NCBI GenBank assembly: GCA_016223085.1
Contig: JACRPS010000020.1
Coordinates: 124,001 to 188,000 of the forward strand
Length of the DNA: 64,000 nt
From: Chloroflexota bacterium
Lineage (GTDB): Bacteria; Chloroflexota; Anaerolineae; Aggregatilineales; Phototrophicaceae
Reading direction: 5' to 3'
How positions within the stretch are numbered: position 1 is the stretch's first letter; each line of letters begins with the position of its first letter. A program made the translations under genes and the position numbers. A model generated the notes under the pieces. It worked only from the letters and a program-made list of their open reading frames with translations. It had not been told where the DNA came from and did no database searches. Positions 1-64,000 of this stretch are shown piece by piece.

Positions 1-2237
1 GCGTTACCAAAACTTCCGCCGCTTTCAGCAAAGCCTTTCAGGAATGCTCCGGCCTCCGAATAGGGGGCAGGGGATGAGATCAAATACGCTTCATGGTAAT
101 CGGTGAAATACGTCCGGTAGTTGGCGCTGCCCGCCAGCAGCAGCGCGACGCCGGCCAGCGTCCCGCCCGCCAGCAGGCCGCGTTTGCCACGCAGCACCCG
201 CGCCAGCGACGACGCCAGCAGCGCCAGCGGCAGCGCCGCAAACAGGTAGGCTTCCGGCAGCGTGCCGCTGGTACGGGTGGCGCTGGGGTTTTCAATCGGA
301 TAGGCAATCGAGAAGGCCGACGGCAGCAGCATGATAAACAGCATGATCGGCAGCAGCCAGTCGGCCACGTCGCGCCGCCGGAACAGCCGCGCCAGCCAGG
401 CCGCCAGTCCGATGACCAGCAGCGTACCGGTCAGCGGGTCCAGCGCGGGGCGGTTGGGTACGGCGTTAAACCATAGCACATCACCTTTCCAGTTGTACAT
501 CAGCAGCGCGTTGCGGATGTTGTCCATCAACACCGGCAAATTCTTCTGGAAGGCCGCCACGCGCTCCTGGAGCGTGGCCTGCCGTTCGATCAGCCGTCCG
601 GCTTCATCCCGCGTGGTAATGACGTCATCCCCCAGCAGCCGCCCGGAGGTGCGCATCCAGAAATAGTCGGGGTACTGGATGGAGAAGGTCAGCAGCGGCA
701 CAAACGCGACCAGCGCCACCAGCACCAGCATGGCGAAGTTCAGCGCATAGGCACGGCGTTCGAGGAAGTTTCTGGCCTTAAACACAATTGCCAGCCCGAT
801 GCCAATCAGCACCACAACCGGCAGCATCCGCACCGCCTGGTAGGTGTACAGCCCGAAGCCGAGCGTCAGCCCGGCCAGAATATAATCGCCGCGCCGGTTA
901 TGCCGCAGCGCCCGCGTCAGGAAAATAATCAGCAGCGCCGTGACCAGCACCGTCAGCACAATGCGCAGTCCCAGGCGGCTGAGCGCGACGTGCCAGTAAC
1001 TGACGGCCACCAGCGCCGCCAGCGCCAGCCCCACCAGATTAGCCAAACGCGGGTTGTCCCTGCCGATGACCTCGCGCCCCATCCACCACAGCACCGGCAG
1101 CGTGAGGATGCCTTCCAGCGCCGACAGCAGCTTGAGCGTGGTGAAGTTCATGCCCAGCCCCGGCACCTGCGACAGCAGCGCCATCGCGTACATCTGGAAC
1201 GGTTCGCGCCCGCCGTTGTTGGGGAAAAACACCTGCGGGTTGCCGTCCAGCACCCGCTGCGCGTCCAGCAGCTTTTCGACGTGGTCGCTGGTCATTTCCG
1301 GCGGCGTCTGGCTGAGCTGATTGAGCCGGAAGAACGCGCCGACGACGAGTATCATGACCAGCGCGTAAAATGTGGCACTGCGCCGGAGGCGAACGGCGCG
1401 AACCGCTGCCCAGCCGCGCCGCCAGTTCCAGTTGCGCGGGGCAACGGCAGCCACCCACAGCACGACGCTGATAAACCAGGCAACCACGCCGTGCGCGGTG
1501 AAGCGGTTGCCGGCATTAAAGGCCGCCGCCATCAAACTGAACGCCAGCCCGGCGCCGGCCAGTACACCGCGTTCCAGCAGCCAGTGACGGGCGGCGGTAG
1601 TCCAGTTGGCCTCGTCCTGAGGGACTTCTGACACTGGTGAAAGGGGCTGGCCCTGCCGCCAGCGGGTGATCGCCGGCCACGAGCCGTAGATTTCGCTCAC
1701 CAGCCACAGCCCAAAGGCCAGCAGCAGATACGGCCCGCCCACGTTCAACCCAAGCTGCTCGGTGCGTTCCAACGCCAGAATGCCGCTGCCGTACAGCCCG
1801 ACGAGCAGCGCGGCCAGCCGCAGCCCGAACTGCACCCCCTCGCGCTGCCGCGCCTGCTGCTGGTCGGCGGACAGCGGCGCGAGGCGTTCGGTCAGCACGG
1901 CGCGCGCGGTGTGCAGCGGCGCAGGTATCACGGCGGGGCGGGGGGCGCGCCGGACGGGAGCATCGGTCGGGCGCAGCGCGGTATCGCCAGTGAGCAACGG
2001 CGGCGTGTCCGGCGGCGTTTGTAATACCTGCTTCAGCGTGGCCCAGGTTTCGCCCGGCGTTCGCCAGATGTGTCCGAGGAATTCGGCCAGCGTCAGGTCT
2101 TCCACACGAACCGCCGGCGGTTCTTCGTCGGGGCGAACCGCCGGTTCGTCCCGACCGGCTTCGTCTGCTTCGGACGTGGGGCTTAGGCCCGCTGTCTCAT
2201 CATCCTCAAGCGGTGGGTTGTTCCAGGCTTCGTCCAT
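1..2237 (-). CDS. GT39-like membrane glycosyltransferase (partial, C-terminus off the window)
   Basis: About 745 residues are visible before the frame runs off the left edge without a stop. An N-terminal acidic cytosolic stretch of roughly 120 residues rich in D, E and P is followed by many hydrophobic segments, as in polytopic GT-C enzymes. Near the first lumenal loop the frame reads TSDHVEKLLDAQRVLDG, resembling the acidic first-loop motif of ArnT/PMT-type (GT39) transferases that move a sugar from a polyprenyl-phosphate donor. A second short motif, NNGGREPFQMY, follows. The ATG at 2237 lies 32 nt inside the end of the preceding methyltransferase gene, so the two are translationally linked. 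It is the last visible gene of a four-gene envelope glycosylation run. Acceptor and donor cannot be read from sequence; the family is inferred from topology and the loop motif. Confidence 0.72.
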   Translation of the reverse strand, partial: MDEAWNNPPLEDDETAGLSPTSEADEAGRDEPAVRPDEEPPAVRVEDLTLAEFLGHIWRTPGETWATLKQVLQTPPDTPPLLTGDTALRPTDAPVRRAPRPAVIPAPLHTARAVLTERLAPLSADQQQARQREGVQFGLRLAALLVGLYGSGILALERTEQLGLNVGGPYLLLAFGLWLVSEIYGSWPAITRWRQGQPLSPVSEVPQDEANWTTAARHWLLERGVLAGAGLAFSLMAAAFNAGNRFTAHGVVAWFISVVLWVAAVAPRNWNWRRGWAAVRAVRLRRSATFYALVMILVVGAFFRLNQLSQTPPEMTSDHVEKLLDAQRVLDGNPQVFFPNNGGREPFQMYAMALLSQVPGLGMNFTTLKLLSALEGILTLPVLWWMGREVIGRDNPRLANLVGLALAALVAVSYWHVALSRLGLRIVLTVLVTALLIIFLTRALRHNRRGDYILAGLTLGFGLYTYQAVRMLPVVVLIGIGLAIVFKARNFLERRAYALNFAMLVLVALVAFVPLLTFSIQYPDYFWMRTSGRLLGDDVITTRDEAGRLIERQATLQERVAAFQKNLPVLMDNIRNALLMYNWKGDVLWFNAVPNRPALDPLTGTLLVIGLAAWLARLFRRRDVADWLLPIMLFIMLLPSAFSIAYPIENPSATRTSGTLPEAYLFAALPLALLASSLARVLRGKRGLLAGGTLAGVALLLAGSANYRTYFTDYHEAYLISSPAPYSEAGAFLKGFAESGGSFGN

Positions 2238-3081
2238 CCGGTTTCCGCCCCTTGATGCACAGATTCACGGTTGACCGCCCCGGCGGTTCGCTGATGGCGT
2301 TGGGGCGGTCGAAGAAATTGAGAATTTTTAAGCCCAGATTGATCGGATTAAGCAGGCTGCCGTTGTTTTTGTCAAAGGCTGTGCGGTCGGCGGCATTTGC
2401 CAGCGCTGCTGGCATCAGCCCGGATTCCAGCAGCGGCTTGCCCAGGCCGTAAACAAGATTATGAAAAAACGGAAAGCTGTAGTGGGTGAAGGCGCGTTCT
2501 TCTTCCACCATGAAGCCCGCTGCCAGCACGCTGTCGCGCAGTTGTTCCCGCGTGTACAGTCGGACATGGTTGGCCCAGATGCCCGCCAGCGGGCCGCGCC
2601 CGATGTGGGTGTGCAGCAGCGTTTCCAGCGTTTTGTTGATCGGGTCCCACCAGAACGGGTAATTGGCGTTGGGCACGGTGATCACGGCCACGCCGCCCGG
2701 TTTTAACACGCGGTAGACCTCGCGCAGGCCGTCCACGTCGCGCTCGACGTGCTCCAGAATTTCCGACAGAATCACGGCGTCAAAGGTGTTGTCGGGGTAG
2801 GGCAGGGCGTAAACGTTGGCGTTGGTCAGCAGCACATCCGGCAAATGGCCGACGTTGCGCCGCGCCTTCTGAATCACGTCCCAATCCAGTTCCAGCCCCA
2901 CCAGTTTACACCAGCTGACGTAACGCAGCATGTTCAGGTAAAAGCCGCGCCCGCAGGCACAATCGAGAATCGTCATGTCGTCGCGCGGGTTCACCCACTC
3001 AAAGATCGTTCGCACGCGCTTCTTGAAGGCCATGTCGGCCTCGTTGCGCGTCATGTGGTCAATCGTTGCCAGGTCTACCAT
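2206..3081 (-). CDS. class I SAM-dependent methyltransferase
   Basis: A 291-residue protein with a complete Rossmann methyltransferase core: motif I ILDCACGRGF at residues 38-47, the acidic ribose-binding E64 at the end of strand 2, the DAVILSEILEHVERD region (about 101-115) and LKPGG (126-130) followed by VAVITVPN. This is the Methyltransf_11/UbiE-like pattern; the HVERD segment is typical of small-molecule or sugar/lipid methyltransferases. The C-terminal 130 residues, with aromatic-rich helices, are not recognised. It sits between a GT4 glycosyltransferase and a GT39-like enzyme on the same strand, which suggests methylation of a glycan or glycolipid. That substrate is an inference from neighbours. 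Confidence 0.82.
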   Translation of the reverse strand: MVDLATIDHMTRNEADMAFKKRVRTIFEWVNPRDDMTILDCACGRGFYLNMLRYVSWCKLVGLELDWDVIQKARRNVGHLPDVLLTNANVYALPYPDNTFDAVILSEILEHVERDVDGLREVYRVLKPGGVAVITVPNANYPFWWDPINKTLETLLHTHIGRGPLAGIWANHVRLYTREQLRDSVLAAGFMVEEERAFTHYSFPFFHNLVYGLGKPLLESGLMPAALANAADRTAFDKNNGSLLNPINLGLKILNFFDRPNAISEPPGRSTVNLCIKGRKPDGRSLEQPTA

Positions 3082-3108
3082 GCTGTTTTTATGAATAATC
3101 GTTATTCT

Positions 3109-3136
3109 GTAGGGGCACGGCCTGCCGTGCCCCTAC
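3109..3136. repeat. dispersed palindrome, GGGGCACGG class
   Basis: Perfect 12-nt arms (GTAGGGGCACGG and its complement) around CCTG. It starts 7 nt beyond the GT4 stop codon. Member of the window-wide palindrome family with outer clamp GTAGGG. Confidence 0.85.
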
Positions 3137-3143
3137 ATGCCCC

Positions 3144-4367
3144 TTATAAACCCTGTTTGCGTTCCGGCACGGCGTACTCGCGCAAAATCCGTTCGTAGCT
3201 GTCTACCGTTTCCTGAAACGAAAAGATGCGCTCGATCTCCGCGCGCGGTTTGACGTACTGCGCCCGGTTGCGGATGACTTCGACCAGCGCCGCGCCGATC
3301 GAGCGCCAGTCGCCGGCGGGCGCCAGCCGACCCATGCCTGTTGCCTGCACCGGCACGCGCCCGCCGGGGGTATCGGTCATCACCACCGGCGTGCCGCTGA
3401 GCATCGCCTCCACCTGCACCAGCGCGAAACATTCGGTGTCGCTGGTGAGCGCCAGCACGTCGCAGGCAGCGTAAAAATCGGCCATGTACTGCATGTCGTC
3501 CACCAGCCCGACAAAAACCAACTGGTCGCGGTACTGGTTGACCAAAGCCTGATGGCGCTCCCAGGTATCTTCGTAAGGAATATCGTATTCTCCGACAAAC
3601 ACGACGCGGGCGTTGGGGTAGGTCTGGTTGATTACCTCGAGCGCGCGAATCAGCAGGTCAGGCCGCTTTTCTTCGACAAAGCGCCCGGAGAAGCCGATGA
3701 CCGGTCCACCGTCTTTTTGCCACTGCTGTCGTAGCTGGACGGCGCGATCGGGGTCGGGCGGCGGCATGTGAATTGGCGGGTAGACCGGCGTCACCTTATG
3801 CAGAAAGGGCCGGAGGTAGTACGAGTTTTCGGCATAGTCCTGGCTGTAGGCGATGATACGCGCTGCCTGCTGCGCCATAAACCGGTACATGGCGAACATC
3901 GTGTTTTTGATGATGCTGTTCGCCAGCCCTTTCGGCAGAATCAGGTCGCCGTGATGGGTAATCACGACTTTGCGTCCGGCCAGCCGCGCCAGCACGGCGA
4001 TCAGCGCCGTTTCCAGCATCGGCGTGTGGATGCTCACCACGTCGTGCATCTTCATCAGCGCATAGGCGGCCCAGGGGTAGGCCGGCATTATCATGCCCCG
4101 GCTGATCGGAATGGGCGGCGCCCACAGCCGCACCACGCGCACGCCGTTATACATCTCGTCGTCACGCGGGAGGCTCATTTTGTAGCGCGCCGTCAGCACG
4201 GTGACTTCGTGGCCGCGCCGCGCCAGTTCTTCCGCCACGCGCTGGACATGGATGGTCAGGCCGGTGCGGTGGGGCACGTAATACAGCAGGCACACCAGTA
4301 TCCTGAGTTTTCGTCCTGCTCCGGCCTGCGCCTCAATCCGATTGGCTTCCTGTTCCTCAAATCTCAT
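3144..4367 (-). CDS. GT4-family glycosyltransferase
   Basis: A 407-residue GT-B enzyme. The N-terminal Rossmann domain shows LRILVCLLYYVPHRTGLTIH (residues 21-40), the glycine loop that opens GT4 proteins; the C-terminal domain has GFSGRFVEEKRPDLLIRAL (about 225-243) and the nucleotide-sugar E-x7-E pair at E312/E320 in TECFALVQVEAMLSGTPVV. An upstream in-frame start at 4406 exists, but the ATG at 4367 overlaps the previous gene by only 11 nt and leaves a normal N-terminus, so it is preferred. It presumably transfers a sugar from an NDP-sugar to a lipid-linked or exported acceptor on the cytoplasmic side, together with the adjacent flippase-like protein. Confidence 0.88.
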   Translation of the reverse strand: MRFEEQEANRIEAQAGAGRKLRILVCLLYYVPHRTGLTIHVQRVAEELARRGHEVTVLTARYKMSLPRDDEMYNGVRVVRLWAPPIPISRGMIMPAYPWAAYALMKMHDVVSIHTPMLETALIAVLARLAGRKVVITHHGDLILPKGLANSIIKNTMFAMYRFMAQQAARIIAYSQDYAENSYYLRPFLHKVTPVYPPIHMPPPDPDRAVQLRQQWQKDGGPVIGFSGRFVEEKRPDLLIRALEVINQTYPNARVVFVGEYDIPYEDTWERHQALVNQYRDQLVFVGLVDDMQYMADFYAACDVLALTSDTECFALVQVEAMLSGTPVVMTDTPGGRVPVQATGMGRLAPAGDWRSIGAALVEVIRNRAQYVKPRAEIERIFSFQETVDSYERILREYAVPERKQGL

Positions 4368-5391
4368 CCTGAACCATAACCTTCTGGCCGCGCATCCCCT
4401 GGACACCCTGCGAGAGCTGCGCCAGCGAAATCCCTTCCTGCATAAAGCCGACCATGCCGGTGCTGACGTGGACGGCCAGGTTAACGCCGTGCACCACCAG
4501 CGCGAACGCGACCGCTACTTCCGGTGGGTTGCCGTAACCGACCGCGCCCAGCGCCAGCAGAATCGAACCCTCATACGCGCCAAGGTTGGCGGGCAGGGCG
4601 GGCACGGCAATCGAAAAGGCGGCAGCCGCGATATACAGGCAGGTCGCCGCCCAACTGGCGACCGGGTAAAAGGCCAGCATTAACACGTAACCGGCGGTGA
4701 CGGACAGCCCCCAGCCTAGTGCCGTCCAGCCCAGCGCGTACAGCAGCGCGCGTGGATGCGCCAGCGGCGCCAGGCCGTCGAGAAACTGCGCGAACCATAC
4801 CGACAGCCGCCGCAGGGGTGAAGCGCCACTTCGCCCGCTATCAAACCGCCCGACAAGCACCGCCAGCAGCCGTAGCGCCCGTGCCCGCTGCCACGACAGG
4901 AACACCAGCGCCAGAAAGCCGACCAGTGCCGCCGGTCCGGCCACCGCCGCCGCTGCCCGCAGTTCGTCCGGCACCGGCCCGGCCACCAGCGCACCGGCCA
5001 GCAGTAACACGACGGCCAGCAGGTCGAGCAGCCGTTCGACGACGATGGTGCTCGCGGTCTGGAACACCGGCACGGGCGGGTCGGCGCGTGTCGCCAGATA
5101 CACCCGCGCGACTTCACCAATCCGCAGCGGCAGCACGCCATTCACCAGATAGGCGACGTTCATGATGTTAAACGCACGCAGCAGCGGCAGGCTGCCGTTC
5201 AGCAGCACCCGCCAGCGCAGCGCCCGCGCCACCAGCCCGGCCAGCAGCAGGGCGAAGGTGGGCAGCAGATAGATGTAGCGCGCGTGTTCCAGCGCAGTCG
5301 CCAGCGCCCGGACGTTCACCTGCGAGACAATAAAAACGATTGCCAGCAGGCCGACCGCCAAACCGAGCAATCCGATTCGCCAGCGATTCAC
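4357..5391 (-). CDS. flippase-like membrane protein (UPF0104/LPG_synthase_TM)
   Basis: 344 residues with about eight hydrophobic segments. The landmarks of the lysylphosphatidylglycerol-synthase transmembrane family are present: RALRWRVLLNG near residue 60, FNIMNVAYLVNGVLPLRIGE near 75-95, STIVVERLLDLLAVVLLL near 115-130 and PANLGAYEGSILLALG near 270-285. Proteins of this family without the synthetase domain often accompany glycosyltransferase genes (AglD2/MprF-like). Start is GTG with GGAAA upstream. First gene of the minus-strand envelope run; its end overlaps the GT4 start by 11 nt. Transport of a lipid-linked intermediate is inferred from context. Confidence 0.83.
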   Translation of the reverse strand: MNRWRIGLLGLAVGLLAIVFIVSQVNVRALATALEHARYIYLLPTFALLLAGLVARALRWRVLLNGSLPLLRAFNIMNVAYLVNGVLPLRIGEVARVYLATRADPPVPVFQTASTIVVERLLDLLAVVLLLAGALVAGPVPDELRAAAAVAGPAALVGFLALVFLSWQRARALRLLAVLVGRFDSGRSGASPLRRLSVWFAQFLDGLAPLAHPRALLYALGWTALGWGLSVTAGYVLMLAFYPVASWAATCLYIAAAAFSIAVPALPANLGAYEGSILLALGAVGYGNPPEVAVAFALVVHGVNLAVHVSTGMVGFMQEGISLAQLSQGVQGMRGQKVMVQDEI

Positions 5392-5548
5392 AACGTTTCC
5401 TTAACTCAACACGCCGTTATTATACGCCGCCTGTGCTTAAATTCCTCACTATCCGATCAACACTTTAACATTTGACCGAAGGATTGAGAAGACTGGATTA
5501 GCCTTGCCAGCCGCCGGAAACTATGGTAAACTGTAATACGTCGGGCAA

Positions 5549-5573
5549 GAAAAGTGGGCAACCCCCACTTTTC
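5549..5573 (+). promoter_or_regulatory. stem-loop in the nusA leader
   Basis: GAAAAGTGGG, loop CAACC, then the exact 10-nt complement, followed by GTTGTTTTTCG. It lies 128 nt before nusA in the 309-nt divergent gap 5392-5700. That gap must also hold the promoters of both flanking operons; no -35/-10 pair stands out. The T-rich tail suggests an attenuator or terminator. Confidence 0.5.
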
Positions 5574-5700
5574 GTTGTTTTTCGTGGAATTTGTCGTCGT
5601 TTTTTCCGATGCTCAAATGAAATACTTTGAGCATTTTGTTGTATCATAAAAGAGACATCATCACCTCGGTGGGTGTTGTACGGGAGTTGAAAGTACACAC

Positions 5701-7620
5701 ATGAGAAGCGAGTTTGAAGTCGCCTTCAATGAGATAACGGAGCTGCGCTCCCTGCCGCGTGAAGTGGTGCTGGAAGCCCTGGAAACCGCGCTGGTTTCGG
5801 CCTACCGCCGGGACGCCGCGGCCAGCGCCGCGCAGCGCGTGGAAGTCACCATTGACCCCAACACCGGGCGCGCGCGCATTTTTGTTGAAAAAGAAGTGGT
5901 CGAAGACGTGATGAACCCCAACACCGAAGTGACGCTGGAGAAGGCGCGTTACTACGACCCCGAAGCGCAGCTTGGGGATATGGTGATGGTGCAGGTCGAA
6001 GGCACGACCAAAAAATTCGGACGCATCGCCGCGCAGACGGCCAAGCAGGTTATCCTGCAAAAAATCCGCGAGGCGGAGCGTAATTCGCTGTATGACGAGT
6101 TTGTGGAGCGCGAAGGCGACCTGGTGACGGGCACGGTGCAGAGCGTGAACCCCAACGCCATCACCCTAAGCCTGGGCCGCGCCGAAGCGACCATGCCGCG
6201 CAACCAGCAGATTCCCGGCGAACGGTATAAGCCGTATGACAAGGCGCGGGTGTACATGGTTGAGGTCAAGCGTACCAATCGCGGGCCGCAGATCATCGTC
6301 AGCCGCAGCCACCGCAACATGCTGCGCCGCCTGCTGGAATACGAAGTGCCGGAAATCTTCAACGGGCAGGTGGAGATCAAAAACATCGCCCGGGAGGCGG
6401 GTTATCGCTCGAAGGTGGCGGTGGCCGCGCTGCAGGAAGGCATTGACCCGGTTGGCGCGTGCGTGGGGATGCGCGGCATTCGCATCCAGAATATCGTCAA
6501 GGAACTGCACGACGAGAAGATTGACGTCATCGAGTGGAGTCCCAACCAGGAAGAATTTATTGCCAAGGCGCTTAGCCCGGCGCGCGTGAACGGTGTGTAT
6601 CTGGAGGACGACCCGGACGCCGGACGCACGGCGGTGGTGATCGTGCCGGACGACCAGCTCTCGCTGGCGATTGGCCGCGAAGGGCAGAACGCGCGGCTGG
6701 CGGCGAAGCTCACCGGCTGGCGGATTGACATCAAGAGCGTAACCGAAGCGGTCTACGAGGCGCTTAACCGCCCGAACTCGCTGGAACTGGCGGAAGCGCA
6801 GCGCCAGTTCCCGGAGATGACCGAAGAAGTTCGCCGCATCATGGAAAAGAAGGCAGCAGGCCGTACCGTGATGCCAGAAGAATACGCCCTGCTGGGCCGG
6901 TTTGCCGATTTTGTGGAACGCCGGGCGCTGGCACGGCGCGATGCCGCGCGGCAGGCACGGGTGGCGGAGATCAACGCCGTCAAGGCGACGCTGCCGCAGG
7001 GCATGTTCCAGCTACCGATCACGGCGCTCGATCTGCCGGACGAAATCATCGAAGCGCTGCAGCCGCTGGAAAATGTTGGCGAAATCATGTGGCGCTTCCT
7101 GCTGGACGAGAACCGGCTGCGGCAGATGCTGACCGGCCTACCCGACGATGCGCTGGCACAGGTGCAGGCCGCGCTCGACCGGGTGGTGCTGCCGGAAGAA
7201 GCGCCGGCTGAAGCCGCCGCGCCCACGACCGAGGAAGTGGCGGCGGAACTGCCGCCGACACTCGATATGCCAGAAGCGGCCCAGGCGATTGCCGGCGAAC
7301 TGGATGACGAAGCGGTGGCCGCCGCCTTTGCGGATGACAATCTGGAGATCGAGCCGCTGGTGGCAAAACCGCGCGTCGCCGCTGCCGCGCCGCGTAGCTT
7401 CACGCCGGTCGCCGCACCGGCGGCAGTTGAACCGCTGGACGACGAAGACGAAGACGAGGAATTCCCGGCGGCGGGCGGCAAGAAGAAGGACAAAAAGAAG
7501 AAGAAAGACCGCAGCCAGCGCCGTCAACTCATTTACGATGAGGATCGCGGCCAGGTGGTTGCCAAGCGGCGGCGTAAAGGCAGCCGTATTCGCGGTGAGT
7601 GGGACGATCTCGACGAGTAG
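5701..7620 (+). CDS. nusA: transcription termination/antitermination factor NusA
   Basis: 639 residues. The N-terminal RNAP-binding domain (1-125) is followed by the S1 domain ([20 protein letters not shown], about 138-157) and two KH domains (KVAVAA...[21 protein letters not shown] near 240-265 and [20 protein letters not shown] near 310-330). NusA binds RNA polymerase and nascent RNA and controls pausing, termination and rRNA antitermination. Typical NusA ends near residue 350-500; here there is an extra tail of more than 120 residues, with an acidic run ([10 protein letters not shown]) followed by a basic run ([16 protein letters not shown]). It is the first gene of the nusA-ylxR-infB-rbfA cluster; rimP, its usual upstream partner, is absent here. 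Confidence 0.97.
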
Positions 7621-7641
7621 AGATAATAACCGGGTTTCGTG

Positions 7642-7917
7642 ATGAACCAGGAGCGGCAACGTCCGGCCAAGCACGTCCCGCTGCGGACATGCGTGGTGTG
7701 CCGGGATAAAGAGAGTAAACGCACCCTGACTCGCGTGGTTCGTACTGAACAGGGCGTGCAGGTGGATCCCAGCGGCAAGATGAACGGTCGTGGCGCGTAT
7801 CTATGCGACCGGCCTGCCTGCTGGGAACGCGCGCTGTCCGGCGAGGTGTTAAGCCGGGCGCTGCGGACAACCCTGACCGCCGAAGATCGTGAACGTCTGA
7901 AACAGGCGAAGCCCTGA
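7642..7917 (+). CDS. ylxR: YlxR family RNA-binding protein (RnpM)
   Basis: 91 residues with the family signature RTCVVCRDKESKRTLTRVVR near the N-terminus and GRGAYLCDRPACWERAL in the middle. YlxR/RnpM binds RNA and, in Bacillus subtilis, RNase P. The gene starts 21 nt after nusA, the conserved position. The ATG at 7642 directly follows a GTG at 7639; ATG is chosen. No rplGA (L7Ae-like) gene follows, unlike many Firmicutes. Confidence 0.93.
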   Translation: MNQERQRPAKHVPLRTCVVCRDKESKRTLTRVVRTEQGVQVDPSGKMNGRGAYLCDRPACWERALSGEVLSRALRTTLTAEDRERLKQAKP

Positions 7918-7973
7918 CGATGGGCGCGAACGATGGAACACAAACGGTTCGGCAACACAAACGGATACACTCA

Positions 7974-8022
7974 GCGGTAGGCCGCGCATGAACACCTAGA
8001 CTGTTCTTTCCTGGCCTACCGC
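7974..8022 (+). promoter_or_regulatory. long-loop hairpin before infB
   Basis: GCGGTAGGCC (7974-7983) pairs perfectly with GGCCTACCGC (8013-8022) around a 29-nt loop. The infB Shine-Dalgarno GGAGGT (8035-8040) follows 12 nt later. Possible leader structure affecting IF-2 synthesis; inference only. Confidence 0.5.
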
Positions 8023-8044
8023 TCCATGATCTATGGAGGTTTTT

Positions 8045-9847
8045 ATGGCACAGGAAAGACAGGCGATTCTCCTACCTGATTATCTGACGGTACGGGAACT
8101 TGCCGAATTAATCGAAGCCAGTCCGATTGAGGTGATGAAGCGCCTCATTGCAAACGGCATCATGGCTTCGATCAACCAGCAGATTGACTACGATACGGCG
8201 GCCATTGTCGTTGAAGAAATGGGCTTCGAGGCGCAGTCCGCCACTGCCGTCGCTGCCCAGGAAGAAAAGCAGAAGGCCGTCCAGTCGCAGGCCTGGCGGC
8301 AGTTATACGCGGCGGAAAAGCCGGAAAACCTGGCGCCCCGCCCGCCGATTGTGACCATCCTCGGTCACGTGGATCACGGCAAAACCACGCTGCTAGACAC
8401 CATTCGTAAAGCCCACGTTGCGGCAGGCGAGGCGGGCGGTATCACCCAGCATATTGGCGCCTACCGGGTGACGCGCGACGGTCGCCAGATCACCTTCCTT
8501 GACACTCCCGGCCACGAGGCGTTTACCGCCATGCGGGCGCGCGGGGCGCAGGGCGCGGACATCGCCGTGCTGGTCGTCGCAGCCGACGACAGCGTGATGC
8601 CGACGACCAAAGAGGCGCTCAACCATGCCCGCGCCGCCAACGTGCCTATCGTGGTGGCCGTGACCAAGACTGACAAACGGAACGCCAATGTTGAAGTCGT
8701 CAAAAAAGACCTGTCGGACATCGGCCTGACGCCGGATGAATGGGGCGGCAGTACGCTGGTGGTGCCGGTGTCGGCCATCACCGGGCAGGGCATAGATGAT
8801 CTGCTGGAAGCGATTCTGCTGACGGCAGAAGAAAACGAGATTGTGGCGAACCCGAATGCGCCAGCAGCCGGCGTGGTGCTGGAGTCCGAAGTGGACCCGC
8901 GCAGTGGGACGCTGGCGACGCTGCTGGTGCTGAACGGTACGCTGCACCGGGGCGACGTGGTGCTGGTGGGCATGTCTTACGGGCGCGTTAAGGCCATGTT
9001 TGACGAGCAGGGCAAGCCGGTGACCGAGGCCGGGCCGTCCACGCCGGTGCGGGTGCTGGGCCTCAATATTCCGCCGCAGCCCGGCGAAAGCTTTGAAATC
9101 GCCAAAAACGAAAAAGTAGCGCGAGCCACTGCTGAGGAGCGCCGCCTGGCCGCCGAGGCCCAGCGGACGCAGGCGGATCGGCCCGCCTTTACACTGGAAG
9201 ATGTGTTTGCGCAGTTCGAGGCCGGGCAGACGAAGGAACTGAACCTGATCGTGAAGGTTGACGTACAGGGCAGCCTGCAACCGATCGTGGACTCGCTCAA
9301 GTCGCTGAGCGAGCAGAACAAACACGGCATCCATATTCGCATCCTCAGCGCGGACATCGGCAACATCAGCGAAAACGACGTGATGCTGGCGCGTGCGTCG
9401 AGCGCGATCATCGTCGGCTTCAACGTGGACGTGGACACCGGCGCGCGCCGGATTGCCGACGCGCAGGGCGTGGACATCCGCCAGTACACCATCATCTACA
9501 AGCTGCTGGAAGACATCGAACTGGCGCTGCAAGGTCTGCTGGAGCCGGTCTACCAGGAGAAAACCATCGGCGTGGCCGAAGTACGGCAGATTTTCCGAAT
9601 CCCGAAAGTAGGAGCGATTGCCGGCAGCTACGTCCGCGAGGGTGAGATTCGCCGGAATGCCCGCACGCGCGTGAAACGCGGTGGCAAGGTGATTGCCGAA
9701 AACGTGACGGTGTCATCACTCAAACGCCTGACAGAAGATGTGCGCGAGGTGCGCGCCGGCTTCGAGTGCGGTATCGGCCTGAACGGTTTTAACGATTTTG
9801 TCCAGGGCGATCTGATCGAATTTTACGTCTCCGAGCGGGTGAGCTAA
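8045..9847 (+). CDS. infB: translation initiation factor IF-2
   Basis: 600 residues, a short form with a minimal N-terminal IF2_N domain (LPDYLTVRELAELIEASPIEVMKRLIANGI, 10-39). G-domain motifs: G1 GHVDHGKT (107-114), G2 GGITQHIGAY (131-140), G3 DTPGHEAF (153-160), G4 TKTDK (207-211) and G5 SAITG (near 247). G4 is slightly divergent from the usual NKxDK. Domains II-IV follow, ending in GFECGIGLNGFNDFVQGDLIEFY. The factor brings fMet-tRNA to the 30S subunit, which ties it to fmt in this window. Start choice: the ATG at 8045 sits 4 nt after GGAGGT; the ATG at 8033 would overlap this ribosome-binding site. Confidence 0.98.
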   Translation: MAQERQAILLPDYLTVRELAELIEASPIEVMKRLIANGIMASINQQIDYDTAAIVVEEMGFEAQSATAVAAQEEKQKAVQSQAWRQLYAAEKPENLAPRPPIVTILGHVDHGKTTLLDTIRKAHVAAGEAGGITQHIGAYRVTRDGRQITFLDTPGHEAFTAMRARGAQGADIAVLVVAADDSVMPTTKEALNHARAANVPIVVAVTKTDKRNANVEVVKKDLSDIGLTPDEWGGSTLVVPVSAITGQGIDDLLEAILLTAEENEIVANPNAPAAGVVLESEVDPRSGTLATLLVLNGTLHRGDVVLVGMSYGRVKAMFDEQGKPVTEAGPSTPVRVLGLNIPPQPGESFEIAKNEKVARATAEERRLAAEAQRTQADRPAFTLEDVFAQFEAGQTKELNLIVKVDVQGSLQPIVDSLKSLSEQNKHGIHIRILSADIGNISENDVMLARASSAIIVGFNVDVDTGARRIADAQGVDIRQYTIIYKLLEDIELALQGLLEPVYQEKTIGVAEVRQIFRIPKVGAIAGSYVREGEIRRNARTRVKRGGKVIAENVTVSSLKRLTEDVREVRAGFECGIGLNGFNDFVQGDLIEFYVSERVS

Positions 9848-9950
9848 CCGGGGACAGGCAGCGCCGTGCTCCCAGGGGTTAACGTGCCAACTGCCCTCGC
9901 CGTTTATGTCCTGCAAAGGTTGAGGTGGTATGCTTGACTATGCCGCCGGT

Positions 9951-9979
9951 ATCAGGGCGAGGCTGCACCTCGCCCTGAT
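9951..9979 (+). repeat. palindromic hairpin between infB and rbfA
   Basis: Arms ATCAGGGCGAGG and exact complement around CTGCA. No T-run follows, so it is a REP-like or RNA-processing hairpin rather than a clear terminator. It lies 40 nt before rbfA. Confidence 0.6.
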
Positions 9980-10018
9980 CGTTATCAGCCGGCGCAGTCT
10001 ATCCAAGGAGGTAGTGCC

Positions 10019-10384
10019 ATGACGTCCATCAAGCAAGAGCGAGTCGCCGGGCATATCCGCACGATTTTGACCGAGCTGCTCCTGCGCGAGGTGTCCGATC
10101 CGCGTTTGCAGAATATCACTGTGACCGAGGTGACGATTGACCCGGAATTAATGTACGCTACCGTGTATATCAACGCCCTGGCCGATGAGACCCGCCAGGA
10201 CGAAGTGATGACCGCGCTGAAACGGGCGAAGGGCTTCCTGCGGCGCGAGGTCGCGCAACGGGTGCGCCTGCGCTCTGCGCCTGATCTGAATTTCCGCTGG
10301 GATGAAACGCTGGAACGGGCCGAACGGATGAACCGCCTGCTGTCGTCGCTGGACATTCCGCCGGAGGATAAAAGTCAGGCATGA
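10019..10384 (+). CDS. rbfA: 30S ribosome-binding factor A
   Basis: 121 residues, the normal RbfA length, single KH-like fold. Signature regions: RVAGHIRTILTELLLREVSDPRL near the N-terminus, VTEVTIDPELMYATVYI in the middle and APDLNFRWDETLERAERM at the end. RbfA aids maturation of the 16S rRNA 5' end in the 30S subunit and acts with Era, also present here. A strong AAGGAGGT precedes the ATG. The stop overlaps the next start as ATGA. Confidence 0.96.
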   Translation: MTSIKQERVAGHIRTILTELLLREVSDPRLQNITVTEVTIDPELMYATVYINALADETRQDEVMTALKRAKGFLRREVAQRVRLRSAPDLNFRWDETLERAERMNRLLSSLDIPPEDKSQA

Positions 10385-11361
10385 CGTTTCAGGCACAGTG
10401 GGCGGAGGCCAGCGCCGCCGTTGAAGCCGCGCAGAAAATCCTGATTGTGACACACGTCAACCCGGATGGCGACGCCATCGGCTCCATGCTGGCGCTGGCG
10501 CTGGCGCTGCGCGAGCAGGGTAAACAGGTGACAACGGCGGTGGATGGCGGCGTGCCAGACTTTCTGGGCTACCTGAAGGATTCGGGCAAGGTGATCGGTC
10601 GGCTGAAGCGCGGACACTTCGATTTGATGGTATCGGTAGATGCCAGCGACGAGGAGCGCACCGGTATCGCGGGCGCGTTCGGGCGGCGGCGCAGCCAGCG
10701 GGTCATCAACCTCGACCACCATCCCACCAACACCGGCTTTGGGGACATCCATCTGGTGCTGCCGGAAGCTGTATCCGCCACTGAGGTGGTGTACGAATGG
10801 CTGTCGCGGATGGGGCACCCGCTGTCGCAGCCGATCGCTACGGCGCTGCTAACCGGGCTGGTCACGGATACGATGGGCTTCCGCACCAGCAACGTGACCG
10901 CGACCACGCTGGGTATCGCCCAGCAGTTGATGCAGGCGGGCGCGTCGCTGACCGAGGTCACGGCGCGGGCGCTGGTGGCCCGGTCGTACAGTACGATTGA
11001 GCTGTGGAAGCGCGTACTGCCGTTGGTACGGCTGGAGGACCGCATCATTTCCGGCGTAGTAGCGCAGGCCGATCTGGCAGCGGTGGGGCTGGTTGACGTG
11101 ACCGATGGCGGGCTGGTCAGCCTGCTGGCGTCGGTGCAGGAAGCCGTAATCGCGGTAGTATTTAAGGAAACGCGCGAACACCGCGTGGAGATCAGCCTGC
11201 GCAGCAAACCCGGCTATGACGTAGGCACGGTGGCGCTGTCCCTGGGCGGCGGCGGCCATACGCAGGCTGCCGGCGCGACGATTGACGGCCCACTGGAGGC
11301 GGCGATTGCGCGCGTGATGCCGCTGCTGAGGGTGGCTGCCGGCGTTGGCGCAGCAGCCTGA
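10381..11361 (+). CDS. nrnA: DHH/DHHA1 phosphoesterase (NrnA-type nanoRNase/pAp phosphatase)
   Basis: 326 residues. Motif I THVNPDGDAIGSMLALALAL (about 22-41), the catalytic DHHPTNTGF (near 115) and the C-terminal DHHA1 motif GGGGHTQAAGATID (near 287-300) define the NrnA group, which degrades 2-5 nt RNAs and dephosphorylates pAp. ATG overlaps the rbfA stop (ATGA). Position between rbfA and truB matches Firmicutes and Chloroflexota gene order. Confidence 0.93.
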   Translation: MTFQAQWAEASAAVEAAQKILIVTHVNPDGDAIGSMLALALALREQGKQVTTAVDGGVPDFLGYLKDSGKVIGRLKRGHFDLMVSVDASDEERTGIAGAFGRRRSQRVINLDHHPTNTGFGDIHLVLPEAVSATEVVYEWLSRMGHPLSQPIATALLTGLVTDTMGFRTSNVTATTLGIAQQLMQAGASLTEVTARALVARSYSTIELWKRVLPLVRLEDRIISGVVAQADLAAVGLVDVTDGGLVSLLASVQEAVIAVVFKETREHRVEISLRSKPGYDVGTVALSLGGGGHTQAAGATIDGPLEAAIARVMPLLRVAAGVGAAA

Positions 11362-11383
11362 ACGTTGTCTATCATTTTTTGTT

Positions 11384-11405
11384 GGGACATGGTATACCGT
11401 GTCCC
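11384..11405. repeat. palindrome, left flank of structured element E1
   Basis: GGGACATGGTA and TACCGTGTCCC, arms of 11 nt with one G-U. It ends 6 nt before element E1 and has the same GGTATACC centre as the palindrome on the other side (11622-11643). It starts 22 nt after the nrnA stop. Confidence 0.75.
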
Positions 11406-11411
11406 ATCTGC

Positions 11412-11611
11412 ACCGGGATAAGGTTTCGGTTAGCCGCGCCGGACGCTGAAAGCCGTCCGGTTGAACGACAAAAGCCACCTGGCAGGTGGCCGGAACGACG
11501 CATGAGCCGGGTGCTCAGCCGGCTTACCGAGATCATTCAGCCAGGGGACTTTCCTGCGAACCGGGACGCATGTCCCTGAGTGTAGATGCTGGCGGCGGCA
11601 AACGCTTAACC
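11412..11611 (+). ncRNA. candidate structured RNA element E1
   Basis: A 200-nt non-coding stretch homologous to 34278-34461. Shared sequence includes GCCGGACGCTGAAAG, TCCGG(C/T)TGAACG, CAAAAGCCACCTGG, AGGTGGC and a terminal CTTAACC. Stems: CCGGACG 11439-11445 with 11454-11460 (loop CTGAAAGC); GCCACCT 11474-11480 with 11484-11490; AGCCGG 11505-11510 with 11519-11524; GGGAC 11563-11567 with 11572-11576. The last stem has a different but still paired sequence in the second copy. Strand is assigned because both copies run the same way as the following gene. Family unknown to me. Confidence 0.6.
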
Positions 11612-11621
11612 TGTTACGCAA

Positions 11622-11643
11622 GGGATACGGTATACCGTGTCTT
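11622..11643. repeat. palindrome, right flank of structured element E1
   Basis: GGGATACGGTA and TACCGTGTCTT, nearly the same as the left-flank palindrome at 11384-11405. It begins 10 nt after E1. Confidence 0.7.
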
Positions 11644-11678
11644 TACATCAGCTTTGACTGTGTTCGTTGTTACTGGTG

Positions 11679-12551
11679 ATGACGATTTCCGGCTTTTTAA
11701 ACATCAATAAACCAACCAGCATGACCAGCCACGATGTGGTGGCAAAAGTCCGGCGGGCGTGTGGCATCAAAAAGATCGGCCACGCCGGCACGCTTGACCC
11801 ACTAGCCGACGGGGTGCTGGTGCTGTGCGTGGGCAGCGCCACGCGCCTGAGCGAATACGTGATGCAGTCCACCAAGTCTTACCGGGCGCGGGTGCGGCTG
11901 GGCGTGGTGACGGATACGTATGACGCGGAAGGCCGCGTGCTGCGGGAATGCGACGCGGCGCACATCACGCGGGACGCAGTGGAGCGCGCGCTGACTGACT
12001 TTATCGGCGAGATCGAGCAGGTGCCGCCGATGTACAGCGCCATCAAGCAGGGCGGTCGCAAGCTGTACGAACTGGCACGCGCCGGCGAGGAAGTCGAACG
12101 GCAGCCGCGCCGCGTGCGAATTGATGGGCTGGCGCTCACCGACTGGTCGCCGCCGCTGTTCACGCTGAACGTGACATGCAGCGCCGGCACGTATATCCGC
12201 AGCCTGGCGTATGATCTGGGCGAACGTCTGGGCGTGGGCGCGCACCTCGCCGGGTTGACGCGCACTGCCAGCGGCACGTTTACGCTGGAACGGGCGGTCG
12301 CGCTGGATACGCTGCTTGCCAGCGCCGACTGGACGCAGCATCTGATCGCGCCACCGGCGGCGCTGGCCGATTGGCCAACGGTGCGGCTGGATGCGGCAGC
12401 AGTTGCGCACATCCGGCACGGGCGCGCGATTCCGGCGGCCAGCGGGCGGGGCGGGCTGGCCTTCGCCTATGGCCCGGAGGACGAACTGGTCGCCATTGTC
12501 CAGAAGGACGGTAGCCTGTGGCGGCCACATAAGGTATTCTTAAATGAGTAA
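11679..12551 (+). CDS. truB: tRNA pseudouridine(55) synthase TruB
   Basis: 290 residues. Opening SGFLNINKPTSMTSHDVV and catalytic motif HAGTLDPLADGVL with Asp40 are diagnostic. KSYRARVRLGVVTDTYDAEG, PPMYSAIKQGGRKLYELAR and CSAGTYIRSLAYDLG follow, then a PUA-like C-terminus. TruB forms pseudouridine 55 in the tRNA T-loop. Start: the ATG at 11679 is preferred to an upstream TTG at 11667 because it gives the usual short leader before SGFLNINKP. It follows element E1 and its right palindrome, so the translation cluster is interrupted here by about 300 nt of non-coding DNA. Confidence 0.95.
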   Translation: MTISGFLNINKPTSMTSHDVVAKVRRACGIKKIGHAGTLDPLADGVLVLCVGSATRLSEYVMQSTKSYRARVRLGVVTDTYDAEGRVLRECDAAHITRDAVERALTDFIGEIEQVPPMYSAIKQGGRKLYELARAGEEVERQPRRVRIDGLALTDWSPPLFTLNVTCSAGTYIRSLAYDLGERLGVGAHLAGLTRTASGTFTLERAVALDTLLASADWTQHLIAPPAALADWPTVRLDAAAVAHIRHGRAIPAASGRGGLAFAYGPEDELVAIVQKDGSLWRPHKVFLNE

Positions 12552-12557
12552 CGCGGT

Positions 12558-12586
12558 GTAGGGGCGGGTCGCAGACCCGCCCCTAC
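12558..12586. repeat. dispersed palindrome, GGGGCGGGTC class
   Basis: Perfect 13-nt arms GTAGGGGCGGGTC and complement around GCA, 6 nt after the truB stop. Confidence 0.88.
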
Positions 12587-12613
12587 GGATGTTTGAACCA
12601 GACGGAACAATGC

Positions 12614-13543
12614 ATGAACCGAACAGCGATTCTGGCGGAGGCCGCGCTTGAGCAGCCTTCGATTGTCACCATTGGCGTATTTGATGGGGTGCATATCGGC
12701 CACCAGCAGCTCATCCGACGGCTGGTGGAAGAAGCCCGCGCGACCAACCGGCTGGCGGTGGTGGTCACGTTTTTTCCGCACCCTGACGTGGTGCTGCGCG
12801 GCCTGCAGGGGCGCTATTACCTGACCACGCCCGAGCAGAAAGCCAGCCTGCTGATGAACCTGGGCGTGGATTACGTCATCACCTATCCGTTCAGCAAAGA
12901 GGCCAGCCAGGTGCGCGCGGCGGATTTTGTGGACCAACTGCTCCGCAATCTGCGCCTCAGTTCGCTGTGGGTGGGGTCCGATTTTGCGATGGGTTACAAA
13001 CGCGAGGGCAACGTGGCCTTTCTGCGGGCACAGGCGGAACAGAAGGGTTTCACCATCCACGATATTGATTTAATCGTCAACGGCGGCGACAAAATCAGCA
13101 GCACGGCCATCCGGCAGGCGGTACAGGCCGGGGAGATGGACAAGGCGCGGCAGTGGCTGGGGCGTGGCTACTCGGTGATCGGTACGGTGGTTCACGGTAC
13201 GAAGCGCGGTCGGCAGATTGGTTTCCCAACGGCCAACATGGCAGTATGGGACGAACAGGTGTTACCGCCGAACGGCATTTATGCCGGCTGGGCGCGGCTA
13301 GGCGACCAGTGGTTGATGGCTGCGACCAATGTTGGCATCCGTCCCACTTTTGAGGGCACGACCGACATCACGGTAGAACCCTACCTGCTGGATTTTGACC
13401 GGGATATTTACGGCGAAACGCTGGAACTGACGTTTGAAAAGCGGCTGCGCCCGGAAGCGAAGTTCGACACCATTCAGGCACTGATCGAACAGATCGCCCG
13501 TGACGTGGAGGAGACACGAACCCTGTTGACCGCTGGCCGGTAA
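12614..13543 (+). CDS. ribF: bifunctional riboflavin kinase/FAD synthetase
   Basis: 309 residues. The N-terminal FAD synthetase (nucleotidyltransferase) domain has TIGVFDGVHIGHQQLI (19-34) and, near residue 155, DKISSTAIRQAV; the C-terminal riboflavin kinase domain has GTVVHGTKRGRQIGFPTANM and NVGIRPTFEG. The enzyme converts riboflavin to FMN and then FAD. Start is taken at the ATG 12614; an in-frame TTG at 12593 would add seven residues. Position after truB is the standard bacterial arrangement. Confidence 0.95.
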   Translation: MNRTAILAEAALEQPSIVTIGVFDGVHIGHQQLIRRLVEEARATNRLAVVVTFFPHPDVVLRGLQGRYYLTTPEQKASLLMNLGVDYVITYPFSKEASQVRAADFVDQLLRNLRLSSLWVGSDFAMGYKREGNVAFLRAQAEQKGFTIHDIDLIVNGGDKISSTAIRQAVQAGEMDKARQWLGRGYSVIGTVVHGTKRGRQIGFPTANMAVWDEQVLPPNGIYAGWARLGDQWLMAATNVGIRPTFEGTTDITVEPYLLDFDRDIYGETLELTFEKRLRPEAKFDTIQALIEQIARDVEETRTLLTAGR

Positions 13544-13564
13544 GGACACGGGACTTCCGTGTCC
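13544..13564. repeat. palindrome between convergent ribF and era
   Basis: GGACACGG and its complement around GACTT, directly after the ribF stop. A short member of the GGGACACGG palindrome class; it may serve both converging transcripts. Confidence 0.65.
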
Positions 13565-13604
13565 CAGTTACGCATATCCCTACCAGCTGCTGAAGCATGG
13601 CGCT

Positions 13605-14552
13605 TCAGTTCTCTTTTTTCGGCAGCCGGTAGCCCAGCCGCCGCATCAGGTCGTCGTCGCTGCGCCAGTTCTTTAACACCTTAACATGGAGGTCAAGATA
13701 GACCTGCGTGCCCAGCATCCCGGCGAGTTCGGCGCGGGCTTCGGAACCAATGCGTTTAATCATGTCGCCGCCCTTGCCGATGATGATGCCCTTCTGCGTG
13801 TCGCGCTCGACGTAAATGGTGGCGCTGATATAGGTCATGTCCGCCGACCGTTCCTTAAACTCATCCACTTCAACCGCCACCGAATAGGGAATTTCCTCCT
13901 CGGTATTGAGGATGATTTTTTCGCGGATGACCTCGGCGGCGATGAAGCGCATGTTGACTTCGCTCACCTGGTCGGCGGGGTAGTAGCGCGGCCCCAGCGG
14001 CAGCCGAGACAGGATGTCTTTCACCAGCGCGTCCACGCCGTCGCCGGTTAGCGCGCTGAGGAGCATAGCACCGACGTTGGGAATCAGCGTCTGGTAGGCC
14101 TCGGCGTGGGCCTGGAGGGTTTTGCGGTCGGCCAGATCGGCTTTGTTCAGCGCCAGCAGCACCGGTGTATCACCCTGCAGGCGGGCGACCGTCGCCGCGA
14201 TGTGTTTGTCGCCTTCCTGCGGCTCAACCGATACGTCCAGCACCCACAAAATCAGATCGGCGTCCTGCAGCGCGTTTTCGGCCATCGTCACCATGTACTG
14301 CCCCAGCTTGTGGTGGGGTTTGTGCAGTCCGGGGGTGTCGGTGAACAGGATTTGGCCGTGTTCCTCGGTGTAGATGCCAAGCTGCTGGCGGCGCGTGGTC
14401 TGCGGCTTCGGCGTGACGATGGCGATTTTCTGTCCCAGGATGCGGTTAATCAGCGTGGATTTGCCCACATTCGGTCGCCCGACAACGGCAACCACGCCCG
14501 AACGATGATCTTCCGGCCAGCTCTCGTTAAAGACGGTATCCAGGTCGCTCAT
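13605..14552 (-). CDS. era: GTPase Era
   Basis: 315 residues. G1 GRPNVGKS (25-32), switch region KPQTTRRQQLGIYTEE, G3 DTPGLHKP, G4 NKAD and the C-terminal KH domain with IIIGKGGDMIKRIGSEARAEL are all present. Era binds the 3' end of 16S rRNA and checks 30S assembly, and so works with RbfA encoded nearby. The ATG at 14552 overlaps the upstream stop as ATGA; an in-frame start at 14567 is less likely. Confidence 0.96.
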   Translation of the reverse strand: MSDLDTVFNESWPEDHRSGVVAVVGRPNVGKSTLINRILGQKIAIVTPKPQTTRRQQLGIYTEEHGQILFTDTPGLHKPHHKLGQYMVTMAENALQDADLILWVLDVSVEPQEGDKHIAATVARLQGDTPVLLALNKADLADRKTLQAHAEAYQTLIPNVGAMLLSALTGDGVDALVKDILSRLPLGPRYYPADQVSEVNMRFIAAEVIREKIILNTEEEIPYSVAVEVDEFKERSADMTYISATIYVERDTQKGIIIGKGGDMIKRIGSEARAELAGMLGTQVYLDLHVKVLKNWRSDDDLMRRLGYRLPKKEN

Positions 14553-15043
14553 TTGGCTGCCATCCACTTCTCAACCGATGCATAACGTGGCAGAAATTCC
14601 ACCAGACGCGGCGGCAGGCCGGCAGTATCGGCGGCGATCAGCGCCGACACCTGCGCCAGCAGCGTGTCGCCATCATACACCAGCACGCGCGGCGGGATGC
14701 TCAAATCCAGATTGCGGAAGAAAACCACGTCCTCCTGTCCATCTTCGCGCAGGCCGACCACCTCCGAGCGGGGGTACAGGTTGCTGCGGTGCCACAGGAA
14801 GTTCCAGGCTTCCTCGCCTGCCAGCATGTCGCCGTAGTCCAGCACAACCAGACCCGGCACGATGTACTGTTCCAGCTTGCCCAGAAAACGCACGCCGTAG
14901 CGCAGCACAAACGTGCCGCTGGCGACGATGGCCGCGCCGGGCGGCGCGGTAAGCGCCAGGGCGCAGGCTTCGCCCGCCTGCGCGACTACGCCGCTGAACG
15001 GGTCGCTGACCGGAGCGCGTTCGGGAATGGTTTTGCCGGGCAT
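14549..15043 (-). CDS. conserved-looking hypothetical protein upstream of era
   Basis: 164 residues, not recognised. It is soluble, mixed alpha/beta in character, with strands such as AAIVASGTFVLRYGVRFLG and YIVPGLVVLDYGDML and a helical C-terminus. There are no cysteines arranged for metal and no nucleotide-binding loop. It overlaps era (ATGA) and touches the small membrane gene before it (TGATG), so the three genes are co-translated. A link with ribosome assembly or the membrane is only suggested by this coupling. Confidence 0.7.
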   Translation of the reverse strand: MPGKTIPERAPVSDPFSGVVAQAGEACALALTAPPGAAIVASGTFVLRYGVRFLGKLEQYIVPGLVVLDYGDMLAGEEAWNFLWHRSNLYPRSEVVGLREDGQEDVVFFRNLDLSIPPRVLVYDGDTLLAQVSALIAADTAGLPPRLVEFLPRYASVEKWMAAK

Positions 15044-15369
15044 CAGTGATGCGACGTTTCCACGTAGGTATCCGGCGCCGGTTCAATGGCGTGGTCGTCG
15101 TGGTGGTCGTCGTGGTGGTGTTCATCCGGCGCGGGCACGTTGATGTCGTCAAAGTGTTTGTACGGCTGCGCCAGCCCAAACCACCCGACCAGGCCCAGGA
15201 TAAACAGCAGCACGCCGGCGGCCAGCAGCAGGCCGGTGAACTGGGTGCTGCCCCAGATGACGCCGACTGCCAGGGCGGTGACGGCCAGGATCAGGCCCAG
15301 ACCGGCGACGAGCGACGTGCCTAACACGGCGGGATTGGCATCACGGCTGATCTTTCGGGTGACTCTCAC
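15043..15369 (-). CDS. small two-helix membrane protein with His/Asp-rich tail
   Basis: 108 residues from a GTG start. Two hydrophobic segments (about 17-40 and 44-66) are followed by a tail containing DEHHHDDHHDDH, a likely metal-binding or pH-responsive cluster. No family recognised. The first gene of the three-gene era operon. Confidence 0.72.
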   Translation of the reverse strand: MRVTRKISRDANPAVLGTSLVAGLGLILAVTALAVGVIWGSTQFTGLLLAAGVLLFILGLVGWFGLAQPYKHFDDINVPAPDEHHHDDHHDDHAIEPAPDTYVETSHH

Positions 15370-15439
15370 GGAATTTTACCCCTTCCTGACCGGTACTTGA
15401 TGGTAAACTAAAGCGGTATTTTGCCGCCTGAATGAGGGC

Positions 15440-15600
15440 GAGTCAAGGATAGCTGATAGCTGTTAGCGATCAGCGGTTAGCTGCAAACCTCCAGTACGGG
15501 ATTTCCGCTACTGATTGGAGTGTTCAGAACGGGGGAGGCTCTTGATCTGACAAGACTACAGGCTGAAAGCTAACAGCTCAAAGCTCATCGCTTCAAAAGG
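15440..15600. repeat. AGCTGATAGCTG-type degenerate repeat tract
   Basis: The 237-nt divergent gap 15370-15606 contains GATAGCTGATAGCTGTTAGC, GATCAGCGGTTAGCTG and, further on, GGCTGAAAGCTAACAGCTC. Low-complexity variants of the same words recur at 38671-38700. Promoters for both flanking genes must lie here, but none is clear. AAGGAG (15597-15602) is the ribosome-binding site of the phosphatase. Confidence 0.6.
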
Positions 15601-15606
15601 AGTTGC

Positions 15607-16275
15607 ATGATTATTCAACGCGTTTTGCTCATCCGGCACGGACAAACCGACTGGAACATGGAAGGGCGGTGGCAGGGCTGCCTGCCGGTGCCGCTGAACG
15701 ACATTGGCCGGTCGCAGGCGCGCGCGCTGGGCGAATACCTGCGCGGGCGGCCTATCCGCGCCATTTACAGCAGTGACCTGCCGCGCGCGCTGGAAACGGC
15801 GTCGCTGGTTGGGGATGCCCTGGGCGTGACACCCACACCGGACCAACGCCTGCGGGAGTTCCACCTGGGTGTGTTTGCCGGCTACCGGCGCGACGAACTG
15901 GCGGCGTTGTACCCTACCGAGTGGGAAGCGTTCCAGACCGACCGCTGGAATTACGTCATCCCCCAGGGCGAGTCACGGCGGGCGCTGCAAGCGCGGATGT
16001 ACGCTGCCTGGCAGGACATCACGACCAACGGGCACGGCCCGGAAGTGGCGCTGGTGTCACACGGCGGAGGGCTGAGTTTGCTGCTGCAAAAGCTGTTTGG
16101 CGAGACGCCGGAACTGCAAAACGTGCGACTGGAAAACACGTCCGTGACCACGATTGAACGCGACGGCGATGGCTGGCGGCTGGCGGAAATCGCGGCGGTG
16201 TCCCATCTGGCGACCATCACGGAAATCCCCGTGTCCGGCGATGTGCATTCCCCGCCGGATAATCAAAGTTTGTGA
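15607..16275 (+). CDS. histidine phosphatase family protein
   Basis: 222 residues of the phosphoglycerate-mutase-like superfamily. The phosphohistidine motif LIRHGQTDWN has H11; SSDLPRALETA supplies the second arginine, and the second catalytic His is in ALVSHGGGLSLLL (near 150). Members dephosphorylate small metabolites (GpmB/CobC-like); the sequence does not resolve the substrate. It lacks the insertion of dPGM mutases, so a phosphatase is likelier than a mutase. It lies directly before pckA. Confidence 0.88.
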   Translation: MIIQRVLLIRHGQTDWNMEGRWQGCLPVPLNDIGRSQARALGEYLRGRPIRAIYSSDLPRALETASLVGDALGVTPTPDQRLREFHLGVFAGYRRDELAALYPTEWEAFQTDRWNYVIPQGESRRALQARMYAAWQDITTNGHGPEVALVSHGGGLSLLLQKLFGETPELQNVRLENTSVTTIERDGDGWRLAEIAAVSHLATITEIPVSGDVHSPPDNQSL

Positions 16276-16296
16276 TTTTCTACCAAATAGATGGAT

Positions 16297-16314
16297 AGGT
16301 GACAAAAATCACAT
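16297..16314 (+). promoter_or_regulatory. CRP/FNR-like inverted repeat before pckA
   Basis: AGGTGA, spacer CAAAAA, TCACAT: a near match to the CRP-type TGTGA-N6-TCACA site, 87 nt before the pckA start. A regulator of this family is not visible in the window. Confidence 0.4.
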
Positions 16315-16401
16315 ACAATCAGAATCATCCATCGTGGGTGCGCGTCGCTACCGTGTTTAGAATCGCCGGATGTATTCGGATTGAAGGGGAGAAACGGCTT
16401 T

Positions 16402-18015
<1,614 letters not shown>

Positions 18016-18025
18016 ATTCTTGTGA

Positions 18026-18054
18026 GTCGGGGCGAACCGCCGGTTCGCCCCGAC
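18026..18054. repeat. dispersed palindrome, GGCGAACCG class
   Basis: GTCGGGGCGAACCG, one central C, then the exact 14-nt complement, 10 nt after the pckA stop. Same core as 34246, 34473 and 59438, but with the outer clamp GTCGGG instead of GTAGGG. Confidence 0.88.
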
Positions 18055-18128
18055 TGTGCATGTCGTTTTGCGTGTGTTATTATCCCAAACAAGTTCTCAA
18101 TGCACATAAAAATGGAGTAGTGGTACTC

Positions 18129-19073
18129 ATGGCTCGAAAAAAAGTAACGGTTGTTGGCGCGGGGAACGTCGGCGCCACCTGCGCGCACTGGCTGGTCAGC
18201 AAGGCACTGGCGGACGTGGTGCTGATTGACGTGGTGGAAGGGCTGGCGGCGGGCAAGGCGCTCGATCTGGCCGAGGCAATGCCGGTGATCGGTGTGGATG
18301 CAAAACTGACCGGCTCGACCAACTACGAAGCCACCACCGATTCGGATGTGGTGGTGATTACGGCGGGTGTGCCGCGCAAGAAAGACCCCGTGACCGGTAA
18401 ATTCCCCAGCCGGGACGAACTGGTGAAAACCAACCAGAACATCGTGGGCGAGGTTACGCGGCAGGTGGCGAAGTATTCACCCAACGCAGTGCTGGTGATC
18501 GTGTCCAATCCGTTGGATGCGATGTGCCACGTCGCGCTGCACGAAAGCGGCTTCCCGCCGGAGCGAGTGGTCGGGCAGGCGGGGGCGCTGGATACCGCGC
18601 GTTACAAAACCTTCCTGGCGATGGAACTGGGCGTGAGCGTGAAGGACATTCACGGCATGGTGCTGGGCGGGCACGGCGATACGATGGTGCCGCTGCCGCG
18701 TCACACCTCGGTCGCGGGTATCCCGGTGCGCGAACTGATCGCGGAAGACAAACTTCAGGCCATCATCCAGCGTACCCGCAACGGCGGTGGCGAGATCGTC
18801 AGCCTGATCGGCGTGAGCGCGTGGTACGCCCCGGCTGCCGGTACGGTGGAGATGGTGGAAGCCATCCTGCTCGACCAGAAGCGGGTTATCCCCTCGGCGG
18901 TGCTGCTGAAGGGGCAGTACGGCTACAACGACCTGTTTATCGGCGTGCCGGCGGTGCTGGGCGCCAACGGCGTCGAGCGCATCATCGAAATGGAACTCAA
19001 CGACGAAGAGAAGGCGATGCTGGAAATCAGCGCCAAAGCCGTGCGCGATGTTGTGAGTATTTTAGGTTATTAG
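18129..19073 (+). CDS. mdh: malate dehydrogenase (LDH-like type)
   Basis: 314 residues. NAD-binding GAGNVGATCA (10-19), VLIDVVEG (acidic residue at the end of strand 2 favours NAD), VSNPLDAM, GQAGALDTARYKTF and the proton-relay His in VLGGHGDTMVPL are typical of the short MDH group of Chloroflexota and Firmicutes. It interconverts malate and oxaloacetate. The ATG at 18129 is preceded by ATGGAGT; a longer in-frame extension upstream to 18060 runs through non-coding DNA and is rejected. Confidence 0.95.
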   Translation: MARKKVTVVGAGNVGATCAHWLVSKALADVVLIDVVEGLAAGKALDLAEAMPVIGVDAKLTGSTNYEATTDSDVVVITAGVPRKKDPVTGKFPSRDELVKTNQNIVGEVTRQVAKYSPNAVLVIVSNPLDAMCHVALHESGFPPERVVGQAGALDTARYKTFLAMELGVSVKDIHGMVLGGHGDTMVPLPRHTSVAGIPVRELIAEDKLQAIIQRTRNGGGEIVSLIGVSAWYAPAAGTVEMVEAILLDQKRVIPSAVLLKGQYGYNDLFIGVPAVLGANGVERIIEMELNDEEKAMLEISAKAVRDVVSILGY

Positions 19074-19097
19074 GTTTAAATCCTGCTATAACCTGGT

Positions 19098-19126
19098 GGG
19101 GGCGAGGGTTAAATCCCCTCGCCCCT
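19098..19126 (+). terminator. intrinsic terminator after mdh
   Basis: GGGGCGAGGG pairs with CCCTCGCCCC across TTAAATC, followed by TTTGTTT. It lies 24 nt after the mdh stop. Confidence 0.75.
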
Positions 19127-19168
19127 TTGTTTCCGGTGCATGTCCAACGCGGACGAGGGCAGAGTGGT

Positions 19169-20254
19169 ATGACCCAACGGGTGCTTGATCTGAACAGCGG
19201 CATGGCGATGGTCGTTACCGATTTACACGGCGGCTGGGATGTGTACTATCGCCTGCGGGAGCTGTTTTTAACCCAACAGGCCAAAGGCACGGTGGATTAC
19301 CTGGTGCTGTGCGGCGACCTGATCCACAGCGAAGGTCTGGAAGAAACCGACGCCAGCCTGGAAATCCTGCTGGACATCATGGCGCTGCAAGCCGAACTGG
19401 GCAGCAGCAAGGTCATCACGCTGCTGGGCAACCACGAACTGCCGCACATCTATGGCCTGACACTGGCGAAAGGCGCAGTGGAATACACCCCACGCTTTGA
19501 AGCCGCGCTGACCCGGCTCGATCAACGCTACAAAGGCACGCAGCGACGTAAGGACGTGGTGAACTTCCTGATGTCGCTGCCGTTTTTCGTGCGCACCAAG
19601 GCGGGCGTGCTGCTGACCCATGCCGGCGCGTCGGCGGATATATCGTCGGCCAAGCAGGCGGAACGGCTGTTTAACCTCGACCACGCGGCGCTGATCGAAG
19701 CGGCGGATAAGGAGCTGAAGAAGTTTGACATCGCCAGTTTGCAGCGCGGTTATTCTCACTTCACTGGTCTTTCCTATGAAGAACAGGCCAAACGTTATCT
19801 GGCCGTGACCGGGCCGGACGACCCGCGTTACAACGATCTGCTGCGGGTGCTGTTCCTCACCGGCCAGAACACCGATTTTGATCTGATGTGGAACACGCTG
19901 TTTTCGCAGAACGAACTGGAAGTGGGCGAAACAACCTACCAGCGCACGGTGCGGAACTTCCTGCAGGCGATTTCGGAGGTTAGTCCCAACGAGCAGCGCG
20001 TGCTGACCACCGGCCACATCGGCGTGAAAGATGGTTTTCTCGAAGTGGGCAAGCAGCAGCTTCGGTTCGCCAGCTACACCCACGCTTTCCCCAAACGGGC
20101 CGCGCGTTACCTGATGCTGGACTGCGAGGCCGCCGTTAAAGCCACCACCGATCTGATCCCGCACCTCAAGTTTGTGTTTGACCAGACGCCGCCGGCTGTC
20201 GTTCCAATTTTGCGCCCGCCCACGCCGGCTGGCCTCTCACAAACTCCGGCGTAG
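19169..20254 (+). CDS. calcineurin-like metallophosphoesterase
   Basis: 361 residues. Metal-binding motifs: VTDLHGGWDVY (near 17), LCGDLIH (near 48), LLGNHELPH (near 89), LLTHAG (near 150) and TTGHIGV (near 285). The arrangement is that of PPP/bis-tetraphosphatase-like phosphatases. Start is the ATG at 19169 just after the mdh terminator; the same frame is open back into mdh but that part is only a shadow. The last 29 codons overlap the end of the convergent fmt gene. Substrate unknown. Confidence 0.85.
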   Translation: MTQRVLDLNSGMAMVVTDLHGGWDVYYRLRELFLTQQAKGTVDYLVLCGDLIHSEGLEETDASLEILLDIMALQAELGSSKVITLLGNHELPHIYGLTLAKGAVEYTPRFEAALTRLDQRYKGTQRRKDVVNFLMSLPFFVRTKAGVLLTHAGASADISSAKQAERLFNLDHAALIEAADKELKKFDIASLQRGYSHFTGLSYEEQAKRYLAVTGPDDPRYNDLLRVLFLTGQNTDFDLMWNTLFSQNELEVGETTYQRTVRNFLQAISEVSPNEQRVLTTGHIGVKDGFLEVGKQQLRFASYTHAFPKRAARYLMLDCEAAVKATTDLIPHLKFVFDQTPPAVVPILRPPTPAGLSQTPA

Positions 20255-21119
20255 ACATCGCCTTCCGCCCGGCCAGTTGTACCTGCGCCGGGTAATACAG
20301 GCCGCTGCCGGTGCCGATGGCATAACCCTGGCGGGTTTCAACCACCCGCCCCGGTTCGGCCTGGCCGTCACCCGCCCTGCCGCTGAGGATTTTAAGCGGC
20401 TGCCCGTTCCAGAAGGTGTACGTCCCCGGCCAAGGCGTGAAGGCGCGCACCAGCCGTTCAATCGTCACGGCGTCCTGCGTCCAGTTGATGTCGCCGTCCT
20501 CTTTTGTGATCTGCGGCGCATAGGTGACGCGCGTTTCGTCCTGCGGCTGCGGCTGAACTGCGCCGCTGAGATAACGGGGCAGCGTTTCGATCAGCAGGTC
20601 CGCGCCCAGCAGCGCCAGTTTGTCGTGCAGCGACGCGCCGGTTTCGTCCGGCGCGATGGGGATGGCGCGCTGCGACAGCATCGGGCCGGTGTCCAGCCCG
20701 GCATCCATCTTCATGATTGTGATGCCGGTTTCCGCGTCGCCGGCGCGGATGGCCGCCTGAATGGGCGCGGCGCCCCGCCAGCGCGGCAGCAGCGAGGCGT
20801 GGACGTTGATCGAGCCGAAGGGCGGGATGTCCAGCACGGTCTGCGGCAGAATCTGCCCGAAGGCGGCTACTACGTAGACATCCGGCGTCCATTGCCTTAG
20901 TTCGGCCACTGCTTCGGCGCGGCGAATCTTCTCCGGCTGGAACACGGGGATTCCAGCAGCCAGCGCCACCTGCTTGACGGGTGACGGCTGAAGCTGCCGG
21001 TTGCGCCCGGCGGGGCGGTCGGGCTGCGTGACGACGCCGATCACGTCATGGTGTTCGATCAAGGCGCGCAACGTGGCAACGGCAAACTCCGGCGTGCCCA
21101 TAAAAACGATTCGTGCCAT
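20166..21119 (-). CDS. fmt: methionyl-tRNA formyltransferase
   Basis: 317 residues. MGTPEFAVATLRAL (7-20), the catalytic region INVHASLLPRWRGAAPIQAAI (about 104-124) and GITIMKMDAGLDTGPML (about 132-148) are complete, and the C-terminal tRNA-binding domain ends with RKAMSTPEFVRG. It formylates Met-tRNA for initiation and so acts with IF-2. The last dozen residues extend beyond the usual end and lie in an 89-nt tail-to-tail overlap with the phosphoesterase gene. Divergent from recJ across 173 nt. Confidence 0.95.
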   Translation of the reverse strand: MARIVFMGTPEFAVATLRALIEHHDVIGVVTQPDRPAGRNRQLQPSPVKQVALAAGIPVFQPEKIRRAEAVAELRQWTPDVYVVAAFGQILPQTVLDIPPFGSINVHASLLPRWRGAAPIQAAIRAGDAETGITIMKMDAGLDTGPMLSQRAIPIAPDETGASLHDKLALLGADLLIETLPRYLSGAVQPQPQDETRVTYAPQITKEDGDINWTQDAVTIERLVRAFTPWPGTYTFWNGQPLKILSGRAGDGQAEPGRVVETRQGYAIGTGSGLYYPAQVQLAGRKAMSTPEFVRGQPAWAGAKLERQPAASGQTQT

Positions 21120-21292
21120 TGGGGTGACATCCTTCTGCTTGTTTCAGTCCGGGCGAAGTGCTAATATGTGTAGAATATCTTTTCGCCTACCGGTCTAATT
21201 CTACTGAATCCTGAGACAGTTTGCCGTGAATAGTGTGTGCTGATTGTTCTGTAAACGGGTGATGCGGACCGAGGATTTATCAGAATTCCATT

Positions 21293-23080
21293 ATGCCCAG
21301 TTTAGTTAAACAGTGGCAGCCCAGGTATGGCCGACCCGCTTCGCCTGAGCTTATCCAGCAATTCGGGATGCACGGCATCAGCCAGGTGATGGCACAGGTG
21401 CTCATCAACCGGGGTTTCAGCACGCCGCAACAGGCGTGGGAATTTTTGCGCGCCGCCGATCTTACGTCCGGGCGGTATCTGAGCCTGAAGGGGAAACACC
21501 GCGCGATTGACCGGGCGGTCAGCCGGCTGGTGCAGGCGGTCGAACGGCAGGAAAAGATCATTGTTTACGGCGATTTTGACGCTGACGGCGTGACTTCGAC
21601 CGTCCTGCTGGTACAGGTGTTAAAGTCGCTGGGCGCGAATGTGGAACCTTACATCCCGAACCGCATTGACGAGGGGTATGGCCTGAACGCGCCAGCGCTG
21701 CGGTCGCTCAAGTACGAATACGGCGCGCAGGTTGTGATTACGGTGGACTGCGGCATCCGGTCGGTGCAGGAAGTGGAGGACGGCAAGCGGTTTGGGCTGG
21801 ATATGATCGTCACCGATCACCACTCCATCGGCCCGGACATTCCCGACGCTCATGCGGTGATTAACCCCAAACTCCAGGATTTTGATCTGTCCCCCCGCCA
21901 TGCCTGTCCGTACAGCGAAGACATGCTGGCCGGGGTGGGGGTGGCCTATCGGGTGGCGGAAGCGCTGTTAACCGTTGCGGGAGCGAACAGTAAACTGCGG
22001 CGGCTGCGTAAGCCACTGGAACTGGACGACCTGCTTGATCTGGTTGCCATTGGCACGGTCGCTGACCTCGCGCCCTTGAACCGCACCGAAAACCGCGCGC
22101 TGGTGCGGCGCGGCCTGGAGCGCATGAACCAACACCCGCGTCCTGGCATCAGGGCACTGCTGGACGTGGCCGGCGTGAAGCCCGGCACGGTATCCGCCAT
22201 GACCATCGGCTTTGCGATTGGGCCGCGCATTAACGCTGCCGGTCGGCTGGCGGACGCAATGATCGCCTACCGGCTGCTGGCTGCCACGACCGAGGCGGAG
22301 GCGATGCAGTACGCACAGCAGCTACAGGAACTGAACACCCAGCGCCAGACGTTAACCCGCGAAGCGCAGGGCAAGATAAAGGAGTCCATCGAGGCCATCC
22401 ACGACCAGCCGCTGATTTTTGCCGGCGACGCCGGATTTCAACCGGGTATCGTTGGGCTGGTGGCCGGTCGGCTGGTGGAGGAATACTTCCGTCCGGCGGT
22501 GGTGATGGAATATGGGCGGGAAGAAAGCCGCGCCTCGTGCCGCAGCATCCCGCAGTTTGACATCACCCGCGCGCTTGATAACTGCGCCGATTTGCTGGTG
22601 CGGCATGGCGGTCATGCGCAGGCGGCTGGTTTTACCGTGAGCAACCAGAATATTGATGCCCTGCGCGAACGTCTTTTGGAACTGGCGCGGAACAGCCTGG
22701 ATGGTCAGGAATTAAAGCCGGTGCTGGAAATTGACGCGGATGTGAACATCAATCAGTTGACCGAGAAACTGGTTGAAGAACTCCAGCAGCTTGAACCGAC
22801 CGGCCACATGAATCCGTCGCCAGTGCTGATGAGCCGGAACGTTCTGGTGAAGGAAAAGCGCACCGTTGGCGCGGACGGCAAACACCTGAAACTGAAACTG
22901 GCCCGCGCTGGCCAGCGCGACCTGGACGCGATTGGTTTCAGCCTGGGCGAGCGGGCCGGCGAACTGCCCGACTACGTGGACGTGGCCTACCAACTTGAGA
23001 TGAACGAATGGAATGGCAGCCGCAGCCTGCAACTGAATTTGCAGGACATCCGTCCGGCAGGGGCGGCACGCGGGCGATGA
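21293..23080 (+). CDS. recJ: single-stranded-DNA-specific exonuclease RecJ
   Basis: 595 residues, normal length. DHH domain: YGDFDADGVTST (92-103), VTDHHSIG (173-180) and the GFAIGPRINAAGRL motif; DHHA1: LVRHGGHAQAAGFTV; then an OB-fold C-terminus (EELQQLEPTGHMNPSPVLMSRNV). RecJ degrades ssDNA 5' to 3' in recombination and mismatch repair, consistent with mutS nearby. The stop overlaps the next start as ATGA. It is a paralogue of the DHH protein at 10381. Confidence 0.96.
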   Translation: MPSLVKQWQPRYGRPASPELIQQFGMHGISQVMAQVLINRGFSTPQQAWEFLRAADLTSGRYLSLKGKHRAIDRAVSRLVQAVERQEKIIVYGDFDADGVTSTVLLVQVLKSLGANVEPYIPNRIDEGYGLNAPALRSLKYEYGAQVVITVDCGIRSVQEVEDGKRFGLDMIVTDHHSIGPDIPDAHAVINPKLQDFDLSPRHACPYSEDMLAGVGVAYRVAEALLTVAGANSKLRRLRKPLELDDLLDLVAIGTVADLAPLNRTENRALVRRGLERMNQHPRPGIRALLDVAGVKPGTVSAMTIGFAIGPRINAAGRLADAMIAYRLLAATTEAEAMQYAQQLQELNTQRQTLTREAQGKIKESIEAIHDQPLIFAGDAGFQPGIVGLVAGRLVEEYFRPAVVMEYGREESRASCRSIPQFDITRALDNCADLLVRHGGHAQAAGFTVSNQNIDALRERLLELARNSLDGQELKPVLEIDADVNINQLTEKLVEELQQLEPTGHMNPSPVLMSRNVLVKEKRTVGADGKHLKLKLARAGQRDLDAIGFSLGERAGELPDYVDVAYQLEMNEWNGSRSLQLNLQDIRPAGAARGR

Positions 23081-24516
23081 GAATCCATCTTCCCATCAAA
23101 CGCTCTGTAGCACGATATATCGTGTCCTTACGCTTGCTGGTATGGCTGCTGCTCCTCACGCTACCCACGATCAAGGCTGATGCACAGCCAACCGACGCGC
23201 CACCCTACAGCCGCTTCGGGGTGGTCGAAGGGTTCTGGCTGCCAGAGGTGGTGTGCGAACTGGGCGCGGGCTGGGAGCGTATCATCTTCGACTGGTCGCA
23301 GCACCAGCCAACCGGCCCGGACGACTGGCACACGCTCAACGTGGATGATCGCTGGCTGGCGGCGGCGCAGGATTGCAATCGTGAAGTGGTTGCCATCGTC
23401 AAACACACGCCGGACTGGGCGACGGACGGCACACCGGGGCCGGGTGTCCCCAAAGGGCTGTATCTGCCGGTGGACGACCCCGGCAACGTGTGGGCGAATT
23501 TTATCCGTAAAGCGGCGGAATATTACGCGCCGCGCGGCGTGGAACGCTTTATCATCTGGAACGAGCCGGACATCAGCCGCGATACCTACGGCTATATCTT
23601 TGAGGGCACGCTCGACGATTATTTCCAGATGCTTAAGGTGGCGTACCTCGCTGCCAGACAGGGCAATCCAAATGCTAAAATCCACCTCGCCGGCATGACC
23701 TACTGGCACGACGTGAATGCTCACCGCCGGCTGTACCTTGACCGCCTGCTGGAACGCATCCAGCAGGACCCCGACGCGGCGGCCAATAACCACTACTTCG
23801 ACGTGGTGAGCCTGCATATTTATTTCCGCACCGAAACCGTCTATGATATTGTCAGCCAGACGCGGGCGCTGCTGGAGCGGTACAGTCTATCGGATAAAGC
23901 TATCTGGATTAACGAAACCAATGCCGCGCCTACCGACGACCCGCTGTGGCCGGTGGTGCGCCCGCAGTACCAGCTAAATCTGGCGCAGCAATCGGCGTTT
24001 CTGGTGCAGGCATCGGCGCTGGCGCTGGCGGCAGGTGTGGAGCGCATCGCTGCTTATAAGTTCTACGACTGGAACCTGCCGCCGCAGGGTGAAGCGTTTG
24101 GGCTGCTGCGCGCCGATGGATCGCGCCGCCCGGCGTTTGATACGTGGCAGACGGTCATTCGCCAGTTCAGCGACGTACAATCTGCCGCCTTCGCCCAGTC
24201 TGAGTCTATTGATGTGGTGCGGCTGGAACGCGCCGATGACCAGCAGATGATTGTCGCCTGGGCGCGGACAGCCGACGCGGCGTGGCTTCGCATCAGCGCG
24301 ACCAGCGATACGGCGGTGCAGTTCGACCAGTACGGCGGTATGGTGCAACCTGAGCCAACGGACGGTGTGTATACGCTGGCGCTGGACGGCGCGCGCTGCA
24401 CGAAGCACGACGGCTGCGCGGTCGGCGGTAACGTGGCGCTGCTGGTGCAGCCATCCGGTGAAATCATCGTGGAAGACGTAACGGGTACACCTATCCCGTT
24501 ATCGTTCAGGAAATAA
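23077..24516 (+). CDS. secreted clan GH-A glycoside hydrolase-like protein
   Basis: 479 residues. A signal peptide covers about 1-36 (basic n-region IKRSVARYIVSLRL, hydrophobic core LLVWLLLLTLP, cleavage near KADAQ). The TIM-barrel carries the acid/base candidate Glu163 in FIIWNEPDIS and the nucleophile candidate Glu280 in AIWINETN, the two-glutamate layout of clan GH-A (GH39/GH5-like). A beta-rich C-terminus of about 100 residues follows. The ATG at 23077 overlaps the recJ stop; a longer frame starting at 23008 is a recJ shadow. Remarkably, a genome-type palindrome (23108-23132) encodes part of the signal peptide. Substrate not predictable. Confidence 0.8.
   Translation: MRIHLPIKRSVARYIVSLRLLVWLLLLTLPTIKADAQPTDAPPYSRFGVVEGFWLPEVVCELGAGWERIIFDWSQHQPTGPDDWHTLNVDDRWLAAAQDCNREVVAIVKHTPDWATDGTPGPGVPKGLYLPVDDPGNVWANFIRKAAEYYAPRGVERFIIWNEPDISRDTYGYIFEGTLDDYFQMLKVAYLAARQGNPNAKIHLAGMTYWHDVNAHRRLYLDRLLERIQQDPDAAANNHYFDVVSLHIYFRTETVYDIVSQTRALLERYSLSDKAIWINETNAAPTDDPLWPVVRPQYQLNLAQQSAFLVQASALALAAGVERIAAYKFYDWNLPPQGEAFGLLRADGSRRPAFDTWQTVIRQFSDVQSAAFAQSESIDVVRLERADDQQMIVAWARTADAAWLRISATSDTAVQFDQYGGMVQPEPTDGVYTLALDGARCTKHDGCAVGGNVALLVQPSGEIIVEDVTGTPIPLSFRK
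23108..23132. repeat. palindrome embedded in a signal-peptide coding region
   Basis: GTAGCACGATA and its near-complement TATCGTGTCCTTAC. It matches the ACACGATATATCGTGT class seen between genes at 46118-46145. It codes for residues about 11-18 of the secreted hydrolase. Confidence 0.6.
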
Positions 24517-24583
24517 ACACAGAGGCACAGAGACACAGAGACAGAAAAACCCTCTGTGCCTTTGTGTCTCCGAGTCTCTGTGT
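24516..24583. repeat. ACACAGAGGCACAGAG inverted repeat
   Basis: Left arm AACACAGAGGCACAGAGACA, right arm TCTCCGAGTCTCTGTGTT with CTCTGTGCCTTTGTGTC between them; the arms fold into a long imperfect hairpin. It begins at the stop codon of the hydrolase gene. A shortened relative lies at 25696-25741. Confidence 0.75.
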
Positions 24584-24616
24584 TATGCTTTTAGTGTTTT
24601 GGAGAAATGAGCGAGC

Positions 24617-25672
24617 ATGTCACAGAACGGGTATAAATCCAACGGTGCGGCGGCCAACGACCGCGTGGACGCGAAGGGCGAACTGAAGTTTTCCTACGGT
24701 GGGCAGGCGGTCATCGAAGGGGTGATGATGCGCGGCGCACACACCGCCGCGATTGCCGTACGCGACCCGAACGGGCAAATCGTCGTCCACGAGCAGCCCT
24801 TAAATGCCACGCTCTACCGGGGCAAGATCGCCAAAACGCCGTTTATTCGCGGCGTCATCGGCCTGTGGGACGCGCTCGGCCTGGGCACACGCGCGCTGAT
24901 GTGGGCGGCGGATATTGCCATCGGCGAAGAAGAGGGCGAGAAGGTGAACTTCAACGGCCCGATTGGCTGGGCGACAGTGGCGTTTTCGCTGCTGCTCGGC
25001 ATTGGCCTGTTCTTCCTGCTGCCGACGACGGCAGCCTCCGGCATCGGTCACTGGCTGGGCCTGACACCGGACGGCTCAGCACCAGTAGGATTTAACGCCT
25101 TCCTCGTCAACCTGATCGAAGGGGTGATTCAGCTTGGGCTGCTGGTCGCCTACATCTGGGCGATTGGCCGCATCCCGGACGTGAAGCGGCTGTTTGGCTA
25201 TCACGGCGCGGAGCATAAAACCATCAACGCCTACGAAGCCGGCGCGGAACTGACGCCGGAAGTCGTTGCCAACTATCCGATTGAACACCCGCGCTGCGGC
25301 ACGGCCTTTTTGCTGACGGTCGTGTTTGTCAGCGTGTTTATCTTTTCGCTGCTGGGACGCCCGCCGTTCCTGCTGCTGATTCTGTCACGGGTGGTGCTCA
25401 TCCCGGTCATTGCCGGCGTGGCCTACGAGATTCTGCGCTTCACCGCGCGCAATATCAAAAACCCGATTGTGCGGCTCATCATCAAGCCGAACCTGGCGCT
25501 GCAACACCTGACCACGCGCCAGCCCGACCTGCACATGATCGAGGTGGCGATTGTGTCGTTTAATCACGTGCTGGCGTCGGAAGGACTGCTCCCGCGCGAG
25601 GAACTGGTGATTCCCCCGCCGCGCCCGGAAGCTGTCTCGCCCACGCTGGCGGCGGAGAAGGCGAAAGCGTAA
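24617..25672 (+). CDS. DUF1385 (YqhQ-like) membrane protein
   Basis: 351 residues with the family signatures YGGQAVIEGVMMRG (27-40), FGYHGAEHKTINAYE (near 192-206) and HPRCGTAFLL (near 222). There are about four to five hydrophobic segments, the first near residues 115-140. The function of the family is unsettled. It is preceded by the long ACACAGAG hairpin and followed by a good terminator, so it is probably transcribed alone. Confidence 0.9.
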   Translation: MSQNGYKSNGAAANDRVDAKGELKFSYGGQAVIEGVMMRGAHTAAIAVRDPNGQIVVHEQPLNATLYRGKIAKTPFIRGVIGLWDALGLGTRALMWAADIAIGEEEGEKVNFNGPIGWATVAFSLLLGIGLFFLLPTTAASGIGHWLGLTPDGSAPVGFNAFLVNLIEGVIQLGLLVAYIWAIGRIPDVKRLFGYHGAEHKTINAYEAGAELTPEVVANYPIEHPRCGTAFLLTVVFVSVFIFSLLGRPPFLLLILSRVVLIPVIAGVAYEILRFTARNIKNPIVRLIIKPNLALQHLTTRQPDLHMIEVAIVSFNHVLASEGLLPREELVIPPPRPEAVSPTLAAEKAKA

Positions 25673-25695
25673 AGGCAAAAAAGATAAAAGCGTAA

Positions 25696-25741
25696 CGCAG
25701 AGGCATGGAGACACAGAGGCGCAGAGAGGATTCTTTGCGCC
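25696..25741. repeat. second ACACAGAGGC-type repeat, degenerate
   Basis: CGCAGAGGCATGGAGACACA, then GAGGCGCAGAG and TTCTTTGCGCC. Related to 24516-24583. Its right half forms the terminator of the DUF1385 gene. Confidence 0.6.
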
Positions 25742-25747
25742 GTTTTT
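25718..25747 (+). terminator. repeat-derived intrinsic terminator after the DUF1385 gene
   Basis: GGCGCAGAGAG pairs with TTCTTTGCGCC (11 bp, two G-U) and is followed by GTTTTTATT. It lies 45 nt after the stop and just before the converging PIN gene. Confidence 0.65.
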
Positions 25748-25756
25748 ATTGTGCGG

Positions 25757-26176
25757 TTACGGAAGCAGTTCCAGCGGCTCGCCATTGGGGCGGCGGTAGA
25801 TGATAAAATCGCGGCGGTCGAAGGTGCAGACCTGCGTAATGGTCAGCCGTTCGGACAATGCCATAATGCAGCAGTCTACGAAGTCGAAACGGGCACTCGC
25901 GTATTTTGCCATGATTACTGCAGCCTGCTTCAAATCATCTTTGGTGACGGACTGTAGTTCGAAGGCCGAAGCTGCAAACATCTGTAAAAACGGCACAATG
26001 ACATGATGACCAATGAGCCGATTGAGGCCATGCGTAACCTCGGTTAAAACAATATCCGGCACTACGCCTATGAATGGTTTACCTGCATGTGCTTTTGCCT
26101 GGCTGTGGTATTTGTCCTTGATATCGCTAAGGGCGTAGAGATAGCTGCTGTCGATCAGTGCTCTAGGCGTTGCCAT
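25757..26176 (-). CDS. PIN-domain toxin-like ribonuclease (VapC-like)
   Basis: 139 residues. PIN acidic residues are in place: D9 (LIDSSYL), E46 (IVLTEVTHG), D98/D101 (ARFDFVDCCIMALSERL) and D120/D123 (CTFDRRDF). These bind Mg/Mn for RNA cleavage. It overlaps the end of a small ribbon-helix-helix-like gene by 14 nt, the usual antitoxin-toxin arrangement. Base composition is clearly less G+C-rich than the neighbours, which suggests acquisition. RNA target unknown. Confidence 0.85.
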   Translation of the reverse strand: MATPRALIDSSYLYALSDIKDKYHSQAKAHAGKPFIGVVPDIVLTEVTHGLNRLIGHHVIVPFLQMFAASAFELQSVTKDDLKQAAVIMAKYASARFDFVDCCIMALSERLTITQVCTFDRRDFIIYRRPNGEPLELLP

Positions 26177-26471
26177 TGTCTTCCGCCTGGCGTTTCAGAA
26201 ACTCTTCAGCAATGATGTCTCCTACAATTTCATCGAAGTTTTCGGAAACATCATCTCGGCCCGAACTCCAACCACTCTTTTCTGCCAGTTCTGCAAGCAT
26301 CAGAAATGGATTTGGAATGTTGTCAGCTTCGACAACAGGGGCGGTTTGTTCAACAATGGTAAGGCTGTTTTCAAGCATCGTTTCGGCAATGTCTTCCACT
26401 GCCCGATTTCGCCGCCGCGCCAGTTCTTGCAGCCGTTCAAATAATCCTTCGCTGATGGTCAGGTTTGCCAT
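26163..26471 (-). CDS. antitoxin-like protein of the PIN module
   Basis: 102 residues. The N-terminus MANLTISEGLFERLQELARR looks like a ribbon-helix-helix or short DNA-binding dimer; the acidic C-terminus (DDVSENFDEIVGDIIAEEFL) could wrap the PIN protein. The ATG at 26471 has GAGGAG upstream; an in-frame TTG at 26486 is less likely. It probably represses its own operon and neutralises the PIN protein; inference from arrangement. Confidence 0.75.
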   Translation of the reverse strand: MANLTISEGLFERLQELARRRNRAVEDIAETMLENSLTIVEQTAPVVEADNIPNPFLMLAELAEKSGWSSGRDDVSENFDEIVGDIIAEEFLKRQAEDNGNA

Positions 26472-26496
26472 AGCTATACTCCTCAAAACTCAACCT

Positions 26497-26550
26497 CATT
26501 ATACATCACCCTCACCTCTCCCCGGCCATGCGCTTGAGTTCGTACAGCTT
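26497..26550 (-). repeat. displaced copy of the mutS 3' end
   Basis: On the minus strand this encodes KLYELKRMAGER followed by TGA. Real mutS ends KLYELKRMAGEK-TAG at 27325-27360. Codon differences are largely synonymous, and CATTATAC beyond the stop is shared too. The copy lies 7 nt beyond the HEPN gene, so the MNT/HEPN pair is enclosed by direct repeats. Confidence 0.8.
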
Positions 26551-26556
26551 ACAGCT

Positions 26557-26967
26557 TCACTGTTCCCCATCCCCGCTAGTTTCCGGTTTTGGCAGTTCTC
26601 CAAGAAGTTTTCGCGCCAGCTCAAGAAACGCTTCAGCATGTACGATTTGCTGCGCGGCCTGTTCCGCCGATAAGTTGATGCCGATATCGTAGTCACCTGT
26701 GTTTCGTTTATCCTGCCCTTCAATCAGGTAGCGGTGGAATTCGGCAGGCACGCGTCCAGTTTTCGCAAAGTGCTGGCCGAAGGCTGCGATAACTCCGGCA
26801 TGTTTGGAGAAGGACAATCCTTCACCCGCCAATAGAGCTTCGGCAACATAAAACATTGTGTAGTAGGCGCGTGACACGGCAATATTGAAAAACCGTTCTG
26901 CCTGAGCAATCGCGCTCCCTCCAGGCTTTCCTGCGCGTTTCAATAGTGCTGCCTGTTCTTCGGTCAT
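26557..26967 (-). CDS. HEPN-domain protein of an MNT/HEPN module
   Basis: 136 residues. The family helix AVSRAYYTMFYVAEALL (30-46) and SKHAGVIAAFGQHFAKTG (54-71) identify the HEPN fold. The active-region motif is KRNTGDYDIG with R88, D92 and Y93; that is R-x4-Y rather than the canonical R-x4-6-H, so nuclease activity is uncertain. It overlaps the nucleotidyltransferase gene by ATGA. In MntA-HepT-type systems the nucleotidyltransferase modifies a HEPN tyrosine; here Y93 is the natural candidate, by inference. Confidence 0.86.
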   Translation of the reverse strand: MTEEQAALLKRAGKPGGSAIAQAERFFNIAVSRAYYTMFYVAEALLAGEGLSFSKHAGVIAAFGQHFAKTGRVPAEFHRYLIEGQDKRNTGDYDIGINLSAEQAAQQIVHAEAFLELARKLLGELPKPETSGDGEQ

Positions 26968-27284
26968 ACCGCAATCCCTTCACGGCGAACATTCAGCAGC
27001 AACGGACTGCGTTCCTGCTGAAAGCGGTTAGCAGCCATAAACACACAAGATATAACCACGTTGTACTTAAGTGATATTTCGGCGGTAATTGGGCTTACCC
27101 GATCAATTTCGATGGCCGGTTCAACAGGTTCTTTCAGCACCACCATCACATCAATATCCGACTCCGGCGTTGCATCGCCCCGCGCCTGTGAGCCAAACAA
27201 CACAAGATCAATCAGGCGTTCCCCGTAAATCGCCTCAAGTTGTTCCCGCAGTTCTTTCAGAATCCCATGAAGTTGTTTAGACAT
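26964..27284 (-). CDS. minimal nucleotidyltransferase (MNT, MntA-like)
   Basis: 106 residues. The complete GS-x10-DxD motif runs from G31-S32 (FGSQARGDATPESDIDVMVV) to D43 and D45; a third acidic residue is not obvious (I58-E59-I60-D61 in AIEIDRV is possible). It is the antitoxin/modifier partner of the overlapping HEPN gene. It begins 41 nt beyond the mutS stop. Lower G+C than mutS. Confidence 0.88.
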   Translation of the reverse strand: MSKQLHGILKELREQLEAIYGERLIDLVLFGSQARGDATPESDIDVMVVLKEPVEPAIEIDRVSPITAEISLKYNVVISCVFMAANRFQQERSPLLLNVRREGIAV

Positions 27285-27314
27285 GCTTGCCTCAGCTGCT
27301 CATTCATCTAGTGC

Positions 27315-27364
27315 CATTATACGTCTACTTCTCCCCGGCCATGCGTTTCAACTCGTACAGCTTC
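27315..27364 (-). repeat. mutS 3'-end copy forming the near boundary of the MNT/HEPN cassette
   Basis: The genuine mutS terminus; matches 26497-26550 in 30 or more positions across TCTCCCCGGCCATGCG and TCGTACAGCTT and in CATTATAC beyond the gene. Confidence 0.8.
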
Positions 27365-29955
27365 GTCAGGGCTTCGAGCGGGCTGAGGTTGTCCACTTCC
27401 AGCTTGCGCAGCGCCTCCAGCGCCGGGTTCACCGGCTCGAACAGCCGCATCTGGCCGGCGTCCTCGCGTTTCTTCTGCTGGGGCGATACGCGCTCTGGCA
27501 CAGCAGTGGGCAGCTTGAAGTCGCTGCCCTGTTCTTCCAGGTGTTTCAGCAGTTCGCGGGCGCGTTCCACCACCGGGCGCGGCATCCCGGCCAACTGCGC
27601 CACGTGCACGCCGTAGCTGCGGTCGGCGCCGCCGGGAATCACTTTGTGCAGGAACACCACGTTATCGCCTTCTTCCGTCACGGCGACGTTGAAGTTGCGC
27701 GCGCGCGGCAGGATGTTCGGTAGTTCGGTCAGTTCGTGGTAATGGGTGGCGAACAGCGTGCGGCAGTTCAGGCGCGGATTGTTGTGGATGTATTCGACGA
27801 CCGCGCGCGCGATTGCCAGCCCGTCATAGGTGCTGGTGCCGCGCCCGACCTCGTCCAGAATCAGCAGGCTGCGCCGCGTGCTGCCGGACAGCAGCCGCGC
27901 CGTTTCGATCATCTCCACCATAAACGTGCTTTGTCCGGCGTGGATTTCGTCCTGCGCCCCGATGCGGGCGAAGATGCGGTCAACCAGCCCAATCGTCGCC
28001 TCGTCCGCCGGGACAAAACTGCCGATCTGCGCCATCAGCGTGATGATCGCCACCTGACGGATGTACGTGCTTTTGCCGGACATATTCGGCCCGGTAATAA
28101 TGTGTACCCGCGACATGCTGTCAAAGTGCGTGTCGTTTGGCACATAACGGATGCCGCTGTCCAGCAGCTTTTCCACGACCGGGTGGCGGCCATCCTTGAT
28201 GACCAGCAGATCGTCTTCCGTCAGGGTCGGGCGGGTATAGCCTTCGCGCACGGCCACATCTGCCAGCGACAGGAAGGCGTCGAGATGCGCGACGGCGCGG
28301 GCCGTGTTCAGCAGGCGCGGTGCGGCCTGAGCAATGTCGTGGCATAATGCCTCGAACAGCCGCTTTTCGACGGCCATGATTTCTTCTTCGGCGTTGAGCA
28401 CCAGCGTTTCGTATTCTTTCAGTTCCGGCGTGATGTAGCGTTCGGCGTTGACCAGCGTTTGCTTGCGGATGTAATCCGGTGGAACTTTGCCGGCGTTAGC
28501 GTTGCTGACCTCGATGTAATAGCCAAATACCTTATTAAAGCCGACCTTGATGCTGGCGATGCCGGTGCGGCGGCGCTCCTGCGGTTCGAGGTTGGCGATC
28601 CATTCGCGGGCGTCGCGCGTTTTGTTCAGGATGTCGTCGAGTTCGTCCGAGTAGCCGGGGCGAATCGCGCCGGGAGTGTTCATCAGCGCTGGCGGCTCGT
28701 CGGTGATGGCGCGGGCAATCTGGTCGCAGATGTCGGCGCAGGTGTCCAGCCGTTCGCATAATGGGCGCAGCGCCGGGATATTGCCGATGACGGCCTGAAT
28801 CTGCGGAATCACATCGAGGCTGCTTTTCAGCCCCAGCAAATCGCGTGGGCCGGCACGCCCGATCAGCAGGCGGTTGGTCAGCCGTTCGATGTCCGACACG
28901 CTGCGTAGTGCGCCCTGCAACTCGGCGCGGATGGCTTCGTCGGCGGTCAGGGCGGCCACCGCGTCGAGCCGCGCGTTCAGCCGGTGCAGGTCGAGCAGCG
29001 GCTGACTGATCCACGTTCGCAGCAGGCGCGCGCCCATTGCCGTAACGGTGCGGTCGAGCACGCCGAGCAGACTGCCTTCCACCTTGCGGCTGCGAATGGT
29101 TTCGGTTAACTCCAGGTTGCGGCGTGTGAACGGGTCCAACACCATGAAGCTGGCGGTGGAGTAGGCGCGCACACCGGTGATCTGCCCCAGGCTGCCGCGC
29201 TGGGTATCGCGCACGTACATCAGCGCCGCGCCCGCCGCGCAGATCGCTGCCGGCATATCGCCCAGGCCGAAGCCGTCCAGGGTGCGAACGCCGAAGTGCT
29301 GCGTCAACGCCTGTTCCGCCGTGCCGCGCTCGAAGCGCCAGTCCTGCACCGACGTGAGGTGCACGCCCTGCGGCAGCGATACGCCGCGCTCCACCCACAG
29401 GGCGGGCATAATCACCTCGCGCGGGGCAAGCCGCGCCAGTTCTTCCACTACCAGCACGGCGGCATTGTCGCCCTCAAGCTGCGTGGCCGCAAATTCGCCC
29501 GTTGAAATGTCCACGTAGGCAATACCGGCCTTGTGCCAGTGGCCGCTGTCCGGGTCGCCCACTGGCACCACCGCCATCAGGTAATTAGCGCGGTCTTCGG
29601 TCAGCAGTTCCGGTTCGATGATCGTGCCGGGCGTGACAACCCGCGTCACCTCACGGTCAACGATACCCCGGCCATCCGGCTCGCTCATCTGCTCGCAGAC
29701 GGCGACGTGGTAGCCTTTTTCGATCAGCCGCGCGATGTAGCTGTCCACGGCGTGATGCGGCACGCCGGCCATCGGCACGCGCTCGTCCTTGCTCACCGGG
29801 CGTCCGGTCAGCACCAGGTCGAGTTCGCGGGCGGCGATTTCCGCGTCTTCGTCAAACGTCTCATAGAAGTCGCCCAGGCGGAAAAACAGGATGCAATCGG
29901 GATACTCGCGTTTGATGTCAAGGTATTGCTGGCGCAGCGGGGTCACGCGGGACAT
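27325..29955 (-). CDS. mutS: DNA mismatch repair protein MutS
   Basis: 876 residues, standard MutS1 length. The mismatch-wedge motif F-x-E is in RLGDFYETFDEDAEI (near residue 32). Connector, lever and clamp domains follow; the ATPase has Walker A GPNMSGKST, the signature STFMVEM, Walker B LLILDEVGRGTS and FATHYHEL. It recognises mismatches and recruits downstream repair. The C-terminal codons are duplicated beyond the neighbouring MNT/HEPN module, showing that foreign DNA entered exactly at this gene end without damaging it. Confidence 0.97.
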   Translation of the reverse strand: MSRVTPLRQQYLDIKREYPDCILFFRLGDFYETFDEDAEIAARELDLVLTGRPVSKDERVPMAGVPHHAVDSYIARLIEKGYHVAVCEQMSEPDGRGIVDREVTRVVTPGTIIEPELLTEDRANYLMAVVPVGDPDSGHWHKAGIAYVDISTGEFAATQLEGDNAAVLVVEELARLAPREVIMPALWVERGVSLPQGVHLTSVQDWRFERGTAEQALTQHFGVRTLDGFGLGDMPAAICAAGAALMYVRDTQRGSLGQITGVRAYSTASFMVLDPFTRRNLELTETIRSRKVEGSLLGVLDRTVTAMGARLLRTWISQPLLDLHRLNARLDAVAALTADEAIRAELQGALRSVSDIERLTNRLLIGRAGPRDLLGLKSSLDVIPQIQAVIGNIPALRPLCERLDTCADICDQIARAITDEPPALMNTPGAIRPGYSDELDDILNKTRDAREWIANLEPQERRRTGIASIKVGFNKVFGYYIEVSNANAGKVPPDYIRKQTLVNAERYITPELKEYETLVLNAEEEIMAVEKRLFEALCHDIAQAAPRLLNTARAVAHLDAFLSLADVAVREGYTRPTLTEDDLLVIKDGRHPVVEKLLDSGIRYVPNDTHFDSMSRVHIITGPNMSGKSTYIRQVAIITLMAQIGSFVPADEATIGLVDRIFARIGAQDEIHAGQSTFMVEMIETARLLSGSTRRSLLILDEVGRGTSTYDGLAIARAVVEYIHNNPRLNCRTLFATHYHELTELPNILPRARNFNVAVTEEGDNVVFLHKVIPGGADRSYGVHVAQLAGMPRPVVERARELLKHLEEQGSDFKLPTAVPERVSPQQKKREDAGQMRLFEPVNPALEALRKLEVDNLSPLEALTKLYELKRMAGEK

Positions 29956-30071
29956 GGGTTATTTCCTGTGGTAGTTCAAGCATGAAAATATGTTCGGATG
30001 TTTTCAGGGATTTTACCAGTCGCCATAAGCCCCTTCAACTGGCATAATCTACGACTATAAACAACCGGGTT

Positions 30072-30099
30072 GTAGGGACACGGCGCGCCGTGTCCCTAC
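30072..30099. repeat. dispersed palindrome, GGGACACGG class
   Basis: Perfect 28-nt palindrome with arms GTAGGGACACGGCG. It lies 19 nt before the ROK start; another member lies 24 nt after the ROK stop. Confidence 0.88.
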
Positions 30100-30118
30100 T
30101 GAAAGAGAGTGAGCGATC

Positions 30119-31099
30119 ATGCCAGATACCATCATCGGCGTTGACCTGGGCGGGACGCGTGTCCGGGCGGCGCGACTGGACCCGCACCTGAATATCCTGT
30201 ACCGTGAAGAAACCCTCACCCGTGACGAAGACGGGCTGGACGCCACGCTCGCGCGCATCAAGGACCTGATTCGCAGCGTTCTGCCCAAGGACCACGCGCC
30301 GATTGCCGGCATCGGCATTTCCGCGCCTGGTCCGCTAAACCCGCTCACCGGCGTGGTGGTTGCGCCGCCGAACCTGAAGGGCTGGCACAACGTTCCATTA
30401 GGTGACATTCTGCGGGCGGAATTTGGCGTGCCGGTGTACGTCGGCAATGACGCCAATGTGGCCGGGCTGGCGGAAACGGTCATGGGCGCGGGGCGGGGCT
30501 ATCGCAACGTCATCTTTATCACCCTCAGCACCGGCATCGGCAGCGGCATCATCATTGATGGCCGGATGCTGCTGGGCACGGTTGGGCTGGCGGCGGAGGC
30601 CGGCCACATGACGCTGGTGGTAGGCGACCGCATCACCACGCTGGAAAAGGAATGTGCCGGCCCGGCGCTGGCGCGGAAAGCGCGGGAGCGCATCGAACGC
30701 GGCGAACGGTCGCGGATGCTGGAACTGGCGGGCGGCGACGTGCAGGCGATTGACGGCAAGATTGTTGGTATGGGGGTGGCGGTCAGCGACCCGCTGGCGC
30801 TAGACATCGTGCGCGAGGCCGGCTATCTGATCGGTCTGGGCATGGTTACGCTGCTGCACCTGTTTAACCCGGAGATTCTGCTGTTTGGCGGTGGTGTCAG
30901 CCAGATCGGCGAGCCGTTATTCGGGCCGCTGCGCGAAGCTATCGAAAAGCACGCGATTGACAGGGCCTACTGGGAAAATCTCAAAATAACGCCGGTGGCG
31001 CTGGGCGAAAATGTCAGCATCATCGGGGCGGCGGCGCTGGTGCCCACGCGCGGCGGTGTCGAAGATGTGACGGCTGTTGCCACGAAACTAACCGTCTGA
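30119..31099 (+). CDS. ROK-family sugar kinase-like protein, zinc motif lost
   Basis: 326 residues. Phosphate-1 motif GVDLGGTRVRAARL (7-20), catalytic VGNDANVAGLAE (near 113-124), phosphate-2 STGIGSGIIIDG and EAGHMTLVVGD follow the ROK/glucokinase plan. ROK kinases normally carry a CxCGxxGCxE zinc cluster right after GHM; here that segment reads RITTLEKECAGPAL, with a single Cys and no cluster. The protein may be a kinase with altered fold stability or specificity. It is flanked on both sides by GTAGGGACACG palindromes. Confidence 0.86.
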   Translation: MPDTIIGVDLGGTRVRAARLDPHLNILYREETLTRDEDGLDATLARIKDLIRSVLPKDHAPIAGIGISAPGPLNPLTGVVVAPPNLKGWHNVPLGDILRAEFGVPVYVGNDANVAGLAETVMGAGRGYRNVIFITLSTGIGSGIIIDGRMLLGTVGLAAEAGHMTLVVGDRITTLEKECAGPALARKARERIERGERSRMLELAGGDVQAIDGKIVGMGVAVSDPLALDIVREAGYLIGLGMVTLLHLFNPEILLFGGGVSQIGEPLFGPLREAIEKHAIDRAYWENLKITPVALGENVSIIGAAALVPTRGGVEDVTAVATKLTV

Positions 31100-31123
31100 A
31101 TGCCTTCGTAAGCGAAATGTCCC

Positions 31124-31151
31124 GTAGGGACACGATAGATCGTGTCCCTAC
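31124..31151. repeat. dispersed palindrome, GGGACACGAT class
   Basis: Arms GTAGGGACACGAT and exact complement around AG, 24 nt after the ROK stop. Confidence 0.88.
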
Positions 31152-31231
31152 ACCCCCGGCCAACGTAAGAAAATTACAAGAAATTGCAGTGAGTGCTTTA
31201 ATCGCGCTTTATATCATGCTACAATGTCGCC

Positions 31232-32803
31232 ATGCAACTGATGCTACCTGACTTTCGTGTGCTGCAGCGCGATTTCCTGCTGGAAATCTCTCGCGCCATG
31301 ACCGCCCAGCTTGACCTGGGGGAAGTGCTGCGCCTGGTGCTCAACGCTTCCATCGTCATGCTGGCCGGTAAGGTTGGCATTGTTGCCCTGCGCGACGCGA
31401 ACGGTCTGTACCGGGTGCGCGCCACGATGGGTGTGGACAGCGAACGCATCACTCAGCTTAACCGCCTGCTGGATGAACTGGTTACTACCGAAGACGGCCT
31501 TGATCCCGATTTCCTGAACGCGCAGTTAAGCCAGATGGCTGTGACGCTCGACAAGCGCCTGCGGCAGTCGCTGTTTCTGCCGCTGGTAATCGCGGGTGAA
31601 GCGGTCGGGCTGCTGATTGTCTTCCGCGCCTACTGGGTGGAAGCCACCGACAACGATCTCCAGATTTTACAGAGCTTTGCCGACCAGGCGGCGATTGCGG
31701 TGCATAACGCCCAACTTTACGCTCGCATTGACTACGAGCGGAAGCGGCTGGCGGCGATTCTGGAGTACAGCGCCGACGGCGTGATGATTCTCGATGCGGA
31801 TTTGCGCATCCTCGGCTTTAACCGCGCGCTGGAGCGTATGAGCGGCTGGACCAGCCACGACGCGGTGGGGCGCGATCTGGACGAAGTGATTACCTGGAAG
31901 CGGCTGGAAAAAGGCGATCTGCGCAAGGCGCTGCAGGACGGCTGGCCGTTCCGAATGCCCCCTGACGCGCCGGTTGAAACGCTGTACGTGGAAGGGGATA
32001 TGGTGCGCCGGGATGGCCTGACGTTAAGCGTTGGCATCACCTATGCGCCGCTGCTAACGGTGGACGGCAATCTGGCTAATATCATCGCCAACGTGCGCGA
32101 CATCACCAATTTCCGGCAGGCGCAGGAGATGCAGAACGTCTTTATTTCCACCATCTCGCACGAACTCAAGACGCCGGTCGCGCTGATTAAGGGTTATGCC
32201 GGCACGCTGCGCCGTGAGGATGCCGCCTGGGACCCGGAGGTCATTAAGGACAGTCTGGCCGTGATCGAAGACGAGGCCGACCGCCTGACTGAACTGATCG
32301 AAAACCTGCTGGCGGCCAGCAAGCTGAAAGCCGAACGGATGCGACTCGACCTGAGCGACGTGCGACTGGACCAGATGGCGGCGCAGGTGGTGGAGCGCTT
32401 CCAGACCCAGACCAGAACGCACCAGTTTGTCCTGAGTTTTCCGCCGGATTTCCCCGTCATTCAGGGGGATGAATTCCGGCTGCGGCAGGTGCTGGATAAT
32501 CTGGTCAATAACGCCATTAAATATTCGCCCAACGGTGGTATCATTGAGATCGGTGGCGGCGTAGACGACGAAACCGTGACGATTTTTGTGCGCGATCAGG
32601 GAGTTGGTATCCCGGAACGCGAACAGGAGCGTATTTTCGAGCGTTTCTACCGGGTGGATGATACCCTCAGCCGCCGCACCAAAGGCACCGGGCTGGGGCT
32701 GTATCTCGCCAAAACGATCATCGAAGCGCATGGTGGCCGCATCCGCGTCAAGAGCAAGCCGGGACAGGGTTCGACCTTCTACTTTACGCTCCCCCAGTGC
32801 TAA
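31232..32803 (+). CDS. GAF-PAS sensor histidine kinase (soluble)
   Basis: 523 residues without membrane segments. GAF-like region about 15-165 (LVLNASIVMLAGKVGIVALR; FLPLVIAGEAVGLLIVF), PAS about 172-290 (ILEYSADGVMILDADLRILG), HisKA with the phospho-acceptor H310 in FISTISHELKTPVALIKG, and a full HATPase (LDNLVNNAIKYSPNGG; FVRDQGVGIP; GTGLGLYLAKTI). It autophosphorylates in response to a cytosolic signal. No response regulator is adjacent; the orphan regulator at 41762 is one candidate partner, unproven. Confidence 0.92.
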   Translation: MQLMLPDFRVLQRDFLLEISRAMTAQLDLGEVLRLVLNASIVMLAGKVGIVALRDANGLYRVRATMGVDSERITQLNRLLDELVTTEDGLDPDFLNAQLSQMAVTLDKRLRQSLFLPLVIAGEAVGLLIVFRAYWVEATDNDLQILQSFADQAAIAVHNAQLYARIDYERKRLAAILEYSADGVMILDADLRILGFNRALERMSGWTSHDAVGRDLDEVITWKRLEKGDLRKALQDGWPFRMPPDAPVETLYVEGDMVRRDGLTLSVGITYAPLLTVDGNLANIIANVRDITNFRQAQEMQNVFISTISHELKTPVALIKGYAGTLRREDAAWDPEVIKDSLAVIEDEADRLTELIENLLAASKLKAERMRLDLSDVRLDQMAAQVVERFQTQTRTHQFVLSFPPDFPVIQGDEFRLRQVLDNLVNNAIKYSPNGGIIEIGGGVDDETVTIFVRDQGVGIPEREQERIFERFYRVDDTLSRRTKGTGLGLYLAKTIIEAHGGRIRVKSKPGQGSTFYFTLPQC

Positions 32804-32866
32804 AGCGGTAGCAAGTTTACTTCCTACCCTCAAACTTCCGATTCCTGATCTCTGTGGAGCTTCCTC

Positions 32867-34222
32867 ATGCCAAAGATGTTACAAGCGACGATTCCCTGTA
32901 TTCAGTGCCGCCAGCCGTTCCGCGTGAATTTTCAGAACGTGGTAGACGCCAAACAGGACCCACAGGCCAAGATGCGCCTGCTCACCGGCCAGTTAAACAT
33001 GGCGCAGTGCCCCAACTGCGGCGCGCCGAACACCATGCTCACGCCGCTGGTGTATCATGACCCGACCAAGGAACTGCTGATTACCTACGTGCCGATGGAA
33101 TTGAATCTCTCGAAAGAGGCGCAGGAGAAAGCCATCGGCGATCTGGTGAAAAGCGTGACCAGCGAACTGCCGCAGGGGGCGTTTAAGGCGTATCTGCTGC
33201 AGCCGCGCCAGGCGCTGACGATGCAGGGATTGATTGACCAGATTTTGCAGGCGGACGGCGTGACGCCGGAGATGATGGAAGCGCAGCGCAGCCGCGTTCG
33301 CCTGATCGAAACCATGCTGGAAGCGTCCGACGAAGAACTGGAGTCCATTATCCGGCAGAATGATGCCCAGATTGACACGCAGTTCATGCAGACGATGAGC
33401 CTGCTGGCGCAGCGGATGCTGCAGGAAGGGCGGCAGGGACTGGCCGAACGGCTGGTGCAGGTGCAGAACCGCATCGTGGAACTGTCCAGCTTCGGCAAGG
33501 AACTGGTTGAACGCGCCCGCGTGCAGGAAGAAGTCATCCAGCAGGTTGCGGACGAGGTAAACGCGCTGGGAGAAAACGCCGACCGCCCTGAATTTATGGA
33601 CCTGGCGATCCGCTATGCTGATGACGACGCGCGCCTGCAGGCACTGGTCGGCCTGGCGCGCCCGGTATTTGACTACCAGTTCTTTCAGGAACTTCAAGGA
33701 CGAATCGGTCAGGTGGCAGCCGCCGAACGACCGAAGCTGGAGGCGCTGCGGGAAAAGCTGCTGGAACTGACGGCGCTGGCCGACCAGCAGACGCGCGCGG
33801 CGCTGCAGGACGCGGCGGCGTTGCTGCAAGCCATTGTCAACAGCCCCAACCCGCAGGACGTGATTGAAGCCAACCTGCCCCTGATTGATGTCACCTTCAT
33901 GCAGGTGCTGTCCGCCAACATTCAGGAAGCCGAACGCCGAGGGGATGCACGCACCGGCGAACGCCTGAAGACAATTTATAACCAGATTGTCGGTCTGCTG
34001 CAGGCCAATATGCCGCCGGAACTGCAATTCATCAATGAAGTGCTGTCGGCGCAGACGCCGGAGGAAGCGCGGATGCTGATCGCGCAGCGCGTCCGCGACT
34101 TTGACGGGCATCTGCTGGAAGCGATTGACGCGGTGGAAGACCAGGTGGCCGAGCAGAACGACCCGGCGCTGACGGAACGGCTGAATCTGCTGCGCGAGGA
34201 AGCGGCGCAGGCGCTGGGGTAG
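32867..34222 (+). CDS. CpXC-domain protein with long helical region
   Basis: 451 residues. The N-terminus has CIQC (11-14) and CPNCG (near 48), the paired Cys-x-x-Cys of the CpXC zinc-binding domain, then LLITYVPMELNLSKEAQEKAIGDL, also typical of CpXC. From about residue 130 the rest is almost entirely charged amphipathic helix (ELESIIRQ, QGLAERLVQVQNRIVEL, KLEALREKLLELTALADQ) with coiled-coil potential. Function is not known. Good Shine-Dalgarno GGAG. It follows the histidine kinase by 63 nt and could be its effector. Confidence 0.8.
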   Translation: MPKMLQATIPCIQCRQPFRVNFQNVVDAKQDPQAKMRLLTGQLNMAQCPNCGAPNTMLTPLVYHDPTKELLITYVPMELNLSKEAQEKAIGDLVKSVTSELPQGAFKAYLLQPRQALTMQGLIDQILQADGVTPEMMEAQRSRVRLIETMLEASDEELESIIRQNDAQIDTQFMQTMSLLAQRMLQEGRQGLAERLVQVQNRIVELSSFGKELVERARVQEEVIQQVADEVNALGENADRPEFMDLAIRYADDDARLQALVGLARPVFDYQFFQELQGRIGQVAAAERPKLEALREKLLELTALADQQTRAALQDAAALLQAIVNSPNPQDVIEANLPLIDVTFMQVLSANIQEAERRGDARTGERLKTIYNQIVGLLQANMPPELQFINEVLSAQTPEEARMLIAQRVRDFDGHLLEAIDAVEDQVAEQNDPALTERLNLLREEAAQALG

Positions 34223-34245
34223 TTGCTGCTAACGCGGATATAGGT

Positions 34246-34272
34246 GTAGGGGCGAACCGCCGGTTCGCCCTA
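34246..34272. repeat. palindrome, left flank of structured element E2
   Basis: GTAGGGGCGAACCG, central C, CGGTTCGCCCTA. Same class as 34473-34495 on the other side of E2. It starts 23 nt after the CpXC gene and ends 5 nt before E2. Confidence 0.82.
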
Positions 34273-34277
34273 TCCAC

Positions 34278-34461
34278 ACCGGTTAAGGCTACGGTTGGCC
34301 CCGCCGGACGCTGAAAGTCGTCCGGCTGAACGGCAAAAGCCACCTGGAAGGTGGCTGGACAGACGAGCGAGACGTGTAACCCGCTGGAAGCGAGCTTACG
34401 TACGCATGGATACAAATTATCCCTGACTGAAAAGACCGCTGGCGACACACGGCACTTAACC
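34278..34461 (+). ncRNA. candidate structured RNA element E2
   Basis: Second copy of the element at 11412-11611. Stems: GCCGGACG 34303-34310 with 34319-34326 (loop CTGAAAGT); GCCACCT 34339-34345 with 34349-34355; CGCT 34382-34385 with 34389-34392; GGATA 34408-34412 with 34418-34422. Ends in CTTAACC. The GGATA/TATCC stem replaces GGGAC/GTCCC of E1, a compensatory change at three pairs. It occupies most of the 415-nt gap 34223-34637, whose remainder upstream of the glycosidase gene (34498-34637) shows no clear feature. Confidence 0.6.
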
Positions 34462-34472
34462 CGATGTCTATA

Positions 34473-34495
34473 GAGGCGAACCGCCGGTTCGCCCC
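34473..34495. repeat. palindrome, right flank of structured element E2
   Basis: GAGGCGAACCG, central C, CGGTTCGCCCC; it starts 11 nt after E2 and matches the left-flank palindrome. Confidence 0.78.
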
Positions 34496-34637
34496 GACAT
34501 TTTTCGCCTGAATCTCTACGTTTGGCCTACGTTACCGCTGTGATCGGCAGACTTTTCTGGTAAAATCTTCCACTTGCAGTACATTTGCCCCGTGCAATCG
34601 CACAATCAGGGTTAGGGAGATCAAAGAGGTTATATCC

Positions 34638-36032
34638 ATGCAACGTTTGTCTGCTAGGACCTGGGCAACCGTGGCGCTGCTGGCGCTGCTGGTTGCGATG
34701 GCGCTGTCGCTGCCGTTGGGTGTGCTGGCGCAGGGCGCGCCAACGCCCACGCCGACCGACCCGCTGTGGCGCGCGTTTTCGGCGCTGCGCGACGCGATTG
34801 AAGAAGAAAAATCCACTGATTTAACGATTGTCCGGAATTACACCTGGGAACAGCAGGAATACGAGGGCGGCATTGACGCCTGTAAGGCGCTGGAAAACCC
34901 GGCGGACTACCGCGACATTTACTGGGGCTGGACCTTTACCATCACCGCGATGAACGGCCAGACTTACCAGGGGCGCGTCAGCTTTGACCTCAAGGCGGTG
35001 GTGATCTGCGATGAAGTGGTGGCGGCGCAGCCCGCGCCGGCTGGCACCGCTGACCCGAATCTGCCGACGCCAGTACCGGGCGCCGCCGCTACCGGCAGCT
35101 TTGAACTGGGCGGCCACGTGCTGGACCTGAACGCCAATACCGTGAGCCTGATGCGCCGCGCCGGCATGACCTGGGTGAAGAAGCAGCTTGAATACAAGCT
35201 GGGTGATGACCCCAGCAAGGCCGCCGGGCTGATTAACTCCGCCAAGAGCAACGGCTTTAAGATTCTGCTGGGCATCAAGGGCGACAAGTCGCAGATGACC
35301 GACTTTAACAGCTACATCAACAGCTTCGCGCAGTTCCTGGCCGGGGTTGCCGGGCTGGGCGCGGACGCGATTGAAGTCTGGAACGAGCCGAACATTGACC
35401 GCGAATGGCCGCTGGGGCAGATCAACGGCGGCAGCTACACGCAGATGCTGGCGGCGGCCTACAATGCCATCAAGGCGCGTAACGCGGCCACGCTGGTGAT
35501 TAGCGGCGCGCCCGCGCCGACCGGTTTCTTTGGCGCGGCGGGCTGCACCCAGAACGGCTGTAACGACGACGTGTTTATGCAGCAGATGGCACAGGCCGGC
35601 GCGGCGCAGTACCTCGACTGCGTGGGCCTGCACTACAACGAGGGCATCATCGCGCCGTCCGCCACCAGCGGCGACCCGCGCGGCAGCTATCCCACCTACT
35701 TCTTTGGTTCGATGCTCCAGCGCGGTTATGGGCCGTTTGGCGGCAAGCCGGTGTGCTTCACCGAACTGGGCTACCTGTCCGGTCAGGGTTTCAGCACTGC
35801 CATTCCGGCCAACTTCGCCTGGGCGCAGAACACCACCGTTGCACAGCACGCCGCGTGGCTGGCGGAAGCGGCGACCATCGCTGCCCAGAGTGGCAAGGTG
35901 CGGCTGATGATCGTCTGGAACGTGGATTTCCCGTTCTTCACGGCAGATGACCCGATGGGCGGTTACGCCATGTTCCGGCCAGACAACACCTGCCCAGCCT
36001 GCGATACACTCGGCGCAGTGATGAAACGATAG
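34638..36032 (+). CDS. secreted clan GH-A glycoside hydrolase-like protein
   Basis: 464 residues. Signal peptide about 1-32 (LLALLVAMALSLPLGVLAQG), short Pro/Thr linker TPTPTD, an uncharacterised N-terminal region (about 45-130) and a TIM-barrel with acid/base candidate Glu250 in AIEVWNEPNIDREW and nucleophile candidate Glu376 in VCFTELGYLSGQG. The overall plan resembles cellulase/GH39-like barrels, as in the protein at 23077, but the two differ strongly in sequence and N-terminus. Likely extracellular polysaccharide processing; substrate unknown. Confidence 0.8.
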   Translation: MQRLSARTWATVALLALLVAMALSLPLGVLAQGAPTPTPTDPLWRAFSALRDAIEEEKSTDLTIVRNYTWEQQEYEGGIDACKALENPADYRDIYWGWTFTITAMNGQTYQGRVSFDLKAVVICDEVVAAQPAPAGTADPNLPTPVPGAAATGSFELGGHVLDLNANTVSLMRRAGMTWVKKQLEYKLGDDPSKAAGLINSAKSNGFKILLGIKGDKSQMTDFNSYINSFAQFLAGVAGLGADAIEVWNEPNIDREWPLGQINGGSYTQMLAAAYNAIKARNAATLVISGAPAPTGFFGAAGCTQNGCNDDVFMQQMAQAGAAQYLDCVGLHYNEGIIAPSATSGDPRGSYPTYFFGSMLQRGYGPFGGKPVCFTELGYLSGQGFSTAIPANFAWAQNTTVAQHAAWLAEAATIAAQSGKVRLMIVWNVDFPFFTADDPMGGYAMFRPDNTCPACDTLGAVMKR

Positions 36033-36050
36033 GCAAACTGGCACTTACGT

Positions 36051-36080
36051 GCAGGGGCGGGTTTAGAAACTCGTCCCTGC
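36051..36080. repeat. dispersed palindrome, GGGGCGGGTTT class, decayed
   Basis: GCAGGGGCGGGTTT around AG with AAACTCGTCCCTGC; one mismatch per side. It starts 18 nt after the glycosidase stop. Confidence 0.78.
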
Positions 36081-36134
36081 GTTTTCTGGTTCAGGTTGCT
36101 TGTGGTGGTCAAATCGAGGGCGCAAATCCAGTCA

Positions 36135-36875
36135 TTACCTACCGCCCGCCAGCGTTATCCGTACCCCTGTCTCATTCACGAATTCCTGTTCGTTGGCGCT
36201 GTCCGTTCGCAGCCCGATTTTGAGCAGGCGGTCGCCGGGTTCTGGCGCGGCGCTCACCAGACGGATTTCAACCCCCGCCAGATAATAAACGGGATTATCC
36301 CTGTTGGCGCTGCTGCCGGTAATGCACTCGTATAATTTGCGCTGGCGTGGAGTGTCTGCCAGCGTCACCTGTACTGTACCGAGCGCGCCGTTCGTGTGCG
36401 TGGTCACACGGGCATCATCCGGCACGCGCAGGCGGCGCGGCGTGAGGTCCTGAATCAAAAACGGCGTCATCGTGTCCGGGAAAGCTGCCGTTTGCCAGCG
36501 CAAGGTCGTTCCGTCCGGGCGGGTGCGGCCTCCCTCCGGGCGTAGCTGCACGGCCAGCCCACGCGCCTGCAACGCCGTCACGTCTGACATCAGATCGTCC
36601 GATTGCAGCGCGTAGCCGCCAAAGCCCTCGCCGTGCTGGAACAGGTACAGGAAGTTGCTCCGGTCGGACGGGTCAATCGCATTGAGCAGCGTCCGGTCTG
36701 TTGGGGCGAGTAGCTCAAGATACGTGCCGTCCTGAAACACAATCAGCGCGTTATGCGTTTTCCCGCCGGCGTGCTGCCCACCGTAAACGACGGTGAAGCC
36801 CCGGTGACGGTAGCCGGCGCTGGCCGCGTCCAAGTCGTGAACCAGGATGATCGCATGGTCAAAGCGGAGTGCCAT
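36135..36875 (-). CDS. VOC/glyoxalase-like domain protein
   Basis: 246 residues. The N-terminal repeat FDHAIILVHDLDAASAGYRHRGFTVVYGG, with GKTHNALIVFQDGTYLELLAP, matches the Glyoxalase_3-like vicinal-oxygen-chelate fold; a second half (about 150-245) looks like a degenerate repeat. Metal ligands are not certain (H at residue 6, E near 53). The ATG at 36875 follows the upstream stop by 2 nt, so it is co-transcribed with the nucleotidyltransferase-like gene. Function not assignable. Confidence 0.72.
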   Translation of the reverse strand: MALRFDHAIILVHDLDAASAGYRHRGFTVVYGGQHAGGKTHNALIVFQDGTYLELLAPTDRTLLNAIDPSDRSNFLYLFQHGEGFGGYALQSDDLMSDVTALQARGLAVQLRPEGGRTRPDGTTLRWQTAAFPDTMTPFLIQDLTPRRLRVPDDARVTTHTNGALGTVQVTLADTPRQRKLYECITGSSANRDNPVYYLAGVEIRLVSAAPEPGDRLLKIGLRTDSANEQEFVNETGVRITLAGGR

Positions 36876-36877
36876 GC

Positions 36878-37801
36878 TCAATCCCCAGCTTTTGACAGCG
36901 CCACACTTTCAAGCCCATGTTCCCGCAGCCGCGCGGCGTACTCGCGCAGCACGAAGTGCCCGTGATCGTTAAAATGTCCCTTCACCCGGCCTTCATCCAA
37001 CTGCGCCGCGCTGTACGGCGTCCGCATCTGCGCGGCAAAACGCCGCAGCTTGCGCCGGTATTCCCAGTCTTCCAGCGCATCTCCCACGCGCCCGGCGAGC
37101 AGTCGTTCCAGCAGCGTTTTCAAGATGCGCCAGCCGTGCCCCAGCGGACGTTCGGCTTGGGCATAAAACACATCGTCCGCGTTGGCGAGGTGCGCGCCAA
37201 CCCAGGGATTGCAGTCCCGCAGGTGGCGGTACAGATCATGGCCGTACAACGGCACCATCTGCGTCACCTCATGGGCGATAAAAATGTCGCGCTGTTCCTG
37301 TGCGAGGCTGCTTTCCGCCAGCACATAATTGGGGCAGATTTCCACACCCTGCAAGCGCGCCAGCCGCACCAGCAGGATCGAAAACGCCCGCGCCAGCCAC
37401 ACGCGCCGGGGGATTGTCACCAGCAGGTAATCGAGATCATCCCGCGCGTGGGTGGGGTTGCGCATGGCGAGCGCGCCCGTCAGCGCCACCATCCGTACAA
37501 ACGGCAGGCGCGACAGCCACAGGCCATAGCGCAGCGCCAGCGGCCACAATTCGAGGGCGGCGGCATCACGCGATAGCCGCCGGACAATCAGGTCTTCCCG
37601 CCCGCAGCAGGTGATGTAGCCCTGTTTGCACACCAGCTTCTGTTGCAGCAGCGCCGAACGCGCCAGCCGGTCGGCCACGACGGCGGCACTCACGGGCTGG
37701 TCGTAAATCAGGAAATGGTGGAGTTCAGCCGGAGTCAGGGGGAAATGAAACACATCCGCGTACAACACCGTGCGTAGAATGGCCGCGTCTATGGTTTCCA
37801 T
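36878..37801 (-). CDS. nucleotidyltransferase-like protein
   Basis: 307 residues. A central segment, ALTGALAMRNPTHARDDLDY followed by LLVTIPRR (near 105-132), resembles the GS/GA-x-DxD core of polymerase-beta-like nucleotidyltransferases. An N-terminal winged-helix-like region (DAAILRTVLYADVFHFPLTPAELHHFL) precedes it and a basic helical C-terminus follows. The second catalytic acidic position is unclear. Partner of the VOC gene (2-nt spacing). Substrate unknown. Confidence 0.6.
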   Translation of the reverse strand: METIDAAILRTVLYADVFHFPLTPAELHHFLIYDQPVSAAVVADRLARSALLQQKLVCKQGYITCCGREDLIVRRLSRDAAALELWPLALRYGLWLSRLPFVRMVALTGALAMRNPTHARDDLDYLLVTIPRRVWLARAFSILLVRLARLQGVEICPNYVLAESSLAQEQRDIFIAHEVTQMVPLYGHDLYRHLRDCNPWVGAHLANADDVFYAQAERPLGHGWRILKTLLERLLAGRVGDALEDWEYRRKLRRFAAQMRTPYSAAQLDEGRVKGHFNDHGHFVLREYAARLREHGLESVALSKAGD

Positions 37802-37835
37802 CGTTCTCCGCCCTCTGGCTGCTATGCGATTGGGG

Positions 37836-38662
37836 CAGCCTGTTGAAAAAGTCGGTAACTAGAAATCAGCAGATTTAGACTTGCTTATCGTGCCACTTCC
37901 TGCGCCACTCGATAGCAGCATCTTTCAAAATTGCATCACCATGCCCAAAGGTGGCTATCTGAAAGTCGTAACCAGCCAGTTTTTTGAGGGTGCGCTTACC
38001 TTCGTTAAAATTCTCGTAGCCTAGACTCCAGTTAAGCATAGGTATATTGGCACAGGTGTCCGCTGCAAAAAGGACACCGCCATGCACTTCCCACAGGAAA
38101 ACGACCTGTCCATCACTATGTCCAGGCGCAAAAATGACTTTGAGATCAGGAAGAAAGGTTAGAATATCGCCTTCGTTGATTTCGTGATCAATCTCGCCCC
38201 CCTCTACATTTACAACCCCCGTAATGAACTGACGAAACGGAAATTCCATACCAGGAGCGGGCAAGAAAGGACGTGGCACACCACTTACAGGATCAAAGAC
38301 GCCGCCTTCACGGATAATAGGGGCATCAATCGGATGCGCGTAAGTCTGTGCGCCCGTGGCGCGTTTGAGTGCTGCCATACCCCCCATATGATCAGGATGC
38401 CAATGTGTCAGCAAAATGTGATGAATGTCGCCAGGTTGTTTGCCCAGTTCATTCACCGCTAAAAGGATTTCATCAGCATTACCCGGCGAACCGGTATCAA
38501 TCAACACCAACCCATCTTGCGCTTCAAGCAGAAATGCATTTACACCACCCAAAGGGATAACATATACCCCATCAACGATTTTTTTAGCAGCCACGAGTTT
38601 CTCCCCAAAATCAACTTTGCGACCAACTAATTCTATCTTATGAGGACTTTTTCAATAGGCTG
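37836..38662. mobile_element. 827-bp cassette with transposon-like inverted repeats, cargo only
   Basis: The left end (37836-37853) reads CAGCCTGTTGAAAAAGTC. The right end (38645-38662), read on the opposite strand, is CAGCCTATTGAAAAAGTC: 17 of 18 matches in inverted orientation. Both ends abut a run of G (TGGGG outside left, GGGGGG outside right). Inside is one gene for a metallo-beta-lactamase-fold protein and no transposase. The interior is markedly less G+C-rich than flanking DNA. It looks like a non-autonomous insertion whose ends resemble insertion-sequence termini. Confidence 0.7.
37875..38594 (-). CDS. metallo-beta-lactamase-fold hydrolase
   Basis: 239 residues. THWHPDHMGG gives H64, H66, D68 and H69; further ligands are H in APGHSDG (near 158), D in FAADTCA (near 178) and H in ATFGHGDA (near 217), so both zinc sites appear complete. 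The pattern fits glyoxalase II-like or general MBL hydrolases. Start is GTG with a strong GGGGAG six nt upstream. It is the only gene inside the inverted-repeat cassette 37836-38662 and its base composition differs from its neighbours. Confidence 0.88.
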   Translation of the reverse strand: MAAKKIVDGVYVIPLGGVNAFLLEAQDGLVLIDTGSPGNADEILLAVNELGKQPGDIHHILLTHWHPDHMGGMAALKRATGAQTYAHPIDAPIIREGGVFDPVSGVPRPFLPAPGMEFPFRQFITGVVNVEGGEIDHEINEGDILTFLPDLKVIFAPGHSDGQVVFLWEVHGGVLFAADTCANIPMLNWSLGYENFNEGKRTLKKLAGYDFQIATFGHGDAILKDAAIEWRRKWHDKQV

Positions 38663-38670
38663 GGGGGGTG

Positions 38671-38700
38671 CAATCAGCAGTTAGCGATCAGCACTCAGCC
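38671..38700. repeat. CAGCAGTTAGCGATCAGC-type low-complexity repeat
   Basis: AATCAGCAGTTAGCGATCAG, then CACTCAGCC. The words TTAGCGATCAGC are shared with the tract at 15440-15500. It lies just outside the cassette's right end. Confidence 0.55.
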
Positions 38701-38753
38701 GAAAGTGCTCGGCCAGCCAAACAAGCTAACCTCGTAGTTACAAGCTACCCGGC

Positions 38754-40247
38754 TCAATTCCAGCGCCACACCCACGTATCGGCAAACCGGCACGACGTGG
38801 TGATCGGCTCAAAATTCACCACCGCGTTGCCGACCGCGCCCTCGGCTGCCGGCTGGTCCAGCGCGCCGGCATAGACGCCGTCCACGTAATACAGCACCCG
38901 GTCGGCCAGCGCGACAACTAACAGATGATACGACGTTTTGCTGCCCACCGGTTTTTCGCCAAAGATGCCGGGCAGGAAAGAATCGCCCTGCCGCTGCGAC
39001 AAACCGTAGCCACCGGTGCGGTCGGCGTAGGCCAGCAGATAATCCGTGTCGCTGGTCTGGCCAAAGACCAGCCCGCAGCCGGTCATGCCTGCGGCGCCCG
39101 CTTCCCAGGTGAAGGTGGTGCCCAGCGCAAAGGTGCGGAAGGTCGAGCCGCGCCCCAGCATAAACCGTTCCACGCCGGGCCGCGCCGACTCGGCAAAACT
39201 TTCCGCCACGTTCAGCGCCATTTCACCACCGGCGGGGATGACATTGCGCCGCTGGAGTTCCTGCGTCATCGCTGCCGGCGTTCCAACAATCAACTGCGTG
39301 GGCAGGGCGGGTCGGCCATCCATGAGGCGTGGGGTGGTGATGGTCAGATCATCGAAGCGCGCGCCGACCGGCACAGCCCGCGTGCTGGTCAGCACCGCCA
39401 GCCCCAGTGTGCCGCCAGCCGGAATGGAGGGATCGCTCTGGCGGCCAAACAGGTTGCCGTTAAAAAAGAAGTCAAAATTGCTGCCATTGACCAGCATCGC
39501 CAACCGGAACGTTCTGCTGCCGGGGAGGATGGCCGGGTGCGCCACCCAGTCGCGGATCACGCGTTCCGCGCCGCCGTCCCGCACGCTGAAGCGCCACTGT
39601 CCCTGATGGTTCAGCGCCAGCAGGTAATAGCGGCTGTCGGTCTGCCGCGCCGTCATGCCAACCGACCACTCCGCGCTCTCCGCGCCGACGTTCACCGTGA
39701 CATCGGCATAGTAGATGTCGGGAATGCTGGCCGTCGGGTTCACGGCGATGCCGGCCTGCTGTGCCCGGTCGAGTGACAGCGCCAGTTCACCGTCCGCGAC
39801 GCTGACCTGTACCGTGTCATCTACGCCCTGCCAGCCGGTATCGCTGCCAAAATTCTCGCTGGTGCTGATCTGGCCGTAGCCGGGTAGCATCGTCAGCGTG
39901 TATTCGCCGGACGTTCCGCCGACAGCGGAAACGGTTGCAGTGTAACGATCGGTGCGCGGGATGGTGATCGCTTCCAGCAGCGCGTCGCCACTGGCGGGGT
40001 AGTTGTAGTCGTCGTTGGCGATGACCACCGCGCCCGCGCTGTTGCTGATGGTGAGCAGCGGGTCCAGCCCGCCGCTGGCGGCGACCACAAACGACAAGAG
40101 ATTGCCTTCGGTGGCGTTAAACTGCCAGCTTTGCGGGCTGCTATCATCCACGCGGCCTGTCACCGGCGTGAGCAGCGTCAGCGTTGCCTGTGCCCGCGCC
40201 GGCAGCGCCAGCAGAAGGGCAACCCCGATCAACAGTAGGTATTTCAT
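38754..40247 (-). CDS. secreted multidomain beta-rich protein
   Basis: 497 residues. Signal peptide MKYLLLIGVALLLALPARAQ. Residues about 25-120 resemble a pre-peptidase C-terminal (PPC) domain (WQFNATEGNLLSFVVAAS; DPLLTISNSAGAVVIANDDY; YTLTMLPGY). Two following beta-sandwich segments have LamG/DUF1080-like words (YYLLALNHQGQWRFSVRDGG; FDFFFNGNLFG; YLLAYADRTGGYGLSQRQ; VLYYVDGVYAG). Probably binds surface or extracellular glycans; no catalytic motif seen. The ATG at 40247 overlaps the stop of the membrane gene (ATGA). Confidence 0.75.
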   Translation of the reverse strand: MKYLLLIGVALLLALPARAQATLTLLTPVTGRVDDSSPQSWQFNATEGNLLSFVVAASGGLDPLLTISNSAGAVVIANDDYNYPASGDALLEAITIPRTDRYTATVSAVGGTSGEYTLTMLPGYGQISTSENFGSDTGWQGVDDTVQVSVADGELALSLDRAQQAGIAVNPTASIPDIYYADVTVNVGAESAEWSVGMTARQTDSRYYLLALNHQGQWRFSVRDGGAERVIRDWVAHPAILPGSRTFRLAMLVNGSNFDFFFNGNLFGRQSDPSIPAGGTLGLAVLTSTRAVPVGARFDDLTITTPRLMDGRPALPTQLIVGTPAAMTQELQRRNVIPAGGEMALNVAESFAESARPGVERFMLGRGSTFRTFALGTTFTWEAGAAGMTGCGLVFGQTSDTDYLLAYADRTGGYGLSQRQGDSFLPGIFGEKPVGSKTSYHLLVVALADRVLYYVDGVYAGALDQPAAEGAVGNAVVNFEPITTSCRFADTWVWRWN

Positions 40248-40915
40248 CGGTGATTGAGGGGCATCCACTGGGGATACAGGGTGTTGAGCTGCTGCAGGAA
40301 CTGCTCAAAATCGGCGTAGGTCAGCTCCGCGCCGTCGGCCCAGCGGAATGTTTCCGCCAGCCGCAGCCGGCGCTGTTCGCCAGTGACACGCAGGGTGTCC
40401 TGGCGCACGTCTTTCGCCTTCGCGTCCCTGTCGCTGATGAGCGTCGTAAAATGGGCACGTTCTTCCAGCGCCTTCGCCTGCTCCGGCGAAACCAGCGCGT
40501 ACACCGGCAGATAATCCTCGTTCTGTTCCAGCGCACAAGCCATCACAAACCAGCCCGCCGGGACACGGTTGCGCCGGTGTTTGATCTTAAAATTCCACAG
40601 CAGAATACTCATCGGCTCCTGCGTGTTGATCGTTTTTTGCACCTTGTCGTGATGCACCAGGCGAATGCTGTTTGCATCCATGTGCAGCGTTCGTCCGCTG
40701 GGCCAGCTGCGGCGCAGGTACGGCTCGATCACCTGCGAAACCAACACGGCGGCCAGCCCGAACCCAACCACGACGCCAATGATGTTAAAGCCATCGCTGG
40801 GGATGACGGCGTTGATGAGGATATAACCGACCACCCACAGGACAAAAAACAGCCCGAAGATGGCCGAGCGCAGCGCCCCGTGTTCGGGGTCTGCCTGAAA
40901 CGTGATACTGCTCAT
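40244..40915 (-). CDS. two-helix membrane protein of unknown function
   Basis: 223 residues. Two hydrophobic segments near 16-36 and 43-63 are followed by a cytosolic region (LLWNFKIKHRRNRVPAGWFV; YLPVYALVSPEQAKALEERA) with a bacterial PH-like look. The C-terminus includes ELTYADFEQFLQQLNTLYPQW. Not recognised. It lies between a methyltransferase (1-nt gap) and the secreted beta-rich gene (4-nt overlap). Confidence 0.65.
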   Translation of the reverse strand: MSSITFQADPEHGALRSAIFGLFFVLWVVGYILINAVIPSDGFNIIGVVVGFGLAAVLVSQVIEPYLRRSWPSGRTLHMDANSIRLVHHDKVQKTINTQEPMSILLWNFKIKHRRNRVPAGWFVMACALEQNEDYLPVYALVSPEQAKALEERAHFTTLISDRDAKAKDVRQDTLRVTGEQRRLRLAETFRWADGAELTYADFEQFLQQLNTLYPQWMPLNHR

Positions 40916-40916
40916 G

Positions 40917-41672
40917 CTAGGGTTTTTCCACCAGAAAAATCACCCGGTCGGCCTGGGACACGCCAGGGTCATATGGTTCAAGATTCAACTGATAAATGCC
41001 GCTGACCTTTAAGCCGGTGCGCTGCAGCAGCGACGCCACCGCCTGCACCGGGAAGCCGCGCAGCACACGTTGCGCCCGGCTGCGCTGCCAGTTCGCGCCC
41101 TGACGGCGGAAGATGACATACTGCGTCGTCGCCATCTGGCGCTCGTAATCATAAGTGTTGGTGCTGAAGGCGGCTAAATCATCGGTATCGGCGATCAGCG
41201 CGTCGCCGCTGCATCCCCGTTCTGTCAGGCCCTGAATAGTGAACAGGTCGAACATAAACAGTTTTTCCGGCTCAAGGACGCGGGCGACGGTGGCAAACAC
41301 CGTTTCGAGGTCGCGCAGGCTGTTCATTTCGTTGAGCACGTCTATCGCCAGCACCATGTCGGCAGTGCCGGCGCGGTCATCGAGTTCGCGGATGTCGGCT
41401 TCCAGCCAGCGGATATTGGCGTTGGTATCCGTGAACTTCTGCTGCGCGATTGCCAGCATCTCCGGCGAGTTATCCACGCCGGTTATGGTGAACATGTAAT
41501 TGGAGAGGTAGTCCAGACTGGCGCCCGTCCCACAGCCCAGGACGATAATGCGCCGGCCCAGCCAGTCGCGCTGCTGGGCAAAATCCACGAGGGTTGCTGT
41601 CATCCGCCGGGTGAAGTCGGACAGGCCAAGATCGTCATACACCGGCGCTAAAATCGCGTAGTCTGCTGGCAC
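40917..41672 (-). CDS. class I SAM-dependent methyltransferase
   Basis: 251 residues. Motif I RIIVLGCGTGASLDYL (about 41-56), acidic D67 in ITGVDNSPEML, WLEADIREL for the adenine site and ADMVLAIDVLNEM for motif IV. The opening YAILAPVYDDLGLSDFT is typical of Methyltransf_25/CypM-like enzymes. GTG start with GAGG seven nt upstream. Head of a three-gene run with a membrane and a secreted protein; substrate unknown. Confidence 0.86.
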   Translation of the reverse strand: MPADYAILAPVYDDLGLSDFTRRMTATLVDFAQQRDWLGRRIIVLGCGTGASLDYLSNYMFTITGVDNSPEMLAIAQQKFTDTNANIRWLEADIRELDDRAGTADMVLAIDVLNEMNSLRDLETVFATVARVLEPEKLFMFDLFTIQGLTERGCSGDALIADTDDLAAFSTNTYDYERQMATTQYVIFRRQGANWQRSRAQRVLRGFPVQAVASLLQRTGLKVSGIYQLNLEPYDPGVSQADRVIFLVEKP

Positions 41673-41761
41673 GAGTTAACCTCACGCATGTATGGAAGGG
41701 CGCCGGACGCGCCCGCCGATGCTGCGGCTAACATAGCACAGTTCAGCCCAATATGCTACCG

Positions 41762-42472
41762 TTAGTAGCGGCTGGTGGTGGGCATCCGGTAGCCCTGGCC
41801 GGGCACCGTCATGATGTAGGTGGGATGGCGCGGATTTTGCTCAATCTTCTGCCGCAGCCGCGAGATATTCACCCGCAGCACCGAATAGTCGCCCTGATAA
41901 TTGTCGCCCCACACCACGCGCAGCAGTTCGTCGTGGGTCACCACCTGTCCCGCCTGGCGCATGATCGTCAGCAGCAGCCCGTATTCAATTGGCGTCAGGT
42001 GCAGCCGCTGCCCGCGAATGAACGCCTGCCGTCGCGGGATGTCCAGTTCAAGCTGGCGCACCACCAGCCTGGTTTCCGGCTGCGGCGTCCAGTCAATCCG
42101 GCGCAGCAGGGCGGCCACCCGCGCCACCAGTTCTTCCGGCGAGAACGGCTTCTGCATGTAGTCGTCCGCGCCGGCTTCCAGCGCCGTCACCTTGTCGCGC
42201 TCCCGGCCATAGCCGCTGAGGACGATCATCGGTAGGAACGACTGGGACCGTACCTGCTTGAGCACGTCCAGGCCGTGAATGTCCGGCAGGTTCAGGTCCA
42301 GCAGCACCAGGTCCGGCTGCGCGTTGGCGATTTCGCTGAGCGCGATCTCGCCCCGGTCGACGGCGACAGTATGGTACCCGGCCTCGTTCAGCAGGGTGGA
42401 CACAACTTCCGCCGTGTCTTCGTCGTCTTCGACAATCAGTATCTGCCTGTTTGCGAATTGGGTCATGACCAT
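41762..42472 (-). CDS. OmpR/PhoB-type response regulator
   Basis: 236 residues. Receiver: VEDDED (14-19), phospho-acceptor Asp in LVLLDLNLPDIHG (near 60), VLSGYG and conserved Lys in YMQKPF (near 110). The C-terminal winged helix shows LTPIEYGLLLTIMRQAGQVVTHDELLRVVW and RVNISRLRQKIE, then GQGYRM. Two starts (42472, 42466) are possible. No kinase neighbours it. An inverted repeat sits directly upstream and may be an autoregulatory site. Confidence 0.93.
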   Translation of the reverse strand: MVMTQFANRQILIVEDDEDTAEVVSTLLNEAGYHTVAVDRGEIALSEIANAQPDLVLLDLNLPDIHGLDVLKQVRSQSFLPMIVLSGYGRERDKVTALEAGADDYMQKPFSPEELVARVAALLRRIDWTPQPETRLVVRQLELDIPRRQAFIRGQRLHLTPIEYGLLLTIMRQAGQVVTHDELLRVVWGDNYQGDYSVLRVNISRLRQKIEQNPRHPTYIMTVPGQGYRMPTTSRY

Positions 42473-42473
42473 C

Positions 42474-42486
42474 GTGAGTTTCTCAC
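42474..42486. promoter_or_regulatory. inverted repeat at the response-regulator start
   Basis: GTGAG-TTT-CTCAC, perfect 5-bp arms, 1 nt upstream of the ATG at 42472. No usual Shine-Dalgarno is present there, so it could be an operator or an RNA hairpin limiting initiation. Confidence 0.35.
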
Positions 42487-42614
42487 TGTAACGATTTTCA
42501 TACGGTAGCCAAACGGCTTCTCAACATCTGGTTCTAATCATATCCTAGTTTTGTGAAATGAGGCAACAGGCAGGTTAGGGGATTCGCGGCTTAGCGTTTG
42601 GAGGGTGTACAAAA

Positions 42615-42637
42615 ACGCACACCAATCTGGTGTGCGT
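42615..42637 (-). terminator. intrinsic terminator of the tRNA-Val transcript
   Basis: On the minus strand ACGCACACCA pairs with TGGTGTGCGT around GAT and is followed by a T-run. It lies 10 nt past the tRNA 3' end. Confidence 0.9.
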
Positions 42638-42647
42638 TTATATATTA

Positions 42648-42720
42648 TGGGCGGTACAGGACTTGAACCTGTAACCCCGCAGATGTAAACCGCGTGCTCT
42701 GCCGATTGAGCTAACCGCCC
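42648..42720 (-). tRNA. tRNA-Val, anticodon UAC
   Basis: 73 nt on the minus strand. Acceptor arm GGGCGGT with ACCGCCC, D-arm GCTC-AATCGGCA-GAGC, anticodon stem CGCGG/CTGCG with loop TTTACAT (anticodon TAC), T-arm ACAGG-TTCAAGT-CCTGT, discriminator A. CCA is not encoded. A strong terminator follows, and the HTH/LAGLIDADG-like gene ends 14 nt upstream. Confidence 0.96.
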
Positions 42721-42734
42721 ATATGGTTACCAGT

Positions 42735-43412
42735 TTACATTAGCCACTCTGGTTTTTCAATCCCGGCGTATTCCTGAATCGCGCCGAAAATGTGCTGCAC
42801 GAGCCGGGTATTGTCTACGCGCACCTGGCAAACACCGTAAACGAGTTTCCTGCCTCTCTGCTGGCTGCTTGCGGGAAGGGCATTAGCAATTGTGTGTCGT
42901 AAACAGCTTTGTGGAAGCTGCAGAGCATTCACCCAATACTGCTCGATTTCTTCAACTTTTTGCTCATTATTCAAATAGCAGTTGATGTGTAAAGTAATCT
43001 CCTTCTCCTGTACCTGAAGAGTATTTTTAAGAAAGTCTACAAAAAATTTAAGTAAGGTGGGGTCGGAGTTGGTCAGAACTAAATGATTCTTGTGTTTTCT
43101 CCCTTCCCCCCAATACAACATACACCCCGCAACATGCAAGGGGTCTTTCTCGCGTGCTTTCTGGCGGCCTTCTTGCTGATATTGCTCACGTAACGTACGA
43201 AATTTCGTTGCATTGGTATGGCCGCCGTTAGTCTGTGCTCGATATGCATAATGCTGCTTCTCCAGCGCCGCCTTTTGTTCCGGCGTTAGCTCGATGTCGC
43301 GCACCCATACGCTGACCGACGACTTGGCCACGTGGATGCGCCGGCAGATGTCGTTGATCGCCAGCCCTTCCCGCCGCAGCCGCCGCGCTTCCTCGCGTTT
43401 CTCCGGTTTCAT
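42735..43412 (-). CDS. HTH protein with possible LAGLIDADG-like homing-endonuclease fold
   Basis: 225 residues. The N-terminus EARRLRREGLAINDICRRIH (8-27) followed by VAKSSVSVWVRDIEL is a resolvase-type helix-turn-helix. The middle segment GCMLYWGEGRKHKNHLVLTN, then SDPTLLKFFVDFLKNTL (about 96-132), resembles proteins with a LAGLIDADG-like fold in which YWxEG replaces the usual motif. Its end is 14 nt from the mature tRNA-Val and on the same strand, so they are probably co-transcribed. Lower G+C than neighbours. Fold assignment is tentative. Confidence 0.65.
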   Translation of the reverse strand: MKPEKREEARRLRREGLAINDICRRIHVAKSSVSVWVRDIELTPEQKAALEKQHYAYRAQTNGGHTNATKFRTLREQYQQEGRQKAREKDPLHVAGCMLYWGEGRKHKNHLVLTNSDPTLLKFFVDFLKNTLQVQEKEITLHINCYLNNEQKVEEIEQYWVNALQLPQSCLRHTIANALPASSQQRGRKLVYGVCQVRVDNTRLVQHIFGAIQEYAGIEKPEWLM

Positions 43413-43744
43413 TCCTCACGCCTCCACAAGCGTTTTGATTCATTATATTACAAAAACACCAAACGCGCGGCTAATTCGCCTGCGACTCAAGAGGATTGCG
43501 CCTTCTTCAATTCGGAGCAAATGTTCACCCCGCCGCCCTTTTCCCCTATACTGAGTCTATCCTTTCCTGGTCCCTGTCTTCCGAGGGATGACTATAGACT
43601 AACGACCGATGACTACCCGCTTTCACTCAGTTCTCAGTACTCAGCACTCAGTACCGCTTCTCTGTCTTTTCCACTCGCCAACTCAGAACTGTTACCAATC
43701 CCACCAACAGTGGCGGCACTCCCCCTGCCGCCGCTGCAACGACG
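43413..43744. repeat. 332-nt non-coding gap with degenerate tandem words
   Basis: Contains GACTATAGACTAACGACCGA, then TGACTACCCGC, followed by CAGTTCTCAGTACTCAGCAC and TCAGTACCGC. The last words match the tract at 49040-49114; the ACTAACGACC words recur near 59339-59395. Open frames across it have no protein-like features. It lies upstream of the HTH gene and downstream of dcd. Confidence 0.6.
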
Positions 43745-44299
43745 TTACAGTCTTGGGGGGGTCACGCCGGTCTGTCCCTGGTATTTGCCCTTTTTGTCGG
43801 CGTAGGAGACTTCGCACTCCTCGTCCGCTTCGAAGAACAACACCTGCGCGATACCTTCATTGGCGTAAATCTTGGCCGGCAGGGGCGTCGTATTGCTGAT
43901 TTCGAGGGTCACAAAGCCATGCCACTCTGGTTCGAAAGGTGTAATATTTGTAATAATACCCGCGCGGGCATAGGTTGATTTTCCGAGTGTGATGGCTAAA
44001 ACACTACGCGGGATTCGGAAGTATTCAACCGAGCGTGCCAACGCAAATGAGTTCGGTGGAATCACGCAAACATCGCCCTTAAAATCTACAAAGGACTGAG
44101 ACGAAAAATTCTTGGGGTCAACAATGGCGCTGTAAACATTCGTAAAAATACGAAACTCGTCCGCTACCCGCATATCATACCCGTAGCTCGACACACCGTA
44201 GCTGATGACACCTTCGCGCACCTGCTTTTCGGCAAACGGCTCGATCATGCCGTGTTCCAGCGCCATTCTGCGAATCCAGTGGTCAGGTTTCAGTCCCAT
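43745..44299 (-). CDS. dcd: dCTP deaminase
   Basis: 184 residues. [20 protein letters not shown] at the N-terminus, [12 protein letters not shown], the Arg-containing [10 protein letters not shown] and catalytic-region [19 protein letters not shown] are diagnostic of Dcd. It deaminates dCTP to dUTP for thymidylate synthesis; whether it also cleaves dUTP is not decided here. The ATG at 44299 follows GAGGGG; an in-frame TTG at 44347 would lie inside the upstream palindrome and is rejected. Confidence 0.95.
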
Positions 44300-44330
44300 G
44301 CTCTGCCCCTCATGATAAATAAGTTCGCCT

Positions 44331-44360
44331 GTAGGGGCGGGTTTCAAAACCCGCCCCTAC
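44331..44360. repeat. dispersed palindrome, GGGGCGGGTTT class
   Basis: Perfect 14-nt arms GTAGGGGCGGGTTT around CA, 14 nt after the argS stop. Confidence 0.9.
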
Positions 44361-44374
44361 GTTACGTGCAACGA

Positions 44375-46093
44375 TTACATTCTTTCCGGCGCGGACATGC
44401 CCATCAGGGTCAGCACGCGCCTGAACACCACCTGCGCCGCGCGGTAAAAGCGCAGGCGGGCTTTCGCCAGTTCGGGCGGTACGTCACCGTGCAGGGCGCG
44501 CACGTTGTCGTAAATCGGGTGGAACAGCGTCGCCAGTTCCAGCGCGTAGAAGGCGATGCGGTGCGGCTCAAACGTCTGCGCCGACACTTCGATGAGGTCG
44601 CCCAGTTCCATCACCTTCCGCAAAAAGCGCAGTTCGTCCGCGCCGAGCAGGCTCACATCCGCGCCGTCGTCGCTCAGGCCGCGCGCTTCGGCTTCGCGGA
44701 AAATGCCGGCGCAGCGTACGTGCGCGTTCTGGATGTAATACACCGGGTTTTCGTTGCTCTGCTTGACCGCCAGATCGAGGTCAAAGTTCAGGTGCGAATC
44801 CGGGCTGCGTGCCAGGAGTATGTAACGCACCACGTCCGGGCTGGTCTGGTCAATCAAATCGTCGAGCGTGTCATAATCGCCGCGCCGGGTGCTCATGCGG
44901 ACTTCCTTGCCATCCCGAATCATGCGCACCAGTTGAATCAGGATGACGTGGATTTTCGACGGGTCGAGGCCAAGCGCCTTCACGCCATAGGCCACCACCT
45001 TGTACTGCGTGCCGTGATCGGCCCCCAGCACATTCACCATCAGATCAAAGCCGCGCTTATACTTGTTCAGATGATAGGCAATGTCGGGCAGGGTGTAGGT
45101 CGGGCTACCATCACTTTTGACCAGCACGCGGTCCTTGGCGTCGCCCAGCGCCGTGCTTCGGAACCACGTCGCTTCGCCTTTGCCGGTGTTTTCCTCGTCG
45201 TCCGCTTCACCGCCGTTGGTGGTGTCGGTTTCTGGCTTCGCCGCCCTGTAGACGTAACCTCGCTCCTGAAGTTCCTCCAGCGTGTCCCAGACCGCGCCCG
45301 ATTCATACAGGCTGTTCTCGTTAAAAAAGATGTCGTGCTCGATGTTCACGCGCCTGAGCGTGGCGCGAATCACATCAAACATGCGCTTTTCGGCATATTC
45401 CTTAAACGGCTGCCAGTCCGCGTTGACCAGCGCATCGCCTTTTTCGGCCACCAGATCGCGGGCAAAATCCTTCAGATATTCACCCTGGTAGAAGTCGGTT
45501 TCGGGGATCTGTACCGGCTGGCCGAGAGCTTCGAGGTAGCGAATCCGCAGGCTGTTGCCCAGGTCGTGCATCTGTTTGCCGGCGTTGTTGAAATAATACT
45601 CGCGCTCGACGCTGTAACCCGCCGCTTCCAGCAGGCGCGCCATTGTATCGCCGACCATCGCGCCCCGGCTGCGCCCGACGTGCAGAGGGCCGGTGGGGTT
45701 CGCGCTGACAAACTCCACCTGCGCCCGCTTGCCCGCGCCCAGATCAAGCTGGAACAGCGCCTCGCCTTCCACGATGATCTGCTCCACCTGCGCCCGCAGC
45801 CAATCGTCGTTCAGGCGGAAGTTGATAAAACCCGGTTTGACGACTTCCACCGAGGCCACGAAGTCGGCGGGGGGCAGGTGCTTGGCGATGATTGTGGCGA
45901 TGTCAAACGGATTCATACCAGCGGGTTTTGCCAGTTGGAGCGCCACCGCCGCCGCGTAATCGCCCTGGTCGGCGCGTTTCGGCGGGCGGATTTCGATGGC
46001 CGGAATGTCAAACGCGGGCAGTTCCCCGGCGGCCTGGGCAGCGCGAATCGCCTGCTCGACCAGCGTGGCGTGTTCTTTGGGCAGCAGTTTCAA
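44375..46093 (-). CDS. argS: arginyl-tRNA synthetase
   Basis: 572 residues. N-terminal Arg_tRNA_synt_N domain, class I HIGH motif as FVSANPTGPLHVGRSRG, EYYFNNAGKQM, the KMSK-equivalent EVRMSTRRGDY and the DALR anticodon-binding C-terminus ending VFRRVLTLMGMSAPERM. It charges tRNA-Arg. A TTG start at 46093 (AGGA nine nt upstream) is needed to keep the usual N-terminus, since no ATG lies before the conserved region. Palindromes lie on both sides of the gene. Confidence 0.96.
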   Translation of the reverse strand: MKLLPKEHATLVEQAIRAAQAAGELPAFDIPAIEIRPPKRADQGDYAAAVALQLAKPAGMNPFDIATIIAKHLPPADFVASVEVVKPGFINFRLNDDWLRAQVEQIIVEGEALFQLDLGAGKRAQVEFVSANPTGPLHVGRSRGAMVGDTMARLLEAAGYSVEREYYFNNAGKQMHDLGNSLRIRYLEALGQPVQIPETDFYQGEYLKDFARDLVAEKGDALVNADWQPFKEYAEKRMFDVIRATLRRVNIEHDIFFNENSLYESGAVWDTLEELQERGYVYRAAKPETDTTNGGEADDEENTGKGEATWFRSTALGDAKDRVLVKSDGSPTYTLPDIAYHLNKYKRGFDLMVNVLGADHGTQYKVVAYGVKALGLDPSKIHVILIQLVRMIRDGKEVRMSTRRGDYDTLDDLIDQTSPDVVRYILLARSPDSHLNFDLDLAVKQSNENPVYYIQNAHVRCAGIFREAEARGLSDDGADVSLLGADELRFLRKVMELGDLIEVSAQTFEPHRIAFYALELATLFHPIYDNVRALHGDVPPELAKARLRFYRAAQVVFRRVLTLMGMSAPERM

Positions 46094-46117
46094 GGTGCGA
46101 ATCCTGTCAGATTACGG

Positions 46118-46145
46118 GTAGGGACACGATATATCGTGTCCCTAC
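46118..46145. repeat. dispersed palindrome, GGGACACGATAT class
   Basis: Perfect 28-nt palindrome with arms GTAGGGACACGATA, 24 nt before the argS start and 70 nt after the polA stop. Confidence 0.9.
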
Positions 46146-46215
46146 AGTCCTACAACTCATGCCGCATTCTAACAGATTCGCGCCAACCGGACTAGTCCGC
46201 TGTCTGTGGCGAACC

Positions 46216-48987
46216 TTACACCGCTTCCATGTCGCACCAGTTGCCGCCCGTCTGGGCATTGGCGCGCAAGGGTGCATCCAGTGTGCAGGCGCTTTCCATG
46301 ATGCGCACGACCTGTTCGGCGGTGTCCACCAGTTCGCTGTCCGGCACTTCAAACACCAGTTCATCATGCACCTGCAAGATCATGTGAGCATCGGACTGGC
46401 GCTCGTTGAGATCGCGGTAGATGTCAATCATGGCGCGTTTGATGATGTCCGCCGCCGAACCCTGAATCGGGAAGTTGATCGCCACGCGCTCCTCGGCCTG
46501 GACCACCTGCATGTTGATGCGGTTGCCCAGCGTATAGTGCTGGAACAGGAGCGGGAAGAAACGCCGCCGGCCAAACAGGGTGCTTAAGCCTTCCTTCGTG
46601 CGCGCCTGGCGTTTGGTGGATTCGAGATAACGCAGCACGCCCGGCAGGCGGTCAAAATAGGTCTGGATGAAGCGTTCGGCCTCGGCAAACGTCAGGTTGC
46701 TTTCCCGCGCCAGCCGGTGCGCGCCCATGCCGTAGATCAACCCGAAGTTAATCCGTTTCGCCAGCGTCCGCTGCTCTTTTGTGACCTGATCCAGCGGGAC
46801 GCCGTAAATGACGGCTGCGGTCGCCGCGTGAATGTCCTGTCCCTGATGGAACGCTTCCAGCAGGGTGGCGTCCTGGCTGACGTGCGCCAGAATCCGCAGT
46901 TCGATCTGGCTATAGTCCACCGACAGCAGCTTCATGCCCGGCGGCGCGACAAATGCGCGGCGGATTTTGCGCCCTTCCTCGGTGCGGTTAGGGATGTTTT
47001 GCAGGTTGGGGTTGCTGCTGCTCAGACGTCCGGTGGCGGCGCCGGTCTGGTTGAAGTCGGTATGCACACGCCCGGTGTGCGGGTTAATCAGTTCCGGCAG
47101 GGCGTCTACATAGGTGCCCTTCAGCTTGGTGATTTCGCGGTATTCGAGGATTTTTTCGACGATGGGATGTGCGCCGCGCAGACTGTCCAACACGGCGGCG
47201 TCGGTGGAAAAGCCGTGTGTCGTTTTGCGGAGTCCTTCGGTGGGCAGCCCCAGCTTGCCAAACAGCACGTCATTGAGCTGCTTCGGACTGTTGATGTTAA
47301 AACTGCCGTAGCCGCCGCTGAGGGCATGAATCTCGCTTTCGACCGCTGTTAGACGCTGGCTGAGTTCCTCGCCAAGCTGGCGCAGATAGGCCACGTCCAG
47401 CACCACGCCGGCGCGTTCGATGGCTGCGATCACGGGCACCAGCGGCATTTCCAGTTCTTCAAACAGCTTGATAAGCTGTTCCTGTTCCAACGCCGTGCGC
47501 AGCCGGTCTACCAGCCGGAAGGTGATGGCCGCGTCCGCCGCCGCGTAAGGCGCGCACTTCTCAATCGGCACGGTGTTCATCGTGACCTGCTTTTTGCCGG
47601 TGCCGATCAGTTCCGTGATTTCCGTCATGCGCACGTTGAGTTCCTGCAGCGCCAGCCGCTTCAGCCCCAGTGTGTCGCTATCGGGGCGGCGCAGCCATTC
47701 CGCAATCATCGTGTCAAAGGTGATCGGCGTCACGTCCACGCCGTACCGCTGCATCATCACCAGATCGTATTCGGCGTTATGGGCGTACTTGGGAATCGCC
47801 GGGTTGGTGAAGGCCGGGCGCAGCGCATCCAGCACCGTTTGCAGGGGAAGCTGCTGGCCGTCCTGATGGCCGACCGGAATGTAATAGCCGGTGTCACCGT
47901 TGACAGCGAGCGAGATGCCGACCAGTTCCGCGACCATGCGGTCGGTCGCGGTGGTTTCGGTATCGAAGGCGATGGCCGCCGCGCTGTTGAGCGTGTTCAC
48001 CAGCGCGTCCAGCGTTGGCTGGTCACGCACGATGATCGTTTCGCAGATATTTTCGTCCACCGGCACGCTCTCCGCGCCGCTGTCGGCAGAGGCAAACAGG
48101 GGAAGCTGCTCGGTTTTGGGCAGCCGGTTGCGCAGGCTGTTAAATTCCAGTTCGCGGAATAATTCGTCTACCTTCGTCGCGTCGTAGTCGTGCGCCACGC
48201 AGTTTTTGAGATCCAACGCTACCGGCGCATCGCGGCGAATCGTCGCCAGCGTTTTGCTGAGGAAGGCGGACTCGCGGCCTGCCGCCAGCTTCTGTGCCTG
48301 CGATCCTTTCATCTCATCGAGGTGATCGTACAGGTTTTCGATACTGCCGTAGGTTTGAATCAGCTTGAGCGCGCCGGTCTTGCCGATACCATCTACGCCC
48401 GGAATATTGTCAGACGAGTCCCCCATCAGCGCCTTCAGATCAACCAACTGGTGGGGTTCCAGACCGCCGTATTCCTCACGGAAGCGCGCCACGTCGTAAA
48501 TGACATCGGACACGCCCTTCTGCGGGAAAAACAGCTTAACCGTCACGTGATCGTTCAGCAGTTGCAGCATATCGCGGTCACCGGTGACGATGCGCACGTC
48601 AATATTCTGTGGGTCCGCCTGCGCGGCGACCGTACCGATTATATCGTCGGCTTCGTACCCCTCGTAAGCCAGAATCGGGATGTTAAATGCCTGCACCAGT
48701 TGGTAAATGCGCTCGATCTGGCGCGAGAGATCGTCCGGCATTTTCTCACGCGTACCTTTGTATTCGCCATATAACGTTTCGCGCCCGCTCAAACCCATGT
48801 CAAAGCTGACCGCAAGGTAATCCGGTTTGTCCTTCTGCAAGATATCGAGCAGCGTGCGGGCAAAACCGTAGGTCGCGTTGGTCGGTTCGCCCTGGCTGGT
48901 GCTGAAGGCGCTCACCTGCAGGGCGTGATACTGGCGGTAGGCGATGCCGTGACCGTCAACAATATAAAACAGGGGACGCGCAGGCAT
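46216..48987 (-). CDS. polA: DNA polymerase I
   Basis: 923 residues with three domains. 5' nuclease (1-290): YIVDGHGIAYRQYHAL, YEADDIIGT, TGDRDMLQL and GDSSDNIPGVDGIGKTGA. 3'-5' exonuclease (about 315-490) with intact motifs: FDTETT (ExoI), HNAEYDL (ExoII), YAAADAAI (ExoIII), so proofreading is likely. Polymerase: SVDYSQIELRILAHVSQD (motif A), TLAKRINFGLIYGMG (motif B) and QVHDELVFEVP (motif C). It fills gaps in repair and Okazaki processing. The ATG at 48987 with GGGA is preferred to a frame open to 49074, which is repeat DNA. Confidence 0.97.
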   Translation of the reverse strand: MPARPLFYIVDGHGIAYRQYHALQVSAFSTSQGEPTNATYGFARTLLDILQKDKPDYLAVSFDMGLSGRETLYGEYKGTREKMPDDLSRQIERIYQLVQAFNIPILAYEGYEADDIIGTVAAQADPQNIDVRIVTGDRDMLQLLNDHVTVKLFFPQKGVSDVIYDVARFREEYGGLEPHQLVDLKALMGDSSDNIPGVDGIGKTGALKLIQTYGSIENLYDHLDEMKGSQAQKLAAGRESAFLSKTLATIRRDAPVALDLKNCVAHDYDATKVDELFRELEFNSLRNRLPKTEQLPLFASADSGAESVPVDENICETIIVRDQPTLDALVNTLNSAAAIAFDTETTATDRMVAELVGISLAVNGDTGYYIPVGHQDGQQLPLQTVLDALRPAFTNPAIPKYAHNAEYDLVMMQRYGVDVTPITFDTMIAEWLRRPDSDTLGLKRLALQELNVRMTEITELIGTGKKQVTMNTVPIEKCAPYAAADAAITFRLVDRLRTALEQEQLIKLFEELEMPLVPVIAAIERAGVVLDVAYLRQLGEELSQRLTAVESEIHALSGGYGSFNINSPKQLNDVLFGKLGLPTEGLRKTTHGFSTDAAVLDSLRGAHPIVEKILEYREITKLKGTYVDALPELINPHTGRVHTDFNQTGAATGRLSSSNPNLQNIPNRTEEGRKIRRAFVAPPGMKLLSVDYSQIELRILAHVSQDATLLEAFHQGQDIHAATAAVIYGVPLDQVTKEQRTLAKRINFGLIYGMGAHRLARESNLTFAEAERFIQTYFDRLPGVLRYLESTKRQARTKEGLSTLFGRRRFFPLLFQHYTLGNRINMQVVQAEERVAINFPIQGSAADIIKRAMIDIYRDLNERQSDAHMILQVHDELVFEVPDSELVDTAEQVVRIMESACTLDAPLRANAQTGGNWCDMEAV

Positions 48988-49039
48988 AACAAGTCCCTTC
49001 AAGAGTGTATGAACATTTGGGCTATTATAGCGAAAAAGA

Positions 49040-49114
49040 AGTACTGAGTACAAAGTACTGAGTGCTGAGTACAAACAAAGGAACTCAGTACTTGGAACTT
49101 AGTACTCAGCACTG
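49040..49114. repeat. AGTACTGAGTAC-type repeat tract
   Basis: Direct and inverted copies of GTACTGAGTAC: AGTACTGAGTACAAAGTACT, GAGTGCTGAGTAC, then CTCAGTACTTGG and TTAGTACTCAGCACT. It fills the gap between polA and the 1016-residue gene and ends 2 nt from that gene's stop. Confidence 0.75.
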
Positions 49115-49115
49115 G

Positions 49116-52100
49116 CTAGAGCATCCGCTGGAAGTTGATAAACTCCAGGATTTCCTCGGTCTGCAATTCGCGGCCTGGCGTGAGGACGAGATAGCTGTCC
49201 GCCCACAGCATTTGCGGCGTCAGATCGGGATTTTGGGCGTGGGCGATGTCTGCCGAGCGCCGTTTCAGTTCGCGGATGATGTCGTGCGGCGGGCGCTCGC
49301 CGGGCACGTCAGCCAGCAGGTAGACAAAATCTTCATGCACCTGGAGCGTGTGAATCAGCCAGCCCTGTTCCTGCAACTGGATGGACAGCCCGGCGATGAT
49401 GGACTGCGCGACCGCGTCCGACAGGTAGTCGTCCGGGTCGCGAAGCAGCCAGACACAGGCATAGGCGTTGGTTACTACCGGCTCAACGGGCGGCGGTGGC
49501 AGCGGCTCTGGCTCCGGCGCAACAGCTTCAACCGGCTGAACTTCGACAAGCTGCACTTCCGGCACGGACTCCAGCGCCTCAACCAGCTTGTGCGCCTGCC
49601 GACGGATCACACGCAGCGGCGTGGTGCCTGCGAAGATCATTGAGAGCAGCAGGCTGCCGGTCGTCTGGATGGAATACAGCATGTAGTCCTTGCCGCTGCT
49701 GGGCAGGGAGACAAACCGGAAGCGCGCGCCCTCTGCTGGCGACTCGTCCTGTGTGGTAATAAAGTGCAGCAGTTCGGCGGTGTCTTCCGGCGCGAGATGC
49801 CCGGCAGCCGCCACAATTTCCCCGTCACGAGTGAGCAGCGTACCTTCGGCGGTTAATTCCAGCGACGCCTGGGTCAGATTCAATGCCAGTTGCGCGATGT
49901 ACGGGTCGTGCGGCTCGGCGGCTTCAACTTCCAATTCTGGTTCAACCGGAGACATTCCCTGCGGCGGTGTCCAGCCACTACGTTCTTCCGCCGCCATTTC
50001 CACTTCTGGCTCAACCGGCGGTACATCCTCGGACGGCGTCCAGTCGGCAGCTTCGTCCGCCACCGGCTCGGCAGCACCCAGTCCTTCCGGCAGGGTCCAG
50101 TCGCCATAATCGCCGATAGCGTCCCTCTCCGGCGCAGTTTCTTCCGGCTGGAGCGCCGCTTCGTCGGCAAATGGCCACTCCGCCTCCAGTTCGGTTTCAA
50201 GACCGGCGAAGACCGCCTCCGGCGCGGTTTCTGGCGGCGCTTCCACGTCGGGCGCAGCCTCCGTTTCCGGTAGCCAGTCCACCGGCAGCTCGTCAAATGC
50301 TTCTGCCTCATCAAATTCAGGCGCCGGCCATTCGATTTGAGAAATACGGTCGCCGGGCAGTTCAACGGCAGGGACATCTACCGCCGTGTCGCTTTCCGGG
50401 CGCGGCGGTTCAAACATCTCCTGAACGGCGGATGATGGCTGCGTGGTGCGGCTGCTGGCGTCCGACGGCGGGAATTCCGGTACATCGGGCGGCTCGAGCA
50501 GTTCGCCGGGGGGCAGTTCTTCCGGCAGAAAATCCGGCTCCATCACGCCGCTTTCGTTCAGCGGTCGGAAGGCGCTGGTGTCCATATCCCAGGATGGCAG
50601 CGGCCTGATGTTGAGCTTGTGCGCGGCAAGACGGCTTTCGATTTCCGTCATCACCTCGTCCAGCGGCAGCGAGTCCGGCTGGTCGAGCGTGGTTTTTAAC
50701 ACAACGTGCGCGACCGATTCTTCATCGTCGTCGTCATACGTCCACCAATCGGTGGTACGGTCAGCGGGCGGGCGGCGGGGTGGAGCGTCCTCAATCGTCT
50801 CGTCCCGGTCGGCAAAGGCGGCAAAATCGCCCTCGGCTGCCGAGCGGGGCTGGGGTGCCTCCGGGGCGGGTGCCCGGTCTTCGCCTTCACCGCGCAGCAT
50901 CGCCAGCACGTTGCGGAAGCTGGTATCGCCAATGCCGGTCATCAGGTCACTGACCGTGCCGTCCTCTTCCAGCGTCGGCATCGGCGGCTCTTCCTGCGCC
51001 AGCTTTTTGAACGTCCGGCTGGGTTCCTTCGGCGGTTGCGGCGTGGCCGGTCTGGATTCCTGGATTGGGCCGGTTTTGGCCTTCTCAATTTCCTTCAGAA
51101 CCTGGTCCATGCCAGACGTGAGGATAAAGTCCAGCGATTTTTGCTGGCGTTCCGGCAGGGGCTTGTGCGGGTCGCCACCGCGCATGGATTCAACCAGTTC
51201 TTCAAAATCCGACCGCTGGCGCGGCCCCTGTGGTTCTTCTTCCGGCTCAATCGCGCCCAGAATTTCGTCAAAGGTGTACGGTTCGGCATCCGGCGTGGTC
51301 GCCAGATACTGCCGCACCGCATCGGAATCGCGCTCCGGCACGGAGCGGGTATCTTCCTCGTCGGTCATCGGCTCGAAATCAAAACTCTGTAACACGCTGT
51401 CCAGCGACGAAAATTCCGGCAGTTCGGCAGGCGGCTCCGGCTCGGCAGCCTCCAGGTGACGGGTTCGCACCGGCTGTTTGGTGGGCGGGAGTTCCGGTTG
51501 ATCGTCGTCCAGCATGTGCGTCCCGGCTGGCGCTTGCGGTTCTTCGTCCAGATGCCGGGTTTGGGCCGGGGATGGGGATGCCGGTTCGTCGTCAAAAATG
51601 TGAGTCTTGGCGGATGGCGGCACAAAATCCGGCTGATCGTCAAAGATGCGGGTTTTGCCAGATTTGGGCGGCGCGTCGCCTACCGGGTGAGTGGTGTCCG
51701 GTGGCCGGGGCGGTTCGCTACCCAGGATGCGTGTGCCGCTGGGCGGCGGCACAAATTCATCGCTCACCGGTGGGCGAGACGGCGCGGCGCGGCGAGTCTG
51801 GGGTGGTTCAGGGGCGGTTGCCTGCGCTGCCACCTGCTGAATCACCGGCACCAGATCGCGGGCCGTAAAGGGCGCGTCAATAATTCCCTGCACCTGCACC
51901 GAGGCCGCATCGGGGTGGTCAGGGGTCACAATTACGGCGATGTCCGGCTGGATGGCGCGGAGTTCCTGCACGACTCGTACACCCGGAGCATTGGGCAGGG
52001 TGAAGTCCACCAGCGCGACATCCTGAGGATGGTCACGCAGATAATCAAAGGCCGCGTCGGGCGTGGTAAACGGGTGTACGTCAAACAGGCCGGTTTGCTC

Positions 52101-52166
52101 CAGCGCCTGTTTGATCGTCACCGCGAAGATCAGTTGCCGGTGGATAATCAGTAGACGTGTTGCCAT
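49116..52166 (-). CDS. 1016-residue regulator: pseudo-receiver, T-x-x-[FL] array, roadblock-like and inactive Y1-transposase-like domain
   Basis: Residues 1-112 have a receiver fold (VALVDFTLPNAPG with D54), but the acidic pair is replaced by IIHRQ and the KPF lysine by APF. Residues 140-240 contain six spaced motifs: GTRILG, KTRIFDD, KTHIFDD, QTRHLDE, GTHMLDD, RTRHLEA. A long acidic, proline-rich, probably disordered region follows to about 750. Residues about 754-867 (LALNLTQASLELTAEGTLLT; DYMLYSIQTTGSLLLSMIFA) resemble a roadblock/LC7 module. Residues 899-1016 match the IS200-type Y1 transposase plan (GWLIHTLQVHEDFVYLLADV; IIRELKRRSADIAH; LWADSYLVLTPG; EEILEFINFQ), but the HUH motif is F947-V-Y949 and the catalytic Tyr is F1009. 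Likely a scaffold or signalling protein; domain calls are from pattern only. Confidence 0.78.
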   Translation of the reverse strand: MATRLLIIHRQLIFAVTIKQALEQTGLFDVHPFTTPDAAFDYLRDHPQDVALVDFTLPNAPGVRVVQELRAIQPDIAVIVTPDHPDAASVQVQGIIDAPFTARDLVPVIQQVAAQATAPEPPQTRRAAPSRPPVSDEFVPPPSGTRILGSEPPRPPDTTHPVGDAPPKSGKTRIFDDQPDFVPPSAKTHIFDDEPASPSPAQTRHLDEEPQAPAGTHMLDDDQPELPPTKQPVRTRHLEAAEPEPPAELPEFSSLDSVLQSFDFEPMTDEEDTRSVPERDSDAVRQYLATTPDAEPYTFDEILGAIEPEEEPQGPRQRSDFEELVESMRGGDPHKPLPERQQKSLDFILTSGMDQVLKEIEKAKTGPIQESRPATPQPPKEPSRTFKKLAQEEPPMPTLEEDGTVSDLMTGIGDTSFRNVLAMLRGEGEDRAPAPEAPQPRSAAEGDFAAFADRDETIEDAPPRRPPADRTTDWWTYDDDDEESVAHVVLKTTLDQPDSLPLDEVMTEIESRLAAHKLNIRPLPSWDMDTSAFRPLNESGVMEPDFLPEELPPGELLEPPDVPEFPPSDASSRTTQPSSAVQEMFEPPRPESDTAVDVPAVELPGDRISQIEWPAPEFDEAEAFDELPVDWLPETEAAPDVEAPPETAPEAVFAGLETELEAEWPFADEAALQPEETAPERDAIGDYGDWTLPEGLGAAEPVADEAADWTPSEDVPPVEPEVEMAAEERSGWTPPQGMSPVEPELEVEAAEPHDPYIAQLALNLTQASLELTAEGTLLTRDGEIVAAAGHLAPEDTAELLHFITTQDESPAEGARFRFVSLPSSGKDYMLYSIQTTGSLLLSMIFAGTTPLRVIRRQAHKLVEALESVPEVQLVEVQPVEAVAPEPEPLPPPPVEPVVTNAYACVWLLRDPDDYLSDAVAQSIIAGLSIQLQEQGWLIHTLQVHEDFVYLLADVPGERPPHDIIRELKRRSADIAHAQNPDLTPQMLWADSYLVLTPGRELQTEEILEFINFQRML

Positions 52167-52222
52167 ACGGGCATTGTATAACCGGCTGAAAATTGGGGCA
52201 AGTCGAAGGAGAGGCGATTTGG

Positions 52223-52251
52223 GTAGGGACAGGGCGCCGCCATGTCCCTAC
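52223..52251. repeat. dispersed palindrome, decayed
   Basis: GTAGGGACAGGGCG and CGCCATGTCCCTAC; outer arms intact, inner arms with mismatches. It lies 17 nt after the mgsA stop. Confidence 0.75.
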
Positions 52252-52268
52252 CTCGTATGGAGGTGAAG

Positions 52269-52646
52269 CTAAAGCGCCTTCGGCGAAATAATGTAACTGG
52301 CGGTGGCGGCGTTGGTCGCCAGCGGTACATTGTGAGCGATACAGATACGTAGCAATCCCTGAATATCGGGGTCATGCGGGTGTTTGCCCAGCGGGTCAAT
52401 GAAAAAAAAGACGGCCTCGATATGCCCTTCCGCCACCTGCGCCGCGATTTGCGCGTCACCACCCAGCGGGCCGGACAGCATCAGCTTCACCTTCAGGCCA
52501 CACTTGTCGCGTAGTAGCGTGCCAGTGGTCTGCGTGGCAACCAGTTCGTAGCGTTCCAGCACGTCCCTGTGCGCTATCGCAAACGCTACCATATCCGCTT
52601 TTTTGCCGTCGTGGGCGATCAGGGCGAGGGTCTTGGGGTTATCCAT
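52269..52646 (-). CDS. mgsA: methylglyoxal synthase
   Basis: 125 residues. LALIAHDGKKADMVAFA (about 6-22), TTGTLL, the catalytic-region LMLSGPLGGDAQIAAQV and FFIDPLGKHPHDPDIQGLLR with the conserved His identify MgsA. It turns dihydroxyacetone phosphate into methylglyoxal and phosphate, a bypass of lower glycolysis under phosphate limitation. ATG at 52646 follows GAAGGA; a TTG at 52670 would add eight residues. Palindromes bracket the gene on both sides. Confidence 0.94.
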   Translation of the reverse strand: MDNPKTLALIAHDGKKADMVAFAIAHRDVLERYELVATQTTGTLLRDKCGLKVKLMLSGPLGGDAQIAAQVAEGHIEAVFFFIDPLGKHPHDPDIQGLLRICIAHNVPLATNAATASYIISPKAL

Positions 52647-52675
52647 TATATGAATCCTTCGTTGAAGCAATAACC

Positions 52676-52705
52676 GTAGGGGCGGGTCTATAAACCTGCC
52701 CCTAC
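52676..52705. repeat. dispersed palindrome, GGGGCGGGTC/T class
   Basis: GTAGGGGCGGGTCTA and TAAACCTGCCCCTAC, 17 nt after the GT4 stop; one inner mismatch. Confidence 0.82.
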
Positions 52706-52722
52706 CACATATTATATCGGGA

Positions 52723-54021
52723 CTACCACCGGAACAGTGTTGGCAGGGGGATGTTTAAGCCCACTGGCGGGAACAGCCGCTTGAAGCGTTCGTTCAGGCG
52801 CAACGCCTCGGCGTAATACCCTTCCAGTTGTCCCATGATCGCGCTCCAAGGCTGGCGTTCGGCGGCACGGCGGGCATTGGCCGCCAGCCGCTGCCGCAGC
52901 ACCGGGTCGTCGCGCAGCAGGCGAGCGGCGGTGGCGAAGTTCTCCGGGTCAGCCGCGCACAGGAAGCCGGTGTCGCCGTGCTCGACCAGATCGGCCACCC
53001 CGCCCTGGTTAATCACCACGCAGGGCAGGCCAGAAGCCATCGCTTCCTGCACCACCTGCCCAAACGTTTCCGCCGCGCCGGTGAACATAAACACATCGGC
53101 GCTGGCGTACGCTTTTGACAGCTCATCACCAAACAGGTAACCCATGAAGTGCGTATTCGTTCCCGCGAACAGGGTTTCCAGTTCGCCCCGCATGGCACCA
53201 TCGCCAATGATCGTCAGCGCCACTCCCGGCATCCGCGCCACTTCCAGCAGCAGATCAACCCGCTTTTCAACCGCCAGCCGTCCCACGTAGATACACAGCA
53301 GCGAAGCCGGGTCGCGGCCATTGAGGAGCCGTTCGCGCCAGGCTGAACTGCGGTGGCGCGGGTTAAAACGCTGGCCGTTCACACCCCGCCCCCAGCGGCG
53401 CAGCCGGTGGTAGCCCCACTCGTGCAGTTGGCCGAGCGTGTAATTCGACGGCACCAGCGTCAGATGGCAGCCGTTATGGATATAGCGCAGCCATTCGCGG
53501 GTGGGGATGGACAGCAAGGGCATCCCGTAATGGTGGGCATAGGCCGGCAAATCGGTCTGGTAATTCGCGACGATGGGGATGCTACGCCGCCGCCCAGCCA
53601 GCATGGCCGATACGGACAGCAGCGCCGGGCTGAACAGGTGAATCAGGTCAGGCTTGAAGTCGTCCAAATAATCGCCAATGGAGAGGGTCGGCAGGGCGAT
53701 GCGGGTTTCCGGCGCGACCGGCAGGCCAAACGATGGCAGCGGGATGACCTGCGTTGGCCCGATGGAGGTGGGCGCAATGTCCGGCGCGAACACCAGCACT
53801 TCGCGCCCCGTGCGCTGTAGATGGCGCACCGTCAGGTACGCCGTTTTGGAAACGCCGTCCACCTTCGGCAGGAAGGCTTCGGCGACGATCACTACCCGCT
53901 GAACCGGAGCCGGTACCAGCGACGAATCGGGCGGGTCGAACGCATACTCATTCCCAAAAAGGCGTTCAACTTCCGCTGTATCGAACTGGGTGAGAGCTTC
54001 AAATAGTCGGTTATGGGCCAT
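52723..54021 (-). CDS. GT4-family glycosyltransferase (MgtA/SQD2-like)
   Basis: 432 residues. The GT-B N-domain starts at VVIVAEAFLPKVDGVSKTAY (about 43-62), the C-domain has LCIYVGRLAVEKRVDLLLEV and the E-x7-E region AETFGQVVQEAMASGLPCV. KVDGVSKT is typical of SQD2/MgtA-type lipid glycosyltransferases, which glycosylate diacylglycerol or phosphatidylinositol. The ATG at 54021 has GAGGGGG upstream, but lies 130 nt inside the preceding PHP gene; the first about 40 residues precede the normal GT4 start. A GTG exactly at the PHP stop is the alternative start. Confidence 0.87.
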   Translation of the reverse strand: MAHNRLFEALTQFDTAEVERLFGNEYAFDPPDSSLVPAPVQRVVIVAEAFLPKVDGVSKTAYLTVRHLQRTGREVLVFAPDIAPTSIGPTQVIPLPSFGLPVAPETRIALPTLSIGDYLDDFKPDLIHLFSPALLSVSAMLAGRRRSIPIVANYQTDLPAYAHHYGMPLLSIPTREWLRYIHNGCHLTLVPSNYTLGQLHEWGYHRLRRWGRGVNGQRFNPRHRSSAWRERLLNGRDPASLLCIYVGRLAVEKRVDLLLEVARMPGVALTIIGDGAMRGELETLFAGTNTHFMGYLFGDELSKAYASADVFMFTGAAETFGQVVQEAMASGLPCVVINQGGVADLVEHGDTGFLCAADPENFATAARLLRDDPVLRQRLAANARRAAERQPWSAIMGQLEGYYAEALRLNERFKRLFPPVGLNIPLPTLFRW

Positions 54022-54653
54022 GATGCCCCCTCTGCGACCGTTTTTCCCTGCATCAGCGCCTGCCGAAAATCGGCGGCAGTCCGGCCAGCGAACCGCGTCC
54101 GGCCACAGCCAATCGCGCTCAGGGTATGCGCGTCGCTGTTGCCGAGCACCGGCAGGGGAAGCTGGTCGGCCAGATGCTGCGCGATCAGGTTATTGCCGGG
54201 GGTCATCGTCCCGGCGTTATAGACCTCAATCGCATCCATTCCCCACGTCAATAACACTTCAGGCTGGTTTAAGTAACGGCGCAGATAACGGCCAGCGATC
54301 AGAATTTCACCCGGATGCGCCAACACCGCGACCCCGCCCTGCTCGTGGATGGCCGCCGCCGTTTCGGCCATCGAGAGCCGCTTTGGAATCGGCTGTGTCA
54401 CCCACAGCGCCAGAACATGCCCACCCACTGCCGTAACTTCCACGCCCGGAATGATGTCAAACGGATACCGCCCGCGCTGCTCATACGCCCACAGGCTGGC
54501 GTCCAGCACGTCGTGGTCGGTGATGGCAATCACGTCCAGAATACCGCGCCGGGCCACATGGTCAAGCACCTGCTGCGCGGTGGCGATGCCATCGCTGGCG
54601 CGTGTGTGCAGATGCACATCGGCGCAGCCCGGTCGTTCGCTGTTAAAGATCAT
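53892..54653 (-). CDS. PHP-domain metal-dependent phosphoesterase
   Basis: 253 residues. Metal ligands: ADVHLHTRASDG (H14, H16), AITDHDVLD (about 43-51), IIPGVEVTA, LAHPGE and GNSDAHTLSAIG. It matches the short PHP family (YciV/TrpH-like), where members hydrolyse nucleotide 3',5'-bisphosphates or phosphorylated sugars. The C-terminus (about 210-253) is basic and lies in the 130-nt overlap with the GT4 gene. Context suggests a shared operon; the substrate is not predictable. Confidence 0.88.
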   Translation of the reverse strand: MIFNSERPGCADVHLHTRASDGIATAQQVLDHVARRGILDVIAITDHDVLDASLWAYEQRGRYPFDIIPGVEVTAVGGHVLALWVTQPIPKRLSMAETAAAIHEQGGVAVLAHPGEILIAGRYLRRYLNQPEVLLTWGMDAIEVYNAGTMTPGNNLIAQHLADQLPLPVLGNSDAHTLSAIGCGRTRFAGRTAADFRQALMQGKTVAEGASWPITDYLKLSPSSIQRKLNAFLGMSMRSTRPIRRWYRLRFSG

Positions 54654-54750
54654 TGTCCCCTGAACCTTATTTTTTGGACACTGTGTTAGATGATAAACTG
54701 AGAAGGATAAGAAAAGACTAAAGGTTGGCTAAGAAACGGCAAACGCCTTT

Positions 54751-55662
54751 ATGAAGACACCGGCCAGACGTCACGGCTTCACAGTAGTGATTCTTACTAT
54801 CATGGCGGTGACTGTTGGTGTTTTCAGCTATCTGGCCGGGGCGTTTGCCAGCGCTCCCCACATGATGGCGACTCCGGCGCTCATCACCGCCGCGCCGCCG
54901 CTGCCGGGCACGCCGGTGGCGCGTTACGTCGGGCTTGACCCGGCGATCATCGCCTATCTGGACAGCGGCCTGCCGGATTATGGCGTGGCTGCGCTGCAGG
55001 TCAGCGGGGCGAAACTGCCGCCGATTGGCGCGTTCCTGCCGCGCACGGGCAACACCCGCTTCGCGCTGCCGACGGTCACAGCGCCAGCCGTCCTGCTGGC
55101 CGTAGACCCCACCCGACCCGCGCCATCCGGCACGCTGAGCGCACCGCTGTACCCGACGTCACCGCCCCTGCCGACCATCGTCGTGCCAACCGTTCCGCCG
55201 GGCACACCGACGCCTGATCTGGTGGCGACGGTGCAGGCGTTTGCGGCCTCCGTGCCCTACGGGCAGTTTCCCGGTAGCCTCGATAACTGCGCGCCGTCCG
55301 GCAGACCGGTGGAAGGCATCCTGACACAATATTATCACTGGCGGCACAGCGGTATGGACCAGGGTGTGCCTATCGGTACGCCAGTGTACGCCACACACAG
55401 CGGCATTGTCACCTGGGCCGGCTGGAACACCTTCGGCTATGGCAACCTGGTGATTATCCAAAGCGGCGCGTTTATCACCTATTATGCGCACCTGACCTCA
55501 CCGAACGTCACGGTTGGCGACTTCGTGACAAAAAACAGCATCATTGGCTGGAGTGGCAGCACCGGCAACAGCAGCGGCCCGCACGTCCACTATGAAACGC
55601 GCATCAACGACGTGCCGGTTGACCCGCTGACATTTGAGGAACGCGGTTATGGCACATGCTGA
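54751..55662 (+). CDS. secreted/membrane-anchored M23 (LytM) peptidase
   Basis: 303 residues. An N-terminal hydrophobic segment (VVILTIMAVTVGVFSYLAGA, 12-31) acts as signal or anchor; a Pro/Thr/Ala-rich linker follows (about 95-165). The M23 domain has the zinc ligands HSGMD (near 199-203) and HVHYE (near 278-282), with YGNLVIIQSG and YYAHL between, so the active site is complete. It cleaves peptidoglycan crosslinks or organises septal hydrolysis. Confidence 0.92.
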   Translation: MKTPARRHGFTVVILTIMAVTVGVFSYLAGAFASAPHMMATPALITAAPPLPGTPVARYVGLDPAIIAYLDSGLPDYGVAALQVSGAKLPPIGAFLPRTGNTRFALPTVTAPAVLLAVDPTRPAPSGTLSAPLYPTSPPLPTIVVPTVPPGTPTPDLVATVQAFAASVPYGQFPGSLDNCAPSGRPVEGILTQYYHWRHSGMDQGVPIGTPVYATHSGIVTWAGWNTFGYGNLVIIQSGAFITYYAHLTSPNVTVGDFVTKNSIIGWSGSTGNSSGPHVHYETRINDVPVDPLTFEERGYGTC

Positions 55663-55743
55663 TAGTCCCTTTTTCCGATAGCGCGATCATAAAGAACGTC
55701 TATAATAAACGTAAATTCAACTGCTCAAATTTATGGAGTTGGT

Positions 55744-57996
55744 ATGGGTGACGCCGTAAATCCCCCGCGCGAACCGCGCTTTGTCTCATTACAATGGCGT
55801 TTTATCCTGCCGCTATTCGTCGTTATCCTCGTCGTCGCTATGGGCGGCGCCTATCTGCTGGCGAACAACGTCGGCGGGAACATGCAGCTCTCGCAGGAAA
55901 ATCTGTTGCTGCAAAGCAGCCGCACGATTTCTGAACGCGCCGCCGCGTTGTACCAGCAGCAGCGTCAGGAAGCACAGCTCGTTGCGTTCACCATCGGCGT
56001 GGCGGAAGCCGCGCGGGATGGCAACGCGGTGACGCTGGAAAAGCGTCTGACCGCCCCAGCGCGGCTGGCACAGCTTGACAGCGTGATCGTGACCGATGCT
56101 GGGGGGGTGGAAATCCTCGGCCTGCTGCGGACTGGCAGCCAAGGACGGGGTGAGTACGCTGTTAGCACCGGCACGGATTTAAGCGCTCAGCCGGTTGTTC
56201 GGGGTGTGCTGGATGACGCCTACATCGGTGCGACCGGCCTGCTGCGGACGGCTGAGAATACCCTGCTGTATACGGCAGTGCCGATCAGCATAGACGAAAC
56301 AACCGTTGGCGTGGCGCTGGTCGGGCAACGGCTGGAGAGTGTCCTGGCCCATCTGCGCGGCAGCACCATCATTGACGTTGCCTTTTACGGGCCGGACGGC
56401 GCGCTGGCCCGTACGACCTTCCCGCTCACGGACGATACGCTGGCCGCGCTCCAGCTTACGCCAGAGGCGTTTAACCACGCAGTTGCCAGCGCCCAGCCGG
56501 TGCAGCCGCTGACCATCAGCAGCCAGTCGTATAAAACGACAGCGTTCCCGTTCCAGTTCGGCCCAAACGTTTTGGGTGTGATGGCGGCATTCGCGCCGGA
56601 TGCCCTCCCCGCGCTGGCGCACATGGGGCGGCAGATTACGGGGCTGGTGATGGCACTGATTGCCGGCGCGGTTGTCATCGTCGTGTTCACCGGCGTGAAT
56701 ATGATGGTTGTCAGCCGGGTGAACCGGGTGACAAACGTGGCTAATGAACTTCTCAGCGGGCAGGCGTTTGCCCGCACCCAGATGCAGCCAACTGATGAAA
56801 TCGGCGCGCTGGGGCAGGCGCTAGACCGCTACGCCGATTACGTGCAGGAACGGCAGGACGAACTACGCGCCTCGCTGCGCCGCCAGCGGCGGGAAACCGA
56901 ACATCTCACTGCCGTGCTGCAATCCCTGCCAGACGGCGTGATCGTGCAGGATAACGATGGCCGCGTGCTGCTGATGAACGAACTGGCCAGGAAGCTGCTC
57001 GGTTCGCACCGCGTTTTCCGAAGTTCCGGCCTGGCCGACCTGACCGCTGCTGTCACCGATGTATTGGGCGCGTCGCTGGCACCGGGTATTTACATGCTGG
57101 GCGACCCGCGCCGCGTGGAACTGGACGATAAAATGATCTCCGCGCAGGCCGCCGCCGTGCTGGACCTGTCCGGCGAGCGCGTCGGTACGGTCATCGTGCT
57201 GCGCGACATCACCAGCGAAGTACGGCTGGAACGCGCCCGCGACGCGCTGCTGAACCGTTTCACGCAGGCGGTGCAGCAGCCGATGGCGGAGATGGCGCGC
57301 GCCGAAGGCAACCGCCAGCCGCAGGCCGCGCTCCCGCGCGAACTGGCGCGCCATGCCGTGACGCTGCAAAAGCTGATCGCCGAGATGCGCGACTTGAGCG
57401 GTGTGGACGCGCCCGGTATCCGCGAAGGCCAGCGCCCGCTGCTGCTGGATACGCTCATCTGGACGGTGGCAAACGAATGGCGGCAGATCGCGCAGGCGGC
57501 GAACCTGACGCTCGATGTCCAGATCGAACGCAAGGGGCTGTACGTGCTGGGCGACGAACGCCGGTTACGCTGGGCGGTTGGCAATCTGGTAGACAATGCC
57601 ATCAAATTCACACCGCCGGGGGGCAAAATCTCGCTGGACATTCGCGGTGAATCCAACGGCTACGCGCTGCTGCGGGTGCGGGATAACGGCGTTGGCATCA
57701 CGCCCGACGAATTGCCGCACGTCTTCACGCGGTTCTATCGCGGCAGCCCGGTCACACCGGCGGGTCGTGCCATCCACGTCCCCGGCATGGGCCAGGGGCT
57801 AACCGTCGCCCGCCAGATTGTCGAAGGACACGGCGGCAGAATCGAACTGCGCAGCAAGCCGGGGCAGGGAACGGCGGTGTTTCTGGCGCTGCCGCTTACG
57901 GCGTCGGTCAGCCTGGAACTGCCGCAGATGCAGGTGGACATGGAAGGCGAAACGGTGCAAATCCGCCATGCGCACGAACTGCTAGGCGGGCACTAA
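55744..57996 (+). CDS. membrane sensor histidine kinase-like protein lacking the usual phospho-acceptor His
   Basis: 750 residues. TM1 near 21-43, an extracytoplasmic Cache-like region (about 45-295), TM2 near 300-325, HAMP (VSRVNRVTNVANELLSGQAF), coiled coil, PAS (LQSLPDGVIVQDNDGRVLLM) and HATPase (AVGNLVDNAIKFTPPGG; VRDNGVGITPDE; GMGQGLTVARQI). Where HisKA should read SHELRTP the sequence is RFTQAVQQPMAEMARAEG (about 504-521), with no His. Either the protein passes its signal without a His phospho-acceptor or it uses H in LARHAVTLQKLI further on. Follows the M23 gene by 81 nt; no regulator beside it. Confidence 0.87.
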   Translation: MGDAVNPPREPRFVSLQWRFILPLFVVILVVAMGGAYLLANNVGGNMQLSQENLLLQSSRTISERAAALYQQQRQEAQLVAFTIGVAEAARDGNAVTLEKRLTAPARLAQLDSVIVTDAGGVEILGLLRTGSQGRGEYAVSTGTDLSAQPVVRGVLDDAYIGATGLLRTAENTLLYTAVPISIDETTVGVALVGQRLESVLAHLRGSTIIDVAFYGPDGALARTTFPLTDDTLAALQLTPEAFNHAVASAQPVQPLTISSQSYKTTAFPFQFGPNVLGVMAAFAPDALPALAHMGRQITGLVMALIAGAVVIVVFTGVNMMVVSRVNRVTNVANELLSGQAFARTQMQPTDEIGALGQALDRYADYVQERQDELRASLRRQRRETEHLTAVLQSLPDGVIVQDNDGRVLLMNELARKLLGSHRVFRSSGLADLTAAVTDVLGASLAPGIYMLGDPRRVELDDKMISAQAAAVLDLSGERVGTVIVLRDITSEVRLERARDALLNRFTQAVQQPMAEMARAEGNRQPQAALPRELARHAVTLQKLIAEMRDLSGVDAPGIREGQRPLLLDTLIWTVANEWRQIAQAANLTLDVQIERKGLYVLGDERRLRWAVGNLVDNAIKFTPPGGKISLDIRGESNGYALLRVRDNGVGITPDELPHVFTRFYRGSPVTPAGRAIHVPGMGQGLTVARQIVEGHGGRIELRSKPGQGTAVFLALPLTASVSLELPQMQVDMEGETVQIRHAHELLGGH

Positions 57997-58027
57997 GGCA
58001 ATCAAGTCTGGTCAACAGTAAATAACA

Positions 58028-58052
58028 GGGGTGAACCGGTGGTTCGCCTTAC
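58028..58052. repeat. decayed palindrome, GTGAACCGG class
   Basis: GGGGTGAACCGGTGGTTCGC, then CTTAC. A degenerate relative of the GGCGAACCGCC palindromes, left of the ParB-like gene. Confidence 0.55.
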
Positions 58053-58073
58053 ACATTGGTATGCCTCATAACC

Positions 58074-58469
58074 TCAGTTTGGCTTATCGTCGTTTCGCTT
58101 TTCGATGGGAACAACCATATCGGGCGGAGGATTCTCTTTAAAACGCACGGCCTTCACTGTTGGCAGACCGAAGACATAACACTTCAGGATACGGTGCATC
58201 CCATCCATGACATTGCCCTGGGCACTGATAACAATCGGGTGCTGCAAGTCTGCCGCCAGGATGCGTTTGGCGTGGTCGCCAATATCGCGCCACAACGGCG
58301 GATCGCTCAGGCTCTCGCACTGAAAATTGTCATTGGTCCAGTCGAAGTTGTCCAGACTGACATGTTCAACTGGCAGGGATGCTGACAATTCCCACAGCGT
58401 TCGTGCCTTCCAGTAGTAGAGATTCTGCTCGTCACTTTCGATATAGCCATGTTCGGGCCACTCTGACAT
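58074..58469 (-). CDS. small ParB/Srx-like-fold protein
   Basis: 131 residues. The segment LQHPIVISAQGNVMDGMHRI, continuing LKCYVFGLPTVKAVRF (about 75-110), resembles the ParB-N core, in which a DG-x-HR loop contacts phosphate or nucleotide. No helix-turn-helix follows, so it is not a partition ParB. Lower G+C than neighbours, with decayed palindromes on both sides, which suggests acquisition. Function unknown. Confidence 0.65.
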   Translation of the reverse strand: MSEWPEHGYIESDEQNLYYWKARTLWELSASLPVEHVSLDNFDWTNDNFQCESLSDPPLWRDIGDHAKRILAADLQHPIVISAQGNVMDGMHRILKCYVFGLPTVKAVRFKENPPPDMVVPIEKRNDDKPN

Positions 58470-58550
58470 TGCTTTTCCCCATCATTGTGGACCGGGATGT
58501 GGTCTGGTAAGCATACCGTCCGGTGGTCGTGCCGTGCTGAACGCATGACG

Positions 58551-58581
58551 GTGCGGGGACGAGCCAGCGGTTCGCCCCTAC
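58551..58581. repeat. decayed palindrome, GGGACGAGCC class
   Basis: GTGCGGGGACGAGCCAGC and GGTTCGCCCCTAC; outer right arm intact, left arm mutated. It lies right of the ParB-like gene. Confidence 0.55.
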
Positions 58582-58592
58582 GCTTTGGGCAG

Positions 58593-59219
58593 CTATTTCA
58601 ACGTGAACAGATAAGCGATGATGTCGTTGATCTGCTCCTCGGTGAAGATTTGCCCGTAAATCTTCGGCATCAGGTTATCCGGGAAACCCTCCACCACGTA
58701 GGCGCTGGGATCAACAATCGAGGTATGGATGTAGTCATAGGCGGACTGGCCCGGCACGTGGGTTTCCGCGCGGGTGCTGATATTGAGCAACCCCGGCCCG
58801 ATGAGCTGCGCTTCCTGATTAGGGAAATGACAGGTCGAGCAGGCGAAACCGGCAGCTGCCTGCATCTCGTTAAACAGGGCTTCGCCGTTCGCCGGGTCGC
58901 CCTCTGGTACGGATTGAGCGTTGGCAGCCGACGGCGCGTCGGTCGGTGGGACAGCCGTCGCGGTGGGTGACTCGGTTGTTGGGGCGACCGTCGGTGGGAC
59001 GGTCGTCGCCGTCGGCGGGGTCGTCGGCTGCGGGGTAGCGGTAAAGGTACTGGTTGGGGTGGCGGTGGGGGCGCTGGCGGTCTGCTGGTCCGCCGTTGCG
59101 GCCAGCGCGGCCTGCGTCCCCTGGGCTTCTTCCGACCATTCCGGTGTGGCAACCGTGCCACAGGCGGCCAGCATCAGCGCGGCAATCAGCAACACAACAC
59201 GGGATCCATTCATCAACAT
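58593..59219 (-). CDS. lipoprotein c-type cytochrome
   Basis: 208 residues. Lipobox LMLAAC (Cys20) gives a membrane-anchored lipoprotein. A Thr/Pro-rich linker of about 70 residues (TPTSTFTATPQPTTPP) leads to one haem domain with CSTCH (near 127-131) and axial Met in FPDNLMPKIYG; IFTEEQINDIIAYLFTLK is the usual C-terminal helix. It transfers electrons on the outer membrane face. Start: the ATG at 59219 with AGAGG; an open extension to 59273 would hide the lipobox. Confidence 0.9.
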   Translation of the reverse strand: MLMNGSRVVLLIAALMLAACGTVATPEWSEEAQGTQAALAATADQQTASAPTATPTSTFTATPQPTTPPTATTVPPTVAPTTESPTATAVPPTDAPSAANAQSVPEGDPANGEALFNEMQAAAGFACSTCHFPNQEAQLIGPGLLNISTRAETHVPGQSAYDYIHTSIVDPSAYVVEGFPDNLMPKIYGQIFTEEQINDIIAYLFTLK

Positions 59220-59437
59220 GGCTGCCTCTAGTCCATTGTGAAACCTGTAACATTGCGGCAGCCAGTATAGCATTCAGCCGCAGCACTGGCAACGGAAAGC
59301 CGCGCGTAATGTTGGTAGCCTGCTAGAAACCCAAAGCGTTAGTCATTCGTCGTTGGTTAACAGATGTTTCCTGACTCGCGATTAACGACCGGTAACTTAT
59401 TGAAGGTTTGTGCGGTTTAACAAATAACCCGACAATC

Positions 59438-59466
59438 GTAGGGGCGAACCGCCGGTTCGCCCCTAC
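59438..59466. repeat. dispersed palindrome, GGCGAACCG class, intact
   Basis: GTAGGGGCGAACCG, central C and the exact 14-nt complement. The best-preserved copy of this class. Confidence 0.9.
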
Positions 59467-59542
59467 GAAAAATCTATGTATCGGTTTTCATTTAACCATA
59501 AAAACTGTTTTGAACCCCTTCAGGGCTTTTCCAAATAGCCGG

Positions 59543-59563
59543 CTTGCAGTTTTAAACTGCAAG
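59543..59563. repeat. CTTGCAGTTT palindrome
   Basis: CTTGCAGTTT and AAACTGCAAG around one T. A different palindrome from the GTAGGG family; it lies 42 nt after the HEAT gene and could end its transcript, although no T-run follows. Confidence 0.55.
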
Positions 59564-59605
59564 TGTCAGCACGCGGCGCCCAACACGCCTGAATACCGGG
59601 CAAGC

Positions 59606-60508
59606 CTATTGCGACCCCCGCCACGCTTTGGCTGCGGCGACCGCTTCGGGCGTGGCGATCACTTCCAGCGCCCGCGCGGCTACGTCACAGACACGCATTC
59701 CTGACGATGGCGATTTTTCCACGTCCTGCAAGTGGCGCACCAGCGCTGGCACCGCCGCCTGACTGCCGGTAATGCCCAGCGCCCAGGCTGCCGCATAACG
59801 CACCGGCGCGCGGTTTGCTTCCAGCATCCGCAGCAGGCCGGGCACGGCGGGCGCGCCGATCTTGCCTAGCAGCCAGGCGGCCTGACTGCGCTCCAGTTCG
59901 CTGCCTTCGGCCATCAACAGGAGCAGTTCACGGATGGCCGGCTGGCCGATCACCCGCACCACATCGGCCACATGGCGCTGAAACTCCGGCTGTGGGAAGC
60001 GGGACAGAGCCGCCAGCAGCGGTCTGATAACCACCGCGCCCAGCCGCGTCAGCGCAATGGCGGCAGCCGCGCGCAGACCAGCGGACGGCGCGTTGAGCGC
60101 CTCGACCAGCACATCGGTCGCGCGGGCATCGCCGATCTGCCCGAGGATTTCAATCATCAGGATTTGGACGGAGTCAGCTTCATTTGGCAGCGCGATCAGG
60201 AGCGGTTCCACCGCCAGCGGGCCGATCTTTACCAGCGCTGCCGAGGCCAGCATCCACGCCTGCGCTTCATCTTCCCGCAGCACCTGAATCAGCGGCGAAA
60301 TCGCTGCCGGGCCAATGCTGGCAAGCGCCTGCGCCGCCTGAATCTGAAGCGGTCGGCGCCCGCTGTGCAACGCCGCGATCAGCGGCACGATGGCACGGGC
60401 ATCGCCCAGCGCGCCAAGCGCCTGCGCCGCCTGAAGCTGCACCATATTATTTCCGTTTTGCAGCTTCCACAATAGTTTTTCGATAGTGCGCCGCTCGACC
60501 TGCAACAT
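59606..60508 (-). CDS. HEAT-repeat protein
   Basis: 300 residues made of about eight HEAT/PBS-lyase-type helix pairs with the recurring pattern AAQALGALGDARAIVPLIAA, QAAQALASIGPAAISPLIQV and RYAAAWALGITGSQAAVPAL. There is no signal peptide and no catalytic motif. Such proteins are protein-binding scaffolds or phycobilin-lyase relatives; the partner is unknown. Transcribed separately from the radical SAM gene 114 nt upstream. Confidence 0.85.
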   Translation of the reverse strand: MLQVERRTIEKLLWKLQNGNNMVQLQAAQALGALGDARAIVPLIAALHSGRRPLQIQAAQALASIGPAAISPLIQVLREDEAQAWMLASAALVKIGPLAVEPLLIALPNEADSVQILMIEILGQIGDARATDVLVEALNAPSAGLRAAAAIALTRLGAVVIRPLLAALSRFPQPEFQRHVADVVRVIGQPAIRELLLLMAEGSELERSQAAWLLGKIGAPAVPGLLRMLEANRAPVRYAAAWALGITGSQAAVPALVRHLQDVEKSPSSGMRVCDVAARALEVIATPEAVAAAKAWRGSQ

Positions 60509-60622
60509 GGCCTGACTCCAAATATGTTCTAAATCTTAATCCTGCTCATTCTGGCAAGGCGGGCTTGCAGCGGCCTTACAGCCATGTGAATTTTAGAACA
60601 GAATTGTTACAGGAACTTAACG

Positions 60623-62101
60623 TCAGAAGCCGGTGGTTTCAGGTCGGCGGTAATGGATCAGGCGTTGCAGCGCCTTCAGTTCATACGGCCAGTCGTAGAC
60701 CTCAAAGCGGTAGCGCCAGCCGCTAAACACCCGCAGCAGCCGCCGCCATTGACCTTGCAGCCGCATATCGGTCACAGTGGGATAGTAGGCGTTGATGACC
60801 GCCTCAAAATCGCGGACACGGCGGCGAACCCCGTCCTTAAACCAGGGCGTGCCGGGGTCGCGGCGCATAGCAAATTTGCCCCATTCCGGGCTGGCCCATT
60901 CTTCCAGCGTTTCCGGGAAGCGGAAGCCAAGCCGGGACGCTTCTTCCATCAGAATGCTGCCTTCCTGCGGCACCGGGGTATATATGTACAGCACCAGTTC
61001 CGTGGTCGGGTTGATCTGCTTCAGCTTACGGATAAACTGAATCGTCGCTTCGATGTCGGCGGCGGGGTCAGGCGGGTTGCCCAGCACAAACGACAGCTCC
61101 GGCACGATGCCGTAGTGTTTCATGCGTTCAACCAGCGCCAGCGTCATGGCCGTGCCAGATTTGCCGCCCTTGTTCATACGTTTGAGCGTGTCGTCGTCGC
61201 CGCTTTCCGCGCCCATAAAGATCATCTTCGCGCCGCTGCGCCGCATCTTCTCCCAGGTGTCGTCGCCATAACTCATCAGCGTGTCCACGCGTCCCAGTCC
61301 CCACCAGTTAATGCCTTTGCCGGTGATGCGCTCGGCAAACTCGGCGGTGCGCTTTTCGTTTACAAAAAAGTCCATATCGTGGAATTCCAGGCCGTCTATC
61401 TGCCACCGTTCATGCAGATGGCTGACGATGCTGCCCACCCGTTCGGCGCTCTCCGGCAGCCAGCGGCGGTTGCTGAGGGCGACCACCGCGCAGAAGTTGC
61501 AGCTAAACGGGCAGCCGAAGCTGGTGTTGTGCGACAGCACGCGGCGGCCCAGGTAGCTGCTGCCGACATAGCGGCCAACATCTATTTTGTCGTAGGGATA
61601 CCAGGGCAGGTTATCCAGCGGCACGTAAGGCGCGCGAGGATTAACATGCACGCCGCCATTTTTGTACACCAGTGACGGCACGTCCGCCAGCGAACCGCCG
61701 TTGTGCAGCGTATCCACCAAGCGGCGGAACGGCGCTTCACCCTGCCCCTGAATCACGTAATCCACGTAATCGCTGCGAAGGGCCACTTCGTAATGCTGGG
61801 TAGGGAAGTAGCCACCCCACAGAATGGTGAGGCCGGGCAGCGCCGCTTTAACCGCTCTGCACACCGGTACGGCCTGCCGGATTTGCGGCCCTGGCATGAC
61901 GGTGACGGCCAGCAGTTTCGCGCCGGTCGCCTTCGCCCGCTCGATAATGGCGCTGGCGGGATCGGCCACCAGATTGCCATCAATAAACTCGATGTCGTAG
62001 TCGGCAGCGATAACCGCCGCCACCGCCAGCAGCGACAACGGCAGCCGCTGCTTGCCGGGCGAGGTGCTTCGGGGGTTATACAACAGAACCGTGCGCCGCA
62101 T
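60623..62101 (-). CDS. B12-binding radical SAM protein
   Basis: 492 residues. A B12-binding-like domain (RRTVLLYNPRSTSPGKQRLP; YDIEFIDGNLV; LTILWGGYFPTQHYEVAL) precedes the radical SAM barrel with the 4Fe-4S motif FGCPFSCNFC (C-x3-C-x2-C, near 196-203), SGAKMIFMGAESGDDDTLKR and a C-terminal extension. The layout is that of BchE/HpnJ-type and Elp3-like cobalamin radical SAM enzymes, methylating or cyclising unreactive carbons. Start: the ATG at 62101 with GAGGAAG; a GTG at 62128 is the alternative. The substrate cannot be inferred. Confidence 0.92.
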   Translation of the reverse strand: MRRTVLLYNPRSTSPGKQRLPLSLLAVAAVIAADYDIEFIDGNLVADPASAIIERAKATGAKLLAVTVMPGPQIRQAVPVCRAVKAALPGLTILWGGYFPTQHYEVALRSDYVDYVIQGQGEAPFRRLVDTLHNGGSLADVPSLVYKNGGVHVNPRAPYVPLDNLPWYPYDKIDVGRYVGSSYLGRRVLSHNTSFGCPFSCNFCAVVALSNRRWLPESAERVGSIVSHLHERWQIDGLEFHDMDFFVNEKRTAEFAERITGKGINWWGLGRVDTLMSYGDDTWEKMRRSGAKMIFMGAESGDDDTLKRMNKGGKSGTAMTLALVERMKHYGIVPELSFVLGNPPDPAADIEATIQFIRKLKQINPTTELVLYIYTPVPQEGSILMEEASRLGFRFPETLEEWASPEWGKFAMRRDPGTPWFKDGVRRRVRDFEAVINAYYPTVTDMRLQGQWRRLLRVFSGWRYRFEVYDWPYELKALQRLIHYRRPETTGF

Positions 62102-62447
62102 GATCTTCCTCAAATTATGCTCAATCACTTCTGAAATACGCTCAACAGTATAACGTAGATTACGCCATGCCGGTGGCTACCGGTTTTGCACCGGAGGGCC
62201 AAAACGACAGTCTTTTTAGTCATAGGCAAGGCTGAGAGTGTTAATAATTTATAACATAAATACAGGCAATCTCAACAGTTTGACCCTTTATGAACCCTAA
62301 ATAACTGAATATAATTAATTTTTGGTGGGCGAAAGTGGGGTTACAATAAGGAAAGAGGATTCTCTTTCGCCTCTCGTTCCAGTACACGGCTTCCCCAGAG
62401 CACCGGGGAACTGACTTCTGCGAATTATCGTAAGATCAAGCAAGAGC
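62102..62447. other. 346-nt divergent intergenic region
   Basis: Contains a GC-rich hairpin CCGGTGGCTACCGG (about 62170), an A/T-rich stretch 62240-62320 and the promoter-like element at 62280. No coding frame or known RNA was recognised. Confidence 0.55.
62280..62315 (+). promoter_or_regulatory. TTGACCCTTTATGAAC - N - TATAAT element before the ClpP-like gene
   Basis: TTGACC at 62280-62285 and TATAAT at 62310-62315, 24 nt apart. The same TTGACCCTTTAxGAAC and 24-nt spacing to TATACT recur before the next gene (63145-63180). Too widely spaced for a standard sigma-70 promoter. Confidence 0.45.
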
Positions 62448-63095
62448 ATGGCTAACGGCCAGCAGCGGGGGAATATGAACACACCACGCCCGAATCGTCC
62501 ACCTATTGAATACCGCGCCACACGCGCCGCCGGAACGGAAACACCGCGCCTGACGGTGGAGACGGTGGACAACCACATCTACTTCTACGCCGACGTGGAC
62601 AGCGACCGCTGCCTGGCGCTGGTGCGCGCCGTACGCGAGGCCGATGCGGCGCTGCGGTCGGAACATCTGTCGCGCGGCATGGAAGGGATGCCGTCCACGC
62701 CGATCTGGCTGCACCTCTATTCCTACGGCGGCGACCTGTTCACCGGCTTCAGCGTGGCCGATCAGCTGTCCATGATTAAGTCACCGATCTACTCGGTCGT
62801 GGAAGGGATTTGCGCCAGCGCGGCTACCCTCATCAGTATGTCCTGCACCCGGCGGTACATCCTGCCACGCAGCTTCATGCTCATCCACCAGCTTTCGGCG
62901 TTTGTGTGGGGGACGCACGAACAGTTTAAGGACGAAATGAGCTTGCAGCAGAAGGCGATGGACCGGCTGGTCGAGTTTTACGTCAGCAAGTCAAACGTGA
63001 CCGAAGCGGAACTGCGCTCCATGCTGACGCGCGATTTCTGGATGGACGCGGAGAACTGTCTCAGGCTGGGCTTCGTGGATGAAATCCTGAGATAA
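62448..63095 (+). CDS. ClpP/crotonase-fold serine protease-like protein
   Basis: 215 residues. Strand HLYSYGGDLFTGFSVADQL, catalytic Ser124 in VEGICASAATLISMSC and His147 in FMLIHQLSAF match the ClpP arrangement (Ser-His spacing 23, versus 25 in E. coli ClpP); an Asp follows near LGFVDEIL. It differs from true ClpP in the Ser region, so it is a ClpP-like/TepA-type protein rather than the main protease. The first about 40 residues are unlike ClpP. A second ATG at 62475 is possible. No ATPase partner nearby. Confidence 0.82.
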   Translation: MANGQQRGNMNTPRPNRPPIEYRATRAAGTETPRLTVETVDNHIYFYADVDSDRCLALVRAVREADAALRSEHLSRGMEGMPSTPIWLHLYSYGGDLFTGFSVADQLSMIKSPIYSVVEGICASAATLISMSCTRRYILPRSFMLIHQLSAFVWGTHEQFKDEMSLQQKAMDRLVEFYVSKSNVTEAELRSMLTRDFWMDAENCLRLGFVDEILR

Positions 63096-63144
63096 CGTAT
63101 TCCAGCAGGATAGGCAAGAAATCTATCCTTCCAGTTTGGGACAG

Positions 63145-63180
63145 TTGACCCTTTAAGAACTACTGTGAACCCAGTATACT
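63145..63180 (+). promoter_or_regulatory. TTGACCCTTTAAGAAC - N - TATACT element before the DIP1984 gene
   Basis: TTGACC 63145-63150 and TATACT 63175-63180, again 24 nt apart. Shares 16 of 17 positions, from ACAGTT to GAAC, with the element at 62280 apart from one inserted T. Confidence 0.45.
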
Positions 63181-63218
63181 GGAGTTGTAGGGGAAATCAT
63201 GGTAGAGGAGAGGGCAAA

Positions 63219-63677
63219 ATGAAACTGGCCGAAGCTCTGGTGCTGAGGGCGGACGCACAGAAGCGCATCCAGCAGTTGCGCGAACGGCTGACCCGCAGCG
63301 CGAAGGTGCAGGAAGGCGAACAGCCGCCGGAGAATCCGCAGGAATTGCTGGCGGAACTGGACGGCGTGTTGGCGCAGTACCGCCGGCTCATCCAGCAGAT
63401 CAACCGCACCAACGCGCAAACGCCGTTCCGCGACGGACAAACGCTGACCGATGCCCTGGCAGAGCGCGACTCGCTGGCGCTGGAACGCACGGTGCTGCAA
63501 CTGGTGATTGAAACCGCCGCCGGGCAGAACTTCCGCTACGGGCGGTCGGAGATCAAATACGTCAGCACGGTTGACGTGGCCGCGCTGCAAAAGCGGGTGG
63601 ACGACCTGGCGCGGCGCTACCGTGAACTGGACACTACCATCCAGCAGATAAACTGGAACGTGGATTTAATTGAATAA
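63219..63677 (+). CDS. DIP1984 family (septicolysin-like) protein
   Basis: 152 residues, almost wholly helical: KLAEALVLRADAQKRIQQLRERL, ALAERDSLALERTVLQLVIE, YGRSEIKYVSTVDVAALQKRVDDLARRYREL. This matches the small DIP1984 family, once called septicolysin-like; function is not established. The ATG at 63219 has GAGGAGAGGG upstream; a frame from 63165 includes the promoter-like element and is rejected. Not membrane-associated by sequence. Confidence 0.82.
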   Translation: MKLAEALVLRADAQKRIQQLRERLTRSAKVQEGEQPPENPQELLAELDGVLAQYRRLIQQINRTNAQTPFRDGQTLTDALAERDSLALERTVLQLVIETAAGQNFRYGRSEIKYVSTVDVAALQKRVDDLARRYRELDTTIQQINWNVDLIE

Positions 63678-63681
63678 ACGG

Positions 63682-63710
63682 GTAGGGACATGGCAACGCC
63701 ATGTCCCTAC
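63682..63710. repeat. dispersed palindrome, GGGACATGGC class
   Basis: Perfect 13-nt arms GTAGGGACATGGC around AAC, 4 nt after the stop of the DIP1984 gene. Confidence 0.9.
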
Positions 63711-63966
63711 GAACCGCACGGCAGCGGCAGTTGGTAGCCGGACATTATCAGAAGCGAGTGCAACCCGCCAACTGGGTAAGTTGGGACACCCTGGTGTAAA
63801 ACCAATCTTTGGCGCGAGGGGCCGCGCCACCAAGTTCGAACCCCGAACGCACAACTCACGCCCAGTATTGTCACAACGGTATGGGGCATGGGGCATTGTT
63901 ATTACCGCGCACTGGTCTGATGATACTTCGGTGAGGGTGGGACAGGGGACAGCCGCGCGCCTTTGC
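63711..63966. other. 256-nt non-coding segment between two palindromes
   Basis: Non-repetitive, with words such as AAGCGAGTGCAACCCGCC, TTGGCGCGAGGGGCCGCGCC (hairpin) and TATGGGGCATGGGGCATT. A minus-strand open frame covers it but has no protein-like conservation signals. It may be another intergenic element; it is not similar to E1/E2. Confidence 0.5.
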
Positions 63967-63992
63967 GGGGGCACGACATGTCGTGCCCCTAC
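63967..63992. repeat. dispersed palindrome, GGGGCACGA class
   Basis: GGGGGCACGACA and TGTCGTGCCCCTAC, perfect over 22 nt, with the GTAGGG clamp on one side only. Confidence 0.8.
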
Positions 63993-64000
63993 GGTTTACC

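Follow-up and report, generated by a model that had tools for sequence, protein, structure and literature searches.

The window analyzed here is the whole 64,000-nucleotide stretch of DNA, taken from a 6.0-Mb Chloroflexota genome (G000). A single open reading frame on its reverse strand (49116..52166) encodes a protein of 1016 residues, named RRY here, whose relatives have the same domain order: a receiver (REC) domain, an acidic tether, a roadblock-like domain, and a dead Y1 domain. A first-pass annotation made from the sequence had located the gene and numbered residues F947, Y949, and F1009 correctly; V948 and Q1013 complete the set of positions confirmed here. The receiver covers residues of about 1–118 (51813..52166) and was recognized by PF00072 (residues 13–95, E 4.4e-8, 33.7 bits against a cut-off of 30.2) and by column counts in 53 proteins. 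The tether (residues 119–754; 49905..51812), presumably disordered to judge by its composition, was delimited by composition and short islands of conservation; its 636 residues include 101 Pro and 88 Glu, and their net charge is −101. A sliding-clamp motif in the tether, QxxLxF, was set aside because some of the ten aligned proteins lack it. The roadblock/MglB-like domain (residues of about 755–870; 49557..49904) was assigned from Foldseek and a weak profile match, and the inactivated, IS200-type Y1 domain (residues 901–1011; 49134..49466) from PF01797, a profile match to PDB entries, a structural model, and fold searches. Residue numbering and the alignment of relatives place the former HUH motif at F947-V948-Y949 (49320..49328) and the former nucleophile Tyr at F1009 (49140..49142). 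All of these features lie on the reverse strand. The Pfam scan of RRY returned two domains, PF00072 and Y1_Tnp, and the gene is present once in the genome of the window.

The next gene downstream, also on the reverse strand, is polA, for DNA polymerase I (46216..48987; PF00476, E 3e-149). Its probable start is an ATG at 48987, the longer frame listed for it beginning with a TTG at 49074; with the ATG taken as the start, the gap between RRY and polA is 128 bp. Among 111 genomes with RRY, polA lies on the same strand within 1.5 kb downstream in 62, made up of 30/35 in the family of the window (f1), 4/4 in f4, 2/2 in f12, 14/16 and a further 8/8 in f9, and 4/30 in f15. RRY lies less than 1 kb from a contig end in five of the 111 (two f1, three f15). 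In the other 44, some of which are covered only about 1.46–1.5 kb downstream, polA is not within 1.5 kb; these are all of f3, f6, f7, f8, f123, and f20 (in f20 polA is 2.9 kb from RRY) together with three f1, two f9, and 23 f15 genomes. Genes that stay paired across such distances often work in a common process, and the lasting polA neighborhood points to a role tied to DNA polymerase I, replication, or repair. The neighborhood may also be passive, because polA is preceded by a promoter-like element, which suggests that this gene is transcribed alone as well. In the window, the element is a TATAAT followed by GCCCAAATGTTC (49011..49029, reverse strand), and it is a consensus match only. A TAYAAT-like box, followed after 1–8 bases by a GCNCAAATGTTC-like sequence, precedes polA in 23 of 34 loci (23/30 in f1, 0/4 in f4), which weakens the case for a single RRY–polA operon. 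The same kind of element is found in four loci where RRY ends 0.6–1.3 kb away. A sigma-70 scan of positions 48900–49250 found nothing.

The right half of the GCNCAAATGTTC-like element is similar to a LexA box, but its left half has GCCC where GAAC would be expected. The lexA-like gene of the same genome (L149) has GAACGATTGTTC upstream. A putative LexA operator before polA is suggested by these resemblances; a search of the genome for a LexA-type pattern, with a wrong spacer, gave two poor matches only. The window also contains palindromic, heptad-like repeats (AGTACTGAGTAC and variants) at 49036–49116 and 43630–43655. The AGTACTGAGTAC-type repeat has nine matches in the window where 0.29 are expected, and the 81-base repeat stretch, with 33 matches in the genome, belongs to a dispersed repeat family. 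Between RRY and polA there is a 31-nt inverted repeat (DNA fold z −5.0). The idea that the Y1 domain targets the palindromes between the two genes was set aside, since they are absent (by eye) from the same gap in 29 other loci and dispersed in the genome. In f9, the gap at L130, L131, L136, and L137 holds a palindrome like GCAGAG-TATAAT-CTCTGC and then T runs (by eye), which can be read as a terminator or as a −10 box. In f9 and f12 (L130–L132 and L135–L138), a large TPR protein is encoded downstream of polA, with open reading frame starts judged by eye and Pfam run on the L131 copy.

Homology to IS200 transposases

The first-pass annotation had read a Y1 (IS200/HUH) fold in the C-terminus of RRY, and had proposed to check it with Pfam and with a structure comparison at a TM-score above 0.6. 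The Pfam, profile, and fold searches agree with this reading, and both of these marks are passed. PF01797 matches the whole protein at residues 901–1011 with E 5e-9 and 36.8 bits, above its cut-off of 23, and matches the 118-residue piece alone with E 8.5e-11. When relatives were scanned singly, 43 of 46 matched at E ≤ 0.1. The profile of 46 relatives finds an IS200 transposase, PDB 2f4f, at E 1.2e-15, along with seven further Y1 transposase entries (2ec2, 2xo6, 2fyx, 2xm3, 2xma, 2a6m, and 2vhg), each at E ≤ 3e-8; the two matches that follow are unrelated, with E 0.03 and 0.6. An AlphaFold2 model of the Y1 domain alone, built on seven aligned sequences, has a mean pLDDT of 83.4 and a pTM of 0.78. 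With this predicted structure, Foldseek ranks 1–29 are all Y1 transposase chains (TMq 0.64–0.77), and the top 15 entries in VIA-align are Y1 transposases with Z 10.2–12.0, the first unrelated entry having Z 7.4. A core residue, Trp988, is present in all of the sequences compared, namely 50 from the order of the window, 16 from f9, and 13 TnpA. These results show that the C-terminus of RRY is a true relative of the IS200/IS605 Y1 transposases. The extremely improbable reading that the two share a ferredoxin-like fold without common descent, which draws on how common such folds are and on unrelated ones at Z 5.5–7.4, is rejected on the curated Pfam cut-off, the profile match, the 29 top Foldseek chains, the gap in Z, and the HUH remnants found in relatives.

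The Y1 domain of RRY is outside the active transposase family, because the HUH motif and the Tyr are absent. Nor is RRY a small stand-alone protein of the insertion-sequence type: such a transposase has about 150 aa, whereas RRY has 1016 aa and one copy. For the NCBIfam equivalog NF033573 (transpos_IS200), RRY scores 35.8 bits, below the 55-bit cut-off. Two relatives were scanned with the same model: the f7 protein at L058 has no match, and the f9 protein at L131 passes barely (55.6 bits). That one of two relatives passes an equivalog cut-off for IS200 transposases is a warning for annotation.

Spread, inheritance, and selection

Eleven families, all from a single class of Chloroflexota, have the architecture of receiver, tether, roadblock-like domain, and dead Y1. 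Six of these (f1, f3, f4, f6, f7, and f8) belong to the order of the window, and f9, f12, f15, f20, and f123 are found elsewhere in the class. RRY is present in a minority of genomes, at least 80 of the 396 sampled in the class, counting matches in frames of at least 370 aa and leaving out G757. Relatives were searched within the phylum; outside the class, among the matches listed, all lie in frames shorter than 300 aa except that of G288, and there the sequence examined is a 135-aa frame with a TnpA-like fragment. Complete f15 proteins have only 376–455 aa. The two-domain piece of roadblock and Y1 had no match at E ≤ 1e-5 in 72,556 plasmid or 50,697 phage records.

A first tree holds 57 domains; its 44 dead ones, fused or stand-alone, fall on one side of a branch and its 13 TnpA on the other, with support of 100/99. 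In a second tree to which f15 and f12 were added, 40 fused domains are separated from 14 TnpA with support of 97/89. Both trees are to be read as trees of hand-chosen rows with TnpA from Chloroflexota only (L095 but neither L082 nor L101 in the first, L082 and L095 in the second); bootstrapping of the first had not converged, and L183 forms a long branch in the second. Three loci in f9 (L083, L085, and L094) have stand-alone dead Y1 frames of 144–194 aa without the HUH motif, two of them neighboring in L083, and these cluster with the fused domains of f9. Estimates of dN/dS for the Y1 domain are 0.07–0.20 in six pairs. The comparison of the window with L034 gave 0.135; it is the one window pair that was redone, four having been left out as out of register. 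As judged from these substitution ratios, the estimates show purifying selection on the Y1 domain, and we infer vertical inheritance of RRY from an old fusion.

It could be argued that a recent chance fusion, or an insertion sequence decaying at the 3' end of a host gene, produced RRY, given that the genome of the window carries, elsewhere, L001 and L002, ordinary TnpA genes whose HUH motif is intact and which offer live-looking counterparts to the dead domain. However, the architecture is common to 11 families, the Y1 domain is under selection, the fused domains form one side of a branch in both trees, and neither the plasmid nor the phage records hold the two-domain piece. On these grounds we reject both a recent chance fusion and a decaying insertion sequence and give them almost no weight. 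The first-pass annotation had favored domestication over chance fusion, and the shared architecture, selection, and separate tree branch uphold that preference.

Fate of the catalytic residues

In RRY, the two His of the HUH motif are F947 and Y949, and F1009 stands at the position of the nucleophile, all as first described. The accompanying statement that every catalytic residue had been lost holds for the His pair and the Tyr, but not for Q1013, the Gln that is the third metal ligand, four residues past the nucleophile position, which is kept. Across 50 domains from the order of the window, the first HUH position is Y in 30, F in 10, H in six, W in two, V in one, and C in one, and the second is His in none. 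The nucleophile position is F in 44, Y in three, and L in three, and the Gln is kept in 28/50. These domains come from 49 genomes, since G042 contributes a pair that is nearly identical. One of the 50 is a 321-aa contig-end frame (L053) that is outside the wider set of 73 proteins. In those 73, from 10 families, the first His is found in six, the second in one, both in none, the Tyr in 19, and the Gln in 28. Eight further f9 proteins all have Y-x-Q at the HUH motif, with the Tyr in seven. Among 30 f15 proteins, 24 have the second His, three the first, one both, and one the Tyr.

Taken together, these make 111 proteins, one per genome, of which one has both His, 33 have at least one, 78 have neither, 27 have the Tyr (21 of them in f9), and 28 have the Gln. 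The set leaves out four f15 frames (G711, G733, G735, and G736), a 1302-aa frame in G732, two long frames in G757, and some f1 genomes. By the terms of the first-pass annotation, an orthologue in which HUH and Tyr are both intact would count against it; such a protein was sought, and both His and the Tyr occur together in none of the 111 proteins from the 11 families. Its further expectation, that all three positions would be substituted in orthologues, describes most of them but not the f15 protein of G687 (L158, L183), which keeps both His, nor the 32 others that keep a single His, nor the 27 that keep the Tyr. The f15 proteins (L157–L161 and L171–L200) look like intermediate stages of catalytic loss. 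Separately, a stand-alone TnpA from family f19 (L095, in G292) has H-V-R at its HUH motif. The replacements are themselves conserved: in f1, the first position is F or Y in 33/35 and the second is Y in 31/35, and in f9 the motif is Y-x-Q in 24/24 (16 and 8). Conservation of a replaced HUH motif is unlike decay.

The residues that survive could be taken to mean that at least some relatives are still active transposases or nucleases that use other residues, since the Tyr is kept in 27/111, the Gln in 28/111, and both His in one f15 protein. However, one His or both are gone from 110 of the 111, and in 78 neither remains; the protein that keeps both (H-V-H) has Leu at the nucleophile position and a last helix without Tyr, and the genome of the window has a single copy of RRY. 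We consider activity very unlikely and reject it on the His losses and the single copy. The shape of the domain is kept in many bacteria of the class with the cutting residues gone, often beside polA, which suggests that it has been taken over for a new job. Sequence comparisons support the view that the Y1 of RRY is a domesticated, catalytically dead transposase domain, and the initial reading of a dead Y1 kept as the C-terminus of a large regulator is in agreement with sequence, structure, relatives, tree, and selection.

Proposed role and known systems

The other parts of RRY bear on what this domain may do. The receiver was present in 53/53 proteins chosen for having their N-terminus in the locus, in 8/8 further f9 proteins, and in 29/30 f15 proteins; the f9 frames of L087 and L089 begin downstream of it. 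In RRY it keeps D54, while the acidic pocket has become H9/Q11 and the switch Lys has become A98. Counted in families other than f15, an acid at position 9 together with the Asp and the Lys is found in 0/21 f1, 0/4 f4, 0/12 f9, 0/2 f12, 0/1 f20, and 0/1 f123 receivers, and in 3/4 f3, 1/2 f6, 4/4 f7, and 2/2 f8. No receiver counted in the mostly polA-linked families (f1, f4, f9, and f12) combines acid, phospho-Asp, and Lys, and those of the unlinked f3, f6, f7, and f8 have all three in 10/12; the unlinked f123 and f20, with one receiver each, do not fit this pattern.

For the roadblock-like domain, a two-domain model with the Y1 (pLDDT 72.8, pTM 0.46) was searched with Foldseek, where ranks 1–29 are Y1 transposases and ranks 30–50 include MglB and Ragulator roadblock proteins (6h5b_B, MglB, at E 4e-4). 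Our own profile of the domain matched eight MglB sequences with a best E of 0.003, and it finds the domain in 73/73 proteins, in 8/8 further f9 proteins, and in 28/30 from f15. The Pfam roadblock families had no match in 30 members. The domain is probably dimeric and possibly faces a Ras-like GTPase; a gene of the same genome, L139, has a Ras-family match. In another genome (G001), the same domain is fused without Y1 to a TIR domain (PF13676, also ThsB-like; L060:3684-4505, reverse strand).

The charge of the Y1 domain provides an indication of its partner. Over the 50 domains in the order of the window, net charge averages −7.5 (−15 to 0), with −10 in the window itself, compared with +5 (2 to 9) in 13 TnpA counted without L101, which is truncated, and L095, with its H-V-R. 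The 16 f9 domains average +3.4 (2 to 5), and the 30 f15 domains lie between the others at −2.4 (−11 to +8). Eight columns are mostly basic in TnpA, of which the window keeps three (R909, R965, and K968) and loses five; an Arg and a His found in 13/13 TnpA are P911 and A903 in the window. In f9, all 16 domains have Arg at the columns of R909, R965, and K968. The acidity of the domain in the order of the window would argue against plain DNA binding, less so in f9. With three basic residues kept and f9 positive, binding of DNA or RNA may still occur. The first-pass annotation had left the choice between a protein- and a nucleic-acid-binding module; charge favors protein in the order of the window, and does so less in f9.

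We propose, with moderate confidence, that RRY is a non-catalytic scaffold with a role tied to DNA polymerase I, replication, or repair. Its receiver, which is degenerate, and its tether, long, rich in proline, and strongly acidic, would carry the roadblock-like domain and the dead Y1. The latter most likely keeps the dimer-forming core of a transposase (dimerization being assumed from known transposases) and would bind a partner through its surface or through a rebuilt active-site pocket, which would be YUY or FUY in f1 and Y-x-Q in f9. In the order of the window, this partner is more probably a protein than DNA. Transposases of IS200 type are tied to single-stranded DNA and the replication fork and are thought to contact the sliding clamp (PMC6006769); these ties, along with the polA neighbor, would make a replication-linked role plausible for the dead form.

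A different partner is possible, if rather unlikely: the dead Y1 may bind structured single-stranded DNA, such as hairpins or lagging-strand and repair intermediates, without cutting it, and so recruit the scaffold to that DNA, perhaps together with DNA polymerase I. According to PMC6006769, the ancestral TnpA of IS200 type needs single-stranded DNA and has ties to the replication fork. The adjoining polA (62/111) and the positive charge of f9, with Arg at three basic columns in 16/16, are in keeping with bound DNA. However, the domains in the order of the window are acidic (mean −7.5, window −10), the tether carries a charge of −101, and five of eight basic transposase columns are lost in the window.

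The scaffold can be taken one step further in a view that we hold as speculative and doubt more than we credit. The dead HUH transposase would serve as the reading head of the scaffold, its pocket (YUY/FUY, Y-x-Q, or half an HUH in f15) recognizing a single-stranded DNA end, a hairpin, or a replication-fork protein without cutting, while receiver and roadblock would link that recognition to DNA polymerase I by way of a small GTPase. If true, RRY would be the TnpA-side counterpart of the nuclease-dead TnpB regulators. TldR are reportedly such regulators, nuclease-dead, RNA-guided, and derived from TnpB. Like them, RRY contains an IS605-element protein that is without catalysis and is kept as a regulator; unlike TldR, which is TnpB with a guide RNA, RRY has the TnpA half fused to signaling domains. 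The dead Y1 domain also gives a testable handle on an uncharacterized gene that often adjoins polA.

Among the closest known systems are the TnpA of IS200/IS605 (IS608 and ISDra2, PDB 2f4f and 2fyx), with which the Y1 of RRY shares the fold, the core Trp of the LW strand, and the sequence profile. It also shares the class 1 spacing from nucleophile to Gln, F1009-xxx-Q1013, by the motif as given in excerpts of PMC6006769. In contrast to these enzymes, RRY lacks the HUH pair and the Tyr, has 1016 aa and an acidic domain, and is present in single copy. TnpA-REP (RAYT) is likewise a chromosomal Y1 domain kept by the host. However, TnpA-REP has Y---NP and an HUH motif according to the same excerpts, while RRY is dead and of the class 1 type, with F---Q and no HUH; the TnpA-REP structure 4er8 reaches only Z 6.1 against our Y1-domain model.

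On the side of signaling, the receiver, proline-rich linker, and Glu-rich part of RRY recall RomR, a polarity protein of Myxococcus whose REC is N-terminal and which also has a linker rich in proline and a region rich in Glu; MglB interacts with RomR (PMC12719032). MglB is in turn the top profile match of the roadblock-like domain and is among its fold matches. Unlike RomR and MglB, RRY has receiver, tether, roadblock-like domain, and dead Y1 in one chain. Titles and abstract openings in the open-access literature yielded no paper on a protein that joins REC, roadblock, and dead Y1, and the domesticated Y1 transposases described in the literature extracts consulted keep their catalytic core. 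That 11 families keep a dead Y1 fused to a signaling protein suggests reuse of the HUH fold purely for binding. Domestication of transposases is well known, and a receiver–roadblock protein that carries a dead Y1 core and is kept across 11 families of a bacterial class adds a new form of it.
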